The notes beneath the pieces are model-generated. The model was not told the DNA's origin. It ran no database searches and worked only from the letters and a program-made list of their open reading frames with translations. This document shows positions 1 to 64,000 of a stretch of 64,000 nucleotides of DNA, one piece after another. This stretch comes from Bacteroidota bacterium (GTDB lineage Bacteria; Bacteroidota; Rhodothermia; Rhodothermales; UBA10348), in the NCBI GenBank assembly GCA_022567305.1, contig JADFHF010000001.1, positions 62,001-126,000 of the forward strand. Reading direction: 5' to 3'. A program made the translations under genes and the position numbers. The first letter of the stretch is position 1; each line of letters begins with the position of its first letter.

Positions 1-2
1 GC

Positions 3-2519
3 GATATTTCTGCCCTCGCGGGCACCCGGGCAAATATAGAATTGACCATCGGTGGAGCTGAAGCAAAAACAGGTGAAATCGTTTATTCGACGGGACAACG
101 AGCCCCATTGGAAATCAATGGTGATCGCGCATCCGCCTCCATTCGCATTTACAGTGATTTCAATTACTGGTTCGAGCTTTCGAGCACGGAAGACGTTTCG
201 AATGTGGATCCCATCCATTATACGATTCACGTGATGGAGGATGCCCTCCCCTCCGTTGTATTCAGCTATCCGGATCCGCAATCCGAAATCAATGAAGAAG
301 CGCTTGTTCCTTTCGCGATCCGGTTTTCTGATGATTATGGATTCTCTTCGATCACCCTCTTCGCCCGCCTGGCAGAGACGCGATTCGGTTCGGCGCAAGA
401 GGAATTCGTATCCGTTCAGATCCCCCTGGAACAACCGTACCTACTCGATCAGATTCTCGAATATTCCTGGGACCTAAGAACAGAAACCGGCTTCGATCCT
501 GTACCCGGCGATATCATCGAATACTTCGTTCGAGTGTGGGATAATGACAGCGTGAGTGGATTTAAGTCGTCCTCCACGGCCACGCATACGGTGCGCTTTC
601 CTTCTCTGGCCGAGCAATATGAACATCTGGACCTGGTAGAAGACGACACCGAAAGTGATCTGGAAGAACTGGTCGACCAGGCACGAGATATTCGAGAGCA
701 GTTCAAGAAACTACAGGAAGACCTGAGACAGAAACCGGAGTCGGACTGGCAAGATGAACGACGGCTTGAGCAATTGCAGGAGCAGCAGAAAGAGCTGGAA
801 TCTTCGGTTGAGAATATTTCCGAAAGCATTCAAGAACTCATTGAGGAAATGACGCAGAACGACCTGGTCTCCGAAGAAACCGTAAACTTGTTCAAGGAAC
901 TTCGTGAAGTCGTCGACGAAGTGAACTCTCCGGAATTGATGCAGGCGCTCCAAGACCTCGAAGAGTCGCTTCAGATGATGGACCTGAGTAAAATCCAGCA
1001 AAACCTGGAAGAGTTCGAGTTCAATGAAAAGATGTACAACGAGCGGCTTGAGCGCGCCTTAGAGCTATTTAAAAACCTGCGACTCCAACAGGATTTGGAA
1101 GAGGCCGAAAAACGAACGGAGGATCTGGTGAACCTCGAGGACCGCATTGAAGAGGAAACTGCCAAGCTCCAAAACGAGAATGAGCGGCAGGATGCAGCCA
1201 ATCGACCCGACGACGCACAGCGCCCCGATAGTGAGCCCGAATCCGATGTTAAAGAATCAGATCGACTAGCGGCCGAACAGGATCAGGCGGCCAGCGATAT
1301 GAAAGCCCTTGAGAAAAAATTGGAGGATATCCGCAAGAGGATGGAGGACCTCAACTCCGGTCCAACGGAGCAAATGCAAGATCTCGAAGAGGATACGCTG
1401 GATCGAGAGCTTCCGCAGCAGATGCAACAGAATGCCGAGGATATTCGGGACCAGCAATTCGAGCGTGCGCAGGAGGGTCAGCAGCAAATGCAGGAGCAGC
1501 TCGGGCAGTTGCAGGGTCAGCTAGGACAAATGCAACAGAATATGTCCGGCCAGCTCATGCAGATAAATATGTCCGGGCTGAGAGCTGCGTTGGAAGACAT
1601 TCTGACACTGTCCGAACGCCAGGAGGCATTGCGCCTCGAAGTGGCCAATATGCATTCAGAAAGTCCTCGACTGAGAGAATCCGCCCAGGATCAGGTAGAG
1701 CTTTCTGAGGGGCTTACAATCGTTGCCGATTCGCTTCAAAGACTGGCCCGAAAAATTTCGCAGATGAGCCGGGACATTCAGCAACAAACAGGTGATGCCC
1801 TTAGAGAGATGGGAGCCGCCGTGGCGGCGCTCGTAGATCGATCTTCCAGACGCGCGATCGGACACCAAAAAAGTTCAATGACCCACCTGAATGAAGTGGC
1901 TCTGATCCTTTCGGAGCTGCTGAATCAGATGATGAACAGCCAGGCCTCATCGGGAAGCGGGATGAGCCTGGAACAGCTCATGGAACAGCTTCAGAATATG
2001 GGTCAGCAGCAGGAACAGCTCAATGATCAGATTCAACAACTACTAAATGATCAACAGGGCAATCGTTTGACCAACGATATGGTCGAACGCATGCGACAGT
2101 TGGGCGCACAGCAGGAGCAGATCCGCAGAGATCTAAAGCAGATCAATCGAGAGCGTGCTGTACGAAATAGACTGCTCGGCGATCTCAATCGACTCGCTGA
2201 ACAAATGCAGGATTCTGTCCAAGAATTGATGCAGAGTCGGACGTCCAGACAACTGATGCAAAGACAGCGTCAGATTTTAACGCGTCTGCTTGAGGCCAGC
2301 AGATCACTACAGGAGAAAGGAAAGGAGCGGAAACGCGAGAGCCGGACAGGCACCGATCTGAACCGCGGCAGCCCGGCAGATCTGACCTCTTCCGAACAGG
2401 TAGAGGAACTCAGGCGAGAACTATTTCGAGCATTGGAAAGTGGATACGCACAGGATTTTGAGCAATTGATTCGGCGGTACTTTGAATTGCTTCAGCAGCG
2501 CGCCCGTGACGAAAAATAG
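3..2519 (+). CDS. DUF4175-family large coiled-coil protein (5' truncated by window edge)
   Basis: The frame is open to the left edge, so the first ~838 visible residues are the C-terminal part of a longer protein; the TTG at 42 is not a convincing start. The visible part begins with an Ig-like beta region (residues ~1-200) and continues as a very long, Gln/Glu/Met/Leu-rich helical region with predicted coiled coils and many QQ and MQQ runs. This composition and architecture match the DUF4175 proteins of Bacteroidota and Proteobacteria, which carry N-terminal membrane helices; those helices would lie outside the window. Function is unknown; a cell-envelope role is usual for the family. It ends in TAG. 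Confidence 0.75.
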   Translation, partial: DISALAGTRANIELTIGGAEAKTGEIVYSTGQRAPLEINGDRASASIRIYSDFNYWFELSSTEDVSNVDPIHYTIHVMEDALPSVVFSYPDPQSEINEEALVPFAIRFSDDYGFSSITLFARLAETRFGSAQEEFVSVQIPLEQPYLLDQILEYSWDLRTETGFDPVPGDIIEYFVRVWDNDSVSGFKSSSTATHTVRFPSLAEQYEHLDLVEDDTESDLEELVDQARDIREQFKKLQEDLRQKPESDWQDERRLEQLQEQQKELESSVENISESIQELIEEMTQNDLVSEETVNLFKELREVVDEVNSPELMQALQDLEESLQMMDLSKIQQNLEEFEFNEKMYNERLERALELFKNLRLQQDLEEAEKRTEDLVNLEDRIEEETAKLQNENERQDAANRPDDAQRPDSEPESDVKESDRLAAEQDQAASDMKALEKKLEDIRKRMEDLNSGPTEQMQDLEEDTLDRELPQQMQQNAEDIRDQQFERAQEGQQQMQEQLGQLQGQLGQMQQNMSGQLMQINMSGLRAALEDILTLSERQEALRLEVANMHSESPRLRESAQDQVELSEGLTIVADSLQRLARKISQMSRDIQQQTGDALREMGAAVAALVDRSSRRAIGHQKSSMTHLNEVALILSELLNQMMNSQASSGSGMSLEQLMEQLQNMGQQQEQLNDQIQQLLNDQQGNRLTNDMVERMRQLGAQQEQIRRDLKQINRERAVRNRLLGDLNRLAEQMQDSVQELMQSRTSRQLMQRQRQILTRLLEASRSLQEKGKERKRESRTGTDLNRGSPADLTSSEQVEELRRELFRALESGYAQDFEQLIRRYFELLQQRARDEK

Positions 2520-2544
2520 TCCTTATCAACACCTGGCTCAGAGA

Positions 2545-2943
2545 CTATAGAAATCTGGCTTTCAGTTCAGGCGTTGGAATCCTGCACTCGTCCCTTCGAC
2601 CAAACCACTTGTAACGATTTCGGGCAATCCACGCATAGATACCGTCGCGTATCCACCGGGGAACGAATCGAAATCCATAAAGAAGAGGCCAGACGCCGGA
2701 CAGATGTCTTGCGATTCTGAGTGCGGCTTCTGATTCGCGATATACAACCCCATGCTCAATAAGTAAAATCGAGTCCAAATATCCATCCGGATACGCGGCT
2801 TGTCTGAGGAGGGTCATGCCCTCCTCGGATTGAAGGGTTCCGAACCGGAAGTAAGCTTTGCGATCGCGATCAATTACAAAATTGACGCTCGAATTGCACA
2901 AATTGCAAACACCGTCAAATAGTATCGTGGCTTGGGCGTTCAT
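2545..2943 (-). CDS. DCC-family thiol-disulfide oxidoreductase-like protein (DUF393)
   Basis: 132-residue cytosolic protein. The N-terminus has the family hallmark FDGVCNLC with Cys13 and Cys16, followed by a region (NFVIDRDRKAYFRFG) typical of DUF393/YuxK proteins. The family has a thioredoxin-like fold and a presumed redox role, but the substrate is unknown. I chose the ATG at 2943 over the TTG one codon upstream. It converges on the DUF4175 gene with a 25-nt gap and is divergent from the GT5-like gene, so it appears to be a single-gene transcript. Confidence 0.85.
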   Translation of the reverse strand: MNAQATILFDGVCNLCNSSVNFVIDRDRKAYFRFGTLQSEEGMTLLRQAAYPDGYLDSILLIEHGVVYRESEAALRIARHLSGVWPLLYGFRFVPRWIRDGIYAWIARNRYKWFGRRDECRIPTPELKARFL

Positions 2944-3299
2944 CAATTGCCATTTTATAAGGTCTACAGGCTTGTACGCATGGAACCAGGATATGCTTCG
3001 TTCTAGAGAGCGTTAACAAGCAGACAAATCGCTTGCGAGAAACCAGACGTAATCGTGGTGCATCGATACCCTTATCCTCTTGTAAAAACAGTCACATATT
3101 GGTAAATTATATGCTTCGTCGTGTCGTACGATTTTACCGATAGAGCAGCTCGCATCTTACCCATTGTGCGACGTATCGACGTCACTCGTCCGGGAACCAG
3201 GGGCGTCTTTGAGCTGCAAATGATATGATGAGGCGTTTCTGGTCGCTGGACACTGCTTGACGTTCACCACGCCCATTTCACCTACAACAGACCGGTATT
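2944..3299. other. 356-nt intergenic region, divergent promoters expected
   Basis: This gap separates the DCC-family gene (minus strand) from the GT5-like gene (plus strand). No tRNA-like T-loop, no ORF of convincing quality and no long repeat is visible. The AT-rich part near 3077-3112 holds the only promoter-like element I can point to. Confidence 0.6.
3080..3108 (+). promoter_or_regulatory. possible promoter for the GT5-like gene
   Basis: TTGTAA at 3080-3085 and TAAATT at 3103-3108 are separated by 17 nt in the only AT-rich stretch of the gap. The resemblance to a -35/-10 pair is moderate, and the ~190-nt leader this would imply is long. Weak evidence. Confidence 0.25.
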
Positions 3300-3302
3300 G
3301 TG

Positions 3303-4064
3303 ATGAGGATTCTTTTTATCTCGGGAGAAGTTGCACCTTTTTCCCATTCTAATGACCTCGCAATGGTTGTTCGGACTCTTCCTGAGGCCATCCACGAAAC
3401 GGGTGAGTACGAGATTCGCATATTGATGCCGCGTTACGGTACGGTTAGTGAAAGACGAAATCGATTGCACGAGGTAATACGGCTTTCGGGATCTGAGATC
3501 ACGGTCGGGGACATCACTGAAGTCCTCAAGGTGAAGGTGGCTTCCATTCCCGGGATACGCCTGCAGGTCTATTTCATGGACAATACGCACTATTTCAAGC
3601 GGAAGGGAATCTTTGAGGATAGGCAGGGAGTCCTTTTCCCGGATAATCTCGATCGAGCCGTCTATTATGCAAAAAGTGTACTCACTACGATCCGAAATTT
3701 GGGGTGGCAACCAGATCTGATCCACGTATTCGGATGGATCAGCGGATTCGTGCCGTACGTATTAAGAACCGAATTTGGAGAGGAGCCGCTGTTCAGTGAC
3801 AGCAAAATCATCTACACGCCTGAAGAAGTCTCCTTCGATGCCCGGCTCGGAAAGAACCAATTTGAATCCCTTAGCCTGGTTGAACATGAAGACCTCGTTG
3901 GAAAGAATGCCAACGAAGTCGGTCAGATGTTTGCTGACGCCGTAATTCTGCCTCCGGGTTCTACCAGCGACTCAGATGTCCCCACTTTTTCCGTCGACCA
4001 GGAAGAGCAGATGGAACAAGCGGTATCCATTTATGATGAACTTTTAAATAGCATTCCTGCCTAG
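3303..4064 (+). CDS. truncated glycogen/starch synthase-like (GT5 N-domain) protein
   Basis: 253 residues, only about half of a normal ~480-residue GT5 glycogen synthase: it matches the N-terminal Rossmann domain and lacks the C-terminal nucleotide-binding domain. Family-typical segments are MRILFISGEVAPF at the N-terminus and RRNRLHEVIRLSG in the first third. The ADP-glucose-binding KxGGL motif expected after VAPF is replaced by SHSND, so synthase activity is unlikely. Short proteins of this kind, next to a DUF4270 gene, are a known Bacteroidota arrangement, and the next gene here fits that. A GTG at 3300 directly precedes the preferred ATG at 3303. Confidence 0.75.
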   Translation: MRILFISGEVAPFSHSNDLAMVVRTLPEAIHETGEYEIRILMPRYGTVSERRNRLHEVIRLSGSEITVGDITEVLKVKVASIPGIRLQVYFMDNTHYFKRKGIFEDRQGVLFPDNLDRAVYYAKSVLTTIRNLGWQPDLIHVFGWISGFVPYVLRTEFGEEPLFSDSKIIYTPEEVSFDARLGKNQFESLSLVEHEDLVGKNANEVGQMFADAVILPPGSTSDSDVPTFSVDQEEQMEQAVSIYDELLNSIPA

Positions 4065-4141
4065 CCCATATCGTACGTGAGATTGCCCCTGGCGGTCGAA
4101 ACATACCTCAGGATCGCCGCATTCAAGCGTCGCTCGTAACA

Positions 4142-4170
4142 GGCCCCATTGACCAACGGTTATTGGGGTC
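4142..4170 (+). terminator. possible hairpin terminator after the GT5-like gene
   Basis: GGCCCCA (4142-4148) can pair with TGGGGTC (4164-4170, one G-U pair), followed by TTCTCGT. The U-tract is poor, so this is only a candidate. Confidence 0.25.
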
Positions 4171-4255
4171 TTCTCGTGAACAAGTCACGTACGAAACCAG
4201 CTTGCCCGTTCGTTAAGAAATCCTCATCTGCTCTTCCCGTCTGATCCTTATTCAA

Positions 4256-5428
4256 ATGGTTTCGTTTCATTTACGCCTGCTGTGTAGCGGCCTGATTTGT
4301 TCTCTAGTCTTGGTAGGGTGTGGTGATGACCCCTCGAACATCGGCCTTGGACTGGTCGACGTTCAGGCCGGAGAGCCGGTACTTGTTACGTTGGTCCCTA
4401 CTTCGTTTGAAACGAGTAGCGATGCTGACATCACGGGCGGCTTCCTTGCGGTTACCCTTCTGCGAGAAGGTGCGAACCGATTTTTAGTCGGGACGACAGT
4501 CGACCCGGCATTGGGTACGCTGACTGCGGAGGGGCGTCTGAGCTTCGTCGCTCTAGAAGCTGCGTCGGACGATTTCAGAAATGGGCCGGTCTCGTCAGTG
4601 GTGCTGACCATGGATCTGAACTATGTGTACGGCGATACGCTGACTCCTATCACAGTCAGGCTTTCGTCCATTTCCGACGAATGGTCTGCGGCCGGAACGC
4701 GCGCTGACACCGTGCTGAATGTCGGTGCGTCAATCATGGAGATCGAACTGGATCCAACGGCGGATCTGGCCGAAATAGAGCTTCCAAGCACGTGGGTCTC
4801 GGCCAACGACGTTCTGCTCAGAAGTGAAACCTTCTCCAGTGATTTTCGCGGTTTCCACCTTTCTCACGTGGACGGAAATGCCGTTGTAGGGGTATCTGGG
4901 GGGAGCAGCTTTTTGTCGATCGCCGTTCCCGGCGATACGCTACGAGTTAGCGTCGATAAAATTCTTACAACTGTGTCCAGAGATGCTTCAGCGACACCCG
5001 CTGAATTCTTACTACTTCAAGACGGAATCGATATTATCGCGGTGGAACTCGACTTCGAGACAGATGAGATTCTCAACAACTTGATTCATCACGCCCTCTT
5101 CCGATTAAATACCGCTCTCCCCATTTTGGATACGCCGACCGGCTTTTCCAGACCTCAACTGACAAACATGGACCTCGTTGCGATTACCGGCAGTGATGAA
5201 TTCAGAACTGTTCTTGCAGAGGGTCAAGTCGACGACGATGGAATTTTGACATTTCAGAGCACGAATTTGAGCATCGCCATGCAAAACACCGTGCTGGGCC
5301 GGGGAGATCTGGTGAGATTTGAATTGCACGCCCCCATCGAAGACAACTCTCTGGATTTTGTTTTCTTTGAACGAAACTCAGGGACCGGTGGACCCAGGCT
5401 CATACTCACCGTAACGGAGGTGCGCTGA
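4256..5428 (+). CDS. DUF4270-like putative lipoprotein
   Basis: 390 residues. A lipoprotein signal ends in the lipobox LVGC, with lipidated Cys22 followed by GDDPSNIGLGL. The remainder is beta-rich with no catalytic motif that I recognise. The segment FLVGTTVDPALG resembles the 'ligsy.DP.fG' pattern of DUF4270 proteins, and position after the truncated GT5 gene supports that assignment. Expected in the outer membrane or periplasm. The stop codon overlaps the next start as TGATG, implying translational coupling to the barrel gene at 5428. Confidence 0.65.
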   Translation: MVSFHLRLLCSGLICSLVLVGCGDDPSNIGLGLVDVQAGEPVLVTLVPTSFETSSDADITGGFLAVTLLREGANRFLVGTTVDPALGTLTAEGRLSFVALEAASDDFRNGPVSSVVLTMDLNYVYGDTLTPITVRLSSISDEWSAAGTRADTVLNVGASIMEIELDPTADLAEIELPSTWVSANDVLLRSETFSSDFRGFHLSHVDGNAVVGVSGGSSFLSIAVPGDTLRVSVDKILTTVSRDASATPAEFLLLQDGIDIIAVELDFETDEILNNLIHHALFRLNTALPILDTPTGFSRPQLTNMDLVAITGSDEFRTVLAEGQVDDDGILTFQSTNLSIAMQNTVLGRGDLVRFELHAPIEDNSLDFVFFERNSGTGGPRLILTVTEVR

Positions 5429-6765
5429 TGAGACGGAATCCTACCGCATTGCACACCAGCAACCACGTGAATTTCATAGTACCCACGATTTTGGTGTTGA
5501 TGGTCGCGTTGGCTCCCACCGTATCGGCCCAGGGCTTGACCGGTGGATCCATTTATTCCCGATTCGGAATTGGGCAGAGGGAGTCTTACAGCTCGCCCCG
5601 CGCTCAAGCCATGGGCGGTGGAGGACTTGCCTTGAGGTCTGTGACGTTTACAAATCATGCGAATCCGGCTTCGCTGAGCGATCAGATTCTTACGCGCTTT
5701 GCAGGCGGATTGACGTATGAGAGCCTCACAGAGTCGGCTACGGGAGCCAAGGAGAGTCGACTCGCCTCCGGTTACTTGAATGCCCTCCAACTGTCTTTCC
5801 CTTTAAAATCACGCAAACTCGGCATCGGTATTTCGTTCGAACCGTACTCGCGGGTCAGCTACCGAGTCGACAATGCAGGAATTGCCAGTATCGATCCAGA
5901 AAACGAGTCGCAAGAATCTTTCGTCACGAGCCATACAGGAAATGGTGGGATACAGAAAATTTCCGGCGGACTCGGTGCGGCACTGACTCCAGACCTGAGT
6001 ATCGGCATTCGAGCCGACTTCCTGTTTGGCATCCTGGAAGAAAAGCAGCAAACGGATTTTCAGAACGTAAACCTGAGGGACGGAAATCTCGCCTCGTCAA
6101 CAAGGCTTCGTGGACTCACCGGAACTCTCGGCATCCGTTACGTACTCAGCACCCTCTTTAGCGACCAGGACGCACTCTCTCTCGGGGCAACGTACACGCT
6201 CCCGGTGTCCTTAGCGGGAGAACGTGTATTCACAATCGGTCAGGGAGAAAGCACTGACACCCTGGGTACATCTGTAAACGGGGATGTCCATCTTCCGTGG
6301 GCTTTAGGCTTCGGTGTTGCGTATCAACCCAACAGTATCTGGACGGTTGTTGCGGATATCCAATATGAAAATTGGAGCGCGTTTGAGAGTGATCTGCCAT
6401 TACCGGGATACGTTGTCGGTGATACCCGTGGGTTCAGTGACCGTGTTCGAATTTCTGCCGGCGGCGAAGTGTATCCCTTTGCTCGAAGGTCGTTAAATTT
6501 ATTCTTGCAAAGAGTGGCCTTTAGGCTGGGCGGATATATCGATCAGTCATATGTGACGCCTGACATAAATCAGGAGATCAAAGCATACGGTGTTACGGGA
6601 GGAGTGAGTATTCCCGGCATTACAGGTGGCACGAGCCTTGATATGCATATTGATATAGGGCGCCGGGGCACCACAGATAATGGCCTGATAAGGGACAAGT
6701 TTGTGCGTTTCGGCATAAATGTTAACTTCGGAGATCTTTGGTTTGATCGGGCACGACTGAGATAA
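5428..6765 (+). CDS. outer-membrane beta-barrel protein
   Basis: 445 residues with an N-terminal signal peptide (hydrophobic core around residues 16-32, likely cleavage after VSAQ). The mature start (GGSIYSRFGIGQ, then SPRAQAMGGGGLALR and NPASLS) is characteristic of Bacteroidota barrel proteins related to the OmpP1/FadL and PorV-like families. Alternating hydrophobic strands follow up to a C-terminal strand containing FGINVNFGDLWF. Transport substrate is unknown. It overlaps the DUF4270-like gene by 1 nt and probably shares its transcript, suggesting that lipoprotein and barrel act together. Confidence 0.75.
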   Translation: MRRNPTALHTSNHVNFIVPTILVLMVALAPTVSAQGLTGGSIYSRFGIGQRESYSSPRAQAMGGGGLALRSVTFTNHANPASLSDQILTRFAGGLTYESLTESATGAKESRLASGYLNALQLSFPLKSRKLGIGISFEPYSRVSYRVDNAGIASIDPENESQESFVTSHTGNGGIQKISGGLGAALTPDLSIGIRADFLFGILEEKQQTDFQNVNLRDGNLASSTRLRGLTGTLGIRYVLSTLFSDQDALSLGATYTLPVSLAGERVFTIGQGESTDTLGTSVNGDVHLPWALGFGVAYQPNSIWTVVADIQYENWSAFESDLPLPGYVVGDTRGFSDRVRISAGGEVYPFARRSLNLFLQRVAFRLGGYIDQSYVTPDINQEIKAYGVTGGVSIPGITGGTSLDMHIDIGRRGTTDNGLIRDKFVRFGINVNFGDLWFDRARLR

Positions 6766-6817
6766 TAAAGACGGCCCAAACGAATGGACCCATAGAGTTC
6801 AAAAGAGGTCAGTAACA

Positions 6818-8143
6818 ATGAAGGTTTTCTCGGGAGAATTTGGTGCAACGAGCATTCTGGTGCTCATTTTTGGGGCATTTCTCGCATCAGGGATTGCGGC
6901 CGGTCCCGTCCGGGCTCAGGATCCTTGCGATGTGGATGAAAATACAATCCGGATGAATTACAGCCTTTATGCTGAATATTGGCGAAATAAGAGCTTTGAT
7001 TCCTCACTGCCGTATTTGCGGTGGATTCTAAAGTGTGCTCCGGGTTTTCCAGGGAGTTCCGACCGCAATTACAGAAGAGCCGTCGACGTTTATGAGGGGA
7101 TTGGAATGGCGTCCGAGGATGCAGACGTTCGAAGGACTTATTTGGACAGTGCACTCTACATACATGACGTCGCAGTGCCCAATTTAGAGGACGCCGGGAT
7201 TGAAGCCGATCCGTTCAATTGGATTTTCAATAAGGGCCGATTCATGCAGAGCCATTCGGTAGAACTGGAAGATATTCAGCACGAAGTCGGCGGCGTTTAC
7301 AGGCAGGCGTTTGACACCGATGCATCTCGTCTCGAGCCATACTACATCAATTTTATTATCAGCGATTTGGTTCTGAGAGATCAGAAGACGAACGCGATCG
7401 AATTTATGGATGTGGCTGAGAAAGCCTATGGTGACAACAGTGAATACGGCGACATGATCAAAAATTGGCGAGGACGACTCTTTACGTCTCCACAGGAACG
7501 CATTGAGTTCATCGAAAGCCAGCTAGCCGATGATCCAAATAATGTTGAACTGGTCTCTGACCTGTTCAATCTCTATATGGACGAAGAGATGCGCGACATG
7601 GTTTACGATCTAGCACCGCGCCTTATGGAACTGGATCCGACGGCCAGTACGTTTCGACTGATTGCCAAAATGCGACTTGACGACGGTGACACCGACGGCG
7701 CCATTGACCTGTACCATCAATCGTTAGAGATGGACGGAGATCAGGATGCTATGCGTGAGGTGCACTACAATGTCGGCATCGCGCATCAACAGGAAGGACG
7801 ACTTTCTCGTGCGCGTACGTCGTTCCGCGAAGCGCTGAAAGCGGACGATGGTTATGGGGAAGCTTTGATGGCTATTGGAGACCTATACGTCGCAGCGGTT
7901 CAGGGGTGTGGTACATTTGAAAGAGAGGATCGGGCCGTTTACTGGCTCGCGGCTGACTATTTTGAGAGAGCTCGTCGATTGGACGACAGAGTGTCTGCTC
8001 AGACCCGCAGCCGAATCTCTACTATGAACCAGCTGTATCCTACCGCTGAAGACAAGTTCTTTAAGAACTGGACCGATGGCGAGAGCTACCGTATCGATTA
8101 TGGTTGCTATACATGGATCGGAGAATCGACCCGCGTTAGATAA
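6818..8143 (+). CDS. secreted TPR-repeat protein
   Basis: 441 residues. A signal peptide (hydrophobic residues ~11-30, cleavage near VRAQ) is followed by a helical solenoid. Recognisable TPR-like units occur in the C-terminal half, for example YNVGIAHQQEGRLSRARTSF and GYGEALMAIGDLY. Two Cys near the mature N-terminus and two late Cys could form disulfides. No enzyme motif is visible; a periplasmic scaffold is the likely role. Located 52 nt after the barrel gene on the same strand, so possibly the third gene of that envelope operon. Confidence 0.7.
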   Translation: MKVFSGEFGATSILVLIFGAFLASGIAAGPVRAQDPCDVDENTIRMNYSLYAEYWRNKSFDSSLPYLRWILKCAPGFPGSSDRNYRRAVDVYEGIGMASEDADVRRTYLDSALYIHDVAVPNLEDAGIEADPFNWIFNKGRFMQSHSVELEDIQHEVGGVYRQAFDTDASRLEPYYINFIISDLVLRDQKTNAIEFMDVAEKAYGDNSEYGDMIKNWRGRLFTSPQERIEFIESQLADDPNNVELVSDLFNLYMDEEMRDMVYDLAPRLMELDPTASTFRLIAKMRLDDGDTDGAIDLYHQSLEMDGDQDAMREVHYNVGIAHQQEGRLSRARTSFREALKADDGYGEALMAIGDLYVAAVQGCGTFEREDRAVYWLAADYFERARRLDDRVSAQTRSRISTMNQLYPTAEDKFFKNWTDGESYRIDYGCYTWIGESTRVR

Positions 8144-9514
<1,371 letters not shown>

Positions 9515-9575
9515 ATTTTGATGAGATGGTGCTTGGCACCGCTTCTTATTTTGCTAGAAAGCACATCTACGATCA

Positions 9576-9881
9576 ATGAGCTGGCGATCACTCATCCAGA
9601 ATATGCCCGGTCAGGTGCGACGATGGCTACTGGTTGCAGGTGCAGCATTTATGCTTTTCTGGTTTGTCTTCTTTGACAGTTATAGCCTTCTTTCAAGGAT
9701 CCGATGGCATCAGGAAAGCACGAAGCTGAATTCAGAAAATGCTCAACTCCGGTCGGAGATTGACGAACTCGAGGCTCAACTGGCACGTCCGCTGACAGAC
9801 GAGGATGTAGAACGCATTGCCCGTGAAGAATATGGAATGACGCGTCCGGGTGAAGTTGTCTATCGGGTAGAGGAAAAATAG
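9576..9881 (+). CDS. septum formation initiator, FtsB/DivIC family
   Basis: 101 residues with the family layout: a short cytoplasmic N-terminus, one membrane helix at about residues 17-37, a periplasmic coiled coil (roughly 45-70, HQESTKLNSENAQLRSEIDE) and the conserved tail IAREEYGMTRPGEVVY. FtsB/DivIC proteins bridge FtsL and FtsQ in the divisome. Its position directly after eno supports the call. Confidence 0.88.
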   Translation: MSWRSLIQNMPGQVRRWLLVAGAAFMLFWFVFFDSYSLLSRIRWHQESTKLNSENAQLRSEIDELEAQLARPLTDEDVERIAREEYGMTRPGEVVYRVEEK

Positions 9882-9935
9882 CTTCTTACTGAACTGAGTA
9901 CGTCTAGACACATTACGTCTATTTACACGTCAATC

Positions 9936-12713
9936 ATGTCCGCAATGATGCGGCATTTCAGATGGACTAAAATAACGAATTCGCGTCCTACCGATTTCGC
10001 AAGACGATATGGTATCGGACGAGATGGCACTGAACCCGATTACACCGGACGAGATGCACGGACTCGGTTGAAAATCACCCTACGGAATTCTCACCGCAGA
10101 GCAGCGTTTGCCATTCTGGCTGCCGTCCTTTTTGCAGTCGCTCCGACAACCCGCGGGCAGGCCACCGACGGCGGTTCCCAAAACGATATTCGCGACCCCG
10201 TAACGTTTGTTGCCGGAGACTCTCTGGTCCTATTCATTCGAGGAGACACGAAGTCGGCATCCCTGTATGGTAATTCGAGCCTCATCATGGCTGATGCGAC
10301 ACTCAAGGCGTTCCAGATCGATATTCTTTTCGCCCGGAATGAGGTTCTTGCTCATGGAATCGAATCTGACTCAGTATGGGTAGGAAGGCCAGAATTCACC
10401 AGGGGTACTGACATCTTTGTGGGGGAATCACTGGCATACAATCTTCGCACGAAACGTGGTCGAGTGGTCGGTGCTGAAACCCGCTACGAAGAAGGCTTCA
10501 TTCGCGGGGGAGTCGTGAAGGCCCTCGAAGACAGCGTCATATTTATTGAAGACGGTGTTTACACGACGTGCGAATGTACCGTTGATCCCTCCTATTCACT
10601 CCGATCCAAAAAGATGAAGCTGGTCAATCAAAAATGGATCTACACGGGACCTCTTCAACTCTACCTGTTTAACATTCCCACGCCCCTCTGGCTTCCATTC
10701 GGATTCCTTCCGGCGAAGGATACCCGACGAAGCGGCCCTTTGCCGCCCTCCTATGGTGAAGATGAGTTTGGCTTCTATCTGCGAGACTGGGGTTGGTATT
10801 TTGCGATGAATGACTACATGGACCTTCAACTTCAGGCCGGATTCTGGACGAACGGAAGTTGGCAATCCAGAACCCTATTCAGATATCGAAAGCGATACGG
10901 ATTTGACGGTCAGTTGCAGGTCAGCCTTGCTCGGTTCAAGAACGGAGAAAAAAACGATCCGAATTTCTCGATTAAGAAAACAGGAGCCTTCCGTTGGAGT
11001 CACACGCAGACGATCGGACCAACGGCGAGCTTCAACGCAAACGTTAACCTGTCTTCGTCCGGATACTTACGCGGCGTTTCACAGAATTACGATGACCGAA
11101 CGCGGCAGAGTATTCAATCCACCCTTCGGTTCACCAAGCGCTGGAGCAGCAGAAACCTATCTATACTATCGAGTCAAACACAGGTATTGGATACAGACGA
11201 AGTGAATATGACTCTGCCGAGCATTTCATTTTCCCAGCGTTCATTCAAGCCATTTTACCGTTCATCAAGGGCTCCCGGAGAATCAGAACGGTTCTACGAG
11301 AAATTAACCGTGAGCTACAACATGTCGCTCAACAACCGGTTTTCATTTCGCCCATTGTCTGCCGAAGAATTGATAGCGGCCGGTGATTCCGCCGCCACTA
11401 GAATCTCGTGGTTTGACGCACTGACATCTGCGAAAGACTATCGAAGGGCGACGGGAAAAGATGAACAATTTGATTTCAAGGCCTCGCATCGAATCCCGGT
11501 CTCGGCACCCTTTTCGATTCAGCGTCTCCCTCTCCTGGGTGATTTTAGACTCAATCTGACCCCCTCGATCACATATACAGAAGACTGGTTCCTGAATACG
11601 GATCGACGCATGCTTAGCTCCGACAGCTTGGTCGTCGAGACGCGTTCAGAGTCAGAATTCTTCGCTCTTCGTCAGTACACGGCGAGTATGGCTGCGTCAA
11701 CTACGTTCTATGGAATTTTCCCGTTGCGCATTGGCCCTTACCAGACGATAAGGCACACCGTCCGCCCGAGCGTTTCTTTCAATTTCAGACCGGATTTCTT
11801 CTCTGACCGATTTAATTATACCCGCACCTACACAGACGCAAATGGAGAAGAAGTGCGCTATGCAGTTGTCAACGGTGTCGGACGCGGGAGCCAGAAATCA
11901 CTCGCATTCAGTCTTAACAATACGTTCGAGACGAAACGGGTGGCTGCTGACTCGGCGGATGTCTCCCAACGACAGGGACGTGGCTCCGTTAAGCTCCTGG
12001 ACCTGAACGTAACCTCCTCATACAACTTTGCCGCCGACTCACTTGGATTCAACAGCATTTTACTGAACGCCCGCACCCGATTGTTCGGGCAGGTAGATGT
12101 CAATTTCAGGAGCGCGTTCTCACCGTACCAGGTATCCGATACTGGGCAGCTGATCAACAAATATGCCTTCTCGTTCCCAAAAGCACCCCTCGGGAGAATG
12201 ACACGAGCTGATCTGACGATTCGGACGTCGGTAAGAAGCGCGCGAGGCGACGGGTCTCGACCTCTGGTATCTCCCCGGGCAGGATTCAATGCCGGCCAGG
12301 CCGATCCTTTCAATCCCACAGCCAGCTTCTTCCAAACAGATCACCCAACCGACTACGCTGACTTTTCAATCCCGTGGTCACTCGCGCTCGACTTCTCATA
12401 CGGCGTCACGAAAACGGGGGTCTCGTCCATCCGCCGGGCGATACTAAACACCACATTCGACTTTTCCTTGACCCCCAATTGGAAAGTTGCCAGTCGAACG
12501 GGATACGATTTTGAGAGGAATAAATTGGTAACCACCACGCTCGCCATCGCTCGGGACTTCGATTGCTGGCAAATGTCTTTCAATTGGATACCGTTTGGCG
12601 ACTTCCAGTCCTGGGGATTCGACCTTCACGTCAAGAGTAGTCACCTGAGAGATCTTCTCAGAATTCGTCAACCACGTTTAGACGTTCGAAATAGATTCGG
12701 GTCGCTCCTATAG
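9936..12713 (+). CDS. lptD: LPS-assembly outer-membrane protein LptD
   Basis: 925 residues as an open frame. After the N-terminus comes an OstA-like beta-jellyroll (about residues 80-250, with SASLYGNSSLIMADATL) and then a large C-terminal barrel with many amphipathic strands. The segment containing IPTPLWLPFGFLPA is typical of LptD. It would insert LPS into the outer leaflet. The ATG at 9936 leaves a ~50-residue unexplained N-terminal extension; a TTG at 10068 would give MKITLRNSHRRAAFAILAAV, a normal signal peptide, and an 881-residue protein, so that start is an attractive alternative. Confidence 0.85.
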   Translation: MSAMMRHFRWTKITNSRPTDFARRYGIGRDGTEPDYTGRDARTRLKITLRNSHRRAAFAILAAVLFAVAPTTRGQATDGGSQNDIRDPVTFVAGDSLVLFIRGDTKSASLYGNSSLIMADATLKAFQIDILFARNEVLAHGIESDSVWVGRPEFTRGTDIFVGESLAYNLRTKRGRVVGAETRYEEGFIRGGVVKALEDSVIFIEDGVYTTCECTVDPSYSLRSKKMKLVNQKWIYTGPLQLYLFNIPTPLWLPFGFLPAKDTRRSGPLPPSYGEDEFGFYLRDWGWYFAMNDYMDLQLQAGFWTNGSWQSRTLFRYRKRYGFDGQLQVSLARFKNGEKNDPNFSIKKTGAFRWSHTQTIGPTASFNANVNLSSSGYLRGVSQNYDDRTRQSIQSTLRFTKRWSSRNLSILSSQTQVLDTDEVNMTLPSISFSQRSFKPFYRSSRAPGESERFYEKLTVSYNMSLNNRFSFRPLSAEELIAAGDSAATRISWFDALTSAKDYRRATGKDEQFDFKASHRIPVSAPFSIQRLPLLGDFRLNLTPSITYTEDWFLNTDRRMLSSDSLVVETRSESEFFALRQYTASMAASTTFYGIFPLRIGPYQTIRHTVRPSVSFNFRPDFFSDRFNYTRTYTDANGEEVRYAVVNGVGRGSQKSLAFSLNNTFETKRVAADSADVSQRQGRGSVKLLDLNVTSSYNFAADSLGFNSILLNARTRLFGQVDVNFRSAFSPYQVSDTGQLINKYAFSFPKAPLGRMTRADLTIRTSVRSARGDGSRPLVSPRAGFNAGQADPFNPTASFFQTDHPTDYADFSIPWSLALDFSYGVTKTGVSSIRRAILNTTFDFSLTPNWKVASRTGYDFERNKLVTTTLAIARDFDCWQMSFNWIPFGDFQSWGFDLHVKSSHLRDLLRIRQPRLDVRNRFGSLL

Positions 12714-12718
12714 TCGAT

Positions 12719-12736
12719 AGAGATTTATAAATCTCT
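12719..12736. repeat. 18-bp perfect palindrome after lptD
   Basis: AGAGATTTATAAATCTCT is fully self-complementary and lies 6 nt after the lptD stop, 80 nt before the BON gene. It has no following T-run, so it could be an mRNA-end hairpin, a protein-binding site, or chance in an AT-rich stretch. Confidence 0.6.
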
Positions 12737-12815
12737 GTCTTCCGACGATATTCCTCCCTAAGGACCTTACAATCTATCCCTCTTTCGAACCCATGCGGTT
12801 CGAAGAACCCACATT

Positions 12816-13130
12816 ATGCCTATTCCTCAACTTACCCTCGTTCCCAGGAACCCTCCACGTGTTTCCGACAAGGATTTAGCAATACGGATCGCTTCGGTGT
12901 TCCAATCGGACTTGGCTCAATCCTACACGTCCGGTATCCACTTTTTCGTCGAGGATGGGGACGTCATTGTCAAGGGATTTGTTGACAATTCTGCTAATCA
13001 GCAGCTATTGTTGTTCATTCTTAAGCAGGTCCCGGGAGTTCGTCGCGTCGTAAATCGATCGACACCGGTGAAGGCACGTGTCTACTACAAAGCGCGTATC
13101 TACTACCATGCACCAAACCGAGCAGCCTAA
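12816..13130 (+). CDS. small BON-domain-like protein
   Basis: 104 residues without signal peptide or membrane helix. The central part (GIHFFVEDGDVIVKGFVDNS, then LLLFILKQVPGVRRVVNR) follows the BON pattern: beta strand, 'G.v....v.G.v', helix, and 'v.GV..V.n'. BON domains usually bind membranes or other envelope components. The partner is unknown. Its stop codon overlaps the stop of the convergent ABC ATPase gene by about 3 nt. Confidence 0.7.
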   Translation: MPIPQLTLVPRNPPRVSDKDLAIRIASVFQSDLAQSYTSGIHFFVEDGDVIVKGFVDNSANQQLLLFILKQVPGVRRVVNRSTPVKARVYYKARIYYHAPNRAA

Positions 13131-14149
13131 AAACCTGCAGAATCGTCACTCTCGACCCACGAAAACGAGTTCACATCAAAACGGATTTGCTCGGCCAAGG
13201 GCTTTCCAGCGTGGACCGAGATGCGCAACTGAATCTCATCCCAGTCCACCCACAGATCCGACGTACTGCCTAGGAATTGTCGTTCGATGATTCGACCCTC
13301 GAAACGCCCCTCGTCTGAAACAACGATGCTCTCTGGCCGGACTGCCAGCTGCTTTCCATTCGGTGGATCCGTACCAGCGATTCTTTCTGCGTGACTACCC
13401 GAAAGGACGTTCGCGCCTCCAAGAAATTGGGCCACAAAGGCCGACTGTGGTGAATTATACAACTCTCTGGGTGTACCCACCTGAACGATAGAACCGTCCT
13501 TCATAACGGCAAGTTTATCCGATAAGGCCAGCGCTTCTTCCTGATCGTGTGTTACGTAAATACTGGTGAGTCCAAGCAAACTTTGCATCTGCTTCAACTC
13601 TCTCCTTGTTTGTTCGCGAAGAGCTACATCCAAATTTGAGAGTGGCTCGTCAAATAAGAGCACATCCGGCTCGATCGCAATAGCTCGGGCAACCGCAACG
13701 CGCTGTTGCTGACCTCCGGAGAGCTCCGTCACGGGTACATTCACGTGCATTTCCATCTCGACCCGGCCCAGTGACGAAAGAACCTTTTCCTGTCTTTTCG
13801 ATTTGTCCACGCGACGCACCTTCAGACCGTATTCTACATTCTCGCCCACCGTCATGTGAGGAAAGAGCGCGTAATTCTGAAATACCATGGCCGTGGGACG
13901 GCGCTGCGGGGGTTTACTAGTAATGTCCTCTCCTCCGATGGAAATATGCCCGGAATCAGGAAGCTCAAATCCGGCGATCATTCGAAGGGTGGTCGATTTC
14001 CCGCATCCGGAGGGTCCCAACAGTGAAAAAAATGACCCCGATTGCACGTTAAGGTTTACACCCCTTACGGCCTCCACGACCCCGAACGACTTGGAGACGT
14101 TTTCGAGAACGACATCTGAGTTCTTATTTTTAGAGGCTGATTCTGACAT
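13127..14149 (-). CDS. ABC transporter ATP-binding protein, PotA/FbpC-like
   Basis: 340 residues from the ATG at 14149; the frame continues upstream to 14203 but the extra residues are unlike the family. It has Walker A GPSGCGKST, Q-loop VFQNYALFPHMTVGENV, signature LSGGQQQRVAVARA, Walker B DVLLFDEPLSNLD, the H-loop in YVTHDQEEAL, and a C-terminal TOBE-like region. This is the MalK/PotA/FbpC architecture of importers for polyamines, iron or sugars. No permease or binding-protein gene lies nearby, so the substrate cannot be inferred. sucC lies 75 nt upstream of its start on the same strand. Confidence 0.88.
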   Translation of the reverse strand: MSESASKNKNSDVVLENVSKSFGVVEAVRGVNLNVQSGSFFSLLGPSGCGKSTTLRMIAGFELPDSGHISIGGEDITSKPPQRRPTAMVFQNYALFPHMTVGENVEYGLKVRRVDKSKRQEKVLSSLGRVEMEMHVNVPVTELSGGQQQRVAVARAIAIEPDVLLFDEPLSNLDVALREQTRRELKQMQSLLGLTSIYVTHDQEEALALSDKLAVMKDGSIVQVGTPRELYNSPQSAFVAQFLGGANVLSGSHAERIAGTDPPNGKQLAVRPESIVVSDEGRFEGRIIERQFLGSTSDLWVDWDEIQLRISVHAGKPLAEQIRFDVNSFSWVESDDSAGF

Positions 14150-14224
14150 AAGTCTGGAAATTCCGGATCTACGATCGCTTCTGGTCCGCAAACTGTAGAT
14201 CACAAACCGACGCGTACAATATCG

Positions 14225-15403
14225 TCAAGTAGCACCGAGCGCCTGGGTTACCTTATCGGCAGCTTCCTGGAAAAGGACGGCGGTAAGAATGTCGAGACCG
14301 CTCTCATTTAATATGGCAACCCCTTCCTCCGCATTGGTCCCCTGGAGTCGGACGATCAGTGGCATATTGATTTCAACGTTATGTGCTGCTTGTACGATCC
14401 CGGTCGCAACGCGGTCACACCTCACAATTCCACCAAAAATGTTGACCAAGAGGGCTTTTACGTTGGGGTCTTTTAGAATTATCCGAAATCCTGCCTCGAC
14501 GGTTTCCGCACTCGCGCCACCCCCCACATCCAGGAAGTTTGCCGGATCCCCTCCGGCAATTTTAATGATATCCATCGTGGCCATGGCAAGCCCGGCTCCG
14601 TTTACCATACAACCTACATTGCCGTCAAGCTTGACGTAATTTAAACCGTACGAATCTGCCTCCACTTCCAGGGGGTCTTCCTCGTCGGTATCCCGCAATT
14701 CGGCTAAATCCGGATGCCGGAAGAGCGCATTATCGTCCAGATTGATTTTCGCATCAATGGCCACCACATCACCTTGCTCCGTAAGAACGAGGGGGTTGAT
14801 TTCGGCCAGCGAACAGTCACTCTGTGTGTACGCCTGGTACAGGGCGGAAATAAACCTGAGCGTCTTTTTGAATGCATCGCCCGTGAATCCCAAGCCAAAT
14901 ACGAGCTCGCGAAGTTGAAAACCTTGAAGTCCAATGAGGGGATTAATCCAGCACTTCAGAATTTTATCCGGCGTCTTTTCGGCAACCGTCTCGATCTCTA
15001 CACCTCCTTCGGTGGATACCATGATGACGGGCATATTCTTCTGACGATCGAGTGTAATACCCACGTAGTACTCATTTTGAATATCAACTGCTTCGGCGAT
15101 CAGAACCGCACGGACCTTCTGCCCTTCAGGCCCGGTTTGATGTGTTTTCAGCATCATGCCCAAAATGTCCGCAGCGCGATCTCTAACGGCATCGATTCCC
15201 TCAGCCAGCTTTACGCCTCCCCCCTTTCCTCTTCCGCCCGCGTGAATCTGGGCTTTTACGACAAAGAGATCTTCTCCCGACTCTGTGCCCAGGTCTTGGG
15301 CAGCGGCCACTGCTTCTTCTACTGTGTATGCAACTTTTCCGGGCTGAACAGCGACACCGTACCGCTCTAGAATTTCCTTTCCTTGATATTCGTGGACTTT
15401 CAT
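14225..15403 (-). CDS. sucC: succinate--CoA ligase, ADP-forming, beta subunit
   Basis: 392 residues, full length. The N-terminal ATP-grasp domain starts [12 protein letters not shown] and has [15 protein letters not shown]. The C-terminal domain carries [23 protein letters not shown] and the CoA-ligase segment [11 protein letters not shown]. It forms the TCA-cycle enzyme with the alpha subunit SucD, whose gene is not in this window, so the two subunits are encoded apart. It is divergent from the LptF/G gene across a 161-nt gap. Confidence 0.96.
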
Positions 15404-15564
15404 ATCCTGTTCCTTACGTACCTTATGACGGGCCGAAAACTACGCTCTCTTGCCGCATAATGCTGCTGTCAACGGTCTGATTCATTCATCTTCGTCGATT
15501 CTTTGGTTCATCCATTCTCTGCCGCTACAGCCAGTAAAGCACCGCTAGGGAATTCTTTTCGCAC

Positions 15565-16650
15565 GTGACCAAATTTGATATTCACATTGCACGACGATTG
15601 ATTGGAGGGTACATCGCCCTGCTTGGCGGCTTGATCGTTTTTTTTATCGTCCTGCATTACGTCGAATACATTGACGACTTTCTTGATCGAGGTGCACAGA
15701 CTCGGGATGTGTTTCTGATCTATTACCCGAACTATATCCCAGAAATAATTCGTCTGGTCTCACCACTTGCCTTTTTTATTTCAGCTGTTTATCTAACGGG
15801 AAGACTCGCGGAGAAGTTAGAACTTTCAACCCTTCAGACGAGTGGCGTCTCGCTATACCGGTTGCTGGTGCCGTACGTCATCGTTGGCCTACTGGTGACG
15901 GGAATCATGTTCTGGTTCAACGGATGGGTCGTTCCTGAGACCAACCGGGTCCGCATTCAGTTTGAACAGGACTATACAAAGGATGCATCCGGTCGAATCG
16001 ATTATAGCAATATTCATCGGCAAATCAGCCCGGGAAGTATTCTCAGTGTCGGTTTTTTTGATGGTGAGAGAAAAACGGCTACGACCGTCTCATTGCACGC
16101 GTTTGACGATGAGAGGCGCCTGAGAAAACGTATTGACGCTGTACGAATGCTTTGGATTGATTCGACGAAACAATGGCAACTCATTGATCCGGTTATCAGA
16201 TCGTTCTCAGTCGACGGGATTGAATCGCGAAAAGTCCTCTCGCTCCTGGACACGACGCTGTCCGTCCTTCCTCGAGATCTAGCGAGAACGGAGGACGACA
16301 TGGAAGCGATGACCATTGATGACGGCAGAGAATATATCGATGAGTTAAAACGATCGGGCGCGAATAAAATCGGAATACCGCTTGTTCTCTACTACAGCAA
16401 ATTCTCCTACCCCTTTGCCAATTTGATCCTGATTCTTCTTGGCGTGCCGCTTTCATCCGTACGGCGTCGGGGCGGACAAGCGTTTTTAATGGGTACGGCT
16501 CTGTTTGTGGCCTTTGCCTACCTATCGGTGATCAAAATTATTGAACCGTTCGGCTTTACGGGCGCTCTTTCACCGGTAATGGCATCGTGGCTTCCACACG
16601 CGCTCTTCGTTGTCATCGCCGCCGTCATTCTTTGGAGAGTTCGGAAGTAG
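15565..16650 (+). CDS. LptF/LptG-family LPS export permease
   Basis: 361 residues. Three membrane helices sit in the N-terminal ~125 residues (FDIHIARRLIGGYIALLGGL start, then LVSPLAFFISAVYLTGRL), a periplasmic jellyroll domain occupies roughly 125-275, and three more helices end the protein (FANLILILLGVPLSS, GTALFVAFAYLSV and the last ~25 residues). This is the LptF/LptG design, which with LptB and LptC extracts LPS from the inner membrane and delivers it toward LptD. I cannot tell F from G. It starts with GTG and stands alone. Confidence 0.9.
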   Translation: MTKFDIHIARRLIGGYIALLGGLIVFFIVLHYVEYIDDFLDRGAQTRDVFLIYYPNYIPEIIRLVSPLAFFISAVYLTGRLAEKLELSTLQTSGVSLYRLLVPYVIVGLLVTGIMFWFNGWVVPETNRVRIQFEQDYTKDASGRIDYSNIHRQISPGSILSVGFFDGERKTATTVSLHAFDDERRLRKRIDAVRMLWIDSTKQWQLIDPVIRSFSVDGIESRKVLSLLDTTLSVLPRDLARTEDDMEAMTIDDGREYIDELKRSGANKIGIPLVLYYSKFSYPFANLILILLGVPLSSVRRRGGQAFLMGTALFVAFAYLSVIKIIEPFGFTGALSPVMASWLPHALFVVIAAVILWRVRK

Positions 16651-16678
16651 AATCAGGCGGTTGCCGATTGTCCGGTGG

Positions 16679-17002
16679 CTAGGCTTCTCCGCTTGGCATA
16701 CCAAAGTGAACGGCGGGGCCCGGCGAAGTCGTTTCTTCTATCTCTCCATGTGCCCGCTCGTATCGATCAATATTATCGGATAGTGCACGCAATAAGCGTT
16801 TTGCATGCGGCGGGCTTACAATGATTCGACTTTTTACTCGAGCTTTCGGAACCCCCGGCATCACCCGAATAAAGTCGAGAATAAATTCTTCTGAAGAATG
16901 CGCCAACATGACGAGATTGGAGTATACTCCTTCCGCGATTTCTTCGGTCAGTTCGATGTTGAGTTGTTGTGCCTCGCTTTGGGCGTCATTTCCATTCTTC
17001 AT
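16679..17002 (-). CDS. DUF3467 family protein
   Basis: 107 residues. The segments LNIELTEEIAEGVYSNLVML, SSEEFILDFIRVMPGVPKA and VKSRIIVSPPHAKRLLRAL are the recognisable core of DUF3467, a small conserved cytosolic family of unknown function in many phyla. It lies 25 nt downstream of the cystathionine beta-synthase gene on the same strand, so the two are probably co-transcribed. Confidence 0.85.
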   Translation of the reverse strand: MKNGNDAQSEAQQLNIELTEEIAEGVYSNLVMLAHSSEEFILDFIRVMPGVPKARVKSRIIVSPPHAKRLLRALSDNIDRYERAHGEIEETTSPGPAVHFGMPSGEA

Positions 17003-17027
17003 TTCTTGAGCCTATTTAAGAGCTGAT

Positions 17028-18467
17028 TTAGGATTCGAGTTTAGAGTCAATCTTAGAATCAATGCCGTTTTGAGCGGAGAGAACCCGCTTCGAGAGAATG
17101 CCGATCAAATCGATTTTAGTAATGATATCGAATTCGTTCTTTGCTTCTCGTTCAACGAGTACAGCACCGGGTGGAGAGTCCAGTCTTTCGACGAGTTGTT
17201 GCAAATGCATGCTTTGAGGTACAATGGGTGGTGGTTCGCCCATGGCCGTTGCGACCGTTTCGTTGCGTGCCTCGGGATTATCGATCAAATGATTTAAGAC
17301 GTCTGATTCGGTAATGCTTCCAACCACTTCACCATCCTCCGTGACCGGAAGTTGTGAGATTCCGTGTTCCATCATCATGTCTGCGGCAACCCCCAGCACC
17401 TCACGAGGTGAAATTGAAACCACTGCAGGGCGTGTCGGCTGGGCTATTAAAATGTCTGAAATCGCCAGATCAGGTGTCTGTTCGAGAAATCCGTGGTCCC
17501 TCATCCATACATCGTTGTACGTCTTGGAAAGATATCTAAAACCAGAATCCGGAAAAAGAATTACGATGACGTCGTCTGGAATTAAGTCGTCGCGGTGATC
17601 TACAATCCACTGAAGGGCACCCTTCATTGCCATTCCGCTGGATTGACCCACGAACAAGCCTTCCTCCTTGGCAAGAAGTCTTGTGGTTAGCATCGAATCC
17701 TTATCCGTCACCCGGACAAAGTCGTCGATCAGATCGAAATCCATATTCCCAGCAAGAATATCTTCTCCAACCCCTTCCGTCACGTAAGGATAAATCTGCG
17801 TCTCGTCAAATTCCTTCGTGAAAAAGTACTTATAGTAAACACTACCAAACGGATCTACGCCGATCACTTTGATGTTAGGATTTCTCTCTTTGAGGTATTT
17901 TCCTACGCCGCTGATCGTCCCCCCGGTGCCAGATGAAGCAATAAAGTGGGTAATCCTTCCGTCTGTTTGCTCCCAAAGCTCGGGCCCGGTCGATTCGTAG
18001 TGAGCGACCGTGTTAGCCGGGTTGTCGTATTGATTCAGGTAGACCGAATTCGGGATCTGTTCTGATAGACGCTTCGCAACCGAGTAATAGGATCGAGGAT
18101 CTTCCGGCTCTACGTTGGTAGGACAGACGTGCACCTCCGCTCCGAGTGCTCTTAGCATATCTGCCTTCTCGGGACTCTGCTTATCGGTCGTTGTAAAAAT
18201 GCACTTATACCCTCTGACAATAGCTGCCAGAGCCACTCCAGCTCCCGTATTACCGCTTGTTCCTTCGACAATCGTCCCACCTGGTTTCAGCGAGCCGTCT
18301 CTCTCAGCCGCCTCCACCATGGCGAGTCCTATCCGATCTTTCACGGAAGCTGCCGGGTTAAAGAACTCAAGCTTTGCAAGAACCGTCAGATCAGAGAACG
18401 GCACCAATTTGTTCACTCGGACGAGTGGAGTCTCACCAATCGTACTAAGAATGTTCTCGTGCCACAT
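17028..18467 (-). CDS. cystathionine beta-synthase with C-terminal CBS-domain pair
   Basis: 479 residues. The N-terminal fold-type II PLP domain (about 1-330) has PLP-binding Lys43 in FFNPAASVKDRIG, the EGTSGNTG phosphate/substrate loop and the glycine loop SSGTGGTISGVG. Two CBS domains follow (about 345-400 and 410-460), the regulatory module that in other enzymes binds adenosyl ligands. With CBS domains attached, cystathionine beta-synthase (serine plus homocysteine) is more likely than plain cysteine synthase; both remain possible. The segment after the CBS pair contains a short DSK repeat. Confidence 0.88.
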   Translation of the reverse strand: MWHENILSTIGETPLVRVNKLVPFSDLTVLAKLEFFNPAASVKDRIGLAMVEAAERDGSLKPGGTIVEGTSGNTGAGVALAAIVRGYKCIFTTTDKQSPEKADMLRALGAEVHVCPTNVEPEDPRSYYSVAKRLSEQIPNSVYLNQYDNPANTVAHYESTGPELWEQTDGRITHFIASSGTGGTISGVGKYLKERNPNIKVIGVDPFGSVYYKYFFTKEFDETQIYPYVTEGVGEDILAGNMDFDLIDDFVRVTDKDSMLTTRLLAKEEGLFVGQSSGMAMKGALQWIVDHRDDLIPDDVIVILFPDSGFRYLSKTYNDVWMRDHGFLEQTPDLAISDILIAQPTRPAVVSISPREVLGVAADMMMEHGISQLPVTEDGEVVGSITESDVLNHLIDNPEARNETVATAMGEPPPIVPQSMHLQQLVERLDSPPGAVLVEREAKNEFDIITKIDLIGILSKRVLSAQNGIDSKIDSKLES

Positions 18468-18496
18468 AAGGGATGTTGATTTTGCTATATTTCGCG

Positions 18497-18513
18497 CGAA
18501 CGACGCGCGTTCG
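18497..18513. repeat. GC-rich dyad in the divergent gap before the CBS gene
   Basis: CGAACG (18497-18502) and CGTTCG (18508-18513) form a 6-bp inverted repeat with a 5-nt centre, 30 nt upstream of the minus-strand gene start and next to a TATATTT stretch. It could be an operator, but there is no independent support. Confidence 0.35.
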
Positions 18514-18675
18514 GACGCAGCAATCAGATCGTATTCATGCCGAACTTATTTGCGCTAAATGTACGGTATCGTCCTAGTCGGGTTCTCTCTAGAGGCAGTG
18601 AATCGGACGAGAATATTCTAACCGGGTCCAGAGATCCAGCTCGCTACAAGCCTTTATAGAACGAGATTGAAATTC

Positions 18676-20124
18676 ATGTCAGACGCCCAACAGTCACTAG
18701 CCGCCGTCGAACCGGAGATACTTGTTGCCTCCTGTACATCTAGCGGTAAACTCCTCTATCGAAATGAGGCGTGGCAACGTGTTTTAGGCGATACGTTCGG
18801 CCTCTGGAACAATCTTCTTGAGGACGACCAGGATATTGCGAGACAAAATCTGAAAGAGGCTGCGCGCGGATCCTTGGTGACCAATGCCGTTTTTATGTTC
18901 AGACGGGCTGACCGGGATTTGCCTTTACCTGTCCTGCTTCACTTCATTCCGATTCCACCTCCTTCGCCCGATTCTGCAAAGGGAACGCACTTGGTGGTTA
19001 TTACGGGGGAAGTTCTTGCTGAGCCTGAAAGCTGGACGGAGAATCAGACCGAGAAGCACCGAATGGAGACGCTCGGCCGCATGACGATGGGGATGGCACA
19101 TGATTTCAACAACCTGCTGAGTGGAATTCTGGGGCATATTGCTCTTGCCAGATCTACCGTTGAAGTGCCCGAATCATTGAAAGAACACTTTCTGACTATC
19201 GAGAAGGCCGCGAACGACGGGGCAGCTCTCGTCAACAAAATCCAACGTTACATTCGACAAGAAAAGCAGGCGTCCTTTGAAGTCCTTGACCTCACCAGCT
19301 TGATTCAGGATTGCGTCATACTCACCAAACCTTACTGGTATAACGAACCCCGTAGACAGGGAATTGCAATTGATTTGACCTTTGAATCTGTAGAACTTCC
19401 TCCGATTCTGGGCTCGGCCGCCGAGCTGAGAGATGTCTTCGTCAACTTGATTCTGAATGCCGTTCAAGCCCTTCCTGAAAGCGGAAAGATTACGATCACA
19501 ACCAACAGTTCTAAAAAGGATGTTATGGTCGTCGTTGCGGATACCGGAACGGGGATGAGTCAGGCAGTTCGTGAACGCGTTTTCGAGCCGTTATTCACGA
19601 CGAAGGGGGGGCGCGGAACCGGGATGGGGCTGGCAGTGGTTTTTGGTGTGATGCAGGAGCACGAAGGGTCGATCGAAGTGGAGTCCGAACTCTCTTCGGG
19701 AACGACTTTCACGTTGACCTTCCCAATAAATTCCGCAGTGACGGCAGAGCCAGTCGATACGTTGACGGACGGCAACCGAGATCCGGTGTCCGTATTGGTT
19801 GTGGATGACGAGGATATGGTCCGGCGCGTAATCGATCGCTTGTTGACACTACGTGGCCACACTGTTTCTTCTGTTGCTTCCGCCTATGCTGCCCTGGACG
19901 AATTGGAATCCGGGGCGTTCGACGTCGTTATCTCGGATCAGGGCATGCCCGAAATGAGTGGACGAGAATTGGCCCGAAAGATTCGAGCTCTATACCCTAC
20001 TCTACCCGTCATCCTGCTGACCGGAGATACCGACCTGAATGTCGACCCGCAGGACATTGCTCGGGTCATTTCAAAACCCTTCCAAGCCGACGATTTGGAA
20101 GACGCGATTCGTGCCGTAGCGTAG
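18676..20124 (+). CDS. soluble hybrid sensor histidine kinase with receiver domain
   Basis: 482 residues from the ATG at 18676 (a TTG three codons upstream is less likely). Order: a PAS-like sensor region (about 12-115), a HisKA dimerisation helix with phospho-His142 in GRMTMGMAHDFNNLLSG, a HATPase domain (N-box NLILNAVQALPESG, G-boxes ADTGTGMS and GRGTGMGLAV), and a C-terminal receiver with acidic residues VVDDED and phospho-Asp421 in VISDQGMPEMSG. No membrane helix, so the input is cytosolic. No response regulator with an output domain is adjacent, so its target is unknown. Confidence 0.9.
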   Translation: MSDAQQSLAAVEPEILVASCTSSGKLLYRNEAWQRVLGDTFGLWNNLLEDDQDIARQNLKEAARGSLVTNAVFMFRRADRDLPLPVLLHFIPIPPPSPDSAKGTHLVVITGEVLAEPESWTENQTEKHRMETLGRMTMGMAHDFNNLLSGILGHIALARSTVEVPESLKEHFLTIEKAANDGAALVNKIQRYIRQEKQASFEVLDLTSLIQDCVILTKPYWYNEPRRQGIAIDLTFESVELPPILGSAAELRDVFVNLILNAVQALPESGKITITTNSSKKDVMVVVADTGTGMSQAVRERVFEPLFTTKGGRGTGMGLAVVFGVMQEHEGSIEVESELSSGTTFTLTFPINSAVTAEPVDTLTDGNRDPVSVLVVDDEDMVRRVIDRLLTLRGHTVSSVASAYAALDELESGAFDVVISDQGMPEMSGRELARKIRALYPTLPVILLTGDTDLNVDPQDIARVISKPFQADDLEDAIRAVA

Positions 20125-20235
20125 CGAAGCGACAAGGCGAACAGACACTTTGTCATTAAAAACGCTTTGGCTTGGTTTTTGACCTTGACCCGGCCTGTCA
20201 CGCTAACGTGTTTCGTGCTTGAAAACCTTCAGACG

Positions 20236-20252
20236 AGACAACCATTTTGTCT
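20236..20252. repeat. inverted repeat in the lon leader
   Basis: AGACAA (20236-20241) and TTGTCT (20247-20252) form a 6-bp dyad with a 5-nt centre, 57 nt upstream of the preferred lon ATG. This is a plausible operator or leader hairpin for a stress gene, without further support. Confidence 0.4.
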
Positions 20253-20308
20253 GTCGGGTGTACTCCGCGGACAAAGACTCTCATTACACTGTTACTTGCA
20301 TTTCGTAT

Positions 20309-22819
20309 ATGATTCAGGATCCTTATTTGCTCATTGATGATGATGACTTAGAACAGGCTATTCCGCTGCCAACAGCGGATGAAGAAAAGGAGATGAGCAC
20401 GTCCGATGTGCCGGACAGTCTTCCCATTCTGGCACTTCGGAATACGGTCCTCTTTCCAGGAGTCGTACTGCCCATCACGGTAGGACGCGACACGTCGTTG
20501 CGCCTCGTAAGAGATGCATTCGGTGACGATCGACTCATCGGAGTTGTTGCACAACGGCGCGCTGAAGTGGAAGACCCCGAACCATCCGATCTATATGGAA
20601 ATGGTTGCGTTGCAACGATTCTGAAGCTGATCAAAATGCCTGACGGCTCGAAGTCGATTGTGATTCAGGGAAAACGCAGATTCAAGATCAATGAATTTGT
20701 GGCCACGGAGCCATACTTCGCGGCGACCGTCGAGCCCGTCGTCGAAGACTCGCACGTCGAAGGCATAGAAATTCGGGCTCGAATTCGCTCCGTTAAGGAA
20801 CTTGCCGTTCAGATTGTAAATCTTTCACCCAATTTGCCGAGCGAAGCGGCATATGCCATCCAGAATATTGATTCTCCAACATTCCTGATCCATTTCATCG
20901 CTTCAAATCTTCAGATCGATGTCGACGAAAAGCAGAAATTACTGGAGACTCATTCTCTTATCGATCGGGCCGAACAAGTGATGAATCACCTGAATCAAGA
21001 ATTGCAGGTGTTACAGCTGTCCGAAGAAATTCGATCTCGGGTAAAGACGGATGTAGATCAGCAGCAACGCGAGTATTTGCTTCGTCAGCAATTGAAGGCT
21101 ATTCAGGACGAATTGGGTGAAAGTGAAGGCACGGCTGGCGAGGTTCGAGAACTCCGTGAACGTGGCGACAAAAAGCCCCTTCCTGATCACGTTCGTGAAG
21201 CCCTTACCAATGAATTGGAAAAACTTGCGCGCTCGAATCCAGCGTCTCCGGACTATGCGGTCACGCGTAACTATGTCGATTGGATCCTGGACACCCCCTG
21301 GCAAGAGTACTCGAAAGACCAACTGGACCTAAAGCGGGCTTCCGAAATTCTGGACGAAGACCACTATGGGTTGGAACAGGTTAAACAAAGAATCCTGGAA
21401 TACCTTGCCGTTCTGAAGCTAAAGGGCGATATGAAGGCCCCGATCCTCTGCTTCTATGGACCACCCGGTGTCGGAAAGACGAGCCTCGGAAAGAGTATTG
21501 CACGAGCGCTAGATCGCCAGTTTGTTCGGATGAGCCTTGGCGGAATCCGGGACGAAGCCGAAATTCGCGGTCATCGGCGGACGTATGTCGGTGCTTTACC
21601 TGGTAGAATCATTCAGGGAATGAAGAAGGCGGGCACAGCCAATCCGGTATTCATGTTGGATGAAGTCGATAAGCTCGGCTCTGATTTTCGTGGAGACCCG
21701 TCTTCCGCCTTGCTTGAGGTACTTGACCCCGAGCAAAACAACGCATTCAATGACCACTATCTGGAATTGGACTGCGATCTCTCCAATGTCCTCTTTATTG
21801 CCACAGCGAATTACCTGGGTATGATTCCGGCCCCTCTTCGGGATCGGATGGAAGTCATCGAGATCAACGGTTATACGCAGAACGAGAAGCTTCGGATCGC
21901 CAAGCAGTTTCTGCTTCCGAGACAGATTGAACGTAATGGCCTGAATAACAAGCAGTTTTCTTTGTCTAACGGGGCCATCCGGCTGATCGTTGATGGCTAT
22001 ACGAGAGAATCCGGCGTCAGGCAATTGGAGAGGACGATCGGCTCTGTCGCCAGAGGTGTAGCTAAAAAGATTGCTATGGGTGAGTCCAACGGAGAGGATG
22101 TGCGGGAGACAGATATTGAAGAATATCTTAAAGCACGCAAATTTTTTTCGGACAGTGCCGAACGAACCAAAGTCCCCGGTGTCGCTATCGGTCTGGCGTG
22201 GACGCCCGTAGGCGGCGATATTCTTTTCATTGAGGCATCTGTCTCCAGGGGGAACGGTCGCCTGATACTAACCGGGCAACTCGGCGACGTCATGAAGGAA
22301 TCGGCTCAAGCAGCCCTCTCCTATGTGAAAGCCAATTCGTCCGATTGGGGCATTCCCGATGCGGCCTTCAAATATTGGGACCTTCATGTTCACGTTCCGG
22401 CCGGAGCCGTACCCAAAGACGGACCGTCAGCCGGTGTGGCGTTATTATCCGCTTTGATTTCGATCTACACGCAGCGTCGCGTCCGCAACAACGTGGCCAT
22501 GACCGGTGAAATCACACTTCGAGGACTGATATTGCCCGTAGGTGGTATCAAAGAAAAAGTGCTGGCCGCGAAACGAGCAGGAATCAAGAAGGTCTTTCTC
22601 CCCGAGAAGAACCAGAAAGACGTAGAAGAAATCCAATCTTCCGCGCTTCGGGGATTGAAAATCGAATACACCAAACGGATGAACGAGATTGTTGACCTGG
22701 TACTGGAGAAACGACCGGTAAAGAATCCTGCTAAAATGTTCGTTGTTCCGGAAGCTGAGCTCCGTCACGACAGTGTTAACGGCGTTTCAGAGGTAGGTAC
22801 GCAAAACGTAACGGTCTGA
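20309..22819 (+). CDS. lon: ATP-dependent Lon protease
   Basis: 836 residues from the ATG at 20309 ([13 protein letters not shown]); the frame runs upstream to 20219 but those residues do not look like Lon. The N-terminal substrate-binding domain begins at about residue 40 ([15 protein letters not shown]). The AAA+ module has Walker [10 protein letters not shown] and Walker [10 protein letters not shown]. The C-terminal serine-lysine protease domain has Ser707 in [11 protein letters not shown] and Lys750 in [11 protein letters not shown], 43 residues apart as usual. It degrades damaged and regulatory proteins. It is followed by short tandem repeats and a hairpin. Confidence 0.97.
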
Positions 22820-22890
22820 AGCGGGGCCGTCTGAAGCAACGCGGCGTGATCTGAAGCGACACGGTGTGGTCTGAAGCAACGCGGTCTGCA
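22814..22890. repeat. short degenerate tandem repeats after lon
   Basis: TCTGAAGC recurs at 22815, 22830, 22850 and 22870 within units of the type GTCTGAAGCAACGCGG. The last three copies have a 20-nt period. The array starts within the final lon codons and its TGA stop, and runs into the convergent gap. Confidence 0.7.
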
Positions 22891-22895
22891 CGAAT

Positions 22896-22910
22896 GCGGC
22901 TTGAAGCCGC
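22896..22910. terminator. possible bidirectional hairpin between lon and the small-protein operon
   Basis: GCGGCT-TGA-AGCCGC is a perfect 6-bp stem with a 3-nt loop, placed 6 nt before the end of the convergent minus-strand gene. There is no T-run on the lon side; the minus strand offers none either. It is a candidate transcription end only. Confidence 0.35.
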
Positions 22911-22915
22911 ACCGA

Positions 22916-23140
22916 TTACTCTTTCTTCGAGTGCTCTTCCAGGATCGTCGCATCATCCACGTTAGCATCCAGGCCACTTTTGAAGGCTTTTTCAGCCTCT
23001 CTGACGATACCGGAAACCGTCTCAACGACGGAATCAAAGATGGTTCCGAGCACTCTAGCGGTTGTCCCGGTTATAAAAATGGCTTTACCAACCAGGTTCA
23101 GGCGGTCAAAATCGACTTTACGCTGACGTTCACCTGACAT
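22916..23140 (-). CDS. small uncharacterised protein (74 aa)
   Basis: 74 residues, no recognised family. A basic N-terminus (MSGERQRKVDFDRLN) precedes a helical, fairly hydrophobic stretch (residues ~16-50, LVGKAIFITGTTARVLGTIF), then an acidic and Lys-rich tail. It may associate with a membrane or bundle as an amphipathic helix. The start is supported by GGAG 8 nt upstream, and the gene begins 5 nt after the stop of the 107-residue gene at 23146, so the two are surely co-transcribed. Both proteins contain a short similar pattern (A-V/I-F-I followed by a helix). Confidence 0.7.
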   Translation of the reverse strand: MSGERQRKVDFDRLNLVGKAIFITGTTARVLGTIFDSVVETVSGIVREAEKAFKSGLDANVDDATILEEHSKKE

Positions 23141-23145
23141 TTCGG

Positions 23146-23469
23146 TTACTCCGACGTACTTTTGGAAGATCCCTCGGATTTCGTTCCCGTCGACGCTGAT
23201 TTCTTCGAGCTTCCGGACTTCTTGCTAGACGCTTTCGTGTTCTTGTTCTCGACCTTGGATTCCTCTGTCGATTTCGCCTCACCGTTCCCATTGACGTTGA
23301 TATCCCCAAAGGCCTTCGAGACTGCGTCCCCTGCCTTGCGCACGGACTTGACGATCATCTTTATCATCGACTCGGCGATGAAAACCGCCTGCTCCTCAGC
23401 CCCTAAGTCGTCAAACGATTCACGGGTTTTCGAATACTCTTCACTCTTTTCAAATTTTTCCGCGCACAT
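23146..23469 (-). CDS. small protein with Lys/Ser-rich tail (107 aa)
   Basis: 107 residues from the ATG at 23469 (TTG five codons upstream rejected). Residues 1-60 are helical and charged (EEYSKTRESFDDLGAEEQAV, then FIAESMIKMIVKSVRKAGDA). Residues ~65-107 are a low-complexity Lys/Ser/Thr/Glu tail such as SSKKSGSSKKSAS, resembling histone H1-like or phasin-like tails. No family can be named. It lies 125 nt after the ppdK stop on the same strand and 5 nt before the 74-residue gene. Confidence 0.7.
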   Translation of the reverse strand: MCAEKFEKSEEYSKTRESFDDLGAEEQAVFIAESMIKMIVKSVRKAGDAVSKAFGDINVNGNGEAKSTEESKVENKNTKASSKKSGSSKKSASTGTKSEGSSKSTSE

Positions 23470-23594
23470 AATACTTCTGCCCAATTAAGGTCTACGATTA
23501 TTTTAAATCCAGATGCCTAACGTAGACGGATGTAAACTACCCAGGTTTCAGCACTCAAATCAAGCGATTCGCAACGATTTCGATGCGATATTGT

Positions 23595-26252
23595 TCAGTT
23601 TTGCTGAAGCTTCGCCTGAGTTGACGCCAGCCTCGCAATCGGTACGCGATATGGAGAACAAGACACGTAACTCATGCCGAGCTCATAAAAGAAATGTATC
23701 GACGCCGGATCTCCGCCATGCTCTCCACATATTCCGATCTTTAAATCAGATCTCCCCTCTCGGCCCCGCTCAGTACCTATCCGTACGAGTTGACCTACTC
23801 CCTCAATATCGAGTGACTGGAACGGATCATCTTTCAGAATTTTCTGATTTACATATTCCGGGAGAAATTTCCCTGCGTCGTCGCGGCTATATCCGAACGC
23901 CATCTGCGTAAGGTCATTCGTGCCAAATGAGAAGAACGATGCCTCACGAGCAATAGCCTCCGCCATGAGAGCAGCTCTGGGGATTTCGATCATTGTGCCG
24001 ATCAGGTATTCTACTGTCGAGCCTTTCTCATCGAACACGGCCTCGGCCGTTTTTTCAATCACCGTCTTCTGGTGAACAAATTCTTCTACGGTGCCCACGA
24101 GGGGTACCATGATTTCCGGGAGAACGCTTACCCCTTCCTGGGACAACTCAACCGCGGCCTCGATGATGGCTCTCGTCTGCATCTCCGTAATTTCCGGATA
24201 GGTGATGCCGAGGCGACATCCGCGATGCCCCAACATGGGATTAAACTCGGCAAGAGATTTCACTTTGCCTTGAATCGCGTCGATGGAAACTCCCATCTTT
24301 CTAGCCATCTCGTCCTGTTCTTCTTTCCCATGCGGAAGAAATTCGTGCAGTGGAGGATCCAAAAGCCGGATTGTGACCGGAAAACCGTCCATCTCACGAA
24401 ATATTGCGCGGAAATCTTCTTTCTGAAAAGGAAGCAGCTTGTCCAGTGCGGCACGACGAGCCTCTTCTGTTTCGGCCAGGATCATCTGACGCATGGAGTC
24501 AATTCGATCCCCCTCGAAAAACATGTGTTCTGTTCGACACAATCCGATGCCTTCAGCGCCAAAATCAATCGCTCGCCTGGCATCTTCAGGCGTGTCGGCA
24601 TTGGCCCGAACGTTCATATCGCGAAATTCGTCTACCCAGGACATAAAACGGTCGAATTCTGCCGACAAGGATGCTTCGACAAGTTTTTGGTTTCCTTGAA
24701 TAATTTCCCCTGTGGAGCCGTTAATCGAGATCCAATCTCCCTCCTTGATCGTACTCTCTCCATTCGTGAAGGATGCCGTGCCATAATCAATGGAGATATC
24801 TCCACATCCCGCAACGCACGGTTTGCCCCATCCTCGGGCAACAACTGCAGCGTGACTCGTCATTCCTCCCCTCGATGTCAGGATACCCTGGGCAGCGTTC
24901 ATACCGCCTACGTCCTCAGGACTTGTCTCGGTGCGAACAAGGATTACTTTTCGACCTTCAGCAGCCGCCTCTTCCGCGTGCTCTGCAGAGAAGACCACCT
25001 GTCCGACGGCCGCGCCTGGCGAGGCGGGCAAACCCCGCGCGATCACATCTTCCTGATACGTTTCCGTACTTTCAAATTGGGGATGAAGCAGTTGATCGAT
25101 GTGGGCTGGCTCCACCAGATCTCTAATGGCGACTTCCTTCTCCAAAATTCCATCCTCGACCATGTCCACCGCAATCTTTATCGCCGAAGCCCCGGTTCGT
25201 TTTCCATTGCGGGTTTGCAGCAAATAGAGCTTACCGTCTTGGATCGTGAATTCAATATCCTGCATGTTCTGGTAATGATTTTCCAACCGTTTGGTGGTTT
25301 CTACCAATTGGGAAAATGCCTCCGGAAACGCAGATTCCATCTTCGAAATGTCTTCCGGCGTACGGATCCCGGCAACGACATCTTCTCCCTGCGCATTAAC
25401 CAAAAACTCTCCGTATAGCTTGTTTTCACCGGTGGACGGATTCCGGGTGAACAAAACGCCCGTTCCACTGTTTGGCCCCATATTTCCGAATACCATGGCC
25501 TGAACGTTTACCGCCGTGCCGATCAAATCCTTGATTTTGTTGATCTGACGGTACTTTCGGGCTCGATCGCTTTCCCACGAGCCAAAGACAGCGTTGATCG
25601 ACAACCTGAGCTGCACATTCGGGTCTTCCGGAAACATTTGTCCCGTGTGCTCCAGGAAAATCGCCTTGTATTGCTCAACCAGTTCTTTTAAATCGTCCGC
25701 AGTCAGGTCAACATCCAGCGACGCGTTTTTTTCGACTTTGAGAGAATCGATTGCGTCTTCGAAGTGATCATGACTCACCTTCATCACGACATCACCAAAC
25801 ATGTCGATAAACCGGCGATAGGCGTCATAGGCAAATCGAACGTTTCCACTGCGTTCAGCAAGACCGTCGACGACCGTGTCGTTCATACCCAGGTTCAAAA
25901 CAGTATCCATCATTCCAGGCATCGAGACAGCGGCCCCGCTTCTGACAGAAAGGAGTAGCGGATTTGAGGCATCTCCAAATTGGCTTCCGGTTTCAGCTTC
26001 CAGATGCGAGACACCCGCCCTGACCTGTGCTTCAAGCTCAATGGGCCACCTACCCTCATGTTCGCTATAGAAGGAGCAGCACTCCGTCGTCAGGGTCATT
26101 CCCGGGGGCACCGGTAAGCCAATGGAACTCATCTCAGCCAGATTGGCACCCTTTCCTCCGAGAAGATCTTTCTGAGTCTTATCTCCGTCGGCTTTTCCAC
26201 CACCGAACTGAAAAACATATTTTTTTGTAGACACGTCAACCTTCGTTTCCAT
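23595..26252 (-). CDS. ppdK: pyruvate, phosphate dikinase
   Basis: 885 residues, full length, interconverting pyruvate + ATP + Pi and PEP + AMP + PPi. The N-terminal ATP-grasp part opens with [20 protein letters not shown]. The swivelling phosphohistidine domain has the catalytic His in [18 protein letters not shown]. The C-terminal PEP-utilising TIM barrel has [13 protein letters not shown] and the catalytic Cys region GICGEHGGD. With enolase in the same window it provides the lower glycolytic/gluconeogenic link. A promoter candidate lies about 100 nt upstream. Confidence 0.97.
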
Positions 26253-26354
26253 AGGGCCTATTTATGAAATTATTTTTCAGCCGGGTATTTATCAAATGAG
26301 GAGGATCAGCTCCGCTCAAGGCCACCGCTAAATGGCAAGTGTGGCCAAAGAGGC

Positions 26355-26388
26355 CAAATATACGGGTCGGACGCCTCGCGAATGCCAA
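26355..26388 (-). promoter_or_regulatory. candidate Bacteroidota-type promoter for ppdK
   Basis: On the minus strand TATATTTG (26362-26355) matches the TAnnTTTG -7 element of Bacteroidota, with TTGGCA 20 nt upstream (26388-26383), close to the usual TTTG -33 spacing. It lies about 100 nt before the ppdK ATG. The rest of the 298-nt ppdK/topA gap shows no gene. Confidence 0.4.
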
Positions 26389-26550
26389 TGACCAATCTAA
26401 GAAAGCATTAAGGACGCCGAGACTCGTGCTTCTGTAAACTGAACGGCAAGAAAGAGATATGGAACGTCCGCCATGACTGCGCGTGTGAGATCCCCGAAAT
26501 TGTTCTTGTGAATCGATCTCCCAAAACCCAGAACCGTTTAGTCAACAAGT

Positions 26551-29118
26551 ATGAAGCGACTCGTCATCGTAGAGTCACCAACCAAGGCCCGCACAATCAT
26601 CAAGTTTTTGCCGGATAACTATGTGGTTGAGGCGAGTATGGGTCACGTGCGTGACCTTCCCTCCTCTGCCGCAGAGATCCCGGAGAAATACAAGAAGGCT
26701 GCATGGTCGCGCCTCGGTGTGGATGTAGAAAATGAGTTTGAGCCGCTATACGTCATTCCTTCGAACAAAAAGAAGGTCGTTAAGGGACTAAAAAGTGCTC
26801 TCAAGGATGCGGAAGCCCTCTTTATCGCGACCGACGAAGACCGTGAGGGTGAGTCGATCGGGTGGCATTTAATTAAGGTGCTCAAACCCACCGTACCAAT
26901 CCACCGAATGGTCTTTCATGAAATCACGGAGAGCTCCATCCAGGCCGCACTCGAAAACACACGAGAAATCAATAAGAATCTCGTAGAGGCACAAGAAACC
27001 CGTCGAATCCTTGATCGGTTGGTGGGCTACTCGATTTCTCCTCTCCTGTGGAAGAAAATCGCACCGAAGCTCTCGGCCGGACGGGTCCAGAGTGTGGCCG
27101 TCCGCATCCTTGTACTTCGAGAAGCAGAACGCATCCGATTCGTCCCCGCCTCCTACTGGAGTGTGTCGGCCGAGCTCTCGACGAACGATAAGCAGTTTCA
27201 AGCCGTCATGACACACGTCGGTAATCTCAGGCTGGCAACAGGCCGGGATTTCGACGATAACACGGGAAAACTCAACGAAGGACTCAAAGACGGCAAGGAT
27301 TGTATCGTATTGCAGGAGGATCGAGCAAATGCTCTGGTCGCTTTGTTGAAAGGGGACGAATGGAAAGTGATTGACGTAGAAGAACGAACTGTAAAACGAT
27401 CGCCATCGGCTCCATTCATTACGTCGACGCTCCAGCAGGAAGCCAGTAGAAAACTTCGTTTGTCTGCTCGCGATACGATGAGAACAGCACAGCGTCTATA
27501 CGAACAAGGCTTCATCACGTACATGAGGACGGATTCCACCAGCCTCTCGAGTGAAGCGATCGGTGCCAGCCGAAATGCAATTGAATCCAGGTACGGATCC
27601 GAATACTTGAGCGCAAGTCCACGCACGTTTACGAGCAAAGTGCGAAATGCTCAAGAGGCGCACGAGGCGATTCGTCCGTCCGGATCCCAAATGAGAACGG
27701 TCGACGACCTGGGCCTGTTCGGGGACGAAGGAAATTTGTACGAACTGATCTGGAAGCGAACCGTCGCATCCCAGATGGCGGATGCCAGGGTAAAGCTCGT
27801 AACGGCAAAAATGGGTGTTGGAGATGGCGACGATCAAGCTGTTTTCCGGGCAAATGGTCGAACCGTCGAATTCCCCGGATTCTTTCGGGCCTACATCGAG
27901 GGCTCAGACGATCCCGAGGCAGCTCTTGAAGACAAGGAACAGCCGCTTCCGGAACTGAAAGTCGGAGATTCTCCATCTGTCGAGGATTTGGAGGCGAAAG
28001 GTCATGAGACGAAACCACCGGTCCGCTTTACGGATGCTTCTCTCATCAAGGTTCTTGAAAGCGAAGGTATCGGAAGGCCCAGTACATACGCATCCATCAT
28101 CGACACCATTGTCCAGCGCGGATATACACAGCGGAAAGGCAATCAGCTCATTCCGACGTTCACGGCGTTTGCGACCAATAATCTTCTGGAGCAGCAGTTC
28201 CAGCGCCTGGTCGACCTTGGATTTACCGCAGAGATGGAGCAAGACCTGGACGATATTGCATCGGGAAGTCTTGAACCGGTACCCTATCTGAGAAAATTCT
28301 TTAACGGGGAAAACGGCCTTGAAGCTAGAATTGAAGAGGGCCTGGACAAGATCGATGCAAAAGCTGTTTCCACGATACAAGTTGAATCCTGGAATCCGTA
28401 CACCGTTCGGGTTGGGAAATACGGACCGTATGTTGAAATCGAAATTGAAGGTGAAAGAGTAGTGGCTTCTATTCCAGAGAGTATCGCGCCGGGCGACGTT
28501 TCGACCGAGCTATTGAAAGAGTTGATTTCGGACAAACAAAAAGAAGACGTCGTCCTGGGGATTCACCCTGATGCCGAGATGCCCATCTTACTGAAAAAGG
28601 GGCCCTTCGGGTATTACATCCAACTCGGTGATAACGTAGAAGAGGGAAAACCCAAGCGCATATCGGTCCCTAAAACCATGGATCCTGAGGCGGTCGATCA
28701 CGCGACAGCGGTCAAATTGCTAGAGCTTCCCAGGCGAATCGGGAATCATCCTGAATCCGGGAAAGAAATCCTGGTTAATATCGGTCGGTATGGCCCGTAC
28801 GTTCAGCACGAATCCACGTTCGCGTCCCTGACCGTCGAAGATGACGTCCTGACGATTGAACTGGACCGCGCCCTCGAACTCATCGCGACAAAGGAAAGTC
28901 GGAACAAGCCGCTTCGCACGTTGGGGGAGCATCCTGAATCGGGTGAGCAGGTGAACATCTTTGATGGTCGCTACGGTCCGTATGTCAAGCACAAACGAAC
29001 CAACGCATCTATTCCGAAAAACACCGCTCCCGAAACGGTAACCATGGATCAGGCTCTGGAGCTCCTGGCAAAGAAAGAAGCCCGAAAAGGGAAAGGGGGT
29101 CGAAAGAAGAAGTCTTAG
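26551..29118 (+). CDS. topA: DNA topoisomerase I (type IA)
   Basis: 855 residues. The Toprim domain has IVESPTKARTI and the acidic ATDEDREGE; the catalytic Tyr324 lies in GFITYMRTDSTSL. It relaxes negative supercoils. The C-terminus lacks the Cys4 zinc ribbons of the Escherichia coli enzyme and instead carries about four TopoI C-terminal repeats recognisable by VGKYGPYVEI, KGPFGYYIQ, IGRYGPYVQH and DGRYGPYVKH, ending in a Lys-rich tail. It converges on rsgA with a 38-nt gap. Confidence 0.97.
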   Translation: MKRLVIVESPTKARTIIKFLPDNYVVEASMGHVRDLPSSAAEIPEKYKKAAWSRLGVDVENEFEPLYVIPSNKKKVVKGLKSALKDAEALFIATDEDREGESIGWHLIKVLKPTVPIHRMVFHEITESSIQAALENTREINKNLVEAQETRRILDRLVGYSISPLLWKKIAPKLSAGRVQSVAVRILVLREAERIRFVPASYWSVSAELSTNDKQFQAVMTHVGNLRLATGRDFDDNTGKLNEGLKDGKDCIVLQEDRANALVALLKGDEWKVIDVEERTVKRSPSAPFITSTLQQEASRKLRLSARDTMRTAQRLYEQGFITYMRTDSTSLSSEAIGASRNAIESRYGSEYLSASPRTFTSKVRNAQEAHEAIRPSGSQMRTVDDLGLFGDEGNLYELIWKRTVASQMADARVKLVTAKMGVGDGDDQAVFRANGRTVEFPGFFRAYIEGSDDPEAALEDKEQPLPELKVGDSPSVEDLEAKGHETKPPVRFTDASLIKVLESEGIGRPSTYASIIDTIVQRGYTQRKGNQLIPTFTAFATNNLLEQQFQRLVDLGFTAEMEQDLDDIASGSLEPVPYLRKFFNGENGLEARIEEGLDKIDAKAVSTIQVESWNPYTVRVGKYGPYVEIEIEGERVVASIPESIAPGDVSTELLKELISDKQKEDVVLGIHPDAEMPILLKKGPFGYYIQLGDNVEEGKPKRISVPKTMDPEAVDHATAVKLLELPRRIGNHPESGKEILVNIGRYGPYVQHESTFASLTVEDDVLTIELDRALELIATKESRNKPLRTLGEHPESGEQVNIFDGRYGPYVKHKRTNASIPKNTAPETVTMDQALELLAKKEARKGKGGRKKKS

Positions 29119-29156
29119 TCTTGGCTATCAGATTAAATCGCTGGCGTCAAACATCT

Positions 29157-30131
29157 TTATCGACCAACGTCCTTATCGCCCCGTCGGAGAGAAGACAGTA
29201 TGTTGAGATAGCTTTCGTAGCGCTCTACTGATAATTCGTCGCTCTCTACCGCTTCTTTCACCCGACAGTCAGGTTCGTGGTCGTGTGTGCAATTGGGAAA
29301 TCTACAGTGCGCACTGAATCGTTCGAACTCGACGAAGAGATGGGGCAGCAATTCAGGCTCCAGATTTATCAGTCCGTACTCTCGAAGACCCGGTGTATCG
29401 ACAACAAAACCGCCGGACGAAAGAGGATATAACGCTGCAAACGTTGTCGTATGGGTGCCTTTTTGAGTGCGCGTACTGATGTCGCCAACACGCAGGTCGA
29501 GTTCCGGGTCGATGTGGTTTAAGAGGGATGACTTTCCCACACCCGACGGTCCAATGATCGCACTGGTCTTGCCCTTCAGTTCAGTCTCAAACTCCTCGAC
29601 GCCTTCTCCGCTCAACGCACTGGTGTGCAGAACCGGATATCCTATTCCTCGGTAAAGGTCCGACCAAAAAGAAATTGCATCGGCAAATGTCTCCTCGATC
29701 AAATCACATTTATTGATGACGACGCCAACTGGGATGCCGTGCAGGCCGGCCATCGCGATAAATCGATCGATAAATCCTGGATTTATTTTGGGAAGCAAAA
29801 CACTTTGGATAATCCAGGCAGCATCTACGTTGGCAACGATCACGTGCTCCTTACCCACCTTTCGACCGGCAGCACGCCTGGAAATGCAGTTAAAGCGATC
29901 TTCAATGCCTACGATCAATCCGGTGCCGTCGGGCTCCATTCGTATGGACACCCGATCTCCGACCACTACCGGATTTGTTTGATCAGTGTTTTTTAGTCGA
30001 AACTTCCCTCGGATGCGACTAGATACCACCTGCCCGTCGACATTTACATCATACCAACTTCCGGTCGAGCGGACGACAACCCCGGACGGTTCGCCGTTTG
30101 TTGCAGAGTCTCTGGTTGACGAATCACTCAC
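29157..30131 (-). CDS. rsgA: ribosome small subunit-dependent GTPase A
   Basis: 324 residues with a GTG start. An N-terminal OB fold (to about residue 90) precedes the circularly permuted GTPase domain: G4 NKCDLIEE occurs before G1 GPSGVGKSSLLNH, and G3 VDTPGLREYG follows. The C-terminal zinc motif CRFPNCTHDHEPDC is complete. RsgA checks late 30S subunit assembly. It starts 12 nt after the 114-residue membrane-protein gene, so it is likely the last gene of that operon. Confidence 0.96.
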   Translation of the reverse strand: MSDSSTRDSATNGEPSGVVVRSTGSWYDVNVDGQVVSSRIRGKFRLKNTDQTNPVVVGDRVSIRMEPDGTGLIVGIEDRFNCISRRAAGRKVGKEHVIVANVDAAWIIQSVLLPKINPGFIDRFIAMAGLHGIPVGVVINKCDLIEETFADAISFWSDLYRGIGYPVLHTSALSGEGVEEFETELKGKTSAIIGPSGVGKSSLLNHIDPELDLRVGDISTRTQKGTHTTTFAALYPLSSGGFVVDTPGLREYGLINLEPELLPHLFVEFERFSAHCRFPNCTHDHEPDCRVKEAVESDELSVERYESYLNILSSLRRGDKDVGR

Positions 30132-30143
30132 AAACGCTGAGAA

Positions 30144-30488
30144 TCAGTTACTTTCTCGACTTTTTACAGGGGCGGGCTCCGCGATTTCTTGGACTAGTTC
30201 ATCCTCCAGATCAATCAATAGATCCTTGCGGGCTTCTCCGAGTTGTTGGGGCTTTTTACTAGTCGCAATTTCGAACTCCAAATCCTCCACCTTTTTGGTA
30301 AGAGGAGCCGTTGCGTCTTCAACGGCACGGCGCATCATTCTCTCGAGCTCGCTTGTCGTCAGACTGGAGCCCTCCGACGTACCGGACACGCCTCTCCGCA
30401 CTCGATAGTTCAGACTCATCCGCACGATGGACAATATCGTCACGGCGACGATTGATACAATGATGATTGCCAAGATTTCTTCAGGCAT
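30144..30488 (-). CDS. one-helix membrane protein with coiled coil (114 aa)
   Basis: 114 residues: an N-terminal membrane helix (residues ~4-24, ILAIIIVSIVAVTILSIV), a short basic stretch, then a helical region with TSELERMMRRAVEDATAPL and an acidic tail. The layout recalls PspB-like proteins, but I cannot assign a family. It is clearly related to the adjacent 91-residue protein: both have M-x-L-(N/D)-(Y/F)-R after the helix, G-S-x-x-TSE, and AV-(E/D)-DA-x-x-PL. It precedes rsgA by 12 nt. Confidence 0.75.
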   Translation of the reverse strand: MPEEILAIIIVSIVAVTILSIVRMSLNYRVRRGVSGTSEGSSLTTSELERMMRRAVEDATAPLTKKVEDLEFEIATSKKPQQLGEARKDLLIDLEDELVQEIAEPAPVKSRESN

Positions 30489-30532
30489 GACCAGTTTCCA
30501 TTGAGTTCGATTACGGGCGTAAAATACAAGAT

Positions 30533-30808
30533 CTAGACTTGTGATTCCGTCGAGGCAACATCGTGTCCAGGTTCTTCCAGGATTCTTTTTTCTGACGGAG
30601 TAAGGAGCTTCTCACGATCCTCCAACATTTCCATAAGGGGCTGGATGGCATCATCGACGGCCTCCCTGATCAGTTCTTTGATCTCGCTTGTTCGAAAGCT
30701 TCCGTTTGAGGATTCAGATATCATTTTGCTCCTCCTAAAGTCCAGATTCATCTTCGTTAGCGCCAAGATGGACGAAAAAACTATAAGAACGACAAGCACG
30801 GGCTCCAT
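30533..30808 (-). CDS. one-helix membrane protein (91 aa), paralogue of its neighbour
   Basis: 91 residues: a membrane helix at about 3-19 (VLVVLIVFSSILALTKM) and then MNLDFRR, GSFRTSEIKELIREAVDDAI and QPLMEMLEDRE, aligning almost without gaps to the 114-residue gene 44 nt downstream. Tandem duplication is the simplest explanation. No family recognised; a membrane-anchored cytosolic coiled coil is expected. The glutaryl-CoA-dehydrogenase-like gene ends 90 nt upstream on the same strand. Confidence 0.75.
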   Translation of the reverse strand: MEPVLVVLIVFSSILALTKMNLDFRRSKMISESSNGSFRTSEIKELIREAVDDAIQPLMEMLEDREKLLTPSEKRILEEPGHDVASTESQV

Positions 30809-30898
30809 AATTCGATGTACCTAGAGGATTCTGTTATCAAAAACCTACGCTATCGCGACAATCTTTGTTACACAACCCATTGAGACGAAAACCCTCTG

Positions 30899-32101
30899 CT
30901 ATCCCCTTGGAACGAATGCTTGAATCCCGGTAAGTGCCTTTCCAAGAATGAGTCCATGGATGTCGTACGTGCCTTCGTACGTATTCACGCTCTCAAGATT
31001 AACCAGATGATGGATGACTCGATACTCGCCGGTAATGCCGTTCGCGCCAAGCATATCTCTGGCTTGACGGGCAATCCGGAGTGCAGAGCCACAATTGGTT
31101 CTCTTGGCCAAAGAAATCATTTCGGGAACGGCTTGCCCCGATTCGTAAAGATCTCCGAGTCGGTACGCGAGCAATTGCATCTTCGTTATTTCCGTCGCCA
31201 TATCAGCGAGTTTGGTCTGTATCAACTGGTTGGCTGCCAACGGATGACCAAATTGTTTTCGCTTAAGGACGTATGATCTGGCACGCTGATAACAGTTCTC
31301 TGCAGCCCCGATCGTGCCCCATGAGATTCCAAACCTGGCGCTATTCAGGCAGTCAAAGGCGGATCGGAGTCCGCACGCTTCAGGCAGGACATTTTCATCA
31401 GGTACAAACACGTTTTTCATCTCGATCTCTCCAGAAACTGAGGCACGAAGCGACATTTTGTTCTCAATAACGGGTGTCTCGAACCCTTCCATGCCTCTTT
31501 CGAGAAGAAATCCGCGAATAACCGCCTTCTCACCGCCATGGTCTCTTTCTTTGGCCCAAACGACGGCTACATCGGCAATGGGTGAATTGGTCGCCCACCT
31601 CTTTTGTCCATTGAGCACCCACCCATCGCTTACTCGTACCGCACTCGACTCCATCGATCCGGGATCGGAACCATGATCCGGCTCGGTCAAGGCAAAACAT
31701 CCTATCAGATCCCCTTTGGCTAATCCGGGGAGAAATTTGTTCCGCTGACTTTCGGTTCCAAATTGTTCGATTGGATACATAACAAGCGACGACTGCACGG
31801 AGGCAAACGATCGATAGCCTGAGTCGACTCGTTCCAATTCGCGCGCGATCAATCCATAGCAGATCTGGCTTTTTCCGCCGCCGCCGTAGACCTCGGAAAT
31901 GGCCGCTCCGAGAAGACCCGCCTGCCCCATCTCTTGCGGAATTTCATCATGAAAGATCCCCCGTTGATTTCCCTCCAGAGCCCGCGGCTCAAGTTTGCTC
32001 TGCGCATATTCGCGGGCAGCATGCATGGCGAGCTTTTCCTCTTTCCCAAGCAGATCTTCAAAGAGAAAAATATCGTCCGGATTTAGTGTTCGAGTTGTCA
32101 T
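30899..32101 (-). CDS. acyl-CoA dehydrogenase, glutaryl-CoA dehydrogenase-like
   Basis: 400 residues, a flavin-dependent dehydrogenase with the three-part fold. Family segments: CFALTEPDHGSDPGSM (FAD/substrate binding), RFGISWGTIGAAENCYQRA, RDMLGANGITGEY, and the catalytic Glu in VNTYEGTYDIHGLILGKAL. The wording of the N-terminal part (SGYRSFASVQSSLVM) and of the C-terminus is that of glutaryl-CoA dehydrogenases, which oxidise and decarboxylate glutaryl-CoA to crotonyl-CoA in lysine/tryptophan breakdown. No other genes of that pathway are near, so substrate remains inferred. Confidence 0.88.
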   Translation of the reverse strand: MTTRTLNPDDIFLFEDLLGKEEKLAMHAAREYAQSKLEPRALEGNQRGIFHDEIPQEMGQAGLLGAAISEVYGGGGKSQICYGLIARELERVDSGYRSFASVQSSLVMYPIEQFGTESQRNKFLPGLAKGDLIGCFALTEPDHGSDPGSMESSAVRVSDGWVLNGQKRWATNSPIADVAVVWAKERDHGGEKAVIRGFLLERGMEGFETPVIENKMSLRASVSGEIEMKNVFVPDENVLPEACGLRSAFDCLNSARFGISWGTIGAAENCYQRARSYVLKRKQFGHPLAANQLIQTKLADMATEITKMQLLAYRLGDLYESGQAVPEMISLAKRTNCGSALRIARQARDMLGANGITGEYRVIHHLVNLESVNTYEGTYDIHGLILGKALTGIQAFVPRG

Positions 32102-32207
32102 GATTTAAGAATGATCGAATGGCCAGTGTCTCACAAAATACGCTTGTCTTCATCCACACGCCTAGATTCTCCGCTGAACATCTGGGAATTTGACGTGTTC
32201 TTCGCGC

Positions 32208-33314
32208 ATGATAAATCGAATCTGTATTATTGGCGTCGGACTCATGGGTGGGTCGTTTGGTCTATCCGTCAGAAGAAGCCGACCCGACCTGATCGTCACG
32301 GGGGTGGACTCTGAAGACGTCCTGAAAAAGGCACTCGAGCGAAGAGCCATCACCGCTGCCGCTGAATCATTGTCCGACGCTGTTGCCGAGGCAGATCTGG
32401 TCATGTTATGCACACCCGTGATGGAGTCCATAGCCCTGATGGACGAAATTGGACAATCTATACAGAATGAAACGATTGTGTCGGATGTCTGCTCTGTAAA
32501 ATCACCTCTACAGACGGCCGCTGAGATCAGCCTGGGGGACGGTGTAATCTTCATTGGTGGGCACCCCATGACAGGCTCTGAGAAAAGCGGGATCAGTCAT
32601 GCCGATGAGTTTCTTTACGAAAATGCCACCTATGTACTATGCCCTCCTACCGGCGTAAGCGATGAATATTTTTCCGCTCAATTTGGAGATTTTATCGACG
32701 TCATTGGGTCCACGGGCGGCCGTATTCTACTTATGGAGGCCCGGAAGCACGATCGAATCGCCGCTCAGATCAGTCATCTCCCTCAGCTCGTTGCAATTGC
32801 ACTCGTGAACAGTGTGGGTGCGAAGCGCGAAATCGACCCCGAAATACTTCAGCTCGCCGCAGGAGGATTTCGGGACATGACGCGCATTGCATCATCGACA
32901 TTCGATGTTTGGCGTGAGATTATTCAGTCCAATTCGACGCCGATTCAAGAGGCCCTGAAAAGCCTATCCGATGAAATCGACGATCTACGGTCGTTACTTG
33001 CGTCGGACGACTATCAGGCGATCGAGGAACGCTTTCAATCTGCTGAGGACACTCAAACTGCCATCCGGCCGCGTTCAAAAGGATTCATGCAACCGCTCGC
33101 AGACATATTCGTCTTCGTGGCAGATAAGCCCGGTGCGATCTATGACATGGCCGGCCGACTAACGAATGAACAGATCAATATTAAGGATATCGAGCTACTC
33201 AAAATTCGAGAAGGCACTGGTGGAACGTTCAGGTTGGGCTTGGAAACAGATGCCGAAGCAGACCGGGCGATGATTGTGATGCGAGAGGGTGGATATAAGG
33301 TCCACCGTCTTTGA
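32208..33314 (+). CDS. tyrA: prephenate dehydrogenase with ACT domain
   Basis: 368 residues from the ATG at 32208. The nucleotide-binding loop GVGLMGGSFGL opens the protein; GGHPMTGSEKSGI and the helical domain with HDRIAAQISHLPQL are diagnostic of TyrA. A C-terminal ACT domain (from about residue 293, FVFVADKPGAIYDMAGRL) suggests feedback control by tyrosine, as in Gram-positive enzymes. It makes 4-hydroxyphenylpyruvate for tyrosine synthesis. gcvT follows 114 nt downstream. Confidence 0.92.
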   Translation: MINRICIIGVGLMGGSFGLSVRRSRPDLIVTGVDSEDVLKKALERRAITAAAESLSDAVAEADLVMLCTPVMESIALMDEIGQSIQNETIVSDVCSVKSPLQTAAEISLGDGVIFIGGHPMTGSEKSGISHADEFLYENATYVLCPPTGVSDEYFSAQFGDFIDVIGSTGGRILLMEARKHDRIAAQISHLPQLVAIALVNSVGAKREIDPEILQLAAGGFRDMTRIASSTFDVWREIIQSNSTPIQEALKSLSDEIDDLRSLLASDDYQAIEERFQSAEDTQTAIRPRSKGFMQPLADIFVFVADKPGAIYDMAGRLTNEQINIKDIELLKIREGTGGTFRLGLETDAEADRAMIVMREGGYKVHRL

Positions 33315-33428
33315 AGAACATACTTGATTGGACGATCGGGGCCTGAACGCGATTGCAGATCGAGACACCTCGACGTATCATCTTCGCCCATTAAGATTTC
33401 GATTGATCGTACAGCCATTCGAGTAGCC

Positions 33429-34538
33429 ATGAGTAACCAACAAACTCCCCTGCACAGCAAACACGTTGCATTGGGCGCCAAGATGATGCCGTTTGCAGGA
33501 TTTGATATGCCAGTTCAGTATACAGGTATCATCGACGAGCACATGACTGTTCGGGAGCAGGTTGGTGCGTTCGACGTCAGCCATATGGGCGAAGTCCTGG
33601 TCACGGGACCCGGGGCTTTCGAATACGTTCAGCGCCTGGTTACGAATGACGCTGCAAAACTCGTCGATGGAAAGGCGATGTACACGGTTATGTGCCTGGC
33701 AAACGGTGGAATCGTAGACGATTTACTCGTTTATCGTCTCAGCGAAAACCGATACATGTTGGTCATCAATGCGTCGAACATCAATCCTGATTTCGAGTGG
33801 ATGATGAAACAGAACACGACTGGCGAGTCTTTGGAGAACATTTCAGACGAGGTCGGACTCATTGCCATTCAAGGACCCAGGGCATTCGAAACGGTGAGCA
33901 AGATTTCACCTGTACCGATCGATGACCTGAAATATTATCATTTTATTGAGCTGGAACCAGGAAGCTTTTTTGGTTGTGAAAGAGCGATTTTATCCCATAC
34001 GGGATACACCGGCGAGGCAGGACTCGAAATTTACTGCGACGCGTCACGAACGGTTGAAATATGGGATGCCCTTTTTGAAGCCGGTAAAGCGTTTGGGATC
34101 AAGCCGGTCGGACTCGGGGCCAGAGATACCCTGCGGTTAGAATCCGGATTTTGCTTGTACGGCAGTGATATCACAACCGAGACGAATCCTCTAGAAGCCG
34201 GCCTCGGATGGCTGACGAAATTGGACCAGGGAGGATTTATCGGACGGGAGGTTCTTGCTAGAATCAAAGAAGCAGGACCCGAAAGAAAGCTGGTGGGCTT
34301 CGTTTCGCAGGAGCGTGGTATTCCACGACACGGCGATACAATTCTAAATTCAGACGGAGAGGAGATCGGTCAGGTCACGAGCGGAACGCAGTCACCCATT
34401 CTTCATGCAGGAATTGGCCTGGGATATGTTACCAACCAGTCCGAGTACACGGCGCCAGGGTCGGAACTCAATGTGCAATCGAGAATCCGGTCGTTCAAAG
34501 TACAGGTAAAACGCCCTCCGTTTCACAAAGAAGGATAA
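33429..34538 (+). CDS. gcvT: glycine cleavage system aminomethyltransferase (T protein)
   Basis: 369 residues from the ATG at 33429; the frame runs up to 33324 but the family N-terminus is TPLHSKHVALGAKMMPFAGF. Other marks are VGAFDVSHMGEV, DDLLVYRLSENRYMLVINAS, the central SHTGYTGEAGLEIY and the C-terminal barrel with VGFVSQERGIPRHG. It transfers the methylene group to tetrahydrofolate. The other glycine-cleavage genes (gcvH, gcvP, lpd) are not in the window. Confidence 0.95.
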   Translation: MSNQQTPLHSKHVALGAKMMPFAGFDMPVQYTGIIDEHMTVREQVGAFDVSHMGEVLVTGPGAFEYVQRLVTNDAAKLVDGKAMYTVMCLANGGIVDDLLVYRLSENRYMLVINASNINPDFEWMMKQNTTGESLENISDEVGLIAIQGPRAFETVSKISPVPIDDLKYYHFIELEPGSFFGCERAILSHTGYTGEAGLEIYCDASRTVEIWDALFEAGKAFGIKPVGLGARDTLRLESGFCLYGSDITTETNPLEAGLGWLTKLDQGGFIGREVLARIKEAGPERKLVGFVSQERGIPRHGDTILNSDGEEIGQVTSGTQSPILHAGIGLGYVTNQSEYTAPGSELNVQSRIRSFKVQVKRPPFHKEG

Positions 34539-34621
34539 AGTATTTTCGCAACTCGTTGTCTTTTCTTATTGTACCATAAATAGTTAGGGTAGAATAACGG
34601 TTTGTAATCTGTTCGTCCGCA

Positions 34622-34664
34622 CTTGCGCGCCTTTCGTGTTTCTGTGCATTTCTAGGCGCGCAAG
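34622..34664. repeat. 10-bp perfect inverted repeat between gcvT and ftsK
   Basis: CTTGCGCGCC (34622-34631) and GGCGCGCAAG (34655-34664) are perfect arms with a 23-nt spacer, ending 41 nt before ftsK. The stem is GC-rich and would be very stable in RNA. No T-run follows, so a leader structure or binding site is as likely as a terminator. Confidence 0.65.
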
Positions 34665-34705
34665 CTGACATTGGATTAGCCCGCTACACTGCTTAGTTTT
34701 TCGCC

Positions 34706-37165
34706 ATGGGAAACACGGTCCAGAAAAGAAACCGGGGGCGACGCTCGTCTCCTCCAAAAACTCCGTTTATCAGCGAACAACGTAAGCGAGAGATTCTTGG
34801 CCTGATGCTAATGGTGTTTTCTCTACTGATTACGCTGGCCATCCTGACTTACGCAACCGTTGATGAACCGCTAGCAAGGCGTTTTTCCTTGGACTCTCTT
34901 TTTGTCCCCGGAAACGAGCGGGCGGCGAATGCTCTGGGTCCCACGGGTGCAGCGATCGCGTATCTGCTCGTTCCCAATTTCCTGGGATATTTCTCGCTTC
35001 TTTTACCGTTTTCTATGTTTGGATGGGGCTACGTATGGCTGCGGAATCGCCCAAAAGAATATCTGCCCCTGGTTTCTGGGTTGATGGGTGCGGTAGGACT
35101 GCTGCTGGCTTCCGTGTTTGGATGGCTTTCGATTACACTTGAATCGAATCTACTCGTCTGGAGCGGATCGTGGGGCCTCGGCCTGTCAGGATGGCTGCAC
35201 CAATTGTTTGGCGGCATTGGGTCTATTGTCATCTTGCTACTCATCATTTCGATTACCGCTCTCCTCCTCATTGATCATGATATACAACGATCGTTGGATC
35301 GCATTGAAGCAGGTCTTGTTCGGGCTAGAAAATCAACTGATCAATGGTGGGCTAGACAGAAGGCCCGAAGGGCAGCGAGATCGGAGAAAAGGAACAGAAC
35401 GCTTGAAGAGCAGAATGATCGCGAAACAACCGCTTGGGATCCAGAGCGACTAACAACCATTCGCACGCAAGAGAAAAAGGAACAAGTTCCTGCACCCTTT
35501 ATCTCTAAACCCGAAGAAAATCTTGATAACCCCACTGAAGTACCGGGACCCATCGGAATGGTGAACCCCACCGGCCTCCTCGAAGAATCGATGGCCGTGC
35601 CGGATGTAGAGATGCACGTGCACGAACAGATCAAAGAAGAACTCACGGACGAACTACACAGAAATCGGTCGAGTCAGACGATCGAGTATCCGTTCAATAT
35701 GCCGGACCTGGATCTGCTGGACGAAGGCGAGGAACGGGCGCAACAAATCGATTATGATGAGCTTGATGAACACAAACAAATACTGCTCGATAAACTAGCG
35801 ACATACAATATCGAGATCACGAGTATTGAAGCAATCGTAGGCCCAACCGTAACACTGTATGAACTGACACCAGCTCCCGGAATTAAAATCAGTCGCATTA
35901 CCGCACTCGAAAACGATCTTGCGATGGCCATGGCCGCGCGCGGTATTCGAATGATCGCGCCGATTCCCGGGAAGTCAGCCATTGGTGTCGAAATTCCAAA
36001 CAGACATCGCGAGCTCGTCCGAATTCATGATATCATCAGTACCACTCGTTTTTCGAACTCCGGAATGGAGCTTCCACTTATTCTGGGTAAATCGATAGAA
36101 GGCGAGACGATTCTTGAGGACCTGACGCGCATGCCCCACCTGCTTATTGCCGGTTCGACAGGGTCAGGAAAATCCGTCGGACTCAACACGTTTATCACAG
36201 GCCTGCTCTATGCCTGCCCGCCATCCATGCTGAAGTTCGTAATGATCGATCCGAAAAAGATCGAACTGTCTTCATACGCCAATATCGCTTCGCATTACGT
36301 CGCGATGCCGCCTGAAGCCAGCGAGGTGATCATTACAGACGTGGACCAGGCAATGGGAACGCTCCGGAGCTGTGAGAAAGAGATGGAACGGCGGTACGAC
36401 TTGTTGTCGGAAGCGCAGGCACGAAGTCTGAAAGAGTACAATCGAACGATTGATCGTAACTGGGATTCGTCCAATGGATCGCACGAAAAGCTTCCCTATA
36501 TCGTCATCATCGTTGACGAGCTTGCCGATCTGATGATGACGGCCGGAAAAGACATCGAAGCACCTATCGCCCGGCTGGCCCAGATGGCACGCGCCGTCGG
36601 AATACACTTGATTCTAGCAACCCAGAGACCGTCAGTCGATGTGATTACGGGACTCATTAAGGCCAATTTCCCGTCGAGGATTGCCTACCAGGTCGCTTCA
36701 AAAATTGATTCGCGAACGATTATGGATCACAACGGTGCGGAGGGTCTGGTTGGTAACGGTGATATGTTGTACATGAGCGGGAGTCACATTACGAGGCTGC
36801 AGGGTCCGTTCGTTTCGATTGAGGAAATTGATCGAATCACGCACTTTATTGGCGAGCAGCAGGGCCCGGGACCCTATATGCTCCCCTCACTGGAATTAAC
36901 TGACAGTGCGCAGGCGAACGTCGATCGAACAAGCCAAGAACGTGATGAGCTATTTTCAGAAGCGGCTCACATCATCGTCCGCAGCCAGCAGGGATCCGTT
37001 TCGCTGCTTCAGCGAAAATTGGCCGTCGGCTATGCTCGAGCTGCCCGTTTGATCGACCAACTTGAGAACGCCGGAATTGTCGGACCGTTTGAGGGCTCCA
37101 GAGCCCGGAAAGTATTGGTAGAGGATGAACTTCAACTCGATCAGATGCTTTCCGAGACTTCTTGA
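34706..37165 (+). CDS. ftsK: DNA translocase FtsK/SpoIIIE
   Basis: 819 residues. Four or so membrane helices lie in the N-terminal ~190 residues, followed by a charged linker (to about 350) and the motor: LPLILGKSIEGETILEDL, Walker A GSTGSGKSVGLN, Walker B IVIIVDELADLMM, and ARAVGIHLILATQRPS. The C-terminal gamma winged-helix (about 755-819, SLLQRKLAVGYARAARLID) recognises oriented KOPS-like motifs. It pumps chromosome ends through the septum. The linker is short compared with Escherichia coli FtsK. Confidence 0.96.
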   Translation: MGNTVQKRNRGRRSSPPKTPFISEQRKREILGLMLMVFSLLITLAILTYATVDEPLARRFSLDSLFVPGNERAANALGPTGAAIAYLLVPNFLGYFSLLLPFSMFGWGYVWLRNRPKEYLPLVSGLMGAVGLLLASVFGWLSITLESNLLVWSGSWGLGLSGWLHQLFGGIGSIVILLLIISITALLLIDHDIQRSLDRIEAGLVRARKSTDQWWARQKARRAARSEKRNRTLEEQNDRETTAWDPERLTTIRTQEKKEQVPAPFISKPEENLDNPTEVPGPIGMVNPTGLLEESMAVPDVEMHVHEQIKEELTDELHRNRSSQTIEYPFNMPDLDLLDEGEERAQQIDYDELDEHKQILLDKLATYNIEITSIEAIVGPTVTLYELTPAPGIKISRITALENDLAMAMAARGIRMIAPIPGKSAIGVEIPNRHRELVRIHDIISTTRFSNSGMELPLILGKSIEGETILEDLTRMPHLLIAGSTGSGKSVGLNTFITGLLYACPPSMLKFVMIDPKKIELSSYANIASHYVAMPPEASEVIITDVDQAMGTLRSCEKEMERRYDLLSEAQARSLKEYNRTIDRNWDSSNGSHEKLPYIVIIVDELADLMMTAGKDIEAPIARLAQMARAVGIHLILATQRPSVDVITGLIKANFPSRIAYQVASKIDSRTIMDHNGAEGLVGNGDMLYMSGSHITRLQGPFVSIEEIDRITHFIGEQQGPGPYMLPSLELTDSAQANVDRTSQERDELFSEAAHIIVRSQQGSVSLLQRKLAVGYARAARLIDQLENAGIVGPFEGSRARKVLVEDELQLDQMLSETS

Positions 37166-37251
37166 AACCTTTAGGGAATAAGAACAGAAAAGTTACCGTT
37201 GGATCGTATATATAAGAATCCCATTTTTAATAGATCACGTTCGATTGGTCA

Positions 37252-37764
37252 ATGGAAACTGAGCAGCATCCCCTCATCGGAATCGTAATGGGCAGTGAGT
37301 CTGACTGGCCCGTAATGGAAGGAGGAGCTCGCATTCTTACGGAGTTCGGAATTCCATTTGAGACGAGAGTACTTTCGGCCCACCGGACCCCCGATACGGC
37401 GAAAACGTACGCAGAGGAAGCCCACACGCGTGGAATCAAAGTGCTCATCGCCGGTGCCGGAATGGCCGCGCACTTGGCCGGCGTACTCGCCGGTTGCAGT
37501 TCACTCCCTGTGATCGGTGTCCCGATCGCATCCGGTGCACTGCAAGGCATTGATGCGCTTCTCGCAACGGTTCAAATGCCGAGCGGTGTTCCTGTGGCGA
37601 CGGTGGCGATCGGGGGATCAAAAAACGCTGCCGTATTGGCTATTCAGATCTTAGCAACGGGAGATAACGATCTTCATAAGAAGATGGCTGCGTACAAGAA
37701 AGAAATGGCCAGAAAAGTCCAATCAATGGACGCTCGCGTTCAAGAACTAGCCAGTCAGCTCTAG
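37252..37764 (+). CDS. purE: N5-carboxyaminoimidazole ribonucleotide mutase
   Basis: 170 residues, standard PurE length. The N-terminal GIVMGSESDWPVMEGGARIL is the substrate-binding hallmark, followed by RVLSAHRTPD with the catalytic His and AGAGMAAHLAGVLAG. It converts N5-CAIR to CAIR in purine synthesis. purK is not adjacent. It converges on the GWxTD gene with a 10-nt gap. Confidence 0.96.
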   Translation: METEQHPLIGIVMGSESDWPVMEGGARILTEFGIPFETRVLSAHRTPDTAKTYAEEAHTRGIKVLIAGAGMAAHLAGVLAGCSSLPVIGVPIASGALQGIDALLATVQMPSGVPVATVAIGGSKNAAVLAIQILATGDNDLHKKMAAYKKEMARKVQSMDARVQELASQL

Positions 37765-37774
37765 TTGCACCGAT

Positions 37775-40216
37775 TTACTCGAGGAACAAATCCTGCTCTC
37801 TTTCCAGATGTTTTCCTGTTGCCTGGTCCGTGATCTGAAGCACGAGCGTATAGAGACCCGGCTCCTGATTGGTTGCATCGAGGATCAGATACTGACCGTC
37901 ATTCTCACTGGCAACCTGATACGGTAGTGACACGGCGACTCCGTCATTGCCACCTCCGAAAATTCCTTTGAAGAAGTTCTTAATCGCGCCACCCTGCTTT
38001 TTGGGCCCCAAAGCTGCCTCAACGAGATAGTTGGCGTTTCCGTCCGAGTCCAAATCCAAATTATATACCTCGAAATAGAGATATATCGGCTGTTCTACTG
38101 AAAACACGGACCATGGAGCCGGCATGATTGACAAGCCATTCCTCACGATATCCGTCGACAGTGTAGGTGTACCGAATTCGGCTTCATCGATGCGGTAAGC
38201 CAGAAGTAAATCACTGAGCGCTAATTCGTCTCCTGAGAAATCGAGAATCTCCACTTCCCTCCGTTGAACCGCTACAGTAGCAGCGCCGGCCGTCTCAAAT
38301 TCAACCGAAACTTCGTGCATTCCAGGTGGGACGCGAAGATGCTCCGTATCGATCCAGAGATTTGATTCTTCGAACCGAACGACCTGGGCGGTCCTGAGAC
38401 CATAAATTGTACGTCTCTGTTCGACGAGCATATCACGGTTCTCACTAACGACGAACATTCCAGCATTTGCCGTGAGATCTATAATGTCATCCGATGGATC
38501 AAAGTCGTTTACAGGTATCCCGTAATTGACATAAACGTCGGTCATGTCGCTGCTAAAATTCTTGAACGAGGCGACAAGAAACGGAACGTCGATTTGCCGA
38601 CCTGGTGCCTTATAGGTATAACTTTCTGGCTGCTCGCGAAATATTTCCCGCGCCCGAATCGCGTAGTCATTCAGCCAAGGCAGGGAGCCCTGTGAAATAT
38701 CATTGGCAGACGGGCTATAGAGACGGTACTCCCCATTACGAAACGGATCTTCGAAGACGAACTTCTTGTCTTCGTAAGTCCAGATATTGTACGTATTGGC
38801 TTCCTCAAACATATCGAAGCCATAACCATCTCGCGTGATCTGAAGGATTTGGCTCCCATCGCCTTCATTATTCGGATCGGGATCTGAGGGCAGCGCCCGA
38901 AAGCTCTCGGAAATTCTCGAGGAGCTTTTGGGTATGATCACCAAATCGCCAATAGGTGCACCGTAGCGAACGATAATCTGACCACGTTCGGTGTTCCATC
39001 CTCTTAAGTCCAGCTCGGGTGCACCGTAGAGTAGGTCTGCATACGTTAACCTCGCATAGTGCTCAAGTTTTCGTTCGTTATACGGCGTTAGCAGTCGGGG
39101 ATCCTTACTCGTCCAGTACCGGGCAGTATAGGCGACCGAATCGGCTTCATACTGCTCCATTTCATCTTCAGGAAGAATCAGATCAAGGTTGGTGTAAGCA
39201 TAGAGGGCATCTTCATCCAGATACTGCAGCGACGTCTCAAAGACCTTCGCTGCTGCTGCGAGGTTTCCACTGTGATAGTGTGTAAATCCCAGGTAGGTCC
39301 ACAATTCGGGATCTTCGGGAAAGTATAGATACATCTGTTCGAGCATCAACAGCGCATCCTGATACTCGCCCTTTAGAGAGTAGATTCTCATCAGATCGGT
39401 GTAGGCGCTCCGCTGACGCGGATCCGAATCGATCGCCGCTAACAAGTGGCCGACGGCGCGCGTGTACACCCGGTCCGCCCTGCCCGATAAATCCTGGACA
39501 TTTATTCCCTGGGCCTCCAGCGTTCCGACATCGAATTGATCGGACAGCATGATGCTTTGAGGGTCGATCATCCCTGAAACTCTTGTCAACACTTCCGAAT
39601 CAATGTCGAATTCATCCGGATCTTCATCAGGGTTGAAGAAATCCTGAGCTTCTTCTTGGCGGGACAAAAAGTTGGCAAGTGGATCACGAACGGATGGGGC
39701 TCGGTACTTAGATCGAGCGAACAGAAGACTCGGATACACGATGGCGTTTCTGTATCGCCAAAAATCACGGATATAAGACTTCCCAAGTTCCTGGTGAGCA
39801 AATGCGTTCTTTTCATCAATTTTCAGAATCTTCTTCGCAAGCTCAAACCGTTTAGCCTCTCGCGTTCTCTTCTGGAAGAAATTCCACGAATCGACACGGA
39901 GCGATTGCATGAGCGCTACCATATACTTCACATTGGCGGGCTCGATCTTGAGTGCTGCATCTAGTTCTTTCTCGGCACGCTTCCGATCGTCCAGGGAAGT
40001 TTCGAAGTAGATTCGTGCAAGCAGAAAATGAGCTTCTGCCGAATTCTGGTCTTTGGCTTCGATCACATTTTCGAATGAGGCTACAGCCTCCAAATACCTG
40101 CTGTCTCGAAACGCCAAAATTCCATCTGCCATCTGGGACTCTGTATCCTGAGCGGAAAGGATCGTCGACCCGATGCCGGAGACCAGCAAAATGAGTATTA
40201 GAGCTGAACGTCGCAT
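37775..40216 (-). CDS. GWxTD-domain protein with N-terminal TPR repeats
   Basis: 813 residues. A signal peptide (residues ~5-20, cleavage after LSAQ) precedes TPR-like helical repeats (about 30-330: FENVIEAKDQNSAEAHFLLA and ELWTYLGFTHYHSGNLAAAA). The middle carries a motif related to GWxTD (RGWNTERGQIIVRYGAPIGD), where the conserved Thr-Asp is replaced by Thr-Glu. Beta-rich segments fill the C-terminal half. The family is found in Bacteroidota, Chlorobi and related phyla and has no established function; an exported, periplasmic protein is expected. Confidence 0.8.
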   Translation of the reverse strand: MRRSALILILLVSGIGSTILSAQDTESQMADGILAFRDSRYLEAVASFENVIEAKDQNSAEAHFLLARIYFETSLDDRKRAEKELDAALKIEPANVKYMVALMQSLRVDSWNFFQKRTREAKRFELAKKILKIDEKNAFAHQELGKSYIRDFWRYRNAIVYPSLLFARSKYRAPSVRDPLANFLSRQEEAQDFFNPDEDPDEFDIDSEVLTRVSGMIDPQSIMLSDQFDVGTLEAQGINVQDLSGRADRVYTRAVGHLLAAIDSDPRQRSAYTDLMRIYSLKGEYQDALLMLEQMYLYFPEDPELWTYLGFTHYHSGNLAAAAKVFETSLQYLDEDALYAYTNLDLILPEDEMEQYEADSVAYTARYWTSKDPRLLTPYNERKLEHYARLTYADLLYGAPELDLRGWNTERGQIIVRYGAPIGDLVIIPKSSSRISESFRALPSDPDPNNEGDGSQILQITRDGYGFDMFEEANTYNIWTYEDKKFVFEDPFRNGEYRLYSPSANDISQGSLPWLNDYAIRAREIFREQPESYTYKAPGRQIDVPFLVASFKNFSSDMTDVYVNYGIPVNDFDPSDDIIDLTANAGMFVVSENRDMLVEQRRTIYGLRTAQVVRFEESNLWIDTEHLRVPPGMHEVSVEFETAGAATVAVQRREVEILDFSGDELALSDLLLAYRIDEAEFGTPTLSTDIVRNGLSIMPAPWSVFSVEQPIYLYFEVYNLDLDSDGNANYLVEAALGPKKQGGAIKNFFKGIFGGGNDGVAVSLPYQVASENDGQYLILDATNQEPGLYTLVLQITDQATGKHLEREQDLFLE

Positions 40217-40433
40217 GATAATTCTTTCATTGGGTTCAAACGGACAGCCACCTGGCTGAATGGACTGTCACAGACCTGTTAGCTGGACCTGAATCAATCG
40301 ATCTATAAATTCCTTGTAACCGTTGCATTCTACGATCCGGGCGGATCAAGGGTTCTTCTCGTTCTCTTTCTAAGAGCTTATTCATCCAAGAAACGCTTGA
40401 GCCCCTGATCGTAGGATACCGTATGTTAAAACG

Positions 40434-40447
40434 CCTAAATCATTAGG
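40434..40447 (-). terminator. weak hairpin after smpB
   Basis: CCTAA-4 nt-TTAGG, followed on the minus strand by CGTTTTAA. It lies 49 nt after the smpB stop. The short stem makes it a doubtful terminator. The rest of the 279-nt gap to the GWxTD start shows no gene. Confidence 0.3.
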
Positions 40448-40495
40448 TTTAGCCGAACTCGCAATATTCGTTTTCGAGCGGTTTGAATGGGCCCC

Positions 40496-40948
40496 TCAGC
40501 GTTTTGAGAGACGATCTAACCGCACTTTTGTCTCCCTTTCGGCAATGTCAGCGCGTTTATCGTACAACTTTTTTCCTCGACCCAGGCCAATCTCGATTTT
40601 CGCGTAACCTTTCTTGAAATATATCTTCAACGGAACGATCGTATATCCCTTCATTTGCAGGGCATCTGCCCATCGTTTTATCTCCCTTTTGTGCATGAGG
40701 AGCTTTCTCGGTCTCAGTGGATCATGATTCTCCCTGTTTCCATGAGTGTAGGGTGCAATGTGGCACTGTCGAAGAACTATCTCACCCCTATCTGCAGCGC
40801 AATAAGCATCCTGGAGGCTCACTTGACCCGCCCGTAGCGCTTTAACTTCGGTGCCGGTCAGGACCAGTCCGGCCTCAAGGCGATCCTCAATTTTATAGGT
40901 ATGCCTGGCCTTCCGGTTGGTCACCACGATTTTTTCGCCGGAAGCCAT
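40496..40948 (-). CDS. smpB: SsrA-binding protein
   Basis: 150 residues. Family segments: VVTNRKARHTYKIEDRLEAG, LTGTEVKALRAGQVSLQDAY, RPRKLLMHKREI and the basic tail GKKLYDKRADIAERE. SmpB binds tmRNA and rescues stalled ribosomes. No tmRNA gene is recognisable nearby. It follows rplS on the same strand with a 63-nt gap and may be the end of the ffh-rplS transcript. Confidence 0.97.
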   Translation of the reverse strand: MASGEKIVVTNRKARHTYKIEDRLEAGLVLTGTEVKALRAGQVSLQDAYCAADRGEIVLRQCHIAPYTHGNRENHDPLRPRKLLMHKREIKRWADALQMKGYTIVPLKIYFKKGYAKIEIGLGRGKKLYDKRADIAERETKVRLDRLSKR

Positions 40949-41011
40949 AGCTAGCCCATTGGATTCGTTAGACCGAACGGTGCGAACGAAGCCGGGAATT
41001 AGGCAGACGAT

Positions 41012-41362
41012 TTATCGCCGGCCTTCTTTGATGCGCGCCGACTTTCCGCGTCTGTCCCGCAAGTAATAGAGCTTTGCTCTTCGAACACTTCCCTCGCGAA
41101 CGACTTCAATTTTGGCGATTCGGGGCGAAAAGATTGGAAATATTCTCTCAACCCCTACACCGTTCGAGACCTTTCGTACAGTAAACGTACGTCTCGTTCC
41201 AGAGCCCTTCAGGGCAATCACTACACCCTGATACTGCTGGATGCGCTCTTTCTCCCCTTCAATAACCCGCACATGTACGTTGACCGTATCTCCTGAGCCG
41301 AATTCAGGAATATCGTCTCTCATTTGGGTCGCCTCGACCAGATTAATCATGTCAGTTGCCAT
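41012..41362 (-). CDS. rplS: 50S ribosomal protein L19
   Basis: 116 residues, a full-length bL19: [53 protein letters not shown] and [18 protein letters not shown]. Last gene of the ffh-rpsP-rimM-trmD-rplS cluster. Its ATG is preceded by a strong Shine-Dalgarno sequence. Confidence 0.98.
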
Positions 41363-41368
41363 GGCGGT

Positions 41369-41374
41369 CCTCCT
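41369..41374 (-). promoter_or_regulatory. strong Shine-Dalgarno of rplS
   Basis: AGGAGG on the minus strand, 6 nt before the rplS ATG at 41362. Most genes in the window have weak or no Shine-Dalgarno, so this one stands out and confirms the start. Confidence 0.85.
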
Positions 41375-41386
41375 AAATCAGCAATT

Positions 41387-42136
41387 CTAACTTTCTGTTT
41401 TACTGTCTGTCTCGCTCCCGCCCGATACAGGTCCATGATCCTCCAGTAAGTTGGGACGTCGCTGAGACGTCTTCTTAAGTCGCTCGGCTTCACGCCACGT
41501 CGAGATTGCATGATGATCTCCGGAGCGTAATACCGACGGCACCTCCAGATCACGAAACGAAGCGGGTCGAGTGTACGTGGGAGCATCCAACAGAGCATCC
41601 TGAAAAGAGTCCGTCAAAGCTGAACATGCGTCCCCCAACACACCTGGCAACAGGCGAACCACCGCGTCAACAAGCACCAAAGCCGGGAGTTCCCCCCCAC
41701 TGAGCACGTAGTCACCGATGGAAATTTCTCGCGTAATCAGCTGATCCCTGACTCTCTGATCAACCCCTTTGTAGTGACCGGCCAACAGGACCAATCGCTT
41801 CTTTAGCGAGAGCTCATTTGCCATTGGCTGATTGAGAAGATCTCCATCTGGTGTTAGAAAGATGATCTCATCGATGGGTGGCCCCGTCTTCTCCGCCTCG
41901 TTCTGGAGCGATTCAATACATGCGAAGATCGGTTCCGGCTTCAGGATCATTCCTGCCCCTCCACCGAATGGATAATCATCGATCTGCCGGTGCGGATCGG
42001 TCGAAAACTGCCTCAAATCATGTACACGAATCTCGGCCAGATTTGCACTGACTGCCCGTTTCAGAATACTCTGATTGAGTGGCCCTCGAACGATGTCCGG
42101 TAGAGCTGCGATTATATCAATGATCATCGGTTGCAT
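41387..42136 (-). CDS. trmD: tRNA (guanine(37)-N1)-methyltransferase
   Basis: 249 residues. The N-terminal SPOUT knot domain shows [20 protein letters not shown], the AdoMet loop [17 protein letters not shown] and [20 protein letters not shown]. The C-terminal tRNA-binding domain ends with [17 protein letters not shown] second ATG at 42127 ([10 protein letters not shown]) is equally family-like and may be the true start. Lies between rimM (54-nt gap) and rplS (24-nt gap). Confidence 0.97.
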
Positions 42137-42190
42137 GACGCACCGTGGATGGATGAATGGTAGCGATCTCGTAGAAAATGCTCCATTCGA

Positions 42191-42724
42191 TCAACACATT
42201 CCTTCAATGACCGACACGGTAACCACCTGTCTGTCAGTATCAATATTTCTCAGAAACTCAGGAATGGCAGGAATCATAATTTCTCTACCGTCAGATAACT
42301 CAACGGAAAGAACGTGTTGAGCCGGAAATTCAAAGACATCCAATACACGTCCTATCACCTCACCGTCGACTGATTTCACGGTCAAACCAATCAGGTCGCT
42401 CAGATAATGTTCACCGGGATTCAGGGATGGAAGATCCGTCTCACGGGCAAATATTCGCATTTGGCGTTGTTCATTGGCGCTATCGCGATCCGAGATTCCC
42501 TCCAAAGCAAGAATAACTGTAATCCCATGCTTCGACGGCTGCATTCTGACAGACCGAATTTCAAAAATCGATGACGATATCTCGTCCTGACCGACGAACA
42601 CGACCTCCAAATGTAGAAATCGGTCGGGGTCGTCCGTTTCAGGAGCCACTTTCATCTCGCCCATCACTCCATGGGCCGCGACAATGCGACCGATTTCACG
42701 AAGGTTCGTCGGCTCGGTGGACAT
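42191..42724 (-). CDS. rimM: 16S rRNA processing protein RimM
   Basis: 177 residues. The N-terminal beta-barrel has EIGRIVAAHGVMGEMKVAPE; the C-terminal PRC-barrel part has LSDLIGLTVKSVDGEVIGRV and the ending DGREIMIPAIPEFL. RimM helps mature the head of the 30S subunit and binds S19. It follows rpsP by 32 nt. Confidence 0.95.
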   Translation of the reverse strand: MSTEPTNLREIGRIVAAHGVMGEMKVAPETDDPDRFLHLEVVFVGQDEISSSIFEIRSVRMQPSKHGITVILALEGISDRDSANEQRQMRIFARETDLPSLNPGEHYLSDLIGLTVKSVDGEVIGRVLDVFEFPAQHVLSVELSDGREIMIPAIPEFLRNIDTDRQVVTVSVIEGMC

Positions 42725-42756
42725 GACACCCGCTAATTCCGTGTAAATGACGAGGA

Positions 42757-43827
42757 TTATTTGTCGTCCTGTGGGTCATCTTTCGCATTTTCTTCTCCAG
42801 CGGATGCATGGTCGTCCGAGCTGGCCTTGGACTCTGGCGTCTTCTCTTCCACTGTTGCTTCGGGGGCCTCCTCACTGACCTCAGCCTCAGCTGCTGGCTC
42901 TGGAGCTTCCTCAGCGACCTCCGCCTCAGCTGCTGGCTCTAGAGCTTCCTCAGCGACCTCTGTCTCGGCTTCCGGTTCGGCGGCTTCCTCGGCGACCTCA
43001 CTTTCCACTTCTGGTTCGGCTTCCGATTCAGGGGGTGCCTCAGCGACCTCTGCCTCGGCTTCCGATTCAGGGGGTGCCTCAGCGGCCTCTGTCTCGGCTT
43101 CCGGTTCGGCGGCTTCCTCGGCGACCTCACTTTCCACTTCTGGTTCGGCTTCCGATTCAGGGGGGGCCTCAGCGACCTCTGCTTCAACGACCTCCTCAGC
43201 GACGTCACTCTTCTCCGTAGCTGGCTCCGGAGCTTCCTCGACGACTTCTGTATCCGGTGCGGCCTCAGACTTCTCCTGCTCGATATTAGCCCCTTCCTGT
43301 TCAAGACGAGCCTCCTCGGCGGCTTTCTCGCGATCCCTTACCGCTGCCTCACGAGCTTTCTTCATTTCGGCTTCAGCCTTTGCTTCCAACTCAGCCCTCT
43401 TCTTGGCCTCCTCGGCTTCCTTTTCCTTCGCGCGATCCTCTTCGGCTGCGAGAACTGCAGCACGCTTGTCCTTGGCCGTCTCTTTTACCGCTGACGATTC
43501 AATTTCAGCCCGCTTCGAGCGGTGGATTTCGACGGCTGACCAAATCTCCTCATCGCTGGATCCTTTTCGCTTCATATGAAGCGCCAGCATCAAACCCTGC
43601 TTACTCAGGATCGAACGGACCGTATCCGTTGGCTGCGCACCGTTTTCAAGCCAATAGAGTACTCGCTCGTTTTTAAGTTTGACATTTTCGGACGCATCCA
43701 ACGGTTGATACCGGCCGAGATCCTCAATAAATCGACCATCGCGTGGAAACCGTGAATCGGCCGCTACGACGCCATAAATCGGACGCTTCTTCCGTCCCAT
43801 TCTACGTAGGCGAATCTTTACTGGCAC
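42757..43827 (-). CDS. rpsP: 30S ribosomal protein S16 with very long acidic C-terminal tail
   Basis: 356 residues with a GTG start. Residues 1-~85 are a normal bS16 core ([49 protein letters not shown]). Then comes a charged Lys/Ala/Glu coiled-coil stretch (about 100-185) and a ~165-residue Glu/Ala/Pro tail with repeated units such as [10 protein letters not shown]. Extended S16 proteins exist in Bacteroidota, but this tail is about twice the usual total length. Within it a ~97-bp DNA repeat recurs at a 129-bp spacing. Position in the ffh-rimM cluster confirms identity. Confidence 0.93.
42957..43182. repeat. 129-bp-spaced direct repeat inside rpsP tail
   Basis: About 97 bp from 42957 is repeated from 43086 with a single visible difference (a T/G change within the GGGGG run region). 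The spacing, 129 bp, is 43 codons, so the duplication keeps the frame. Flanking units are more diverged. Confidence 0.85.
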
Positions 43828-43864
43828 TATCTTTTACTTTTCGTTTGGTTCTATTCGTTAAGAC

Positions 43865-45214
43865 TTATTGACTCCCCATGAGCGAGGCGAGATTTAACGC
43901 CCGCCCACTTCCCATGAGTTTGGTCATGGTCTTCATCATTTTTTTCATGTCCTTGAATTGCCTGAGCAGCTGATTCACGTCACTCACTTCGACTCCACTA
44001 CCGCCTGCAATTCTTCTTCGGCGACTGCCGGTGATAATCTCCGGCCGCCGTCGCTCGTCCAGCGTCATGGACTGAATGATCGCTTCGATGTGTCGAAACG
44101 CATCCTCGTCGATGTCCATATTATTTACGTGACGACCTATCCCGGGCATCATGCCGACGAGATCGGTAAGTGATCCCATCTTCTTCAATTTGCCCAACTG
44201 ATCCAGAAAGTCCTCCAGATCGAATTTTTCAGAACGAATCTTTGACTGAAGTTTTTCAGCCTGATCCTCGTCAAACTGTTCCCTCGCCTTTTCAACCAGC
44301 GAAACGACGTCGCCCATTCCCAAGATTCGCTGTGCCATCCTGTCTGGATGAAACGGGGTAAGCGCCTCCAGTTTCTCACCCGTTGAGGCGAACTTGATTG
44401 GTTTTTGAACAACAGACCGGATCGACAGCGCAGCTCCTCCTCGCGTATCTCCGTCGAGCTTTGTGAGCACAACCCCGTCAAAATCGAGTTGCTGATTAAA
44501 CTCCAAAGCCGCATTGACGGCATCTTGACCCGTCATGCTGTCAACCACAAAGAGAATCTCATGAGGATTGACCGATTTCTTAATCTCGGCGACTTCATTC
44601 ATCATCTCTTGATCAACGTGCATCCGACCGGCGGTGTCGACGATCAGAACGTCTCGAGCCTGTTTGCGCGCCTCATTCAGTGCCCGGCTCGCTACCTGCA
44701 CCGCATCCTGAACAATCACACCGTCTTTTTCGATTGAGAAGACAGGTACATCGATCTCTTCGGCTAACATTCTTAGCTGATCAACCGCGGCGGGCCGATA
44801 TACATCAGCAGCCGCTAGAATCGGAGTACGGCCTTTGTTCTTGAGATGCAAAGCAAGCTTGACGCAAAAGGTCGTCTTTCCGGATCCCTGCAAACCCGCG
44901 ACGAGAATTACCGTCGGTGGCTTCTGGGCCAGTTCAATTTCCGCACTCGTTTCACCCAGGAAATAAACGAGCTCATCATGGAGGATCTTGATGAGCAGCT
45001 GGCCGGGCGAGACGGAAGTGAGGACGTCACTATCAAGAGCCTTTTTCCGTACCCTTTCTGTAAAGTCCTTCGCTACTTGATAGTTGACGTCGGCGTCGAG
45101 CAATGCGCGTCGAATTTCGCGCATTGTTTCAACTACGTTCAGCTCCGTAATCCGACCTTGTCCGGTTACGGATTTAAGAGCACCTTCGAGTTTTTGACTT
45201 AAATTTTCGAACAT
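43865..45214 (-). CDS. ffh: signal recognition particle protein
   Basis: 449 residues. NG domain: G1 GLQGSGKTTF (residues 107-116), DVYRPAAVDQLR, VDTAGRMHVDQ and LTKLDGDTRGG. The M domain begins near residue 325 and includes the signal-peptide finger and the 4.5S RNA-binding helix-loop with RRRRIAGGSGVEVSDVNQLL. Ffh targets nascent membrane proteins to FtsY. First gene of the five-gene cluster; the likely promoter lies about 60 nt upstream. Confidence 0.97.
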   Translation of the reverse strand: MFENLSQKLEGALKSVTGQGRITELNVVETMREIRRALLDADVNYQVAKDFTERVRKKALDSDVLTSVSPGQLLIKILHDELVYFLGETSAEIELAQKPPTVILVAGLQGSGKTTFCVKLALHLKNKGRTPILAAADVYRPAAVDQLRMLAEEIDVPVFSIEKDGVIVQDAVQVASRALNEARKQARDVLIVDTAGRMHVDQEMMNEVAEIKKSVNPHEILFVVDSMTGQDAVNAALEFNQQLDFDGVVLTKLDGDTRGGAALSIRSVVQKPIKFASTGEKLEALTPFHPDRMAQRILGMGDVVSLVEKAREQFDEDQAEKLQSKIRSEKFDLEDFLDQLGKLKKMGSLTDLVGMMPGIGRHVNNMDIDEDAFRHIEAIIQSMTLDERRRPEIITGSRRRRIAGGSGVEVSDVNQLLRQFKDMKKMMKTMTKLMGSGRALNLASLMGSQ

Positions 45215-45270
45215 TGGGTTCGGTGAGCCACAACCTGTATTTCTCGTCCCTAAAGGGGGTTTTGGTTACG

Positions 45271-45299
45271 ATTCTATCACGTTAGTATAGACGAGTTAA
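45271..45299 (-). promoter_or_regulatory. candidate promoter for the ffh-rplS cluster
   Basis: On the minus strand TTAACT (45299-45294) and TAGAAT (45276-45271) are 17 nt apart, 57 nt before the ffh ATG. Reasonable -35/-10 likeness, no other support. Confidence 0.35.
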
Positions 45300-45455
45300 G
45301 TTACGGCACCTTACGAGTACAAACAATATTTGGCACACTGTGAAAGCCTACCCGGCGTAGCCTCGATCTTGTAAAGCTGAATCCTCTTTATCTTCACGCG
45401 CGAAGCAACAAGCATGCTGTTGAGAATGGCGCACCTGCCCCGAACTGAATCCAGA

Positions 45456-46055
45456 ATGACGATCAGTGAACAAAAAGCCGTTGCTCGAAAACGATTCAAG
45501 GCGTATCGCTCATCCTTGACGGCGCCTGAATACGAGCGTTACAGTAACCAGATCTGCGATCGCCTGGAAAGACTCCGCGCCTGGACTGCCGGTGAAATCG
45601 TTCATGTTTTCTGGCCGATAATCGAGCGTCGTGAACCGGATATCCGTCCGTTTATCAGACGACTTTTTGAGATGGACGTGGGTCTCGTGATGCCGATCGT
45701 CGTCTCCTTCTCAGTCGATAGGGCCGATGGCGCTAGGCTTCGTCACGCGAAAGTCGATTCCCTAGATTATTTCAAACTGAATAAATGGGGAATCGCCGAA
45801 CCGAAAAGTCAGATCTTCGTTTCTGTGAATGAGCTCGACGTGGTGATCGTACCCGCACTGGGCGCTGACCGAAACGGGCATCGCATCGGATATGGGATGG
45901 GATACTACGATGAGTTTTTATCCAATGTGGATATACCAATTATATGCCCGATCTTTTCTGGATGTTTAGTTGACGAAATCGCTCACGAGGGCCACGACGT
46001 AGCGGTTTCCATGATCGTAACGGAGCGAGCTACGGTCGATATAAACGTAACGTAA
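45456..46055 (+). CDS. 5-formyltetrahydrofolate cyclo-ligase
   Basis: 199 residues from the ATG at 45456 (MTISEQKAVARKRFKAYR); ATGs at 45414 and 45426 are possible but add non-conserved residues. The diagnostic motif GADRNGHRIGYGMGYYDEFL is present, with EIVHVFWPI and WGIAEPKS upstream. It converts 5-formyl-THF (folinate) to 5,10-methenyl-THF using ATP. The PspC gene follows 49 nt downstream. Confidence 0.92.
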   Translation: MTISEQKAVARKRFKAYRSSLTAPEYERYSNQICDRLERLRAWTAGEIVHVFWPIIERREPDIRPFIRRLFEMDVGLVMPIVVSFSVDRADGARLRHAKVDSLDYFKLNKWGIAEPKSQIFVSVNELDVVIVPALGADRNGHRIGYGMGYYDEFLSNVDIPIICPIFSGCLVDEIAHEGHDVAVSMIVTERATVDINVT

Positions 46056-46104
46056 CCTGTCCAGAGGGAACGCGTAGGAGAATTCGCTGGAACCGATTGA
46101 AAGA

Positions 46105-46767
46105 ATGACGAAGACACGCATAAAATCAACCATTTACGAGGAAGAATCGACTTCATTGTACGATGATATGTCTCTGGATTTAGAGGCTCTCTCGGACGAC
46201 GAACTGGATACTTTGCTCTTTGATGACGAGGCCGAAAAGCCGAAAAGCGTGCTGAACCTACCAACGCTGGCTGGTTTGTCGCTCATCCTCGTCGGAATCG
46301 CTTATATCTTTCAGCAGCTTGGGCTATGGGGAGCCGGAATCGACCTGACCGTTCTCGCGAGTCTGTTGCCCTGGCTGGCGGGCATTTTCATTATTCTCCT
46401 TGGATTCGGCGTCCTTTCCTGGCGGCCGAACAAGAAGAACAAGAAAAAGCTCAAGGTGGAGAAGAAGCTTGCGAAGCAACAAATGAAGCTGAGCAAGCAA
46501 CAATCCAAAATCGATCCGTCTACCTTGTCGGCGACCGGAAAACGCAAGCTCTATAAGTCCACCAACAAGAAGCTGGCAGGGGTTTGTGCCGGAATTGGAG
46601 ATTATTTTGGCATCGATCCGACACTTGTACGAATTGCTTTCGTAGTGGGTACTATCGCGACGGCTGGACCGCCATTTATTGTGGCCTATGCCCTGCTTGC
46701 TTTCATCATGCCCGATTCAGCCAAAAAGACGCTGGAAGAACGCATCACCATTATTCGAGACAGTTAA
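46105..46767 (+). CDS. PspC-domain membrane protein with N-terminal extension
   Basis: 220 residues. An acidic cytosolic N-terminus (to about 45) is followed by two membrane helices (LAGLSLILVGIAYIFQQLG and WLAGIFIILLGFGVLSW), a Lys-rich linker (KKNKKKLKVEKKLAKQQ) and a C-terminal PspC domain: KLAGVCAGIGDYFGIDPTLV plus a final helix with AYALLAFIMPDS. PspC proteins act in envelope-stress sensing in several phyla. No pspA or pspF homologue is adjacent. Confidence 0.85.
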   Translation: MTKTRIKSTIYEEESTSLYDDMSLDLEALSDDELDTLLFDDEAEKPKSVLNLPTLAGLSLILVGIAYIFQQLGLWGAGIDLTVLASLLPWLAGIFIILLGFGVLSWRPNKKNKKKLKVEKKLAKQQMKLSKQQSKIDPSTLSATGKRKLYKSTNKKLAGVCAGIGDYFGIDPTLVRIAFVVGTIATAGPPFIVAYALLAFIMPDSAKKTLEERITIIRDS

Positions 46768-46780
46768 TCAGACCAGTTAG

Positions 46781-46975
46781 ATGGCGCCGACACGTAAACT
46801 GAAGAAGTCTTTTACCAATAAAAAGATTGCTGGAGTCTGCGGGGGAATCGCAGAGTATTTCGATTTGGACCCGACGTTGGTTCGAGTCGCTTATATTCTT
46901 CTTGCTCTACTTTCGACGGGTTTTCCCGCTATACTCGTTTACGTTATTCTCTGCTTCGTGATGCCGGACGGTTGA
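46781..46975 (+). CDS. minimal PspC-domain protein
   Basis: 64 residues, essentially only the PspC domain: KSFTNKKIAGVCGGIAEYF, DLDPTLVRVAYILLALLS and a second helix ending CFVMPDG. It starts 13 nt after the larger PspC gene and is closely related to its C-terminal domain, so the two probably arose by duplication and are co-expressed. Confidence 0.88.
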   Translation: MAPTRKLKKSFTNKKIAGVCGGIAEYFDLDPTLVRVAYILLALLSTGFPAILVYVILCFVMPDG

Positions 46976-47007
46976 TTCTCGACCGATCCTTATCCAGTTC
47001 TGCGTCT

Positions 47008-48309
47008 CTATTCCAACTCTAACGTACCAGCCATGGCCACGTGAAGCCGGCCAGGATCGAGATGGGTGGATATTTGGGCGTTTATATCCGACGCGGTGAC
47101 CTCAGCAACTAATCCGGGGAACTCATCCAGATAGGACGGATCCCTCCCCTTTTCTGAATTACGGAGAAGCGAACTCGCCAAACTTCGAGTAGACGACAGG
47201 CCGACCTTGTATGAACCGATAATCGTTTCCTTCTTCTCTTCCGTCTCTTCTTCCGTAATCCCATCCTGAATGAACCGCCGTACCTGGTTCATCGTCTCGT
47301 CGATTCCCTCGTCAAGCGCGTCCTGGCTCAGGGTAACGGAAATGCTCCACCGGCCGTGGTGAAGTCTATCCATCTCGGAAAGAGATGAGCGAATGCCGTA
47401 CGTCAGTCCCATTTCATCCCGAATGATTCGCATGAGACGTGCGGAAAAATTTCCCCCGAGAACATAATTTCCCAGATAAAGCGGGATATATCCGTCATCT
47501 ACTGGCGTCATCTGCACCGCATGGCCGATGATAACATCAATGTTTTCTCGGTCATCAATATGAATCTTTTCGACGCCCGATTTATGCTGTCTCGCGGACC
47601 ACTCCCACATGGGTGCGGAGTTCTCATGATGGTGGAAGGACTGAAACTCAGTGGCGATCACGGATTCTATCTGCATCCAGTCGATCTCTCCGACCACGGC
47701 GAGAGACCAATCCCTTTTGAGCATGTGGTCTTGATAGAATGCGTCGACTTTGGACGCAGATAATTCTGAAAGTCTCTCGATCTCTACGAGAGGCTCGTGG
47801 GCGTAAAAGGGGTGGTCTGGGTTGTAAACGCGTCTCGAATGCGTGTCGCTGGCCATCGTCGAGGTATCCGTAAGGCTCCTCCGGAGAGCCGCTTCATATC
47901 GACCCTTTAACAGCGTCAACTCTGACCCGGCGAATGAAGGCTCGTTAAGCTGTTCTGCCAGGAGTGACAAAACCTTCGGGAGGTCCTCAGCCAAGGCACG
48001 TCCTGAGACACGCACTCGAATCCCATCCGTAGAAAAATTGATTTCGGCTCCGATGCTTTCAAGTTCGGTAGCCAATTCGATTTTACTCCGGGATTGAGTT
48101 CCCTTGTCCAACATTGCAACCGTCAGACTTCGAAGGAGGTCTTCTCCCGACGCGAAATCTGGCAGGCAGACGAAGGATCCGCTGAAAGATACCACGTTTT
48201 TAACGGGAGCTGCCAAGACGATATACCGCCCGCTGTCGAGCTCGTGTATTTCGACTCGGTCACCGTAGCTGGATGAGCTACTCTGACTTTGGGGTTGCCC
48301 TGCCTGCAT
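47008..48309 (-). CDS. M16-family peptidase-like protein lacking the zinc motif
   Basis: 433 residues from the ATG at 48309; the frame extends to 48411 but would overlap the previous gene. Two homologous M16 halves are visible. In the N-terminal half, where active members read HxxEHMxxKGT, this protein reads SLTVAMLDKGT: Ser61, Val64 and Ala65 replace His, Glu and His. The C-terminal half keeps the substrate-binding pattern LGGNFSARLMRIIRDEMGLTYGIRSS. So it resembles a non-catalytic M16 subunit. No signal peptide is visible, and no catalytic partner is adjacent. Confidence 0.8.
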   Translation of the reverse strand: MQAGQPQSQSSSSSYGDRVEIHELDSGRYIVLAAPVKNVVSFSGSFVCLPDFASGEDLLRSLTVAMLDKGTQSRSKIELATELESIGAEINFSTDGIRVRVSGRALAEDLPKVLSLLAEQLNEPSFAGSELTLLKGRYEAALRRSLTDTSTMASDTHSRRVYNPDHPFYAHEPLVEIERLSELSASKVDAFYQDHMLKRDWSLAVVGEIDWMQIESVIATEFQSFHHHENSAPMWEWSARQHKSGVEKIHIDDRENIDVIIGHAVQMTPVDDGYIPLYLGNYVLGGNFSARLMRIIRDEMGLTYGIRSSLSEMDRLHHGRWSISVTLSQDALDEGIDETMNQVRRFIQDGITEEETEEKKETIIGSYKVGLSSTRSLASSLLRNSEKGRDPSYLDEFPGLVAEVTASDINAQISTHLDPGRLHVAMAGTLELE

Positions 48310-48340
48310 GATTCCGTCGCCCTGGATGATTTCTGATTGA

Positions 48341-49258
48341 TTATCGGGTCCGTACAAAATAGAGAGACCACTCCGTGAGCAGTATCCATCGGTCTCTCGT
48401 CTTGACTGCATCCACCAGGGGGTCGGTCAAATCGACGAATGTCTCGGAGATTCGCAGTCCACTCGAATCGAATTCAATGATTCGATCTGGCATGATGGCC
48501 AGGACTCCTTCCGGGCTGCGAGTTACCGAGCGGATCTCTCTCAGATGACCCTCGGAAAGGCTTCGCACGTAGGTGCCGAACAAATCGTAGATCAGAACAC
48601 AGGCACATCCGCGGTCTGCAACATAAAGCAAGTTCTCGGTGGCCAGCAGATCTACCGGCTCGACCAAATATCCCGGCCCCTGACCCTGGCGACCGATCCA
48701 CCACTTGTTTCTTCTCTCGCGGTCCCAACGAATTACGAGGTTAGCCCGCGCGCTTATTACGTAGAGATCATCGGCCGGAGAAGAAGATACGGCGATCGGA
48801 AGACCATCCGATGGCGATTTGAATTGAGCCTCTCCCTGTCTAAAACTGGGGTCGTCTTCGTCCAGGTCGTCTTGATCAGACGAGACGGGTAGACTTTCGA
48901 TAAAGCGAAATTCTTTCGTAAATCGCTGAATTCGACCGTTTTGGGTGTCGGCAACATTTACGACGAGACCGAGAGCCGGATCCACATCCGCCGGCTCATC
49001 AAATTGTCCTTCGGCAAGTCCCGGACCCCCGAGTCGATTGAGATATACTCCATCCGCCGCGAAAACATGAATGACATTCTCATCCCGGTCCGGAACATAG
49101 AGCAATCCGTCAGGCGATATACCCAGATGTGATGCGCGCGTAAATTCGTATACAGGTGGTCCGACAAACAACGTATCCGGTTCCTGTCCAAGGCTCACAG
49201 TAATCGAGTGCAGGGATACGATCAATAGGGCAAAGAACCTGGGGTAATGTCTCTTCAT
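48341..49258 (-). CDS. exported NHL/6-bladed beta-propeller protein
   Basis: 305 residues. A signal peptide (core ~8-22, cleavage near VSLGQ) is followed by repeated propeller-blade segments: HLGISPDGLLYVPDRDENVI, LVVNVADTQNGRIQRF and ENLLYVADRGCACVLIYD, each ending in short beta strands. Such proteins are typical periplasmic or surface binding proteins in Bacteroidota; the ligand is unknown. Its start overlaps the purD stop by 4 nt (ATGA), and the M16-like gene follows after 31 nt. Confidence 0.8.
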   Translation of the reverse strand: MKRHYPRFFALLIVSLHSITVSLGQEPDTLFVGPPVYEFTRASHLGISPDGLLYVPDRDENVIHVFAADGVYLNRLGGPGLAEGQFDEPADVDPALGLVVNVADTQNGRIQRFTKEFRFIESLPVSSDQDDLDEDDPSFRQGEAQFKSPSDGLPIAVSSSPADDLYVISARANLVIRWDRERRNKWWIGRQGQGPGYLVEPVDLLATENLLYVADRGCACVLIYDLFGTYVRSLSEGHLREIRSVTRSPEGVLAIMPDRIIEFDSSGLRISETFVDLTDPLVDAVKTRDRWILLTEWSLYFVRTR

Positions 49259-50583
49259 GAAAGTGCTGTACGCGCGAGACCTTTTTCCCCAATGTCACGT
49301 CGGTAAAAGTGACCTTCAAATGATATCGCTTCGACCCCTTTGTATGCTCTATCCATGGCATCTGTCAAATCTACCCCTAGCCCTGTGACGGCCAGTACCC
49401 TGCCGCCCGATGTCACTAATTCACCCGTCTCATCGACCGTTACGCCGGCCTGGTAAACGAATGTTTGCCCCTGTGATGAAGCGCCTTCAATCCCCGTGAT
49501 GGTTTTTCCTTTCTCATAGTCGTCTGGATACCCCTCGGAAGCCATCACAACGCAAACCGCCGACTTGTCGGCGACCTCCAATTCAAATTCGGACAGAGTT
49601 CCATCCGCAACAGAACGAAAGAGTTCTGCCACGTCTGATCGCATGAGTGGGAGAACAACTTGGGCTTCGGGATCTCCCAGACGGCAGTTGAACTCCATCA
49701 CCTTCGGCCCTTCGGCGGTAATCATTAGTCCACAATAAAGTATCCCCATATACGGGGACCCCTCTCGACGCATCCCCTCGAGTGTCGGTTCAATGACCAT
49801 CCGACACACGTCAACGAGTAGCTTATTCGTCATGATAGGTGCTGGCGCATAGGCGCCCATTCCGCCCGTATTAGGCCCCGTATCACCTTCTCCAACGCGT
49901 TTGTGGTCCTGAGCCGTGGGTAGAAGTATATAATCCGTTCCATCCGTGAGGGCAAATACGCTGGCTTCCTCACCTTCCATGAAGCTCTCGATAACAACCT
50001 CCTCACCCGCCTCACCGAGGTGGTGGTCGTGGAGAATCGCAGATATCGCTTCCAGCGCATCTTCCTCTGTCATGCAAACAATCGCCCCCTTTCCGGCTGC
50101 AAGGCCACTGGCTTTCACCACAATGGGAGCGCCCTGGGTTCGAATGTGGTCGAGCGCCGCATCGGCCTCGCTGCGATGGAATACCTGATACGAGGCTGTC
50201 GGGATATCGTACTTCGTCATGAAAAGCTTGGCGAAGGATTTCGACCCTTCAAGTCGTGCGGCGAGCGCCGAAGGACCAACGACTGATATTCCGCTTTCTC
50301 GGAGCAGATCCGCGAGACCAAGGACAAGAGGCACCTCAGGTCCGACGATGACCAGATCAAAGGCCTCTTGAACGGCATATCGATGGAGGGCATCGACATC
50401 GTCAGCAGCGATCAACACGTTCGTACCGAACGCGGCCGTGCCTGCGTTTCCGGGGGCCGTGAAAACCTCGTGCTCAATGTTTTCTTCAGAAAGCGGTCCA
50501 GAATGTTCTATAGCCAGCGGATTCGTAAGCGATTGCACGATCGCGTGTTCGCGGCCACCGCTTCCGACTACTAAGATTTTCAT
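49255..50583 (-). CDS. purD: phosphoribosylamine--glycine ligase
   Basis: 442 residues. The N-terminus [19 protein letters not shown], the ATP-grasp part with [20 protein letters not shown], the central [20 protein letters not shown] and [18 protein letters not shown] are all PurD signatures. It joins glycine to phosphoribosylamine in purine synthesis. Followed by the propeller gene with a 4-nt overlap, and preceded by mutS (39-nt gap). Confidence 0.96.
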
Positions 50584-50622
50584 GGGCCCGTTTGAATTAG
50601 ATGCAACTGAACACGTTCGCTC

Positions 50623-53319
50623 CTAAGAATCCGTAGTCATCTTCTTTAACTCAGACAGCTCGATGAGAGCATCAATCGGAGTCAGTCGCTCCGGATCCAA
50701 AGATTCAATTCGCTCTTTGATTTCCGTTGCAATGGGGTCCGTCAGATCAGTAAATAACGACATCTGGCTGGACGATGCCTGCGGAATGGGTCTGCGTGGC
50801 CCAACGAGACCGGCATCTTTCATGACGCCTTCCATGGCTGCGTCGACTTCTAACTGCTGACTCTCCAGATGATTCAAGATGGCATGGGCCCTGCGAAGAA
50901 CCGACTCTGGCAGACCGGCCATTCGGGCCACCTCGATGCCGTAAGAGTGATCGGATCCGCCCGCAATCAACTTTCTCAGAAATACGACTTTCCCCTGATG
51001 CTCCTGTACCTGAATGTTGAAATTTTGAACACGAGGAAGGCGCTCAGCCAGTTCATTTAGCTCGTGATAGTGTGTCGCAAAGAGCGTCCTGGCAGCGATT
51101 TTCTCTTCATCGTGTAAATATTCCACAAGCGCCCATGCGATAGAGAGGCCGTCAAACGTACTCGTTCCCCGTCCCACTTCATCCAGTAAAACCAGAGAAG
51201 CAGGCGTGGCGCTGTTCAAAATATTGGCTGTTTCATTCATCTCCACAAGAAACGTACTCTCTCCCGCAGACAGATTATCCGACGCACCCACTCTGGTATA
51301 AATCCGATCCACCATCCCAATGTGCGCTCGAGTGGCTGGGACAAACGAACCCACTTGAGCCATCAATACAATGAGCCCTACTTGCCTCAAAACGACGCTT
51401 TTGCCCGCCATGTTTGGGCCTGTAATAATGAGAATTTGATTCGATTCAGCATCCAATTGTATGTCATTTGGAATGAAGGACTCGCCGATCGGAAGAAGAT
51501 GCTCGACGACCGGATGACGACCTGCCTCGATCGTCAACTCGGTCGATTGATCGACTACAGGTCGGACGTACTTATGGCGGCGCGCCGTTTCGGCAAATGC
51601 TGTAAATACGTCCAGAGTAGCCAGTTGACGGCCATTTTGCTGCAGCTGTGGAATGTAGGTGGAGCACTCCGAAACGAGCTGTTCAAACAGATTCGATTCC
51701 AACTCCCGTATTTCATCCTCGGCCCCAAGTATGCGCTCCTCGTACTCTTTGAGTTCCTCGGTGATGTAGCGTTCGGCGTTGACCAGGGTTTGCTTTCTAA
51801 TCCAATTCTCAGGGACTCGGTCCTTATGCGTATTTGTCACCTCCAGGTAATATCCGAATACCTTATTGAATCCAACTTTCAGACTGGATATACCAGTGCG
51901 CTGCGATTCACTCTTCTGGAGTTCGGTCAGCCATTGCTTCCCGGAACTAGAAAGAGCTCGAAGCTCATCGAGTGCTTCATGATGACCGGGGCGAATGACG
52001 CCTCCGTCTTTTAGTGTCGGAGGTGGCTCGTCAACGATCGTGGACTCAATTCGCGATACCAGGTCATCAAGCAAAACGAGCTGACCACCGAGTGTGACAA
52101 GAACGGGATCGGAAGATTGCTTCAGGCCGTTTTGAATCGCTGGAATCTGGTGAAGGGTATCTCTGAGATAGATCAGGTCTCTCGGCGATACACGTCTCAC
52201 TGATATTTTTGCAGCAATTCGCTCGAGATCACCGACGGGTCCGAGCAGCTTCTGAAATTCTTCGAGTAGCTTATTCTTTTTAAAGAGCGCGCCAACCGCC
52301 GACTGTCTTTTTTGAATCGCCTCTACAGATCGAAGGGGACGAAGAAGCCACGATCGTAGAAGGCGCCCCCCCATTGACGTACGAGTCTGGTCCAGAATCT
52401 GAATCAGCGTTCCGTCGCGCGTGCCTTGATTCAGAGATGATACCAGTTCCAGATTTCGACGCGTCTGCTCGTCAAGCAGCATGAAGGTTGATGTGTCGAA
52501 TCGAGAGATTCGCCGGATATGGGTGATCTGCGATTTTTGTGTCTCCTGGAGATAGTGTAGAACAGCACCGGCCGCCACCAGTCCAACCTCCATATCGTCG
52601 ACACCAAATCCCTTCAACGAGTGGGTATCAAAGTGTGTTATTAGAAGATCTTTCGCATAGTCTGATTTAAAGACCCAGTCATCGAGTCCTGTAATCACAA
52701 AATTTAGATTGCGAACAGAATCCAGATCCCCTTTTCTAGTCGATTCAACCAGTACTTCGGCTGGTGATATGGTTTGAATAACTGCGGCCAAATCGTTTGA
52801 AGCAATTTCAGCTACAGAGAACTCTCCGGTTGAAGCATCGGCAAACGCCACGCCTACGATCCCCGTCGCGCTGCGTCCAACCCCATGATGTACGGCTGCA
52901 ATATACTGGGACTGCTTCGGCTCAAGCAGCTGATCCCTGAAGGACACGCCAGGGGTTACGATTTCTACAACGTCTCGTTTGACAATCTTCTTCGTTTTCT
53001 TCGGGTCTTCGAGTTGCTCGCATATTGCCACCCGTAGACCCGCCCGGACCAATTTCGGTAGATAGTGGTCGATGGCATGATGGGGAAAGCCGGCCAAAGC
53101 AACATCGGCGGCCTGACCATTAGAACGCTTGGTCAGTGTGATGCCGAGAATATTGTGCACCAGGCGGGCATCTTCATCGAAGGTTTCGTAGAAGTCGCCC
53201 ATTCGAAATAAGAGCACGGTCCCCGGATGCCGATCCTTGATCGCAAAGTACTGTTTCATCAAGGGCGTGCCGAAACGCGTCTGTCCTTTCAACCCTTTCG
53301 GTTTCGTACTTTTAGCCAT
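50623..53319 (-). CDS. mutS: DNA mismatch repair protein MutS
   Basis: 898 residues. The mismatch-binding domain I shows MKQYFAIKDRHPGTVLLFRM with the Phe-x-Glu loop GDFYETFDED. The core and lever domains follow, then the ATPase: Walker A TGPNMAGKSVVLRQ, signature SAGESTFLVEMNETANIL, Walker B LVLLDEVGRGTSTFDG and the H-loop LFATHYHEL. A dimerisation tail closes the protein. Partner mutL is not in the window. Confidence 0.97.
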   Translation of the reverse strand: MAKSTKPKGLKGQTRFGTPLMKQYFAIKDRHPGTVLLFRMGDFYETFDEDARLVHNILGITLTKRSNGQAADVALAGFPHHAIDHYLPKLVRAGLRVAICEQLEDPKKTKKIVKRDVVEIVTPGVSFRDQLLEPKQSQYIAAVHHGVGRSATGIVGVAFADASTGEFSVAEIASNDLAAVIQTISPAEVLVESTRKGDLDSVRNLNFVITGLDDWVFKSDYAKDLLITHFDTHSLKGFGVDDMEVGLVAAGAVLHYLQETQKSQITHIRRISRFDTSTFMLLDEQTRRNLELVSSLNQGTRDGTLIQILDQTRTSMGGRLLRSWLLRPLRSVEAIQKRQSAVGALFKKNKLLEEFQKLLGPVGDLERIAAKISVRRVSPRDLIYLRDTLHQIPAIQNGLKQSSDPVLVTLGGQLVLLDDLVSRIESTIVDEPPPTLKDGGVIRPGHHEALDELRALSSSGKQWLTELQKSESQRTGISSLKVGFNKVFGYYLEVTNTHKDRVPENWIRKQTLVNAERYITEELKEYEERILGAEDEIRELESNLFEQLVSECSTYIPQLQQNGRQLATLDVFTAFAETARRHKYVRPVVDQSTELTIEAGRHPVVEHLLPIGESFIPNDIQLDAESNQILIITGPNMAGKSVVLRQVGLIVLMAQVGSFVPATRAHIGMVDRIYTRVGASDNLSAGESTFLVEMNETANILNSATPASLVLLDEVGRGTSTFDGLSIAWALVEYLHDEEKIAARTLFATHYHELNELAERLPRVQNFNIQVQEHQGKVVFLRKLIAGGSDHSYGIEVARMAGLPESVLRRAHAILNHLESQQLEVDAAMEGVMKDAGLVGPRRPIPQASSSQMSLFTDLTDPIATEIKERIESLDPERLTPIDALIELSELKKMTTDS

Positions 53320-53524
53320 GCTTTTCGAAGACTTGAAACGATCGAAGAACTTACTTCAGCCAGACCAATAAACAGGCGATTGCCCATGATTCCTCAGGCT
53401 TCGAAGCTAGCTTTCGGACGGGGCATTCGCAACGCTCATTGACCTTGTCTCGCAGGCCGGAAATGCCGAAGCAGGCGACGGCTCATACGACACGAATACC
53501 CAACCCACAATTCTCATCATCTCC

Positions 53525-54400
53525 ATGTCCGACGCCCAGTCAAGACTTGAGTGGACTACACTTGTGGGAGCATCCGAACTCGTTGATTCACTCGATGACC
53601 CGGACCTAGTGATCATCGACTGCCGATTCGCTCTTTCAGATCCCGATGCTGGGCGCGCAGAATACGACACCTCTCATCTTCCTACGGCCCGCTACGCACA
53701 CCTGGAAGATGATCTTTCCGGAACGATCATTCCAGGGATTTCTGGTCGCCACCCGTTGCCCTCTCCGGATGTCTTCGCCAAAACCCTTGGCCGGTTGGGT
53801 ATATCCAATTCGAATCAAGTGGTTACCTACGATGGATTCGGGGACGCTTTCGCTTCTCGCTTGTGGTGGATGCTTCAGTGGGTTGGACATGAGCGGGCTG
53901 CCGTTCTGGATGGTGGTTGGCAAGCATGGCTTCGACACGGCTTTACGACAACAGCTGAGCAACCAACCATTCCACAAGCGGAGTTCGTTGCGGTCGTTCA
54001 CAACGACCTGCAGTTTTCGGCCGAAGATGTTGAACAAATTCTGACCAATACGGACTGGCGCATTCTCGATGCCAGAGACGGCGCACGATACCGCGGTGAA
54101 ACTGAACCGATCGACCCTGTTGCCGGGCACATTCCAGGGGCCCTTTCCGCGCCGTTCAAGGAAAACCTGGACTCGGACGGCCATTTTCTTTCACCCGAGG
54201 AGCTTCGAAATCGATATGAGTCGATTGCAGGCCAGCTCACTAGCAAAAAAACAGTCACTTATTGCGGCTCGGGCGTTACCGGCGCGCATATCGCACTCGC
54301 CATGACGCACGCGGGTCTCGGAATGCCCAGACTCTACGCCGGTTCATGGAGCGAATGGATTACGGATACGTCCCGGCCGATTGCGGTTGGAGACGAGTAA
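53525..54400 (+). CDS. thiosulfate/3-mercaptopyruvate sulfurtransferase
   Basis: 291 residues with two rhodanese domains. The N-terminal one (about 10-135, IIDCRFALSDPDAGRAEYD and ARYAHLEDDLSG) is inactive as usual. The C-terminal one carries the catalytic Cys247 in TVTYCGSGVTGAHIALAM; the CGSGVT loop favours 3-mercaptopyruvate sulfurtransferase over thiosulfate enzymes, which have CRxGxR. No signal peptide, so cytosolic. It converges on recA with a 1-nt gap. Confidence 0.92.
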   Translation: MSDAQSRLEWTTLVGASELVDSLDDPDLVIIDCRFALSDPDAGRAEYDTSHLPTARYAHLEDDLSGTIIPGISGRHPLPSPDVFAKTLGRLGISNSNQVVTYDGFGDAFASRLWWMLQWVGHERAAVLDGGWQAWLRHGFTTTAEQPTIPQAEFVAVVHNDLQFSAEDVEQILTNTDWRILDARDGARYRGETEPIDPVAGHIPGALSAPFKENLDSDGHFLSPEELRNRYESIAGQLTSKKTVTYCGSGVTGAHIALAMTHAGLGMPRLYAGSWSEWITDTSRPIAVGDE

Positions 54401-54401
54401 G

Positions 54402-55511
54402 TCATTCGGCAACGTTTTCCTGCTTCTGTTTTTCGGGCAACTGTATTCCCAGCGCCATCTCGTCCGGCGCTTTCTTGGTAGTCTCCTTAACGACGTCGGT
54501 GTTCTCTTCAACGACGAACATTCCAAGGGCTTCTTTCACCTTATGCACGATCTCTTCCCTCATGGCGTCGTTTTCTTCCAACCACAGTATGGCAGATTCG
54601 CGGCCTTGCCCCACTTTCGCATCTCCATATGAATACCACGATCCGCTCTTAGTCAGAATGTCATTTTCTACTGCGATGTCAACCAGTTCCCCAAGAAAAG
54701 AAATGCCGATGCCGTAGATAATATCAAACTCTGCAAATCGGAACGGAGGGGCCACCTTATTCTTTACAACTTTTACTCTCGTTCTATTTCCGACCACTAC
54801 CGTCCCATCTTTGATCGCACCGATGCGGCGAATATCCAAGCGGATGGTAGCATAGAATTTTAGAGCCCGGCCGCCTGTGGTCGTCTCCGGGTTTCCAAAT
54901 ACCACGCCGATCTTTTCTCTGATCTGGTTAATGAAAATGAGGATGGTCTTCGTTCTGTTGATAGACCCCGTCAATTTCCGAAGTGCCTGACTCATCAAAC
55001 GGGCCTGCAGCCCCATGTGGCTGTCGCCCATATCACCCTCGAGCTCGGCTCGTGGAACGAGCGCAGCAACCGAGTCAATCACGATCACATCGAGTGCGCC
55101 ACTGCGAACCAGTGTATCGCAAATATTCAGAGCGTCTTCCCCGGTATCCGGCTGGGAAATCAGAAGACTATCCAAATCGACACCGAGTTTCCCAGCGTAG
55201 GTGGCATCCAGAGCGTGCTCAGCATCAATAAACGCACAGGTTCCTCCCAATTTCTGCGCCTCGGCGATTATATGTGTGGCCAGTGTTGTCTTTCCAGAAG
55301 ATTCGGGCCCAAAGATTTCCACGACACGACCGCGTGGAATGCCGCCCACGCCAAGAGCCGCATCCAATGCCAGCGAGCCGGTGGAAATCGTATCCATCCG
55401 CGTATCTGGAACATCTCCCATGCGCATGATGGCGCCCTTTCCAAACGTTTTCTCGATCTGCTTAAGCGCCAAATCCAGTGCGTGCTGTTTAGCGGTTTCG
55501 TTCTTCTCCAT
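54402..55511 (-). CDS. recA: recombinase RecA
   Basis: 369 residues. N-terminal [17 protein letters not shown], Walker [15 protein letters not shown], Walker [15 protein letters not shown], loop L1 region [19 protein letters not shown] and L2 [20 protein letters not shown] are standard. It catalyses strand exchange and triggers the SOS response. A dyad about 120 nt upstream may be a regulatory site. It stands between a converging sulfurtransferase gene and cinA (same strand, 251-nt gap). Confidence 0.98.
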
Positions 55512-55627
55512 ACCGTAATTGACGTGATTGGCTGATGTAAACGTAGTTAATCAGAGACCGATTCTTAAGCTCTCTGTATAATCTAGAGTCGAAGCCAGGT
55601 GACATCGTGGAAGTTAATAATCGTTCG

Positions 55628-55645
55628 GTGACAGCTATATGTCAC
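55628..55645. promoter_or_regulatory. symmetric dyad upstream of recA
   Basis: GTGACA-6 nt-TGTCAC, perfect 6-bp arms, 117-134 nt upstream of the recA ATG, in the 251-nt recA/cinA gap. The geometry (5-6 bp arms, 6-nt centre) is like CRP/FNR-family sites and could also serve an SOS-type regulator. Function inferred only. Confidence 0.5.
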
Positions 55646-55699
55646 AGAGCCAATGAAGGTCCCATCGATCACCAAGACACGATACCGGTGAGAATATAA

Positions 55700-55723
55700 C
55701 CGAGCCGCCTTCCCTTAGCTCGG
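55700..55723 (-). terminator. candidate terminator after cinA
   Basis: CCGAGC and GCTCGG form a 6-bp stem with a 12-nt loop 40 nt after the cinA stop; on the minus strand it is followed by TTATATTCTC. Moderate evidence. Confidence 0.4.
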
Positions 55724-55762
55724 CATGTTTTCCACAATCGTGTCAAACCGTTTCCTGATCCA

Positions 55763-57019
55763 TCAAGCAGGCTGCAAGAGTCGAAGTCGGATCATGTTTA
55801 ACACCGCTGTTACCGTCCGAGTCTTATTTCGACGGCGTTCGTTGCCGAGACGAAGCATGGCGGCGGTCTCTCCCTGCTGATCAGCGTACGCAATCCATAC
55901 GGTGCCAACGGGTTTTGACTTCGAACCCCCGCCCGGCCCCATGATGCCGGTCGTCGAGACCCCGATATCTGCACTGAACTTGGCTCGAACTCCGGAAGCC
56001 ATCTGAAGCGCGACCTGCCGGCTGACGGCACCATACAACTCCAAATCGGTCATGCCCACATTCAGCTCATTGATTTTAGTGCGATTCCGATATGCGACAA
56101 CCGCTCCCACAAGGTAGTCGGAGGACCCGGGTACGTCGGTGATGCGACTCGAGACCAGACCACCGGTACAGCTTTCGGCAACGGCAATTTTAAGTTGTCG
56201 CTCGAAAAGCATCTTGCCCACGATGGCTTCGATCTCCTCCTCACCTTCTCCGTAGAAATATTTTCCGGCCTTCTCCAAGATTTTCGCTTCAAGACCGGCC
56301 ATCCGTTCCGAAACCTGGGCATTCTTCTTGGCATAGGCCGTGAGTCGAAGCCGCACTCCCGCCGCACCTGGAAGAAACGCTAGTTTGAGATCTTTATCCA
56401 GATAGGACGAAAGGTCACCGATGAGTTCATTCAGATTTGACTCCGCGATTCCCGTCGACAGAAGTGTTTTCTGAACAATTTGAGTGGTATCGTCCGAATC
56501 TGCGATGAGCGGAAGCACGTGATTCTCCATGATCACTTTCATTTCTCGAGGGACACCCGGCAAGACCACCAGCTGGACGTGCCGTTCGTCCGTCATGTGA
56601 GTGTACCGAAGCCCCGGTGCCGTACCGATCGGATTCTCCAGGACCTCGAACCCCTCCGGCACCATGGCCTGGCCCTTATTCGTCTCTGCTACGGAAATAC
56701 CTCTGACCTCAAACCGGCGTACGATCTCCTGATATATTTCCTCATGAAAGACCAGAGGCCGACCGAAGTAGTCTGCGAGAACGACCTTCGTGATGTCATC
56801 GTGTGTTGGGCCGAGACCACCCGTGACCATCACCAAATGTGAGATCGCGAGGGCCCGATCCAGTCCATCTCGAATGGCCTGTTCCGAGTCACCGACCGTA
56901 ATCATCTGTCGAACTGTAACGCCAATCGCGGTAAGTTTCTCGCCAATCCAGGACGCATTTGTGTTGGAGACCTGACCGATAAGCAGTTCATCGCCAATCG
57001 TAAGAATAACTGCGTCCAC
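55763..57019 (-). CDS. cinA: CinA-like protein (nucleotide pyrophosphatase + NMN amidohydrolase domains)
   Basis: 418 residues with a GTG start. The N-terminal MoCF-like domain has AVILTIGDELLIGQVSNTNA and MVTGGLGPTHDDITK. The C-terminal PncC domain has IAVAESCTGGLVSSRITDVP, GAVVAYRN and the GIMGPGGG loop. The family links competence/DNA damage regulons and pyridine-nucleotide recycling. In many genomes it sits next to recA, as here (same strand, cinA first). Confidence 0.95.
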   Translation of the reverse strand: MDAVILTIGDELLIGQVSNTNASWIGEKLTAIGVTVRQMITVGDSEQAIRDGLDRALAISHLVMVTGGLGPTHDDITKVVLADYFGRPLVFHEEIYQEIVRRFEVRGISVAETNKGQAMVPEGFEVLENPIGTAPGLRYTHMTDERHVQLVVLPGVPREMKVIMENHVLPLIADSDDTTQIVQKTLLSTGIAESNLNELIGDLSSYLDKDLKLAFLPGAAGVRLRLTAYAKKNAQVSERMAGLEAKILEKAGKYFYGEGEEEIEAIVGKMLFERQLKIAVAESCTGGLVSSRITDVPGSSDYLVGAVVAYRNRTKINELNVGMTDLELYGAVSRQVALQMASGVRAKFSADIGVSTTGIMGPGGGSKSKPVGTVWIAYADQQGETAAMLRLGNERRRNKTRTVTAVLNMIRLRLLQPA

Positions 57020-57105
57020 TGCCGTGTATTTCCCTCGCTTATTTCTGCCCTCGTGTCGTGCGGCCGTTGCTGATTATTGCCCAATCGAACTTCGGCCTCG
57101 GAATT

Positions 57106-57762
57106 TCAGGTCATGTTTTCAGCCGACCAGGCTTCGGGATCCGCGTACCAGCCTCGTAGCGATGCGACCTCTGCGTTATCGATGCGCCCCGATCTGACGG
57201 CGACCTCAATCAACGTCGGATAATCGGTCAGTGTGTACAACGGAATCCCTGCTTCCTCAAAAGTCTTCTGAGCCTTGTCTATCCTGTAAGTGAATATGGC
57301 CAGGACGGCGGACACGCGCGCGCCTCCCTCTGAAATGGAGAAGATCGCCGCAGCAGATGACATTCCTGTGGAAACGAGGTCCTCGATCAGAATAACGTCC
57401 GAATCGGGAAACAAGGATCCTTCAACTTGATTTTGATGTCCGTGAGCTTTGGCTGCGCCTCGGACATAAAGCATGGGTTTCTCAAGGCGGTGCGCCAGCC
57501 ATGCCGCGTGAGGTATCCCGGCCGTCGCAATACCTCCGATGATGTCACATCCGAGATTGTTCGACTCGATCAGATCTACAAATCCCTCACAGATACGTGC
57601 CCGAATTGCAGGATGCCCGAGCGTCATTCGATTGTCACAATAAACCGGAGAACGAAGACCCGATGCCCATATGAAAGGATTCTTGGGTGCGAGAGAAACA
57701 GCTCCGAGTTCGAGTAAATCCCTCGCCAGGGAATGCGATAATTCGTCAGTCAATATGGTCAT
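57106..57762 (-). CDS. pyrE: orotate phosphoribosyltransferase
   Basis: 218 residues from the ATG at 57762 (MTILTDELSHSLARDLLELG); upstream codons in frame overlap pgsA further and are not family-like. SGLRSPVYCDNRM, GIATAGIPHAAWLAHRL, YVRGAAKAHGHQNQVEG and the PRPP loop VILIEDLVSTGMSS are diagnostic. It makes orotidine 5'-phosphate for pyrimidine synthesis. It overlaps the end of pgsA by 17 nt, so translation is probably coupled. Confidence 0.95.
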   Translation of the reverse strand: MTILTDELSHSLARDLLELGAVSLAPKNPFIWASGLRSPVYCDNRMTLGHPAIRARICEGFVDLIESNNLGCDIIGGIATAGIPHAAWLAHRLEKPMLYVRGAAKAHGHQNQVEGSLFPDSDVILIEDLVSTGMSSAAAIFSISEGGARVSAVLAIFTYRIDKAQKTFEEAGIPLYTLTDYPTLIEVAVRSGRIDNAEVASLRGWYADPEAWSAENMT

Positions 57763-58336
57763 CCAGCAAGTCGTTGACTCGAACGACATAAACAATTCCG
57801 GTAAATACCGTCACGATAACGACGACGATGAGGAGCCAGTAGAGCACGTCACCACTCAAGATTTCCGTCGCCATCACACCTAGTTCTCCCTGCGATCGCG
57901 AGAGGGTGAGCAAAAGAAGCGTTGATATGAGAAAGATGAGCTGCACACCCGTCTTCACTTTTGCGATCTGAATCGTTCTGAGTGTTTTGTTCTTTTTCTT
58001 CTTTACCCAATTTCGAAGGACCGTCACCGAAACGTCTCGAAACGCAATCAGCGCCACCGCCCATACCGGTACAAGATCCGGGAGAATAAAAATCAACACG
58101 ATGAACGTACCAAGGACGAGGACCTTATCGGCGAGCGGATCCAAATACTTTCCGAACGTAGTTTCTATCGAATACCTGCGTGCGATCACGCCATCGAAAT
58201 GATCCGAAATCGAGGCGTAGACAAATAAACCAAACGCCCACGCATATCCGGTGAGCGAGTTGGAAAAAAGCAGGATGAACAGAATGGGCGTGACCAGAAT
58301 CCGCGTGATGGTCAACGCGTTTGGGACATACTTCAT
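57746..58336 (-). CDS. pgsA: CDP-diacylglycerol--glycerol-3-phosphate 3-phosphatidyltransferase
   Basis: 196 residues with four or more membrane helices. The CDP-alcohol phosphotransferase motif is complete: DHFDGVIARRY followed by FGKYLDPLADK (D-G-x2-A-R-x8-G-x3-D-x3-D). The N-terminus (MKYVPNALTITRILVTPILF) is typical of PgsA. It makes phosphatidylglycerophosphate at the inner membrane. Overlaps pyrE by 17 nt. Confidence 0.92.
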   Translation of the reverse strand: MKYVPNALTITRILVTPILFILLFSNSLTGYAWAFGLFVYASISDHFDGVIARRYSIETTFGKYLDPLADKVLVLGTFIVLIFILPDLVPVWAVALIAFRDVSVTVLRNWVKKKKNKTLRTIQIAKVKTGVQLIFLISTLLLLTLSRSQGELGVMATEILSGDVLYWLLIVVVIVTVFTGIVYVVRVNDLLDDHID

Positions 58337-58546
58337 AACGGCCAGCAGAGTACACGCGTCAATATACGGATACGGGCTTCATTCGGAGTTCTGAACCCAC
58401 TCGAAAACACAATTGAATCGGGTCAGAAGAGAAGCGAAACTGAATTTACCGCCGTTCGAGCCCCCAAATTCCTGCCATTCTGTCTGAAAATCCAAATCGG
58501 CATTGTTCTTGTGAAACTGGAATTAGATGCAAGAAGTGTGTCAACC

Positions 58547-58560
58547 TGACAGAATTGTCA
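58547..58560. promoter_or_regulatory. small inverted repeat before dnaK
   Basis: TGACA-4 nt-TGTCA, 33 nt upstream of the dnaK ATG. It is not a CIRCE element (no TTAGCACTC arms seen). The half-sites resemble those of the dyad before recA, with different spacing. A chance occurrence is possible. Confidence 0.35.
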
Positions 58561-58592
58561 ATTGAATATTCATACAGCGATTAAGAGAAGGC

Positions 58593-60521
58593 ATGGGTAA
58601 GATAATCGGAATTGACCTTGGAACGACGAACTCGGTAGTCTCCGTTATGGAGGGCGGCGAGCCAGTTGTAATTACTAATACAGAGGGGGCGCGTACCACC
58701 CCTTCTATCGTTGCTTTCAAGAAGGACGGAGAACGCCTGGTTGGCGCACCTGCAAAGCGTCAGGCCATTACCAACCCGGAGCACACCATTTTTTCCATTA
58801 AGCGATTCATGGGACGTAGGCACGAAGAGGTGTCTTCCGAGCTCAAAACGGTACCGTACGACGTCGTCAAGGGCGACAACAATACGGCGCGTGTTAAAAT
58901 CGATGACCGTATTTACACGCCGCAGGAAATTTCAGCAATGATCCTGCAGAAACTGAAGCAGACAGCGGAAGACTATCTCGGCGAAAAAGTAACCGAAGCC
59001 GTCATTACGGTCCCTGCATACTTCAATGATGCTCAGCGAACGGCCACGAAAGAAGCGGGTGAAATTGCCGGTTTGGACGTGAAACGAATCATTAACGAAC
59101 CTACGGCCGCTTCTTTGGCATATGGTTTGGACAATAAGGACAATGAGGAGACCATCGCGGTCTTTGACCTCGGTGGCGGTACGTACGACATTTCAATTCT
59201 TGAGCTGGGCGATGGTGTCTTTGAGGTCAAATCGACCCATGGAGATACGCACCTCGGCGGTGACGATTTCGATCAGCGCCTGATTGATTACATTGCGGAT
59301 GAGTTCAACAAGAATGAAGGAATCGATCTTCGCAACGACGCCATGGCTCTTCAGCGGCTGAAAGAGGCTGCTGAAAAAGCGAAAATCGAACTCTCGAGCG
59401 GAACCACGACGACGATCAACCTGCCGTTTATTACGGCTACATCAGACGGACCGAAGCACCTGACGATGGACATTTCTCGTGCTCAGTTCGAGAAAATGGT
59501 AGATGATCTGATCAACCGCACCGTGCCACCGATGGAGAAGGCACTCAAAGATGCCGGAATCGACAAATCAAAGATTGACGAAATTATTCTGGTTGGTGGA
59601 TCGACGCGGATTCCGCGTATCCAGGAAGTCGTCGAAGAGTTTTTTGGCAAGAAGCCGAACAAATCAGTAAATCCGGATGAAGTCGTAGCTATTGGTGCGG
59701 CCATCCAGGGTGGTGTTCTTTCGGGCGACGTTTCCGACGTTCTGCTCCTGGATATCACACCGCTTAATCTGGGTATCGAGACGCTCGGCAGCGTGATGAC
59801 ACAGCTCATTGCAGCCAACACGACGATACCGACTCGAAAGAGCGAAACGTTTTCCACCGCGTCGGACAATCAGCCTTCGGTTGAGATTCACATTCTTCAA
59901 GGCGATCGCTCAATGGCGGGAGACAATCGCACGATCGGACGTTTTCACCTCGACGGAATACCACCGGCGCAACGCGGAACGCCTCAAATCGAGGTCGCCT
60001 TCGATATGGATGCCAACGGTATTCTGAGCGTTTCCGCCAAGGATAAAGCGACCGGGAAGGCGCAGTCCATTCGTATTGAGGCCTCGAGCGGACTTACGGA
60101 GGCGGAGATTGAAAAGATGCGAACCGATGCGAAAGCGCACGCCGATGAGGACAAGAAAAAGCGGGAAAAAGCAGACCAGATCAACGCGGCGGATTCATTG
60201 ATCTTCTCCAGTGAAAAGAATCTTGCCGAATTCGGCGACAAGCTCCCGGACGATAAGAAGGCAAAAATCGAAGGTGCCTTGGAACGCCTCAAGGAGGCCC
60301 ACAAGGAGAATAACCTGTCTGAAATCGAATCAGCGATGCAGCAACTAAACGAAGCGTGGAACGAGGCGAGTCAAGACCTTTATGCGGCCCAGCAGGCTGC
60401 GGGTGAGGCTGAAAGCAACGGTGAAGCCCCTGCGTCAGATGACGGCGACGCCCAGGATGTAACAGACGTTGACTACGAAGTTGTCGACGAGGAAGTCGTT
60501 GAAGAGGAAGACGACAAGTAA
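58593..60521 (+). CDS. dnaK: molecular chaperone DnaK (Hsp70)
   Basis: 642 residues. The ATPase domain starts [20 protein letters not shown] and includes [16 protein letters not shown] and [13 protein letters not shown]. The linker [16 protein letters not shown] and the substrate-binding domain follow, then a helical lid and an acidic disordered tail ending in [10 protein letters not shown]. Folds and protects proteins with DnaJ and GrpE; neither gene is adjacent. The ATG is preceded by AGAAGG, and a good terminator follows. Confidence 0.98.
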
Positions 60522-60541
60522 GATCAATTCATTTTAGAATG

Positions 60542-60580
60542 AAGCCCCAGAGACCAACCGGAAGCTGGGGCTTTTTCTTT
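60542..60580 (+). terminator. rho-independent terminator of dnaK
   Basis: AAGCCCCAG (60542-60550) pairs with CTGGGGCTT (60565-60573) and runs into TTTTCTTT. Perfect 9-bp GC-rich stem plus T-tract, 20 nt after the dnaK stop. The best terminator in the window. Confidence 0.92.
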
Positions 60581-60602
60581 GGGATCTAGCTCGAACATCT
60601 AT

Positions 60603-61130
60603 TCAAGCATCTTCCACCGCCGAGCGAGCCGCCATCACCAGAAGCTCAGGATCGACACGAACCCGGTAATTCGGATTGGCGTAAACGAATCGAATCATCC
60701 CATCCAGGCCGACGACAAACGTGGCCGGTACGGGTAGGATATGATGATCGTATCCCGATGCTGCCTCCAGGTCGATGCCGGCCATGGCGTATCGATCGAG
60801 CGTTTCTTCAGATACTCGAAAAGCCAATCCGTAGTCTCTCGCAACGTCCATTTCATTGTCCGAAAGAAGGGTGTAATCAATGCCATCAACTCCGAGACTG
60901 GGCCTCAGCGCGTCTTCCTGGTCGGCGCTGACAAAAAGCACATCGTAACCCAGGCCGATCAATTCCTTTTCGGCTGTTCTCAAAGAGGCGAGCTGGCGGT
61001 TGCACCATGGACACCACCCACCTCTATAAAAAATGATGACAGCGGGCCGATCCAGGTTGTCAGAATCAAACGAATACAGGGACCCATCCGGCCGAGGGAT
61101 CTCAAAGGATGGCGCCCGTAATCCGGCCAT
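60603..61130 (-). CDS. AhpC/TSA-type peroxiredoxin-like protein
   Basis: 175 residues from the ATG at 61130. The thioredoxin-fold active site is GGWCPWCNRQ with Cys40 and Cys43 (CxxC, unlike the single N-terminal Cys of classical peroxiredoxins), followed by DVLFVSADQED and a late cis-Pro region PVPATFVVG. A redoxin with unknown substrate. The ATG overlaps the TGA of a small lipoprotein-leader ORF as TGATG; the codons just upstream in this frame (HPL) also look like the family N-terminus, suggesting a frameshifted lipoprotein gene. Confidence 0.85.
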   Translation of the reverse strand: MAGLRAPSFEIPRPDGSLYSFDSDNLDRPAVIIFYRGGWCPWCNRQLASLRTAEKELIGLGYDVLFVSADQEDALRPSLGVDGIDYTLLSDNEMDVARDYGLAFRVSEETLDRYAMAGIDLEAASGYDHHILPVPATFVVGLDGMIRFVYANPNYRVRVDPELLVMAARSAVEDA

Positions 61131-61276
61131 CAATGGATGTCGGCTGTGGCCGCAACGCGATCATCGTCGTCTGTCGTTGTTGTCTCGACAGAATCGGCGG
61201 AGCATCCAATCGTAAGAAGGGCCATCAGGGTCACGCCAGATAGGATCGAACGAATAGGTCTCATAGGAGTGGGCAT
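61130..61276 (-). CDS. small lipoprotein-signal ORF (48 aa) upstream of the redoxin
   Basis: 48 residues starting at the ATG at 61276 (or the in-frame ATG at 61264). It has a lipoprotein signal, RSILSGVTLMALLTIGC, with lipidated Cys25, followed by an acidic Thr/Asp-rich stretch (VETTTTDDDDRVAATADIH) and TGA. It overlaps the redoxin start by one base. Either a genuine coupled small lipoprotein or, more likely, the displaced signal peptide and linker of the redoxin. Confidence 0.65.
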   Translation of the reverse strand: MPTPMRPIRSILSGVTLMALLTIGCSADSVETTTTDDDDRVAATADIH

Positions 61277-61431
61277 TTTTCGAAGAGGCAGAAATCAAGA
61301 ATAATATAGATCTGGCCCGTATCTACCTCACTGAGTGGTTGAATTCCGAATGCTGTTTCACGTTCTGCGCATTTCTTCGGAAGCGACTATCTTTCTGCGT
61401 GTTTACCCCACTCATTTCTCCACGAATACAG

Positions 61432-62673
61432 ATGCCCTCGTTCGTTTCTCACCTCGAAGGCGCCATTGATGGCGCTATTCTTGAACCACGCACGGTTCAA
61501 ACGCTACATGAGAACCGCCCGATCTGGGTGCGATACGACCTGGATGCCGTTCGCGATGCTGTTCGCAAGGAGGACTTTGCGTCCCGAGCACCGACCATGT
61601 GGCGATATCGAGAGCTCCTTCCCATCGAGGATGAATCCGACATTGTCACTCTGGGTGAGGGGATGACACCGCTTCTTGACTCACCTCGCCTGGGAGCTTC
61701 GTTGGGGTTGAACGATCTATGGATCAAAGACGAGTCGCAACTTCCGACGGGCTCCTTCAAAGCTAGAGGACTGTGCGCGGCGGTTTCGATGGCCACCGCG
61801 TTCGGACAGAAACGAGTAGCCATTCCGACGGCGGGAAATGCAGGTGGAGCGCTGGCTGCGTACGCGGCGCGTGCCGGAATGGAATCTTTCGTATTCATGC
61901 CGAAAGACACACCAACAGTGAATCAGTTCGAGGCTGTCTCGTTTGGAGCCAAGGTTTACCTCGTGGACGGTGTCATTACGGATTGCGGAAAAATCGTTGC
62001 ACAAGGAAAAGAATCGGCCGGGTGGTTCGACATGTCTACGTTAAAGGAACCGTACCGTATTGAAGGGAAAAAGACGATGGGTCTTGAGATCGCGGAACAG
62101 TTCGACTGGAACTTACCGGATGTGATTATTTACCCGACCGGAGGAGGGACCGGCTTGATTGGAATGTGGAAAGCATTCAATGAACTCCGAGAGTTGGGCT
62201 GGTTGAATTCCGAAAAAATGCCAAGAATGGTTTCAGTTCAATCTACCGGCTGCTGCCCCGTCGTAATTGCCTTTGAAGCAGGTGAAAGGTTTTGCACTTT
62301 TTTTGAGAATGCATCAACCGTGGCTAAGGGCCTCCGCGTTCCAGCGGCCATCGGTGACTTCATGATCCTTGATGCGATACGGGAAAGCGGCGGAACCGCC
62401 ATCGCCGTTGAGGAAGAACGGATTCCGGGTTGGATGAGAAAAGGGGCGTCGCTGACGGGCATTTCGATCTGCCCCGAGACCGCCGCTTGCATTGGAGCGG
62501 TCGAATCGCTAACGGCGAGCGGCTGGATTCAAGAGGACGAACGGATTGTAATATTTAACTGCGGCGCCCTCCAGAAGAACGTAGATCTATTTGACGAACA
62601 TCTTCCCGTCATCCGGGCAGATGCGGAAATCGAATGGAGTTCGGACACCCCCATTCTGGAGGAATCCCTATGA
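61432..62673 (+). CDS. thrC: threonine synthase
   Basis: 413 residues from the ATG at 61432; the frame is open to 61339 but MPSFVSHLEGAIDG is the natural start. PLP-binding Lys110 lies in DESQLPTGSFKARGL, followed by IPTAGNAGGALAAYAARAGM and YPTGGGTGLIGMW. It converts O-phosphohomoserine to threonine. Related PLP enzymes such as threonine dehydratase are less likely given the N-terminal LGEGMTPLLDSPRLG. It overlaps the next ORF by 4 nt (ATGA). Confidence 0.9.
   Translation: MPSFVSHLEGAIDGAILEPRTVQTLHENRPIWVRYDLDAVRDAVRKEDFASRAPTMWRYRELLPIEDESDIVTLGEGMTPLLDSPRLGASLGLNDLWIKDESQLPTGSFKARGLCAAVSMATAFGQKRVAIPTAGNAGGALAAYAARAGMESFVFMPKDTPTVNQFEAVSFGAKVYLVDGVITDCGKIVAQGKESAGWFDMSTLKEPYRIEGKKTMGLEIAEQFDWNLPDVIIYPTGGGTGLIGMWKAFNELRELGWLNSEKMPRMVSVQSTGCCPVVIAFEAGERFCTFFENASTVAKGLRVPAAIGDFMILDAIRESGGTAIAVEEERIPGWMRKGASLTGISICPETAACIGAVESLTASGWIQEDERIVIFNCGALQKNVDLFDEHLPVIRADAEIEWSSDTPILEESL
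62658..62662 (+). promoter_or_regulatory. strong Shine-Dalgarno for the small membrane-protein gene
   Basis: GGAGG ends 7 nt before the ATG at 62670, inside the last codons of thrC. It fixes this start and implies translation coupled to thrC. Confidence 0.8.
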
Positions 62674-63140
62674 AAACTTTTCTTCGATTTTTGCTCCTGG
62701 TTGTCATTCTAAATGTTTTGCGGTATGGCATCGCCGGCCTTATCGAAGGCCCGCTCATCATGCCGTCTCTCACGGGTGTCATGGAGGCTCATCCGGACGT
62801 TTTCACCGCTGAGTTTACGACGCTTGACTAGGTAACTTCCTTCGTCTATAACTTCGTGATGTGGTTGGTCGTGGTCTGGATCTACCACCTTGCCCACGCC
62901 AATCTAGCCGGTTCGGATATTGTTAAGAGCCTGAAAGTATTTGGAATAGCGTGGCTCTTTTTCGCGTCTGTGAGTCTGATTTATATGAATCACTATGGAG
63001 TCGGTCGGGAGTTCTATCACTGGAATATCCTCGACGGGGTGATTGCATTTACAGTTGTAGGCCTAGCCAATGGCCTGCTGTATCGACGCGTGATGGGCAT
63101 GGCTCAGAAGAACGCAGAACCCGCCGAGATCGATTCTTAA
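62670..63140 (+). pseudogene. small multi-helix membrane protein gene interrupted by in-frame TAG
   Basis: A single frame runs from the ATG at 62670 to TAA at 63140, broken only by TAG at 62829-62831. The first part (53 residues) has a membrane helix (FLRFLLLVVILNVLRYGIAG) and ends AEFTTLD. After TAG the frame continues VTSFVYNFVMWLVVVWIYHL and FGIAWLFFASVSLIYMNHYG, with two or three further helices, for a product of 156 codons. TGG to TAG (Trp) is the simplest origin. An ATG at 62856 could restart the second part. Other genes here end in TAG, so TAG is not recoded generally. Confidence 0.7.
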
Positions 63141-63745
63141 TTGCGTTTGACAACCATTTCGAAGAAGATAACAATGTCGTCTTTGGTGTGAAGCGCACCG
63201 AACAGTGCCGTTGGGGGTTTCATTCCAAAATCGGACATCTTCATTTCATGGGAGCCGGAAAATACAATCGGTCCCAGTTCCGACATCCTCACTCCAACGA
63301 TCATCTCGATCTGATGGGTCTCACCGGCTATAGTCAGGTTCCCTATTGTGCCGATAATAAAGGAGTCCGGTGCCGCGCCTTCGACTCGACTTGTCTCGGC
63401 CTCAAGGAGTTCATAGGTGATTTCACCATGCTCACTCGCCTTGAGCGTTCGCAGCATTAAGCGGTCCATGATGGAGCCTTTCCCACCCGACATCTCTTCG
63501 ACGACAACGCTTAGCTTCACGGATTGAATAAACGGGACCCCGTCGGAATCGGTGCTGAATTCCATCCAGCCTCCCAAACTGTCGGCAGCCACCGACCAAT
63601 CGCTCTGATTCGAAGTGCCTTCTACCTTGAGCGTACTTTCTACAGCAAAGGCACTTCGCTCCTGGGCGTGCGTCGACTGCGGGAGAAAAATCACAAGTAC
63701 AACGACGACAGCAACGGCGGCAGAGAAATGTCGAAAAAGAGACAT
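63137..63745 (-). CDS. YceI-family secreted lipid-binding-like protein
   Basis: 202 residues from the ATG at 63745 (a codon further upstream is possible). Signal peptide with core AAVAVVVVLVIFLPQ and cleavage after THAQ. The mature part is a lipocalin-like barrel: VESTLKVEGTSNQSDWSVAA, a middle LRTLKASEHGEITYELLEAE and GNLTIAGETHQIEMIVGVRM. YceI proteins bind isoprenoid-type lipids in the periplasm. It overlaps the end of the interrupted membrane-protein gene by 4 nt, convergently. Confidence 0.85.
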   Translation of the reverse strand: MSLFRHFSAAVAVVVVLVIFLPQSTHAQERSAFAVESTLKVEGTSNQSDWSVAADSLGGWMEFSTDSDGVPFIQSVKLSVVVEEMSGGKGSIMDRLMLRTLKASEHGEITYELLEAETSRVEGAAPDSFIIGTIGNLTIAGETHQIEMIVGVRMSELGPIVFSGSHEMKMSDFGMKPPTALFGALHTKDDIVIFFEMVVKRN

Positions 63746-63866
63746 AATTGACTGACCCACAAAGATGGCTGAATCATTGTATTTCGATATCCCGCGAATG
63801 TACGGAACACAGAGAACACCCAGAATAGCGAAAGCTTAGGATCGAGATTTTTTCAGTCCTTTGGAA

Positions 63867-64000
63867 ATGCGGTTTGATGAGGCAAAAGGGACAGAGATAT
63901 TTCGAACCCGTCTGGCATTTGTTCTGGGCGGCATTATCTTTCGAGATGCACGGACTAGAGTTTGCAATCCTCTAGTTGCCCACGCGCTCATCAACTACTC
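63867..64000 (+). CDS. partial ORF running off the right edge
   Basis: From the ATG at 63867 at least 44 codons are open (MRFDEAKGTEIFRTRLAFVL, then GGIIFRDARTR and LVAHALINY). The last residues vaguely resemble the His-containing C-terminal motif of CPBP-type membrane proteins, but the N-terminal EExxxR motif is absent. It could be a fragment or a spurious frame. A TTG at 63861 is also possible. Confidence 0.3.
   Translation, partial: MRFDEAKGTEIFRTRLAFVLGGIIFRDARTRVCNPLVAHALINY

What the first reader, a model, noticed from the sequence alone, without database searches (positions are those of the whole stretch)
60603..61276. Lipoprotein leader and redoxin in adjacent frames, joined by TGATG
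A 48-codon ORF encodes a textbook lipoprotein signal plus acidic linker and ends 1 nt into the redoxin start. The redoxin frame upstream of its ATG reads HPL, a natural continuation. A one-base deletion in an ancestral lipoprotein-redoxin gene would yield exactly this. If real, the redoxin is now cytosolic and the leader makes a tiny lipoprotein; otherwise it is a sequencing error or programmed frameshift.
Basis: partly seen in the sequence, partly recalled or inferred. Interest (0 to 1): 0.55.

Follow-up and report, generated by a model that had tools for sequence, protein, structure and literature searches.

The report
Exported redoxin gene split by deletion
A gene that in related bacteria makes one redox enzyme carrying a membrane-anchor signal is here broken by a small deletion just after the signal, so the signal and the enzyme now sit in different reading frames; this is an ordinary broken or newly split gene, or possibly an assembly error.

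Summary
In detail: on the minus strand a 48-codon lipoprotein-signal ORF (61276-61130) overlaps the redoxin ATG (61130) by one base, TGATG. Homologues settle the ancestry. All 8 intact copies in the same bacterial family carry lipoprotein signal, linker and redoxin in one frame. In 82 of 83 assessable homologues an export signal lies in the redoxin frame; none has the window's two-ORF overlap. In 2 family genomes the gene neighbourhood also matches and the redoxin is unbroken. Both frames of the window keep halves of one conserved linker (VAxTA....PLxxG), and that stretch is 7 nt shorter than in all 8 relatives: the lesion is net -7 nt, not one base. The TGATG falls out of a Leu-Met codon pair read out of frame, also present in intact relatives. 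The redoxin domain is undamaged (36 of 37 family-invariant residues; confident fold from the ATG). Best reading: a recent genuine frame-breaking deletion; the redoxin, if made by reinitiation, would stay in the cytosol. Assembly error cannot be excluded: no congener or reads were available, though sampled stretches of the assembly showed no convincing frameshift elsewhere. Programmed frameshifting is unlikely. Low interest.

The parts
61130..61276 (-). 48-codon leader ORF: lipoprotein signal (lipobox LLTIG^C) and acidic linker; remnant N-terminus of the ancestral gene (start possibly 61264)
   Evidence: aligned with the N-termini of 8 relatives
61131..61160 (-). zone where both frames are open; site of the frame change, 7 nt shorter than in 8 of 8 relatives
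61128..61132 (-). TGATG: leader stop overlapping the redoxin ATG by one base; product of a Leu-Met codon pair read out of frame
60603..61130 (-). redoxin (AhpC/TSA) domain ORF from the ATG, CPWC active site intact
   Evidence: Pfam PF00578 E 3.2e-20; 36 of 37 family-invariant residues kept; AlphaFold2 pLDDT 90.7

Best explanation
The locus is an exported, lipid-anchored peroxiredoxin-like gene whose single reading frame was broken recently in this lineage by a deletion in the linker (net 7 nt against relatives). Shown: the ancestral one-frame gene, the shortened linker, the intact redoxin domain. Inferred: ribosomes that read the leader stop at TGA and make a lipidated peptide of about 24 residues; some reinitiate at the overlapping ATG and make a redoxin without a signal, which would stay in the cytosol. 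The envelope function is thus lost or moved, and the gene is on the way to being a pseudogene or a fission product.
For: 8 of 8 intact family homologues carry lipobox signal, linker and redoxin in one frame; 82 of 83 wider homologues carry an in-frame export signal, against 4 and 2 of 83 in the other frames. The gene order YceI-PALP-redoxin-dnaK-pgsA is the same in G006 and G012, with intact fused copies. The leader frame ends in RVAATADI and the redoxin frame begins in PLMAGLRAP: two halves of the relatives' VAxTAxxVxPLLPGM. Length from V to P is 20 nt here and 27 nt in 8 of 8 relatives; single 7-column gap in the DNA alignment. In 138,269 bp of this assembly covered by relatives' proteins no convincing frameshift was seen, with 75 of 87 simulated one-base deletions detected. 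The neighbouring membrane gene at 62670-63140 is also broken, by an in-frame TAG, with a full-length homologue in G232, so local decay is plausible. Another family genome, G022, holds only a remnant of this redoxin.
Against: The redoxin domain shows no decay (36 of 37 invariant residues; end branch 0.51, close to its family relatives' 0.24-0.59), so either the lesion is very young or it is not in the real genome. The 7 nt could be an older in-frame 6-nt shortening plus a one-base error. No second genome of the genus is held and no reads could be inspected.
Confidence: 0.6

Rival explanations
1. Sequencing or assembly error: the living organism has the one-frame gene, and the draft assembly lost bases in the linker.
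For: Draft of 115 contigs; the redoxin domain is undamaged; no congener confirms the lesion.
Against: The difference is 7 nt, not a homopolymer base, and the leader has no homopolymer of 5 or more. No convincing frameshift elsewhere in 138 kb of compared coding sequence, which bounds the rate (about 2.5e-5 per base at 95%, my arithmetic, corrected for sensitivity) but still allows up to about 1.6 per 64 kb.
Confidence: 0.28
2. A settled two-gene arrangement: a mini-lipoprotein and a cytosolic redoxin made by termination-reinitiation at TGATG, kept by selection.
For: TGATG overlaps are a known setting for translational coupling (PMC6728339: abstract and passages read); the ATG-started redoxin is predicted to fold fully and keeps its active site.
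Against: 0 of 83 assessable homologues have it. TGATG needs no selection: the same hidden TGATG sits in 3 of 83 one-frame homologues with a Leu-Met pair at that place (L005, L006, L046). No SD-like run before the ATG (by eye), though that paper says Bacteroidetes hardly use SD.
Confidence: 0.08
3. Programmed -1 ribosomal frameshifting joins the frames and makes the full lipoprotein.
For: The redoxin frame is reached by a -1 shift and is open for 10 codons before the ATG.
Against: No X_XXY_YYZ heptamer, strict or relaxed, in the leader and no homopolymer of 5 or more; relatives need no shift; the joined product would still lack about 2 residues of the conserved linker.
Confidence: 0.03

Closest known systems
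One-frame lipoprotein redoxins of the same family at the same locus (G006 = L002, G012 = L003, G005 = L005)
   Same: Orthologous domain (52-59% identity); next to the PALP enzyme and dnaK in all three, and the full order with YceI and pgsA in G006 and G012; lipobox signal and VAxTA....PL linker
   Different: Signal and redoxin are in one frame; the linker is 7 nt longer
AhpC/TSA peroxiredoxins of the Bcp/PrxQ and AhpE type
   Same: Pfam AhpC-TSA; fold match to Bcp4 3hjp, TM 0.78, and AhpE 1xxu, TM 0.75
   Different: Far below NCBIfam cut-offs for any named subfamily (39 against 140 bits for PRK09437); CPWC motif within FYRGGWCPWC
Overlapping gene pairs with TGATG termination-reinitiation (PMC6728339, abstract and passages read)
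   Same: One-base stop-start overlap
   Different: Here it arises from a broken single gene, and no relative examined has it

Membership tests
AhpC/TSA redoxin (PF00578) | Pfam match above the gathering score | tested here: met
   72.7 bits against 26
AhpC/TSA redoxin (PF00578) | Active-site cysteines of this subgroup (FYRGG[WF]CPxC) | tested here: met
   FYRGGWCPWC; one change, Y to W, against 8 relatives
Exported or lipid-anchored redoxin subgroup (the homologues collected here) | Export signal in frame with the redoxin | tested here: not met
   82 of 83 homologues have it; the window does not
Frameshift pseudogene | Intact one-frame orthologue at the same place in relatives | tested here: met
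   (G006, G012)
Frameshift pseudogene | Loss of constraint on the coding sequence | tested here: not met
   36 of 37 invariant residues kept, ordinary branch length; expected if the lesion is very young
Programmed -1 frameshift gene | Slippery heptamer in the overlap | tested here: not met
   none, strict or relaxed
Programmed -1 frameshift gene | Two-frame layout conserved in relatives | tested here: not met
   0 of 83
Translationally coupled gene pair | Short stop-start overlap | tested here: met
   TGATG
Translationally coupled gene pair | Translation of the second gene depends on the first | not testable with these tools
   needs reporters

The most novel reading that the evidence does not exclude
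A newly fixed gene fission: one deletion has turned an envelope-anchored peroxiredoxin-like protein into a cytosolic enzyme translated by reinitiation, plus a free lipidated mini-peptide, and both are now kept. It would be a snapshot of protein relocation by gene splitting.
Probability: 0.07. Interest if true: 0.4.

Novelty: new member of a known kind. Interest (0 to 1): 0.17.

Why it matters
If real, it is a small, clear example of how a short deletion can uncouple an export signal from an enzyme while leaving a ready-made restart codon, so an envelope protein could move to the cytosol in one step. For annotation it warns that the 48-aa 'small lipoprotein' and the 'cytosolic redoxin' should not be taken as two independent genes.

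Tried and rejected
First frameshift control: the query set held shadow ORFs of the relatives, which gave 221 internal stops, most of them spurious. It was replaced by 823 non-overlapping ORFs of 150 aa or more, and only that run is used for the rate. Its 7 frame-change pairs come from 4 queries at 3 places and are neighbouring sensor-kinase and response-regulator genes (read by eye from the translations). Its one internal stop looks like a shadow-ORF match (by eye).

I considered that a lost YceI-redoxin operon link caused the decay. Rejected: the intact copies in G006 and G012 have the same PALP gene in between. I considered reassignment of TAG because of in-frame TAGs nearby. Rejected: TAG ends 34 of 98 well-matched genes. 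The tree is poorly resolved and serves only for branch length. Two literature searches gave nothing on this family; PMC3091736 (outline and abstract seen) concerns another domain. No claim that the case is absent from print is made.

Full report
What is there. On the minus strand, 61276-61130 encodes a 48-residue ORF with a lipoprotein signal (MRPIRSILSGVTLMALLTIG^C after a possible earlier ATG) and an acidic linker. Its TGA overlaps by one base the ATG of a 175-residue AhpC/TSA redoxin, 61130-60603. The redoxin frame is open for 10 codons before that ATG.

Homologues. The window lies in a 3.76-Mb draft of 115 contigs, 95.6% complete. No other genome of its genus is held. The family holds 27 genomes; 10 match at E up to 1e-12, counting the window's own. 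Eight of the other nine are intact (L002-L009, 43-59% identity); the ninth (G022, L012) is a remnant lacking the start and about 65 internal residues, close to a contig end. All eight intact copies have signal, lipobox cysteine, linker and redoxin in one frame. The lipobox was judged by eye for all eight; the script's pattern missed L005.

Wider set. A scan of genome contigs gave 80 loci, the best 80 of 579. Of the 83 assessable, 82 have a hydrophobic export segment upstream in the redoxin frame; the same rule gives 4 and 2 of 83 in the other two frames. The threshold is my own. Only 16 of 83 passed the script's lipobox pattern, so most distant homologues appear to have ordinary Sec-type signals. 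The exception, L062, shows a signal-like stretch in another frame and may be a second broken copy. None of the 83 shows the leader-redoxin overlap seen in the window.

The junction. The relatives share a linker end VAxTAxxVxPLLPGM. In the window the leader frame ends RVAATADIH and the redoxin frame reads PLMAGLRAP: two halves of that one motif in two frames. From the V codon to the P codon there are 27 nt in all 8 relatives and 20 nt here. MAFFT places a single 7-column gap in the window there, with the other 8 rows ungapped. So the net change is -7 nt. Whether it came in one step cannot be told.

Why TGATG. Wherever Leu is coded xTG and followed by Met ATG, reading the other frame gives TGA overlapping ATG. 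Three of 83 homologues (L005, L006, L046) have this hidden TGATG at the same place in one-frame genes. The overlap is a by-product, not evidence of a designed coupling. It could still serve for reinitiation, which is known at such overlaps (PMC6728339; abstract and passages read).

Is the redoxin still sound? Within the domain 37 columns are invariant in the 8 relatives; the window keeps 36, the change being Y to W between the active-site cysteines. Its end branch (0.51) is like those of its family relatives (0.24-0.59). The ATG-started protein is predicted to fold with mean pLDDT 90.7 and matches Bcp/PrxQ and AhpE structures. So the lesion is young, or the domain is still used, or the lesion is not real.

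Error or mutation? Using 823 non-overlapping ORFs from parts of G013 and G009 against 338,824 bp of this assembly, 206 matches cover 138,269 bp. No convincing frameshift appears; the 7 candidate pairs are neighbouring two-component genes. Of 87 simulated one-base deletions 75 were detected. This excludes a grossly indel-rich assembly but allows about 1.6 errors per 64 kb at 95%. In favour of real decay, the next gene but one (62670-63140, a small membrane protein) is broken by an in-frame TAG, with a full-length homologue in G232, and TAG is a normal stop here (34 of 98 genes). I favour a real deletion about 2 to 1 over error.

Surroundings. Order in the window: pgsA(-), dnaK(+), redoxin(-), PALP enzyme(+), small membrane gene(+), YceI(-). 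The same order, without the small gene being detected, holds in G006 and G012; G013 and G011 have YceI next to the redoxin and then dnaK.

Verdict. An ordinary event: an exported redoxin gene split by a small deletion, with assembly error as the main rival.

Noticed in passing
window 62670-63140 (+): Small membrane-protein gene of about 156 codons interrupted by an in-frame TAG at 62829-62831; a full-length 158-aa open frame exists in G232 (about 48% identity to each half). No relative in the other 26 family genomes.
   Followed up: partly
L134 (own genome, contig C60) about 9541: Histidine-kinase-like ORF with an in-frame TAG before its ATPase part; possibly another broken gene.
   Followed up: no
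L062 about 900-1090: The only homologue of 83 without an in-frame signal; another frame just upstream reads RYLLALCCVLVIALIAVIG, so it may be a second frame-broken copy, in an Armatimonadetes MAG.
   Followed up: partly
L012 1501-1800 (G022): Redoxin remnant lacking its start and about 65 internal residues, directly after an open YceI-like gene and close to a contig end.
   Followed up: partly
window 60603-63760: YceI-like gene and this redoxin are immediate neighbours in G013, G011, G025 and G008 and separated by a PALP enzyme gene in G006, G012 and here; a conserved YceI-redoxin pairing.
   Followed up: partly
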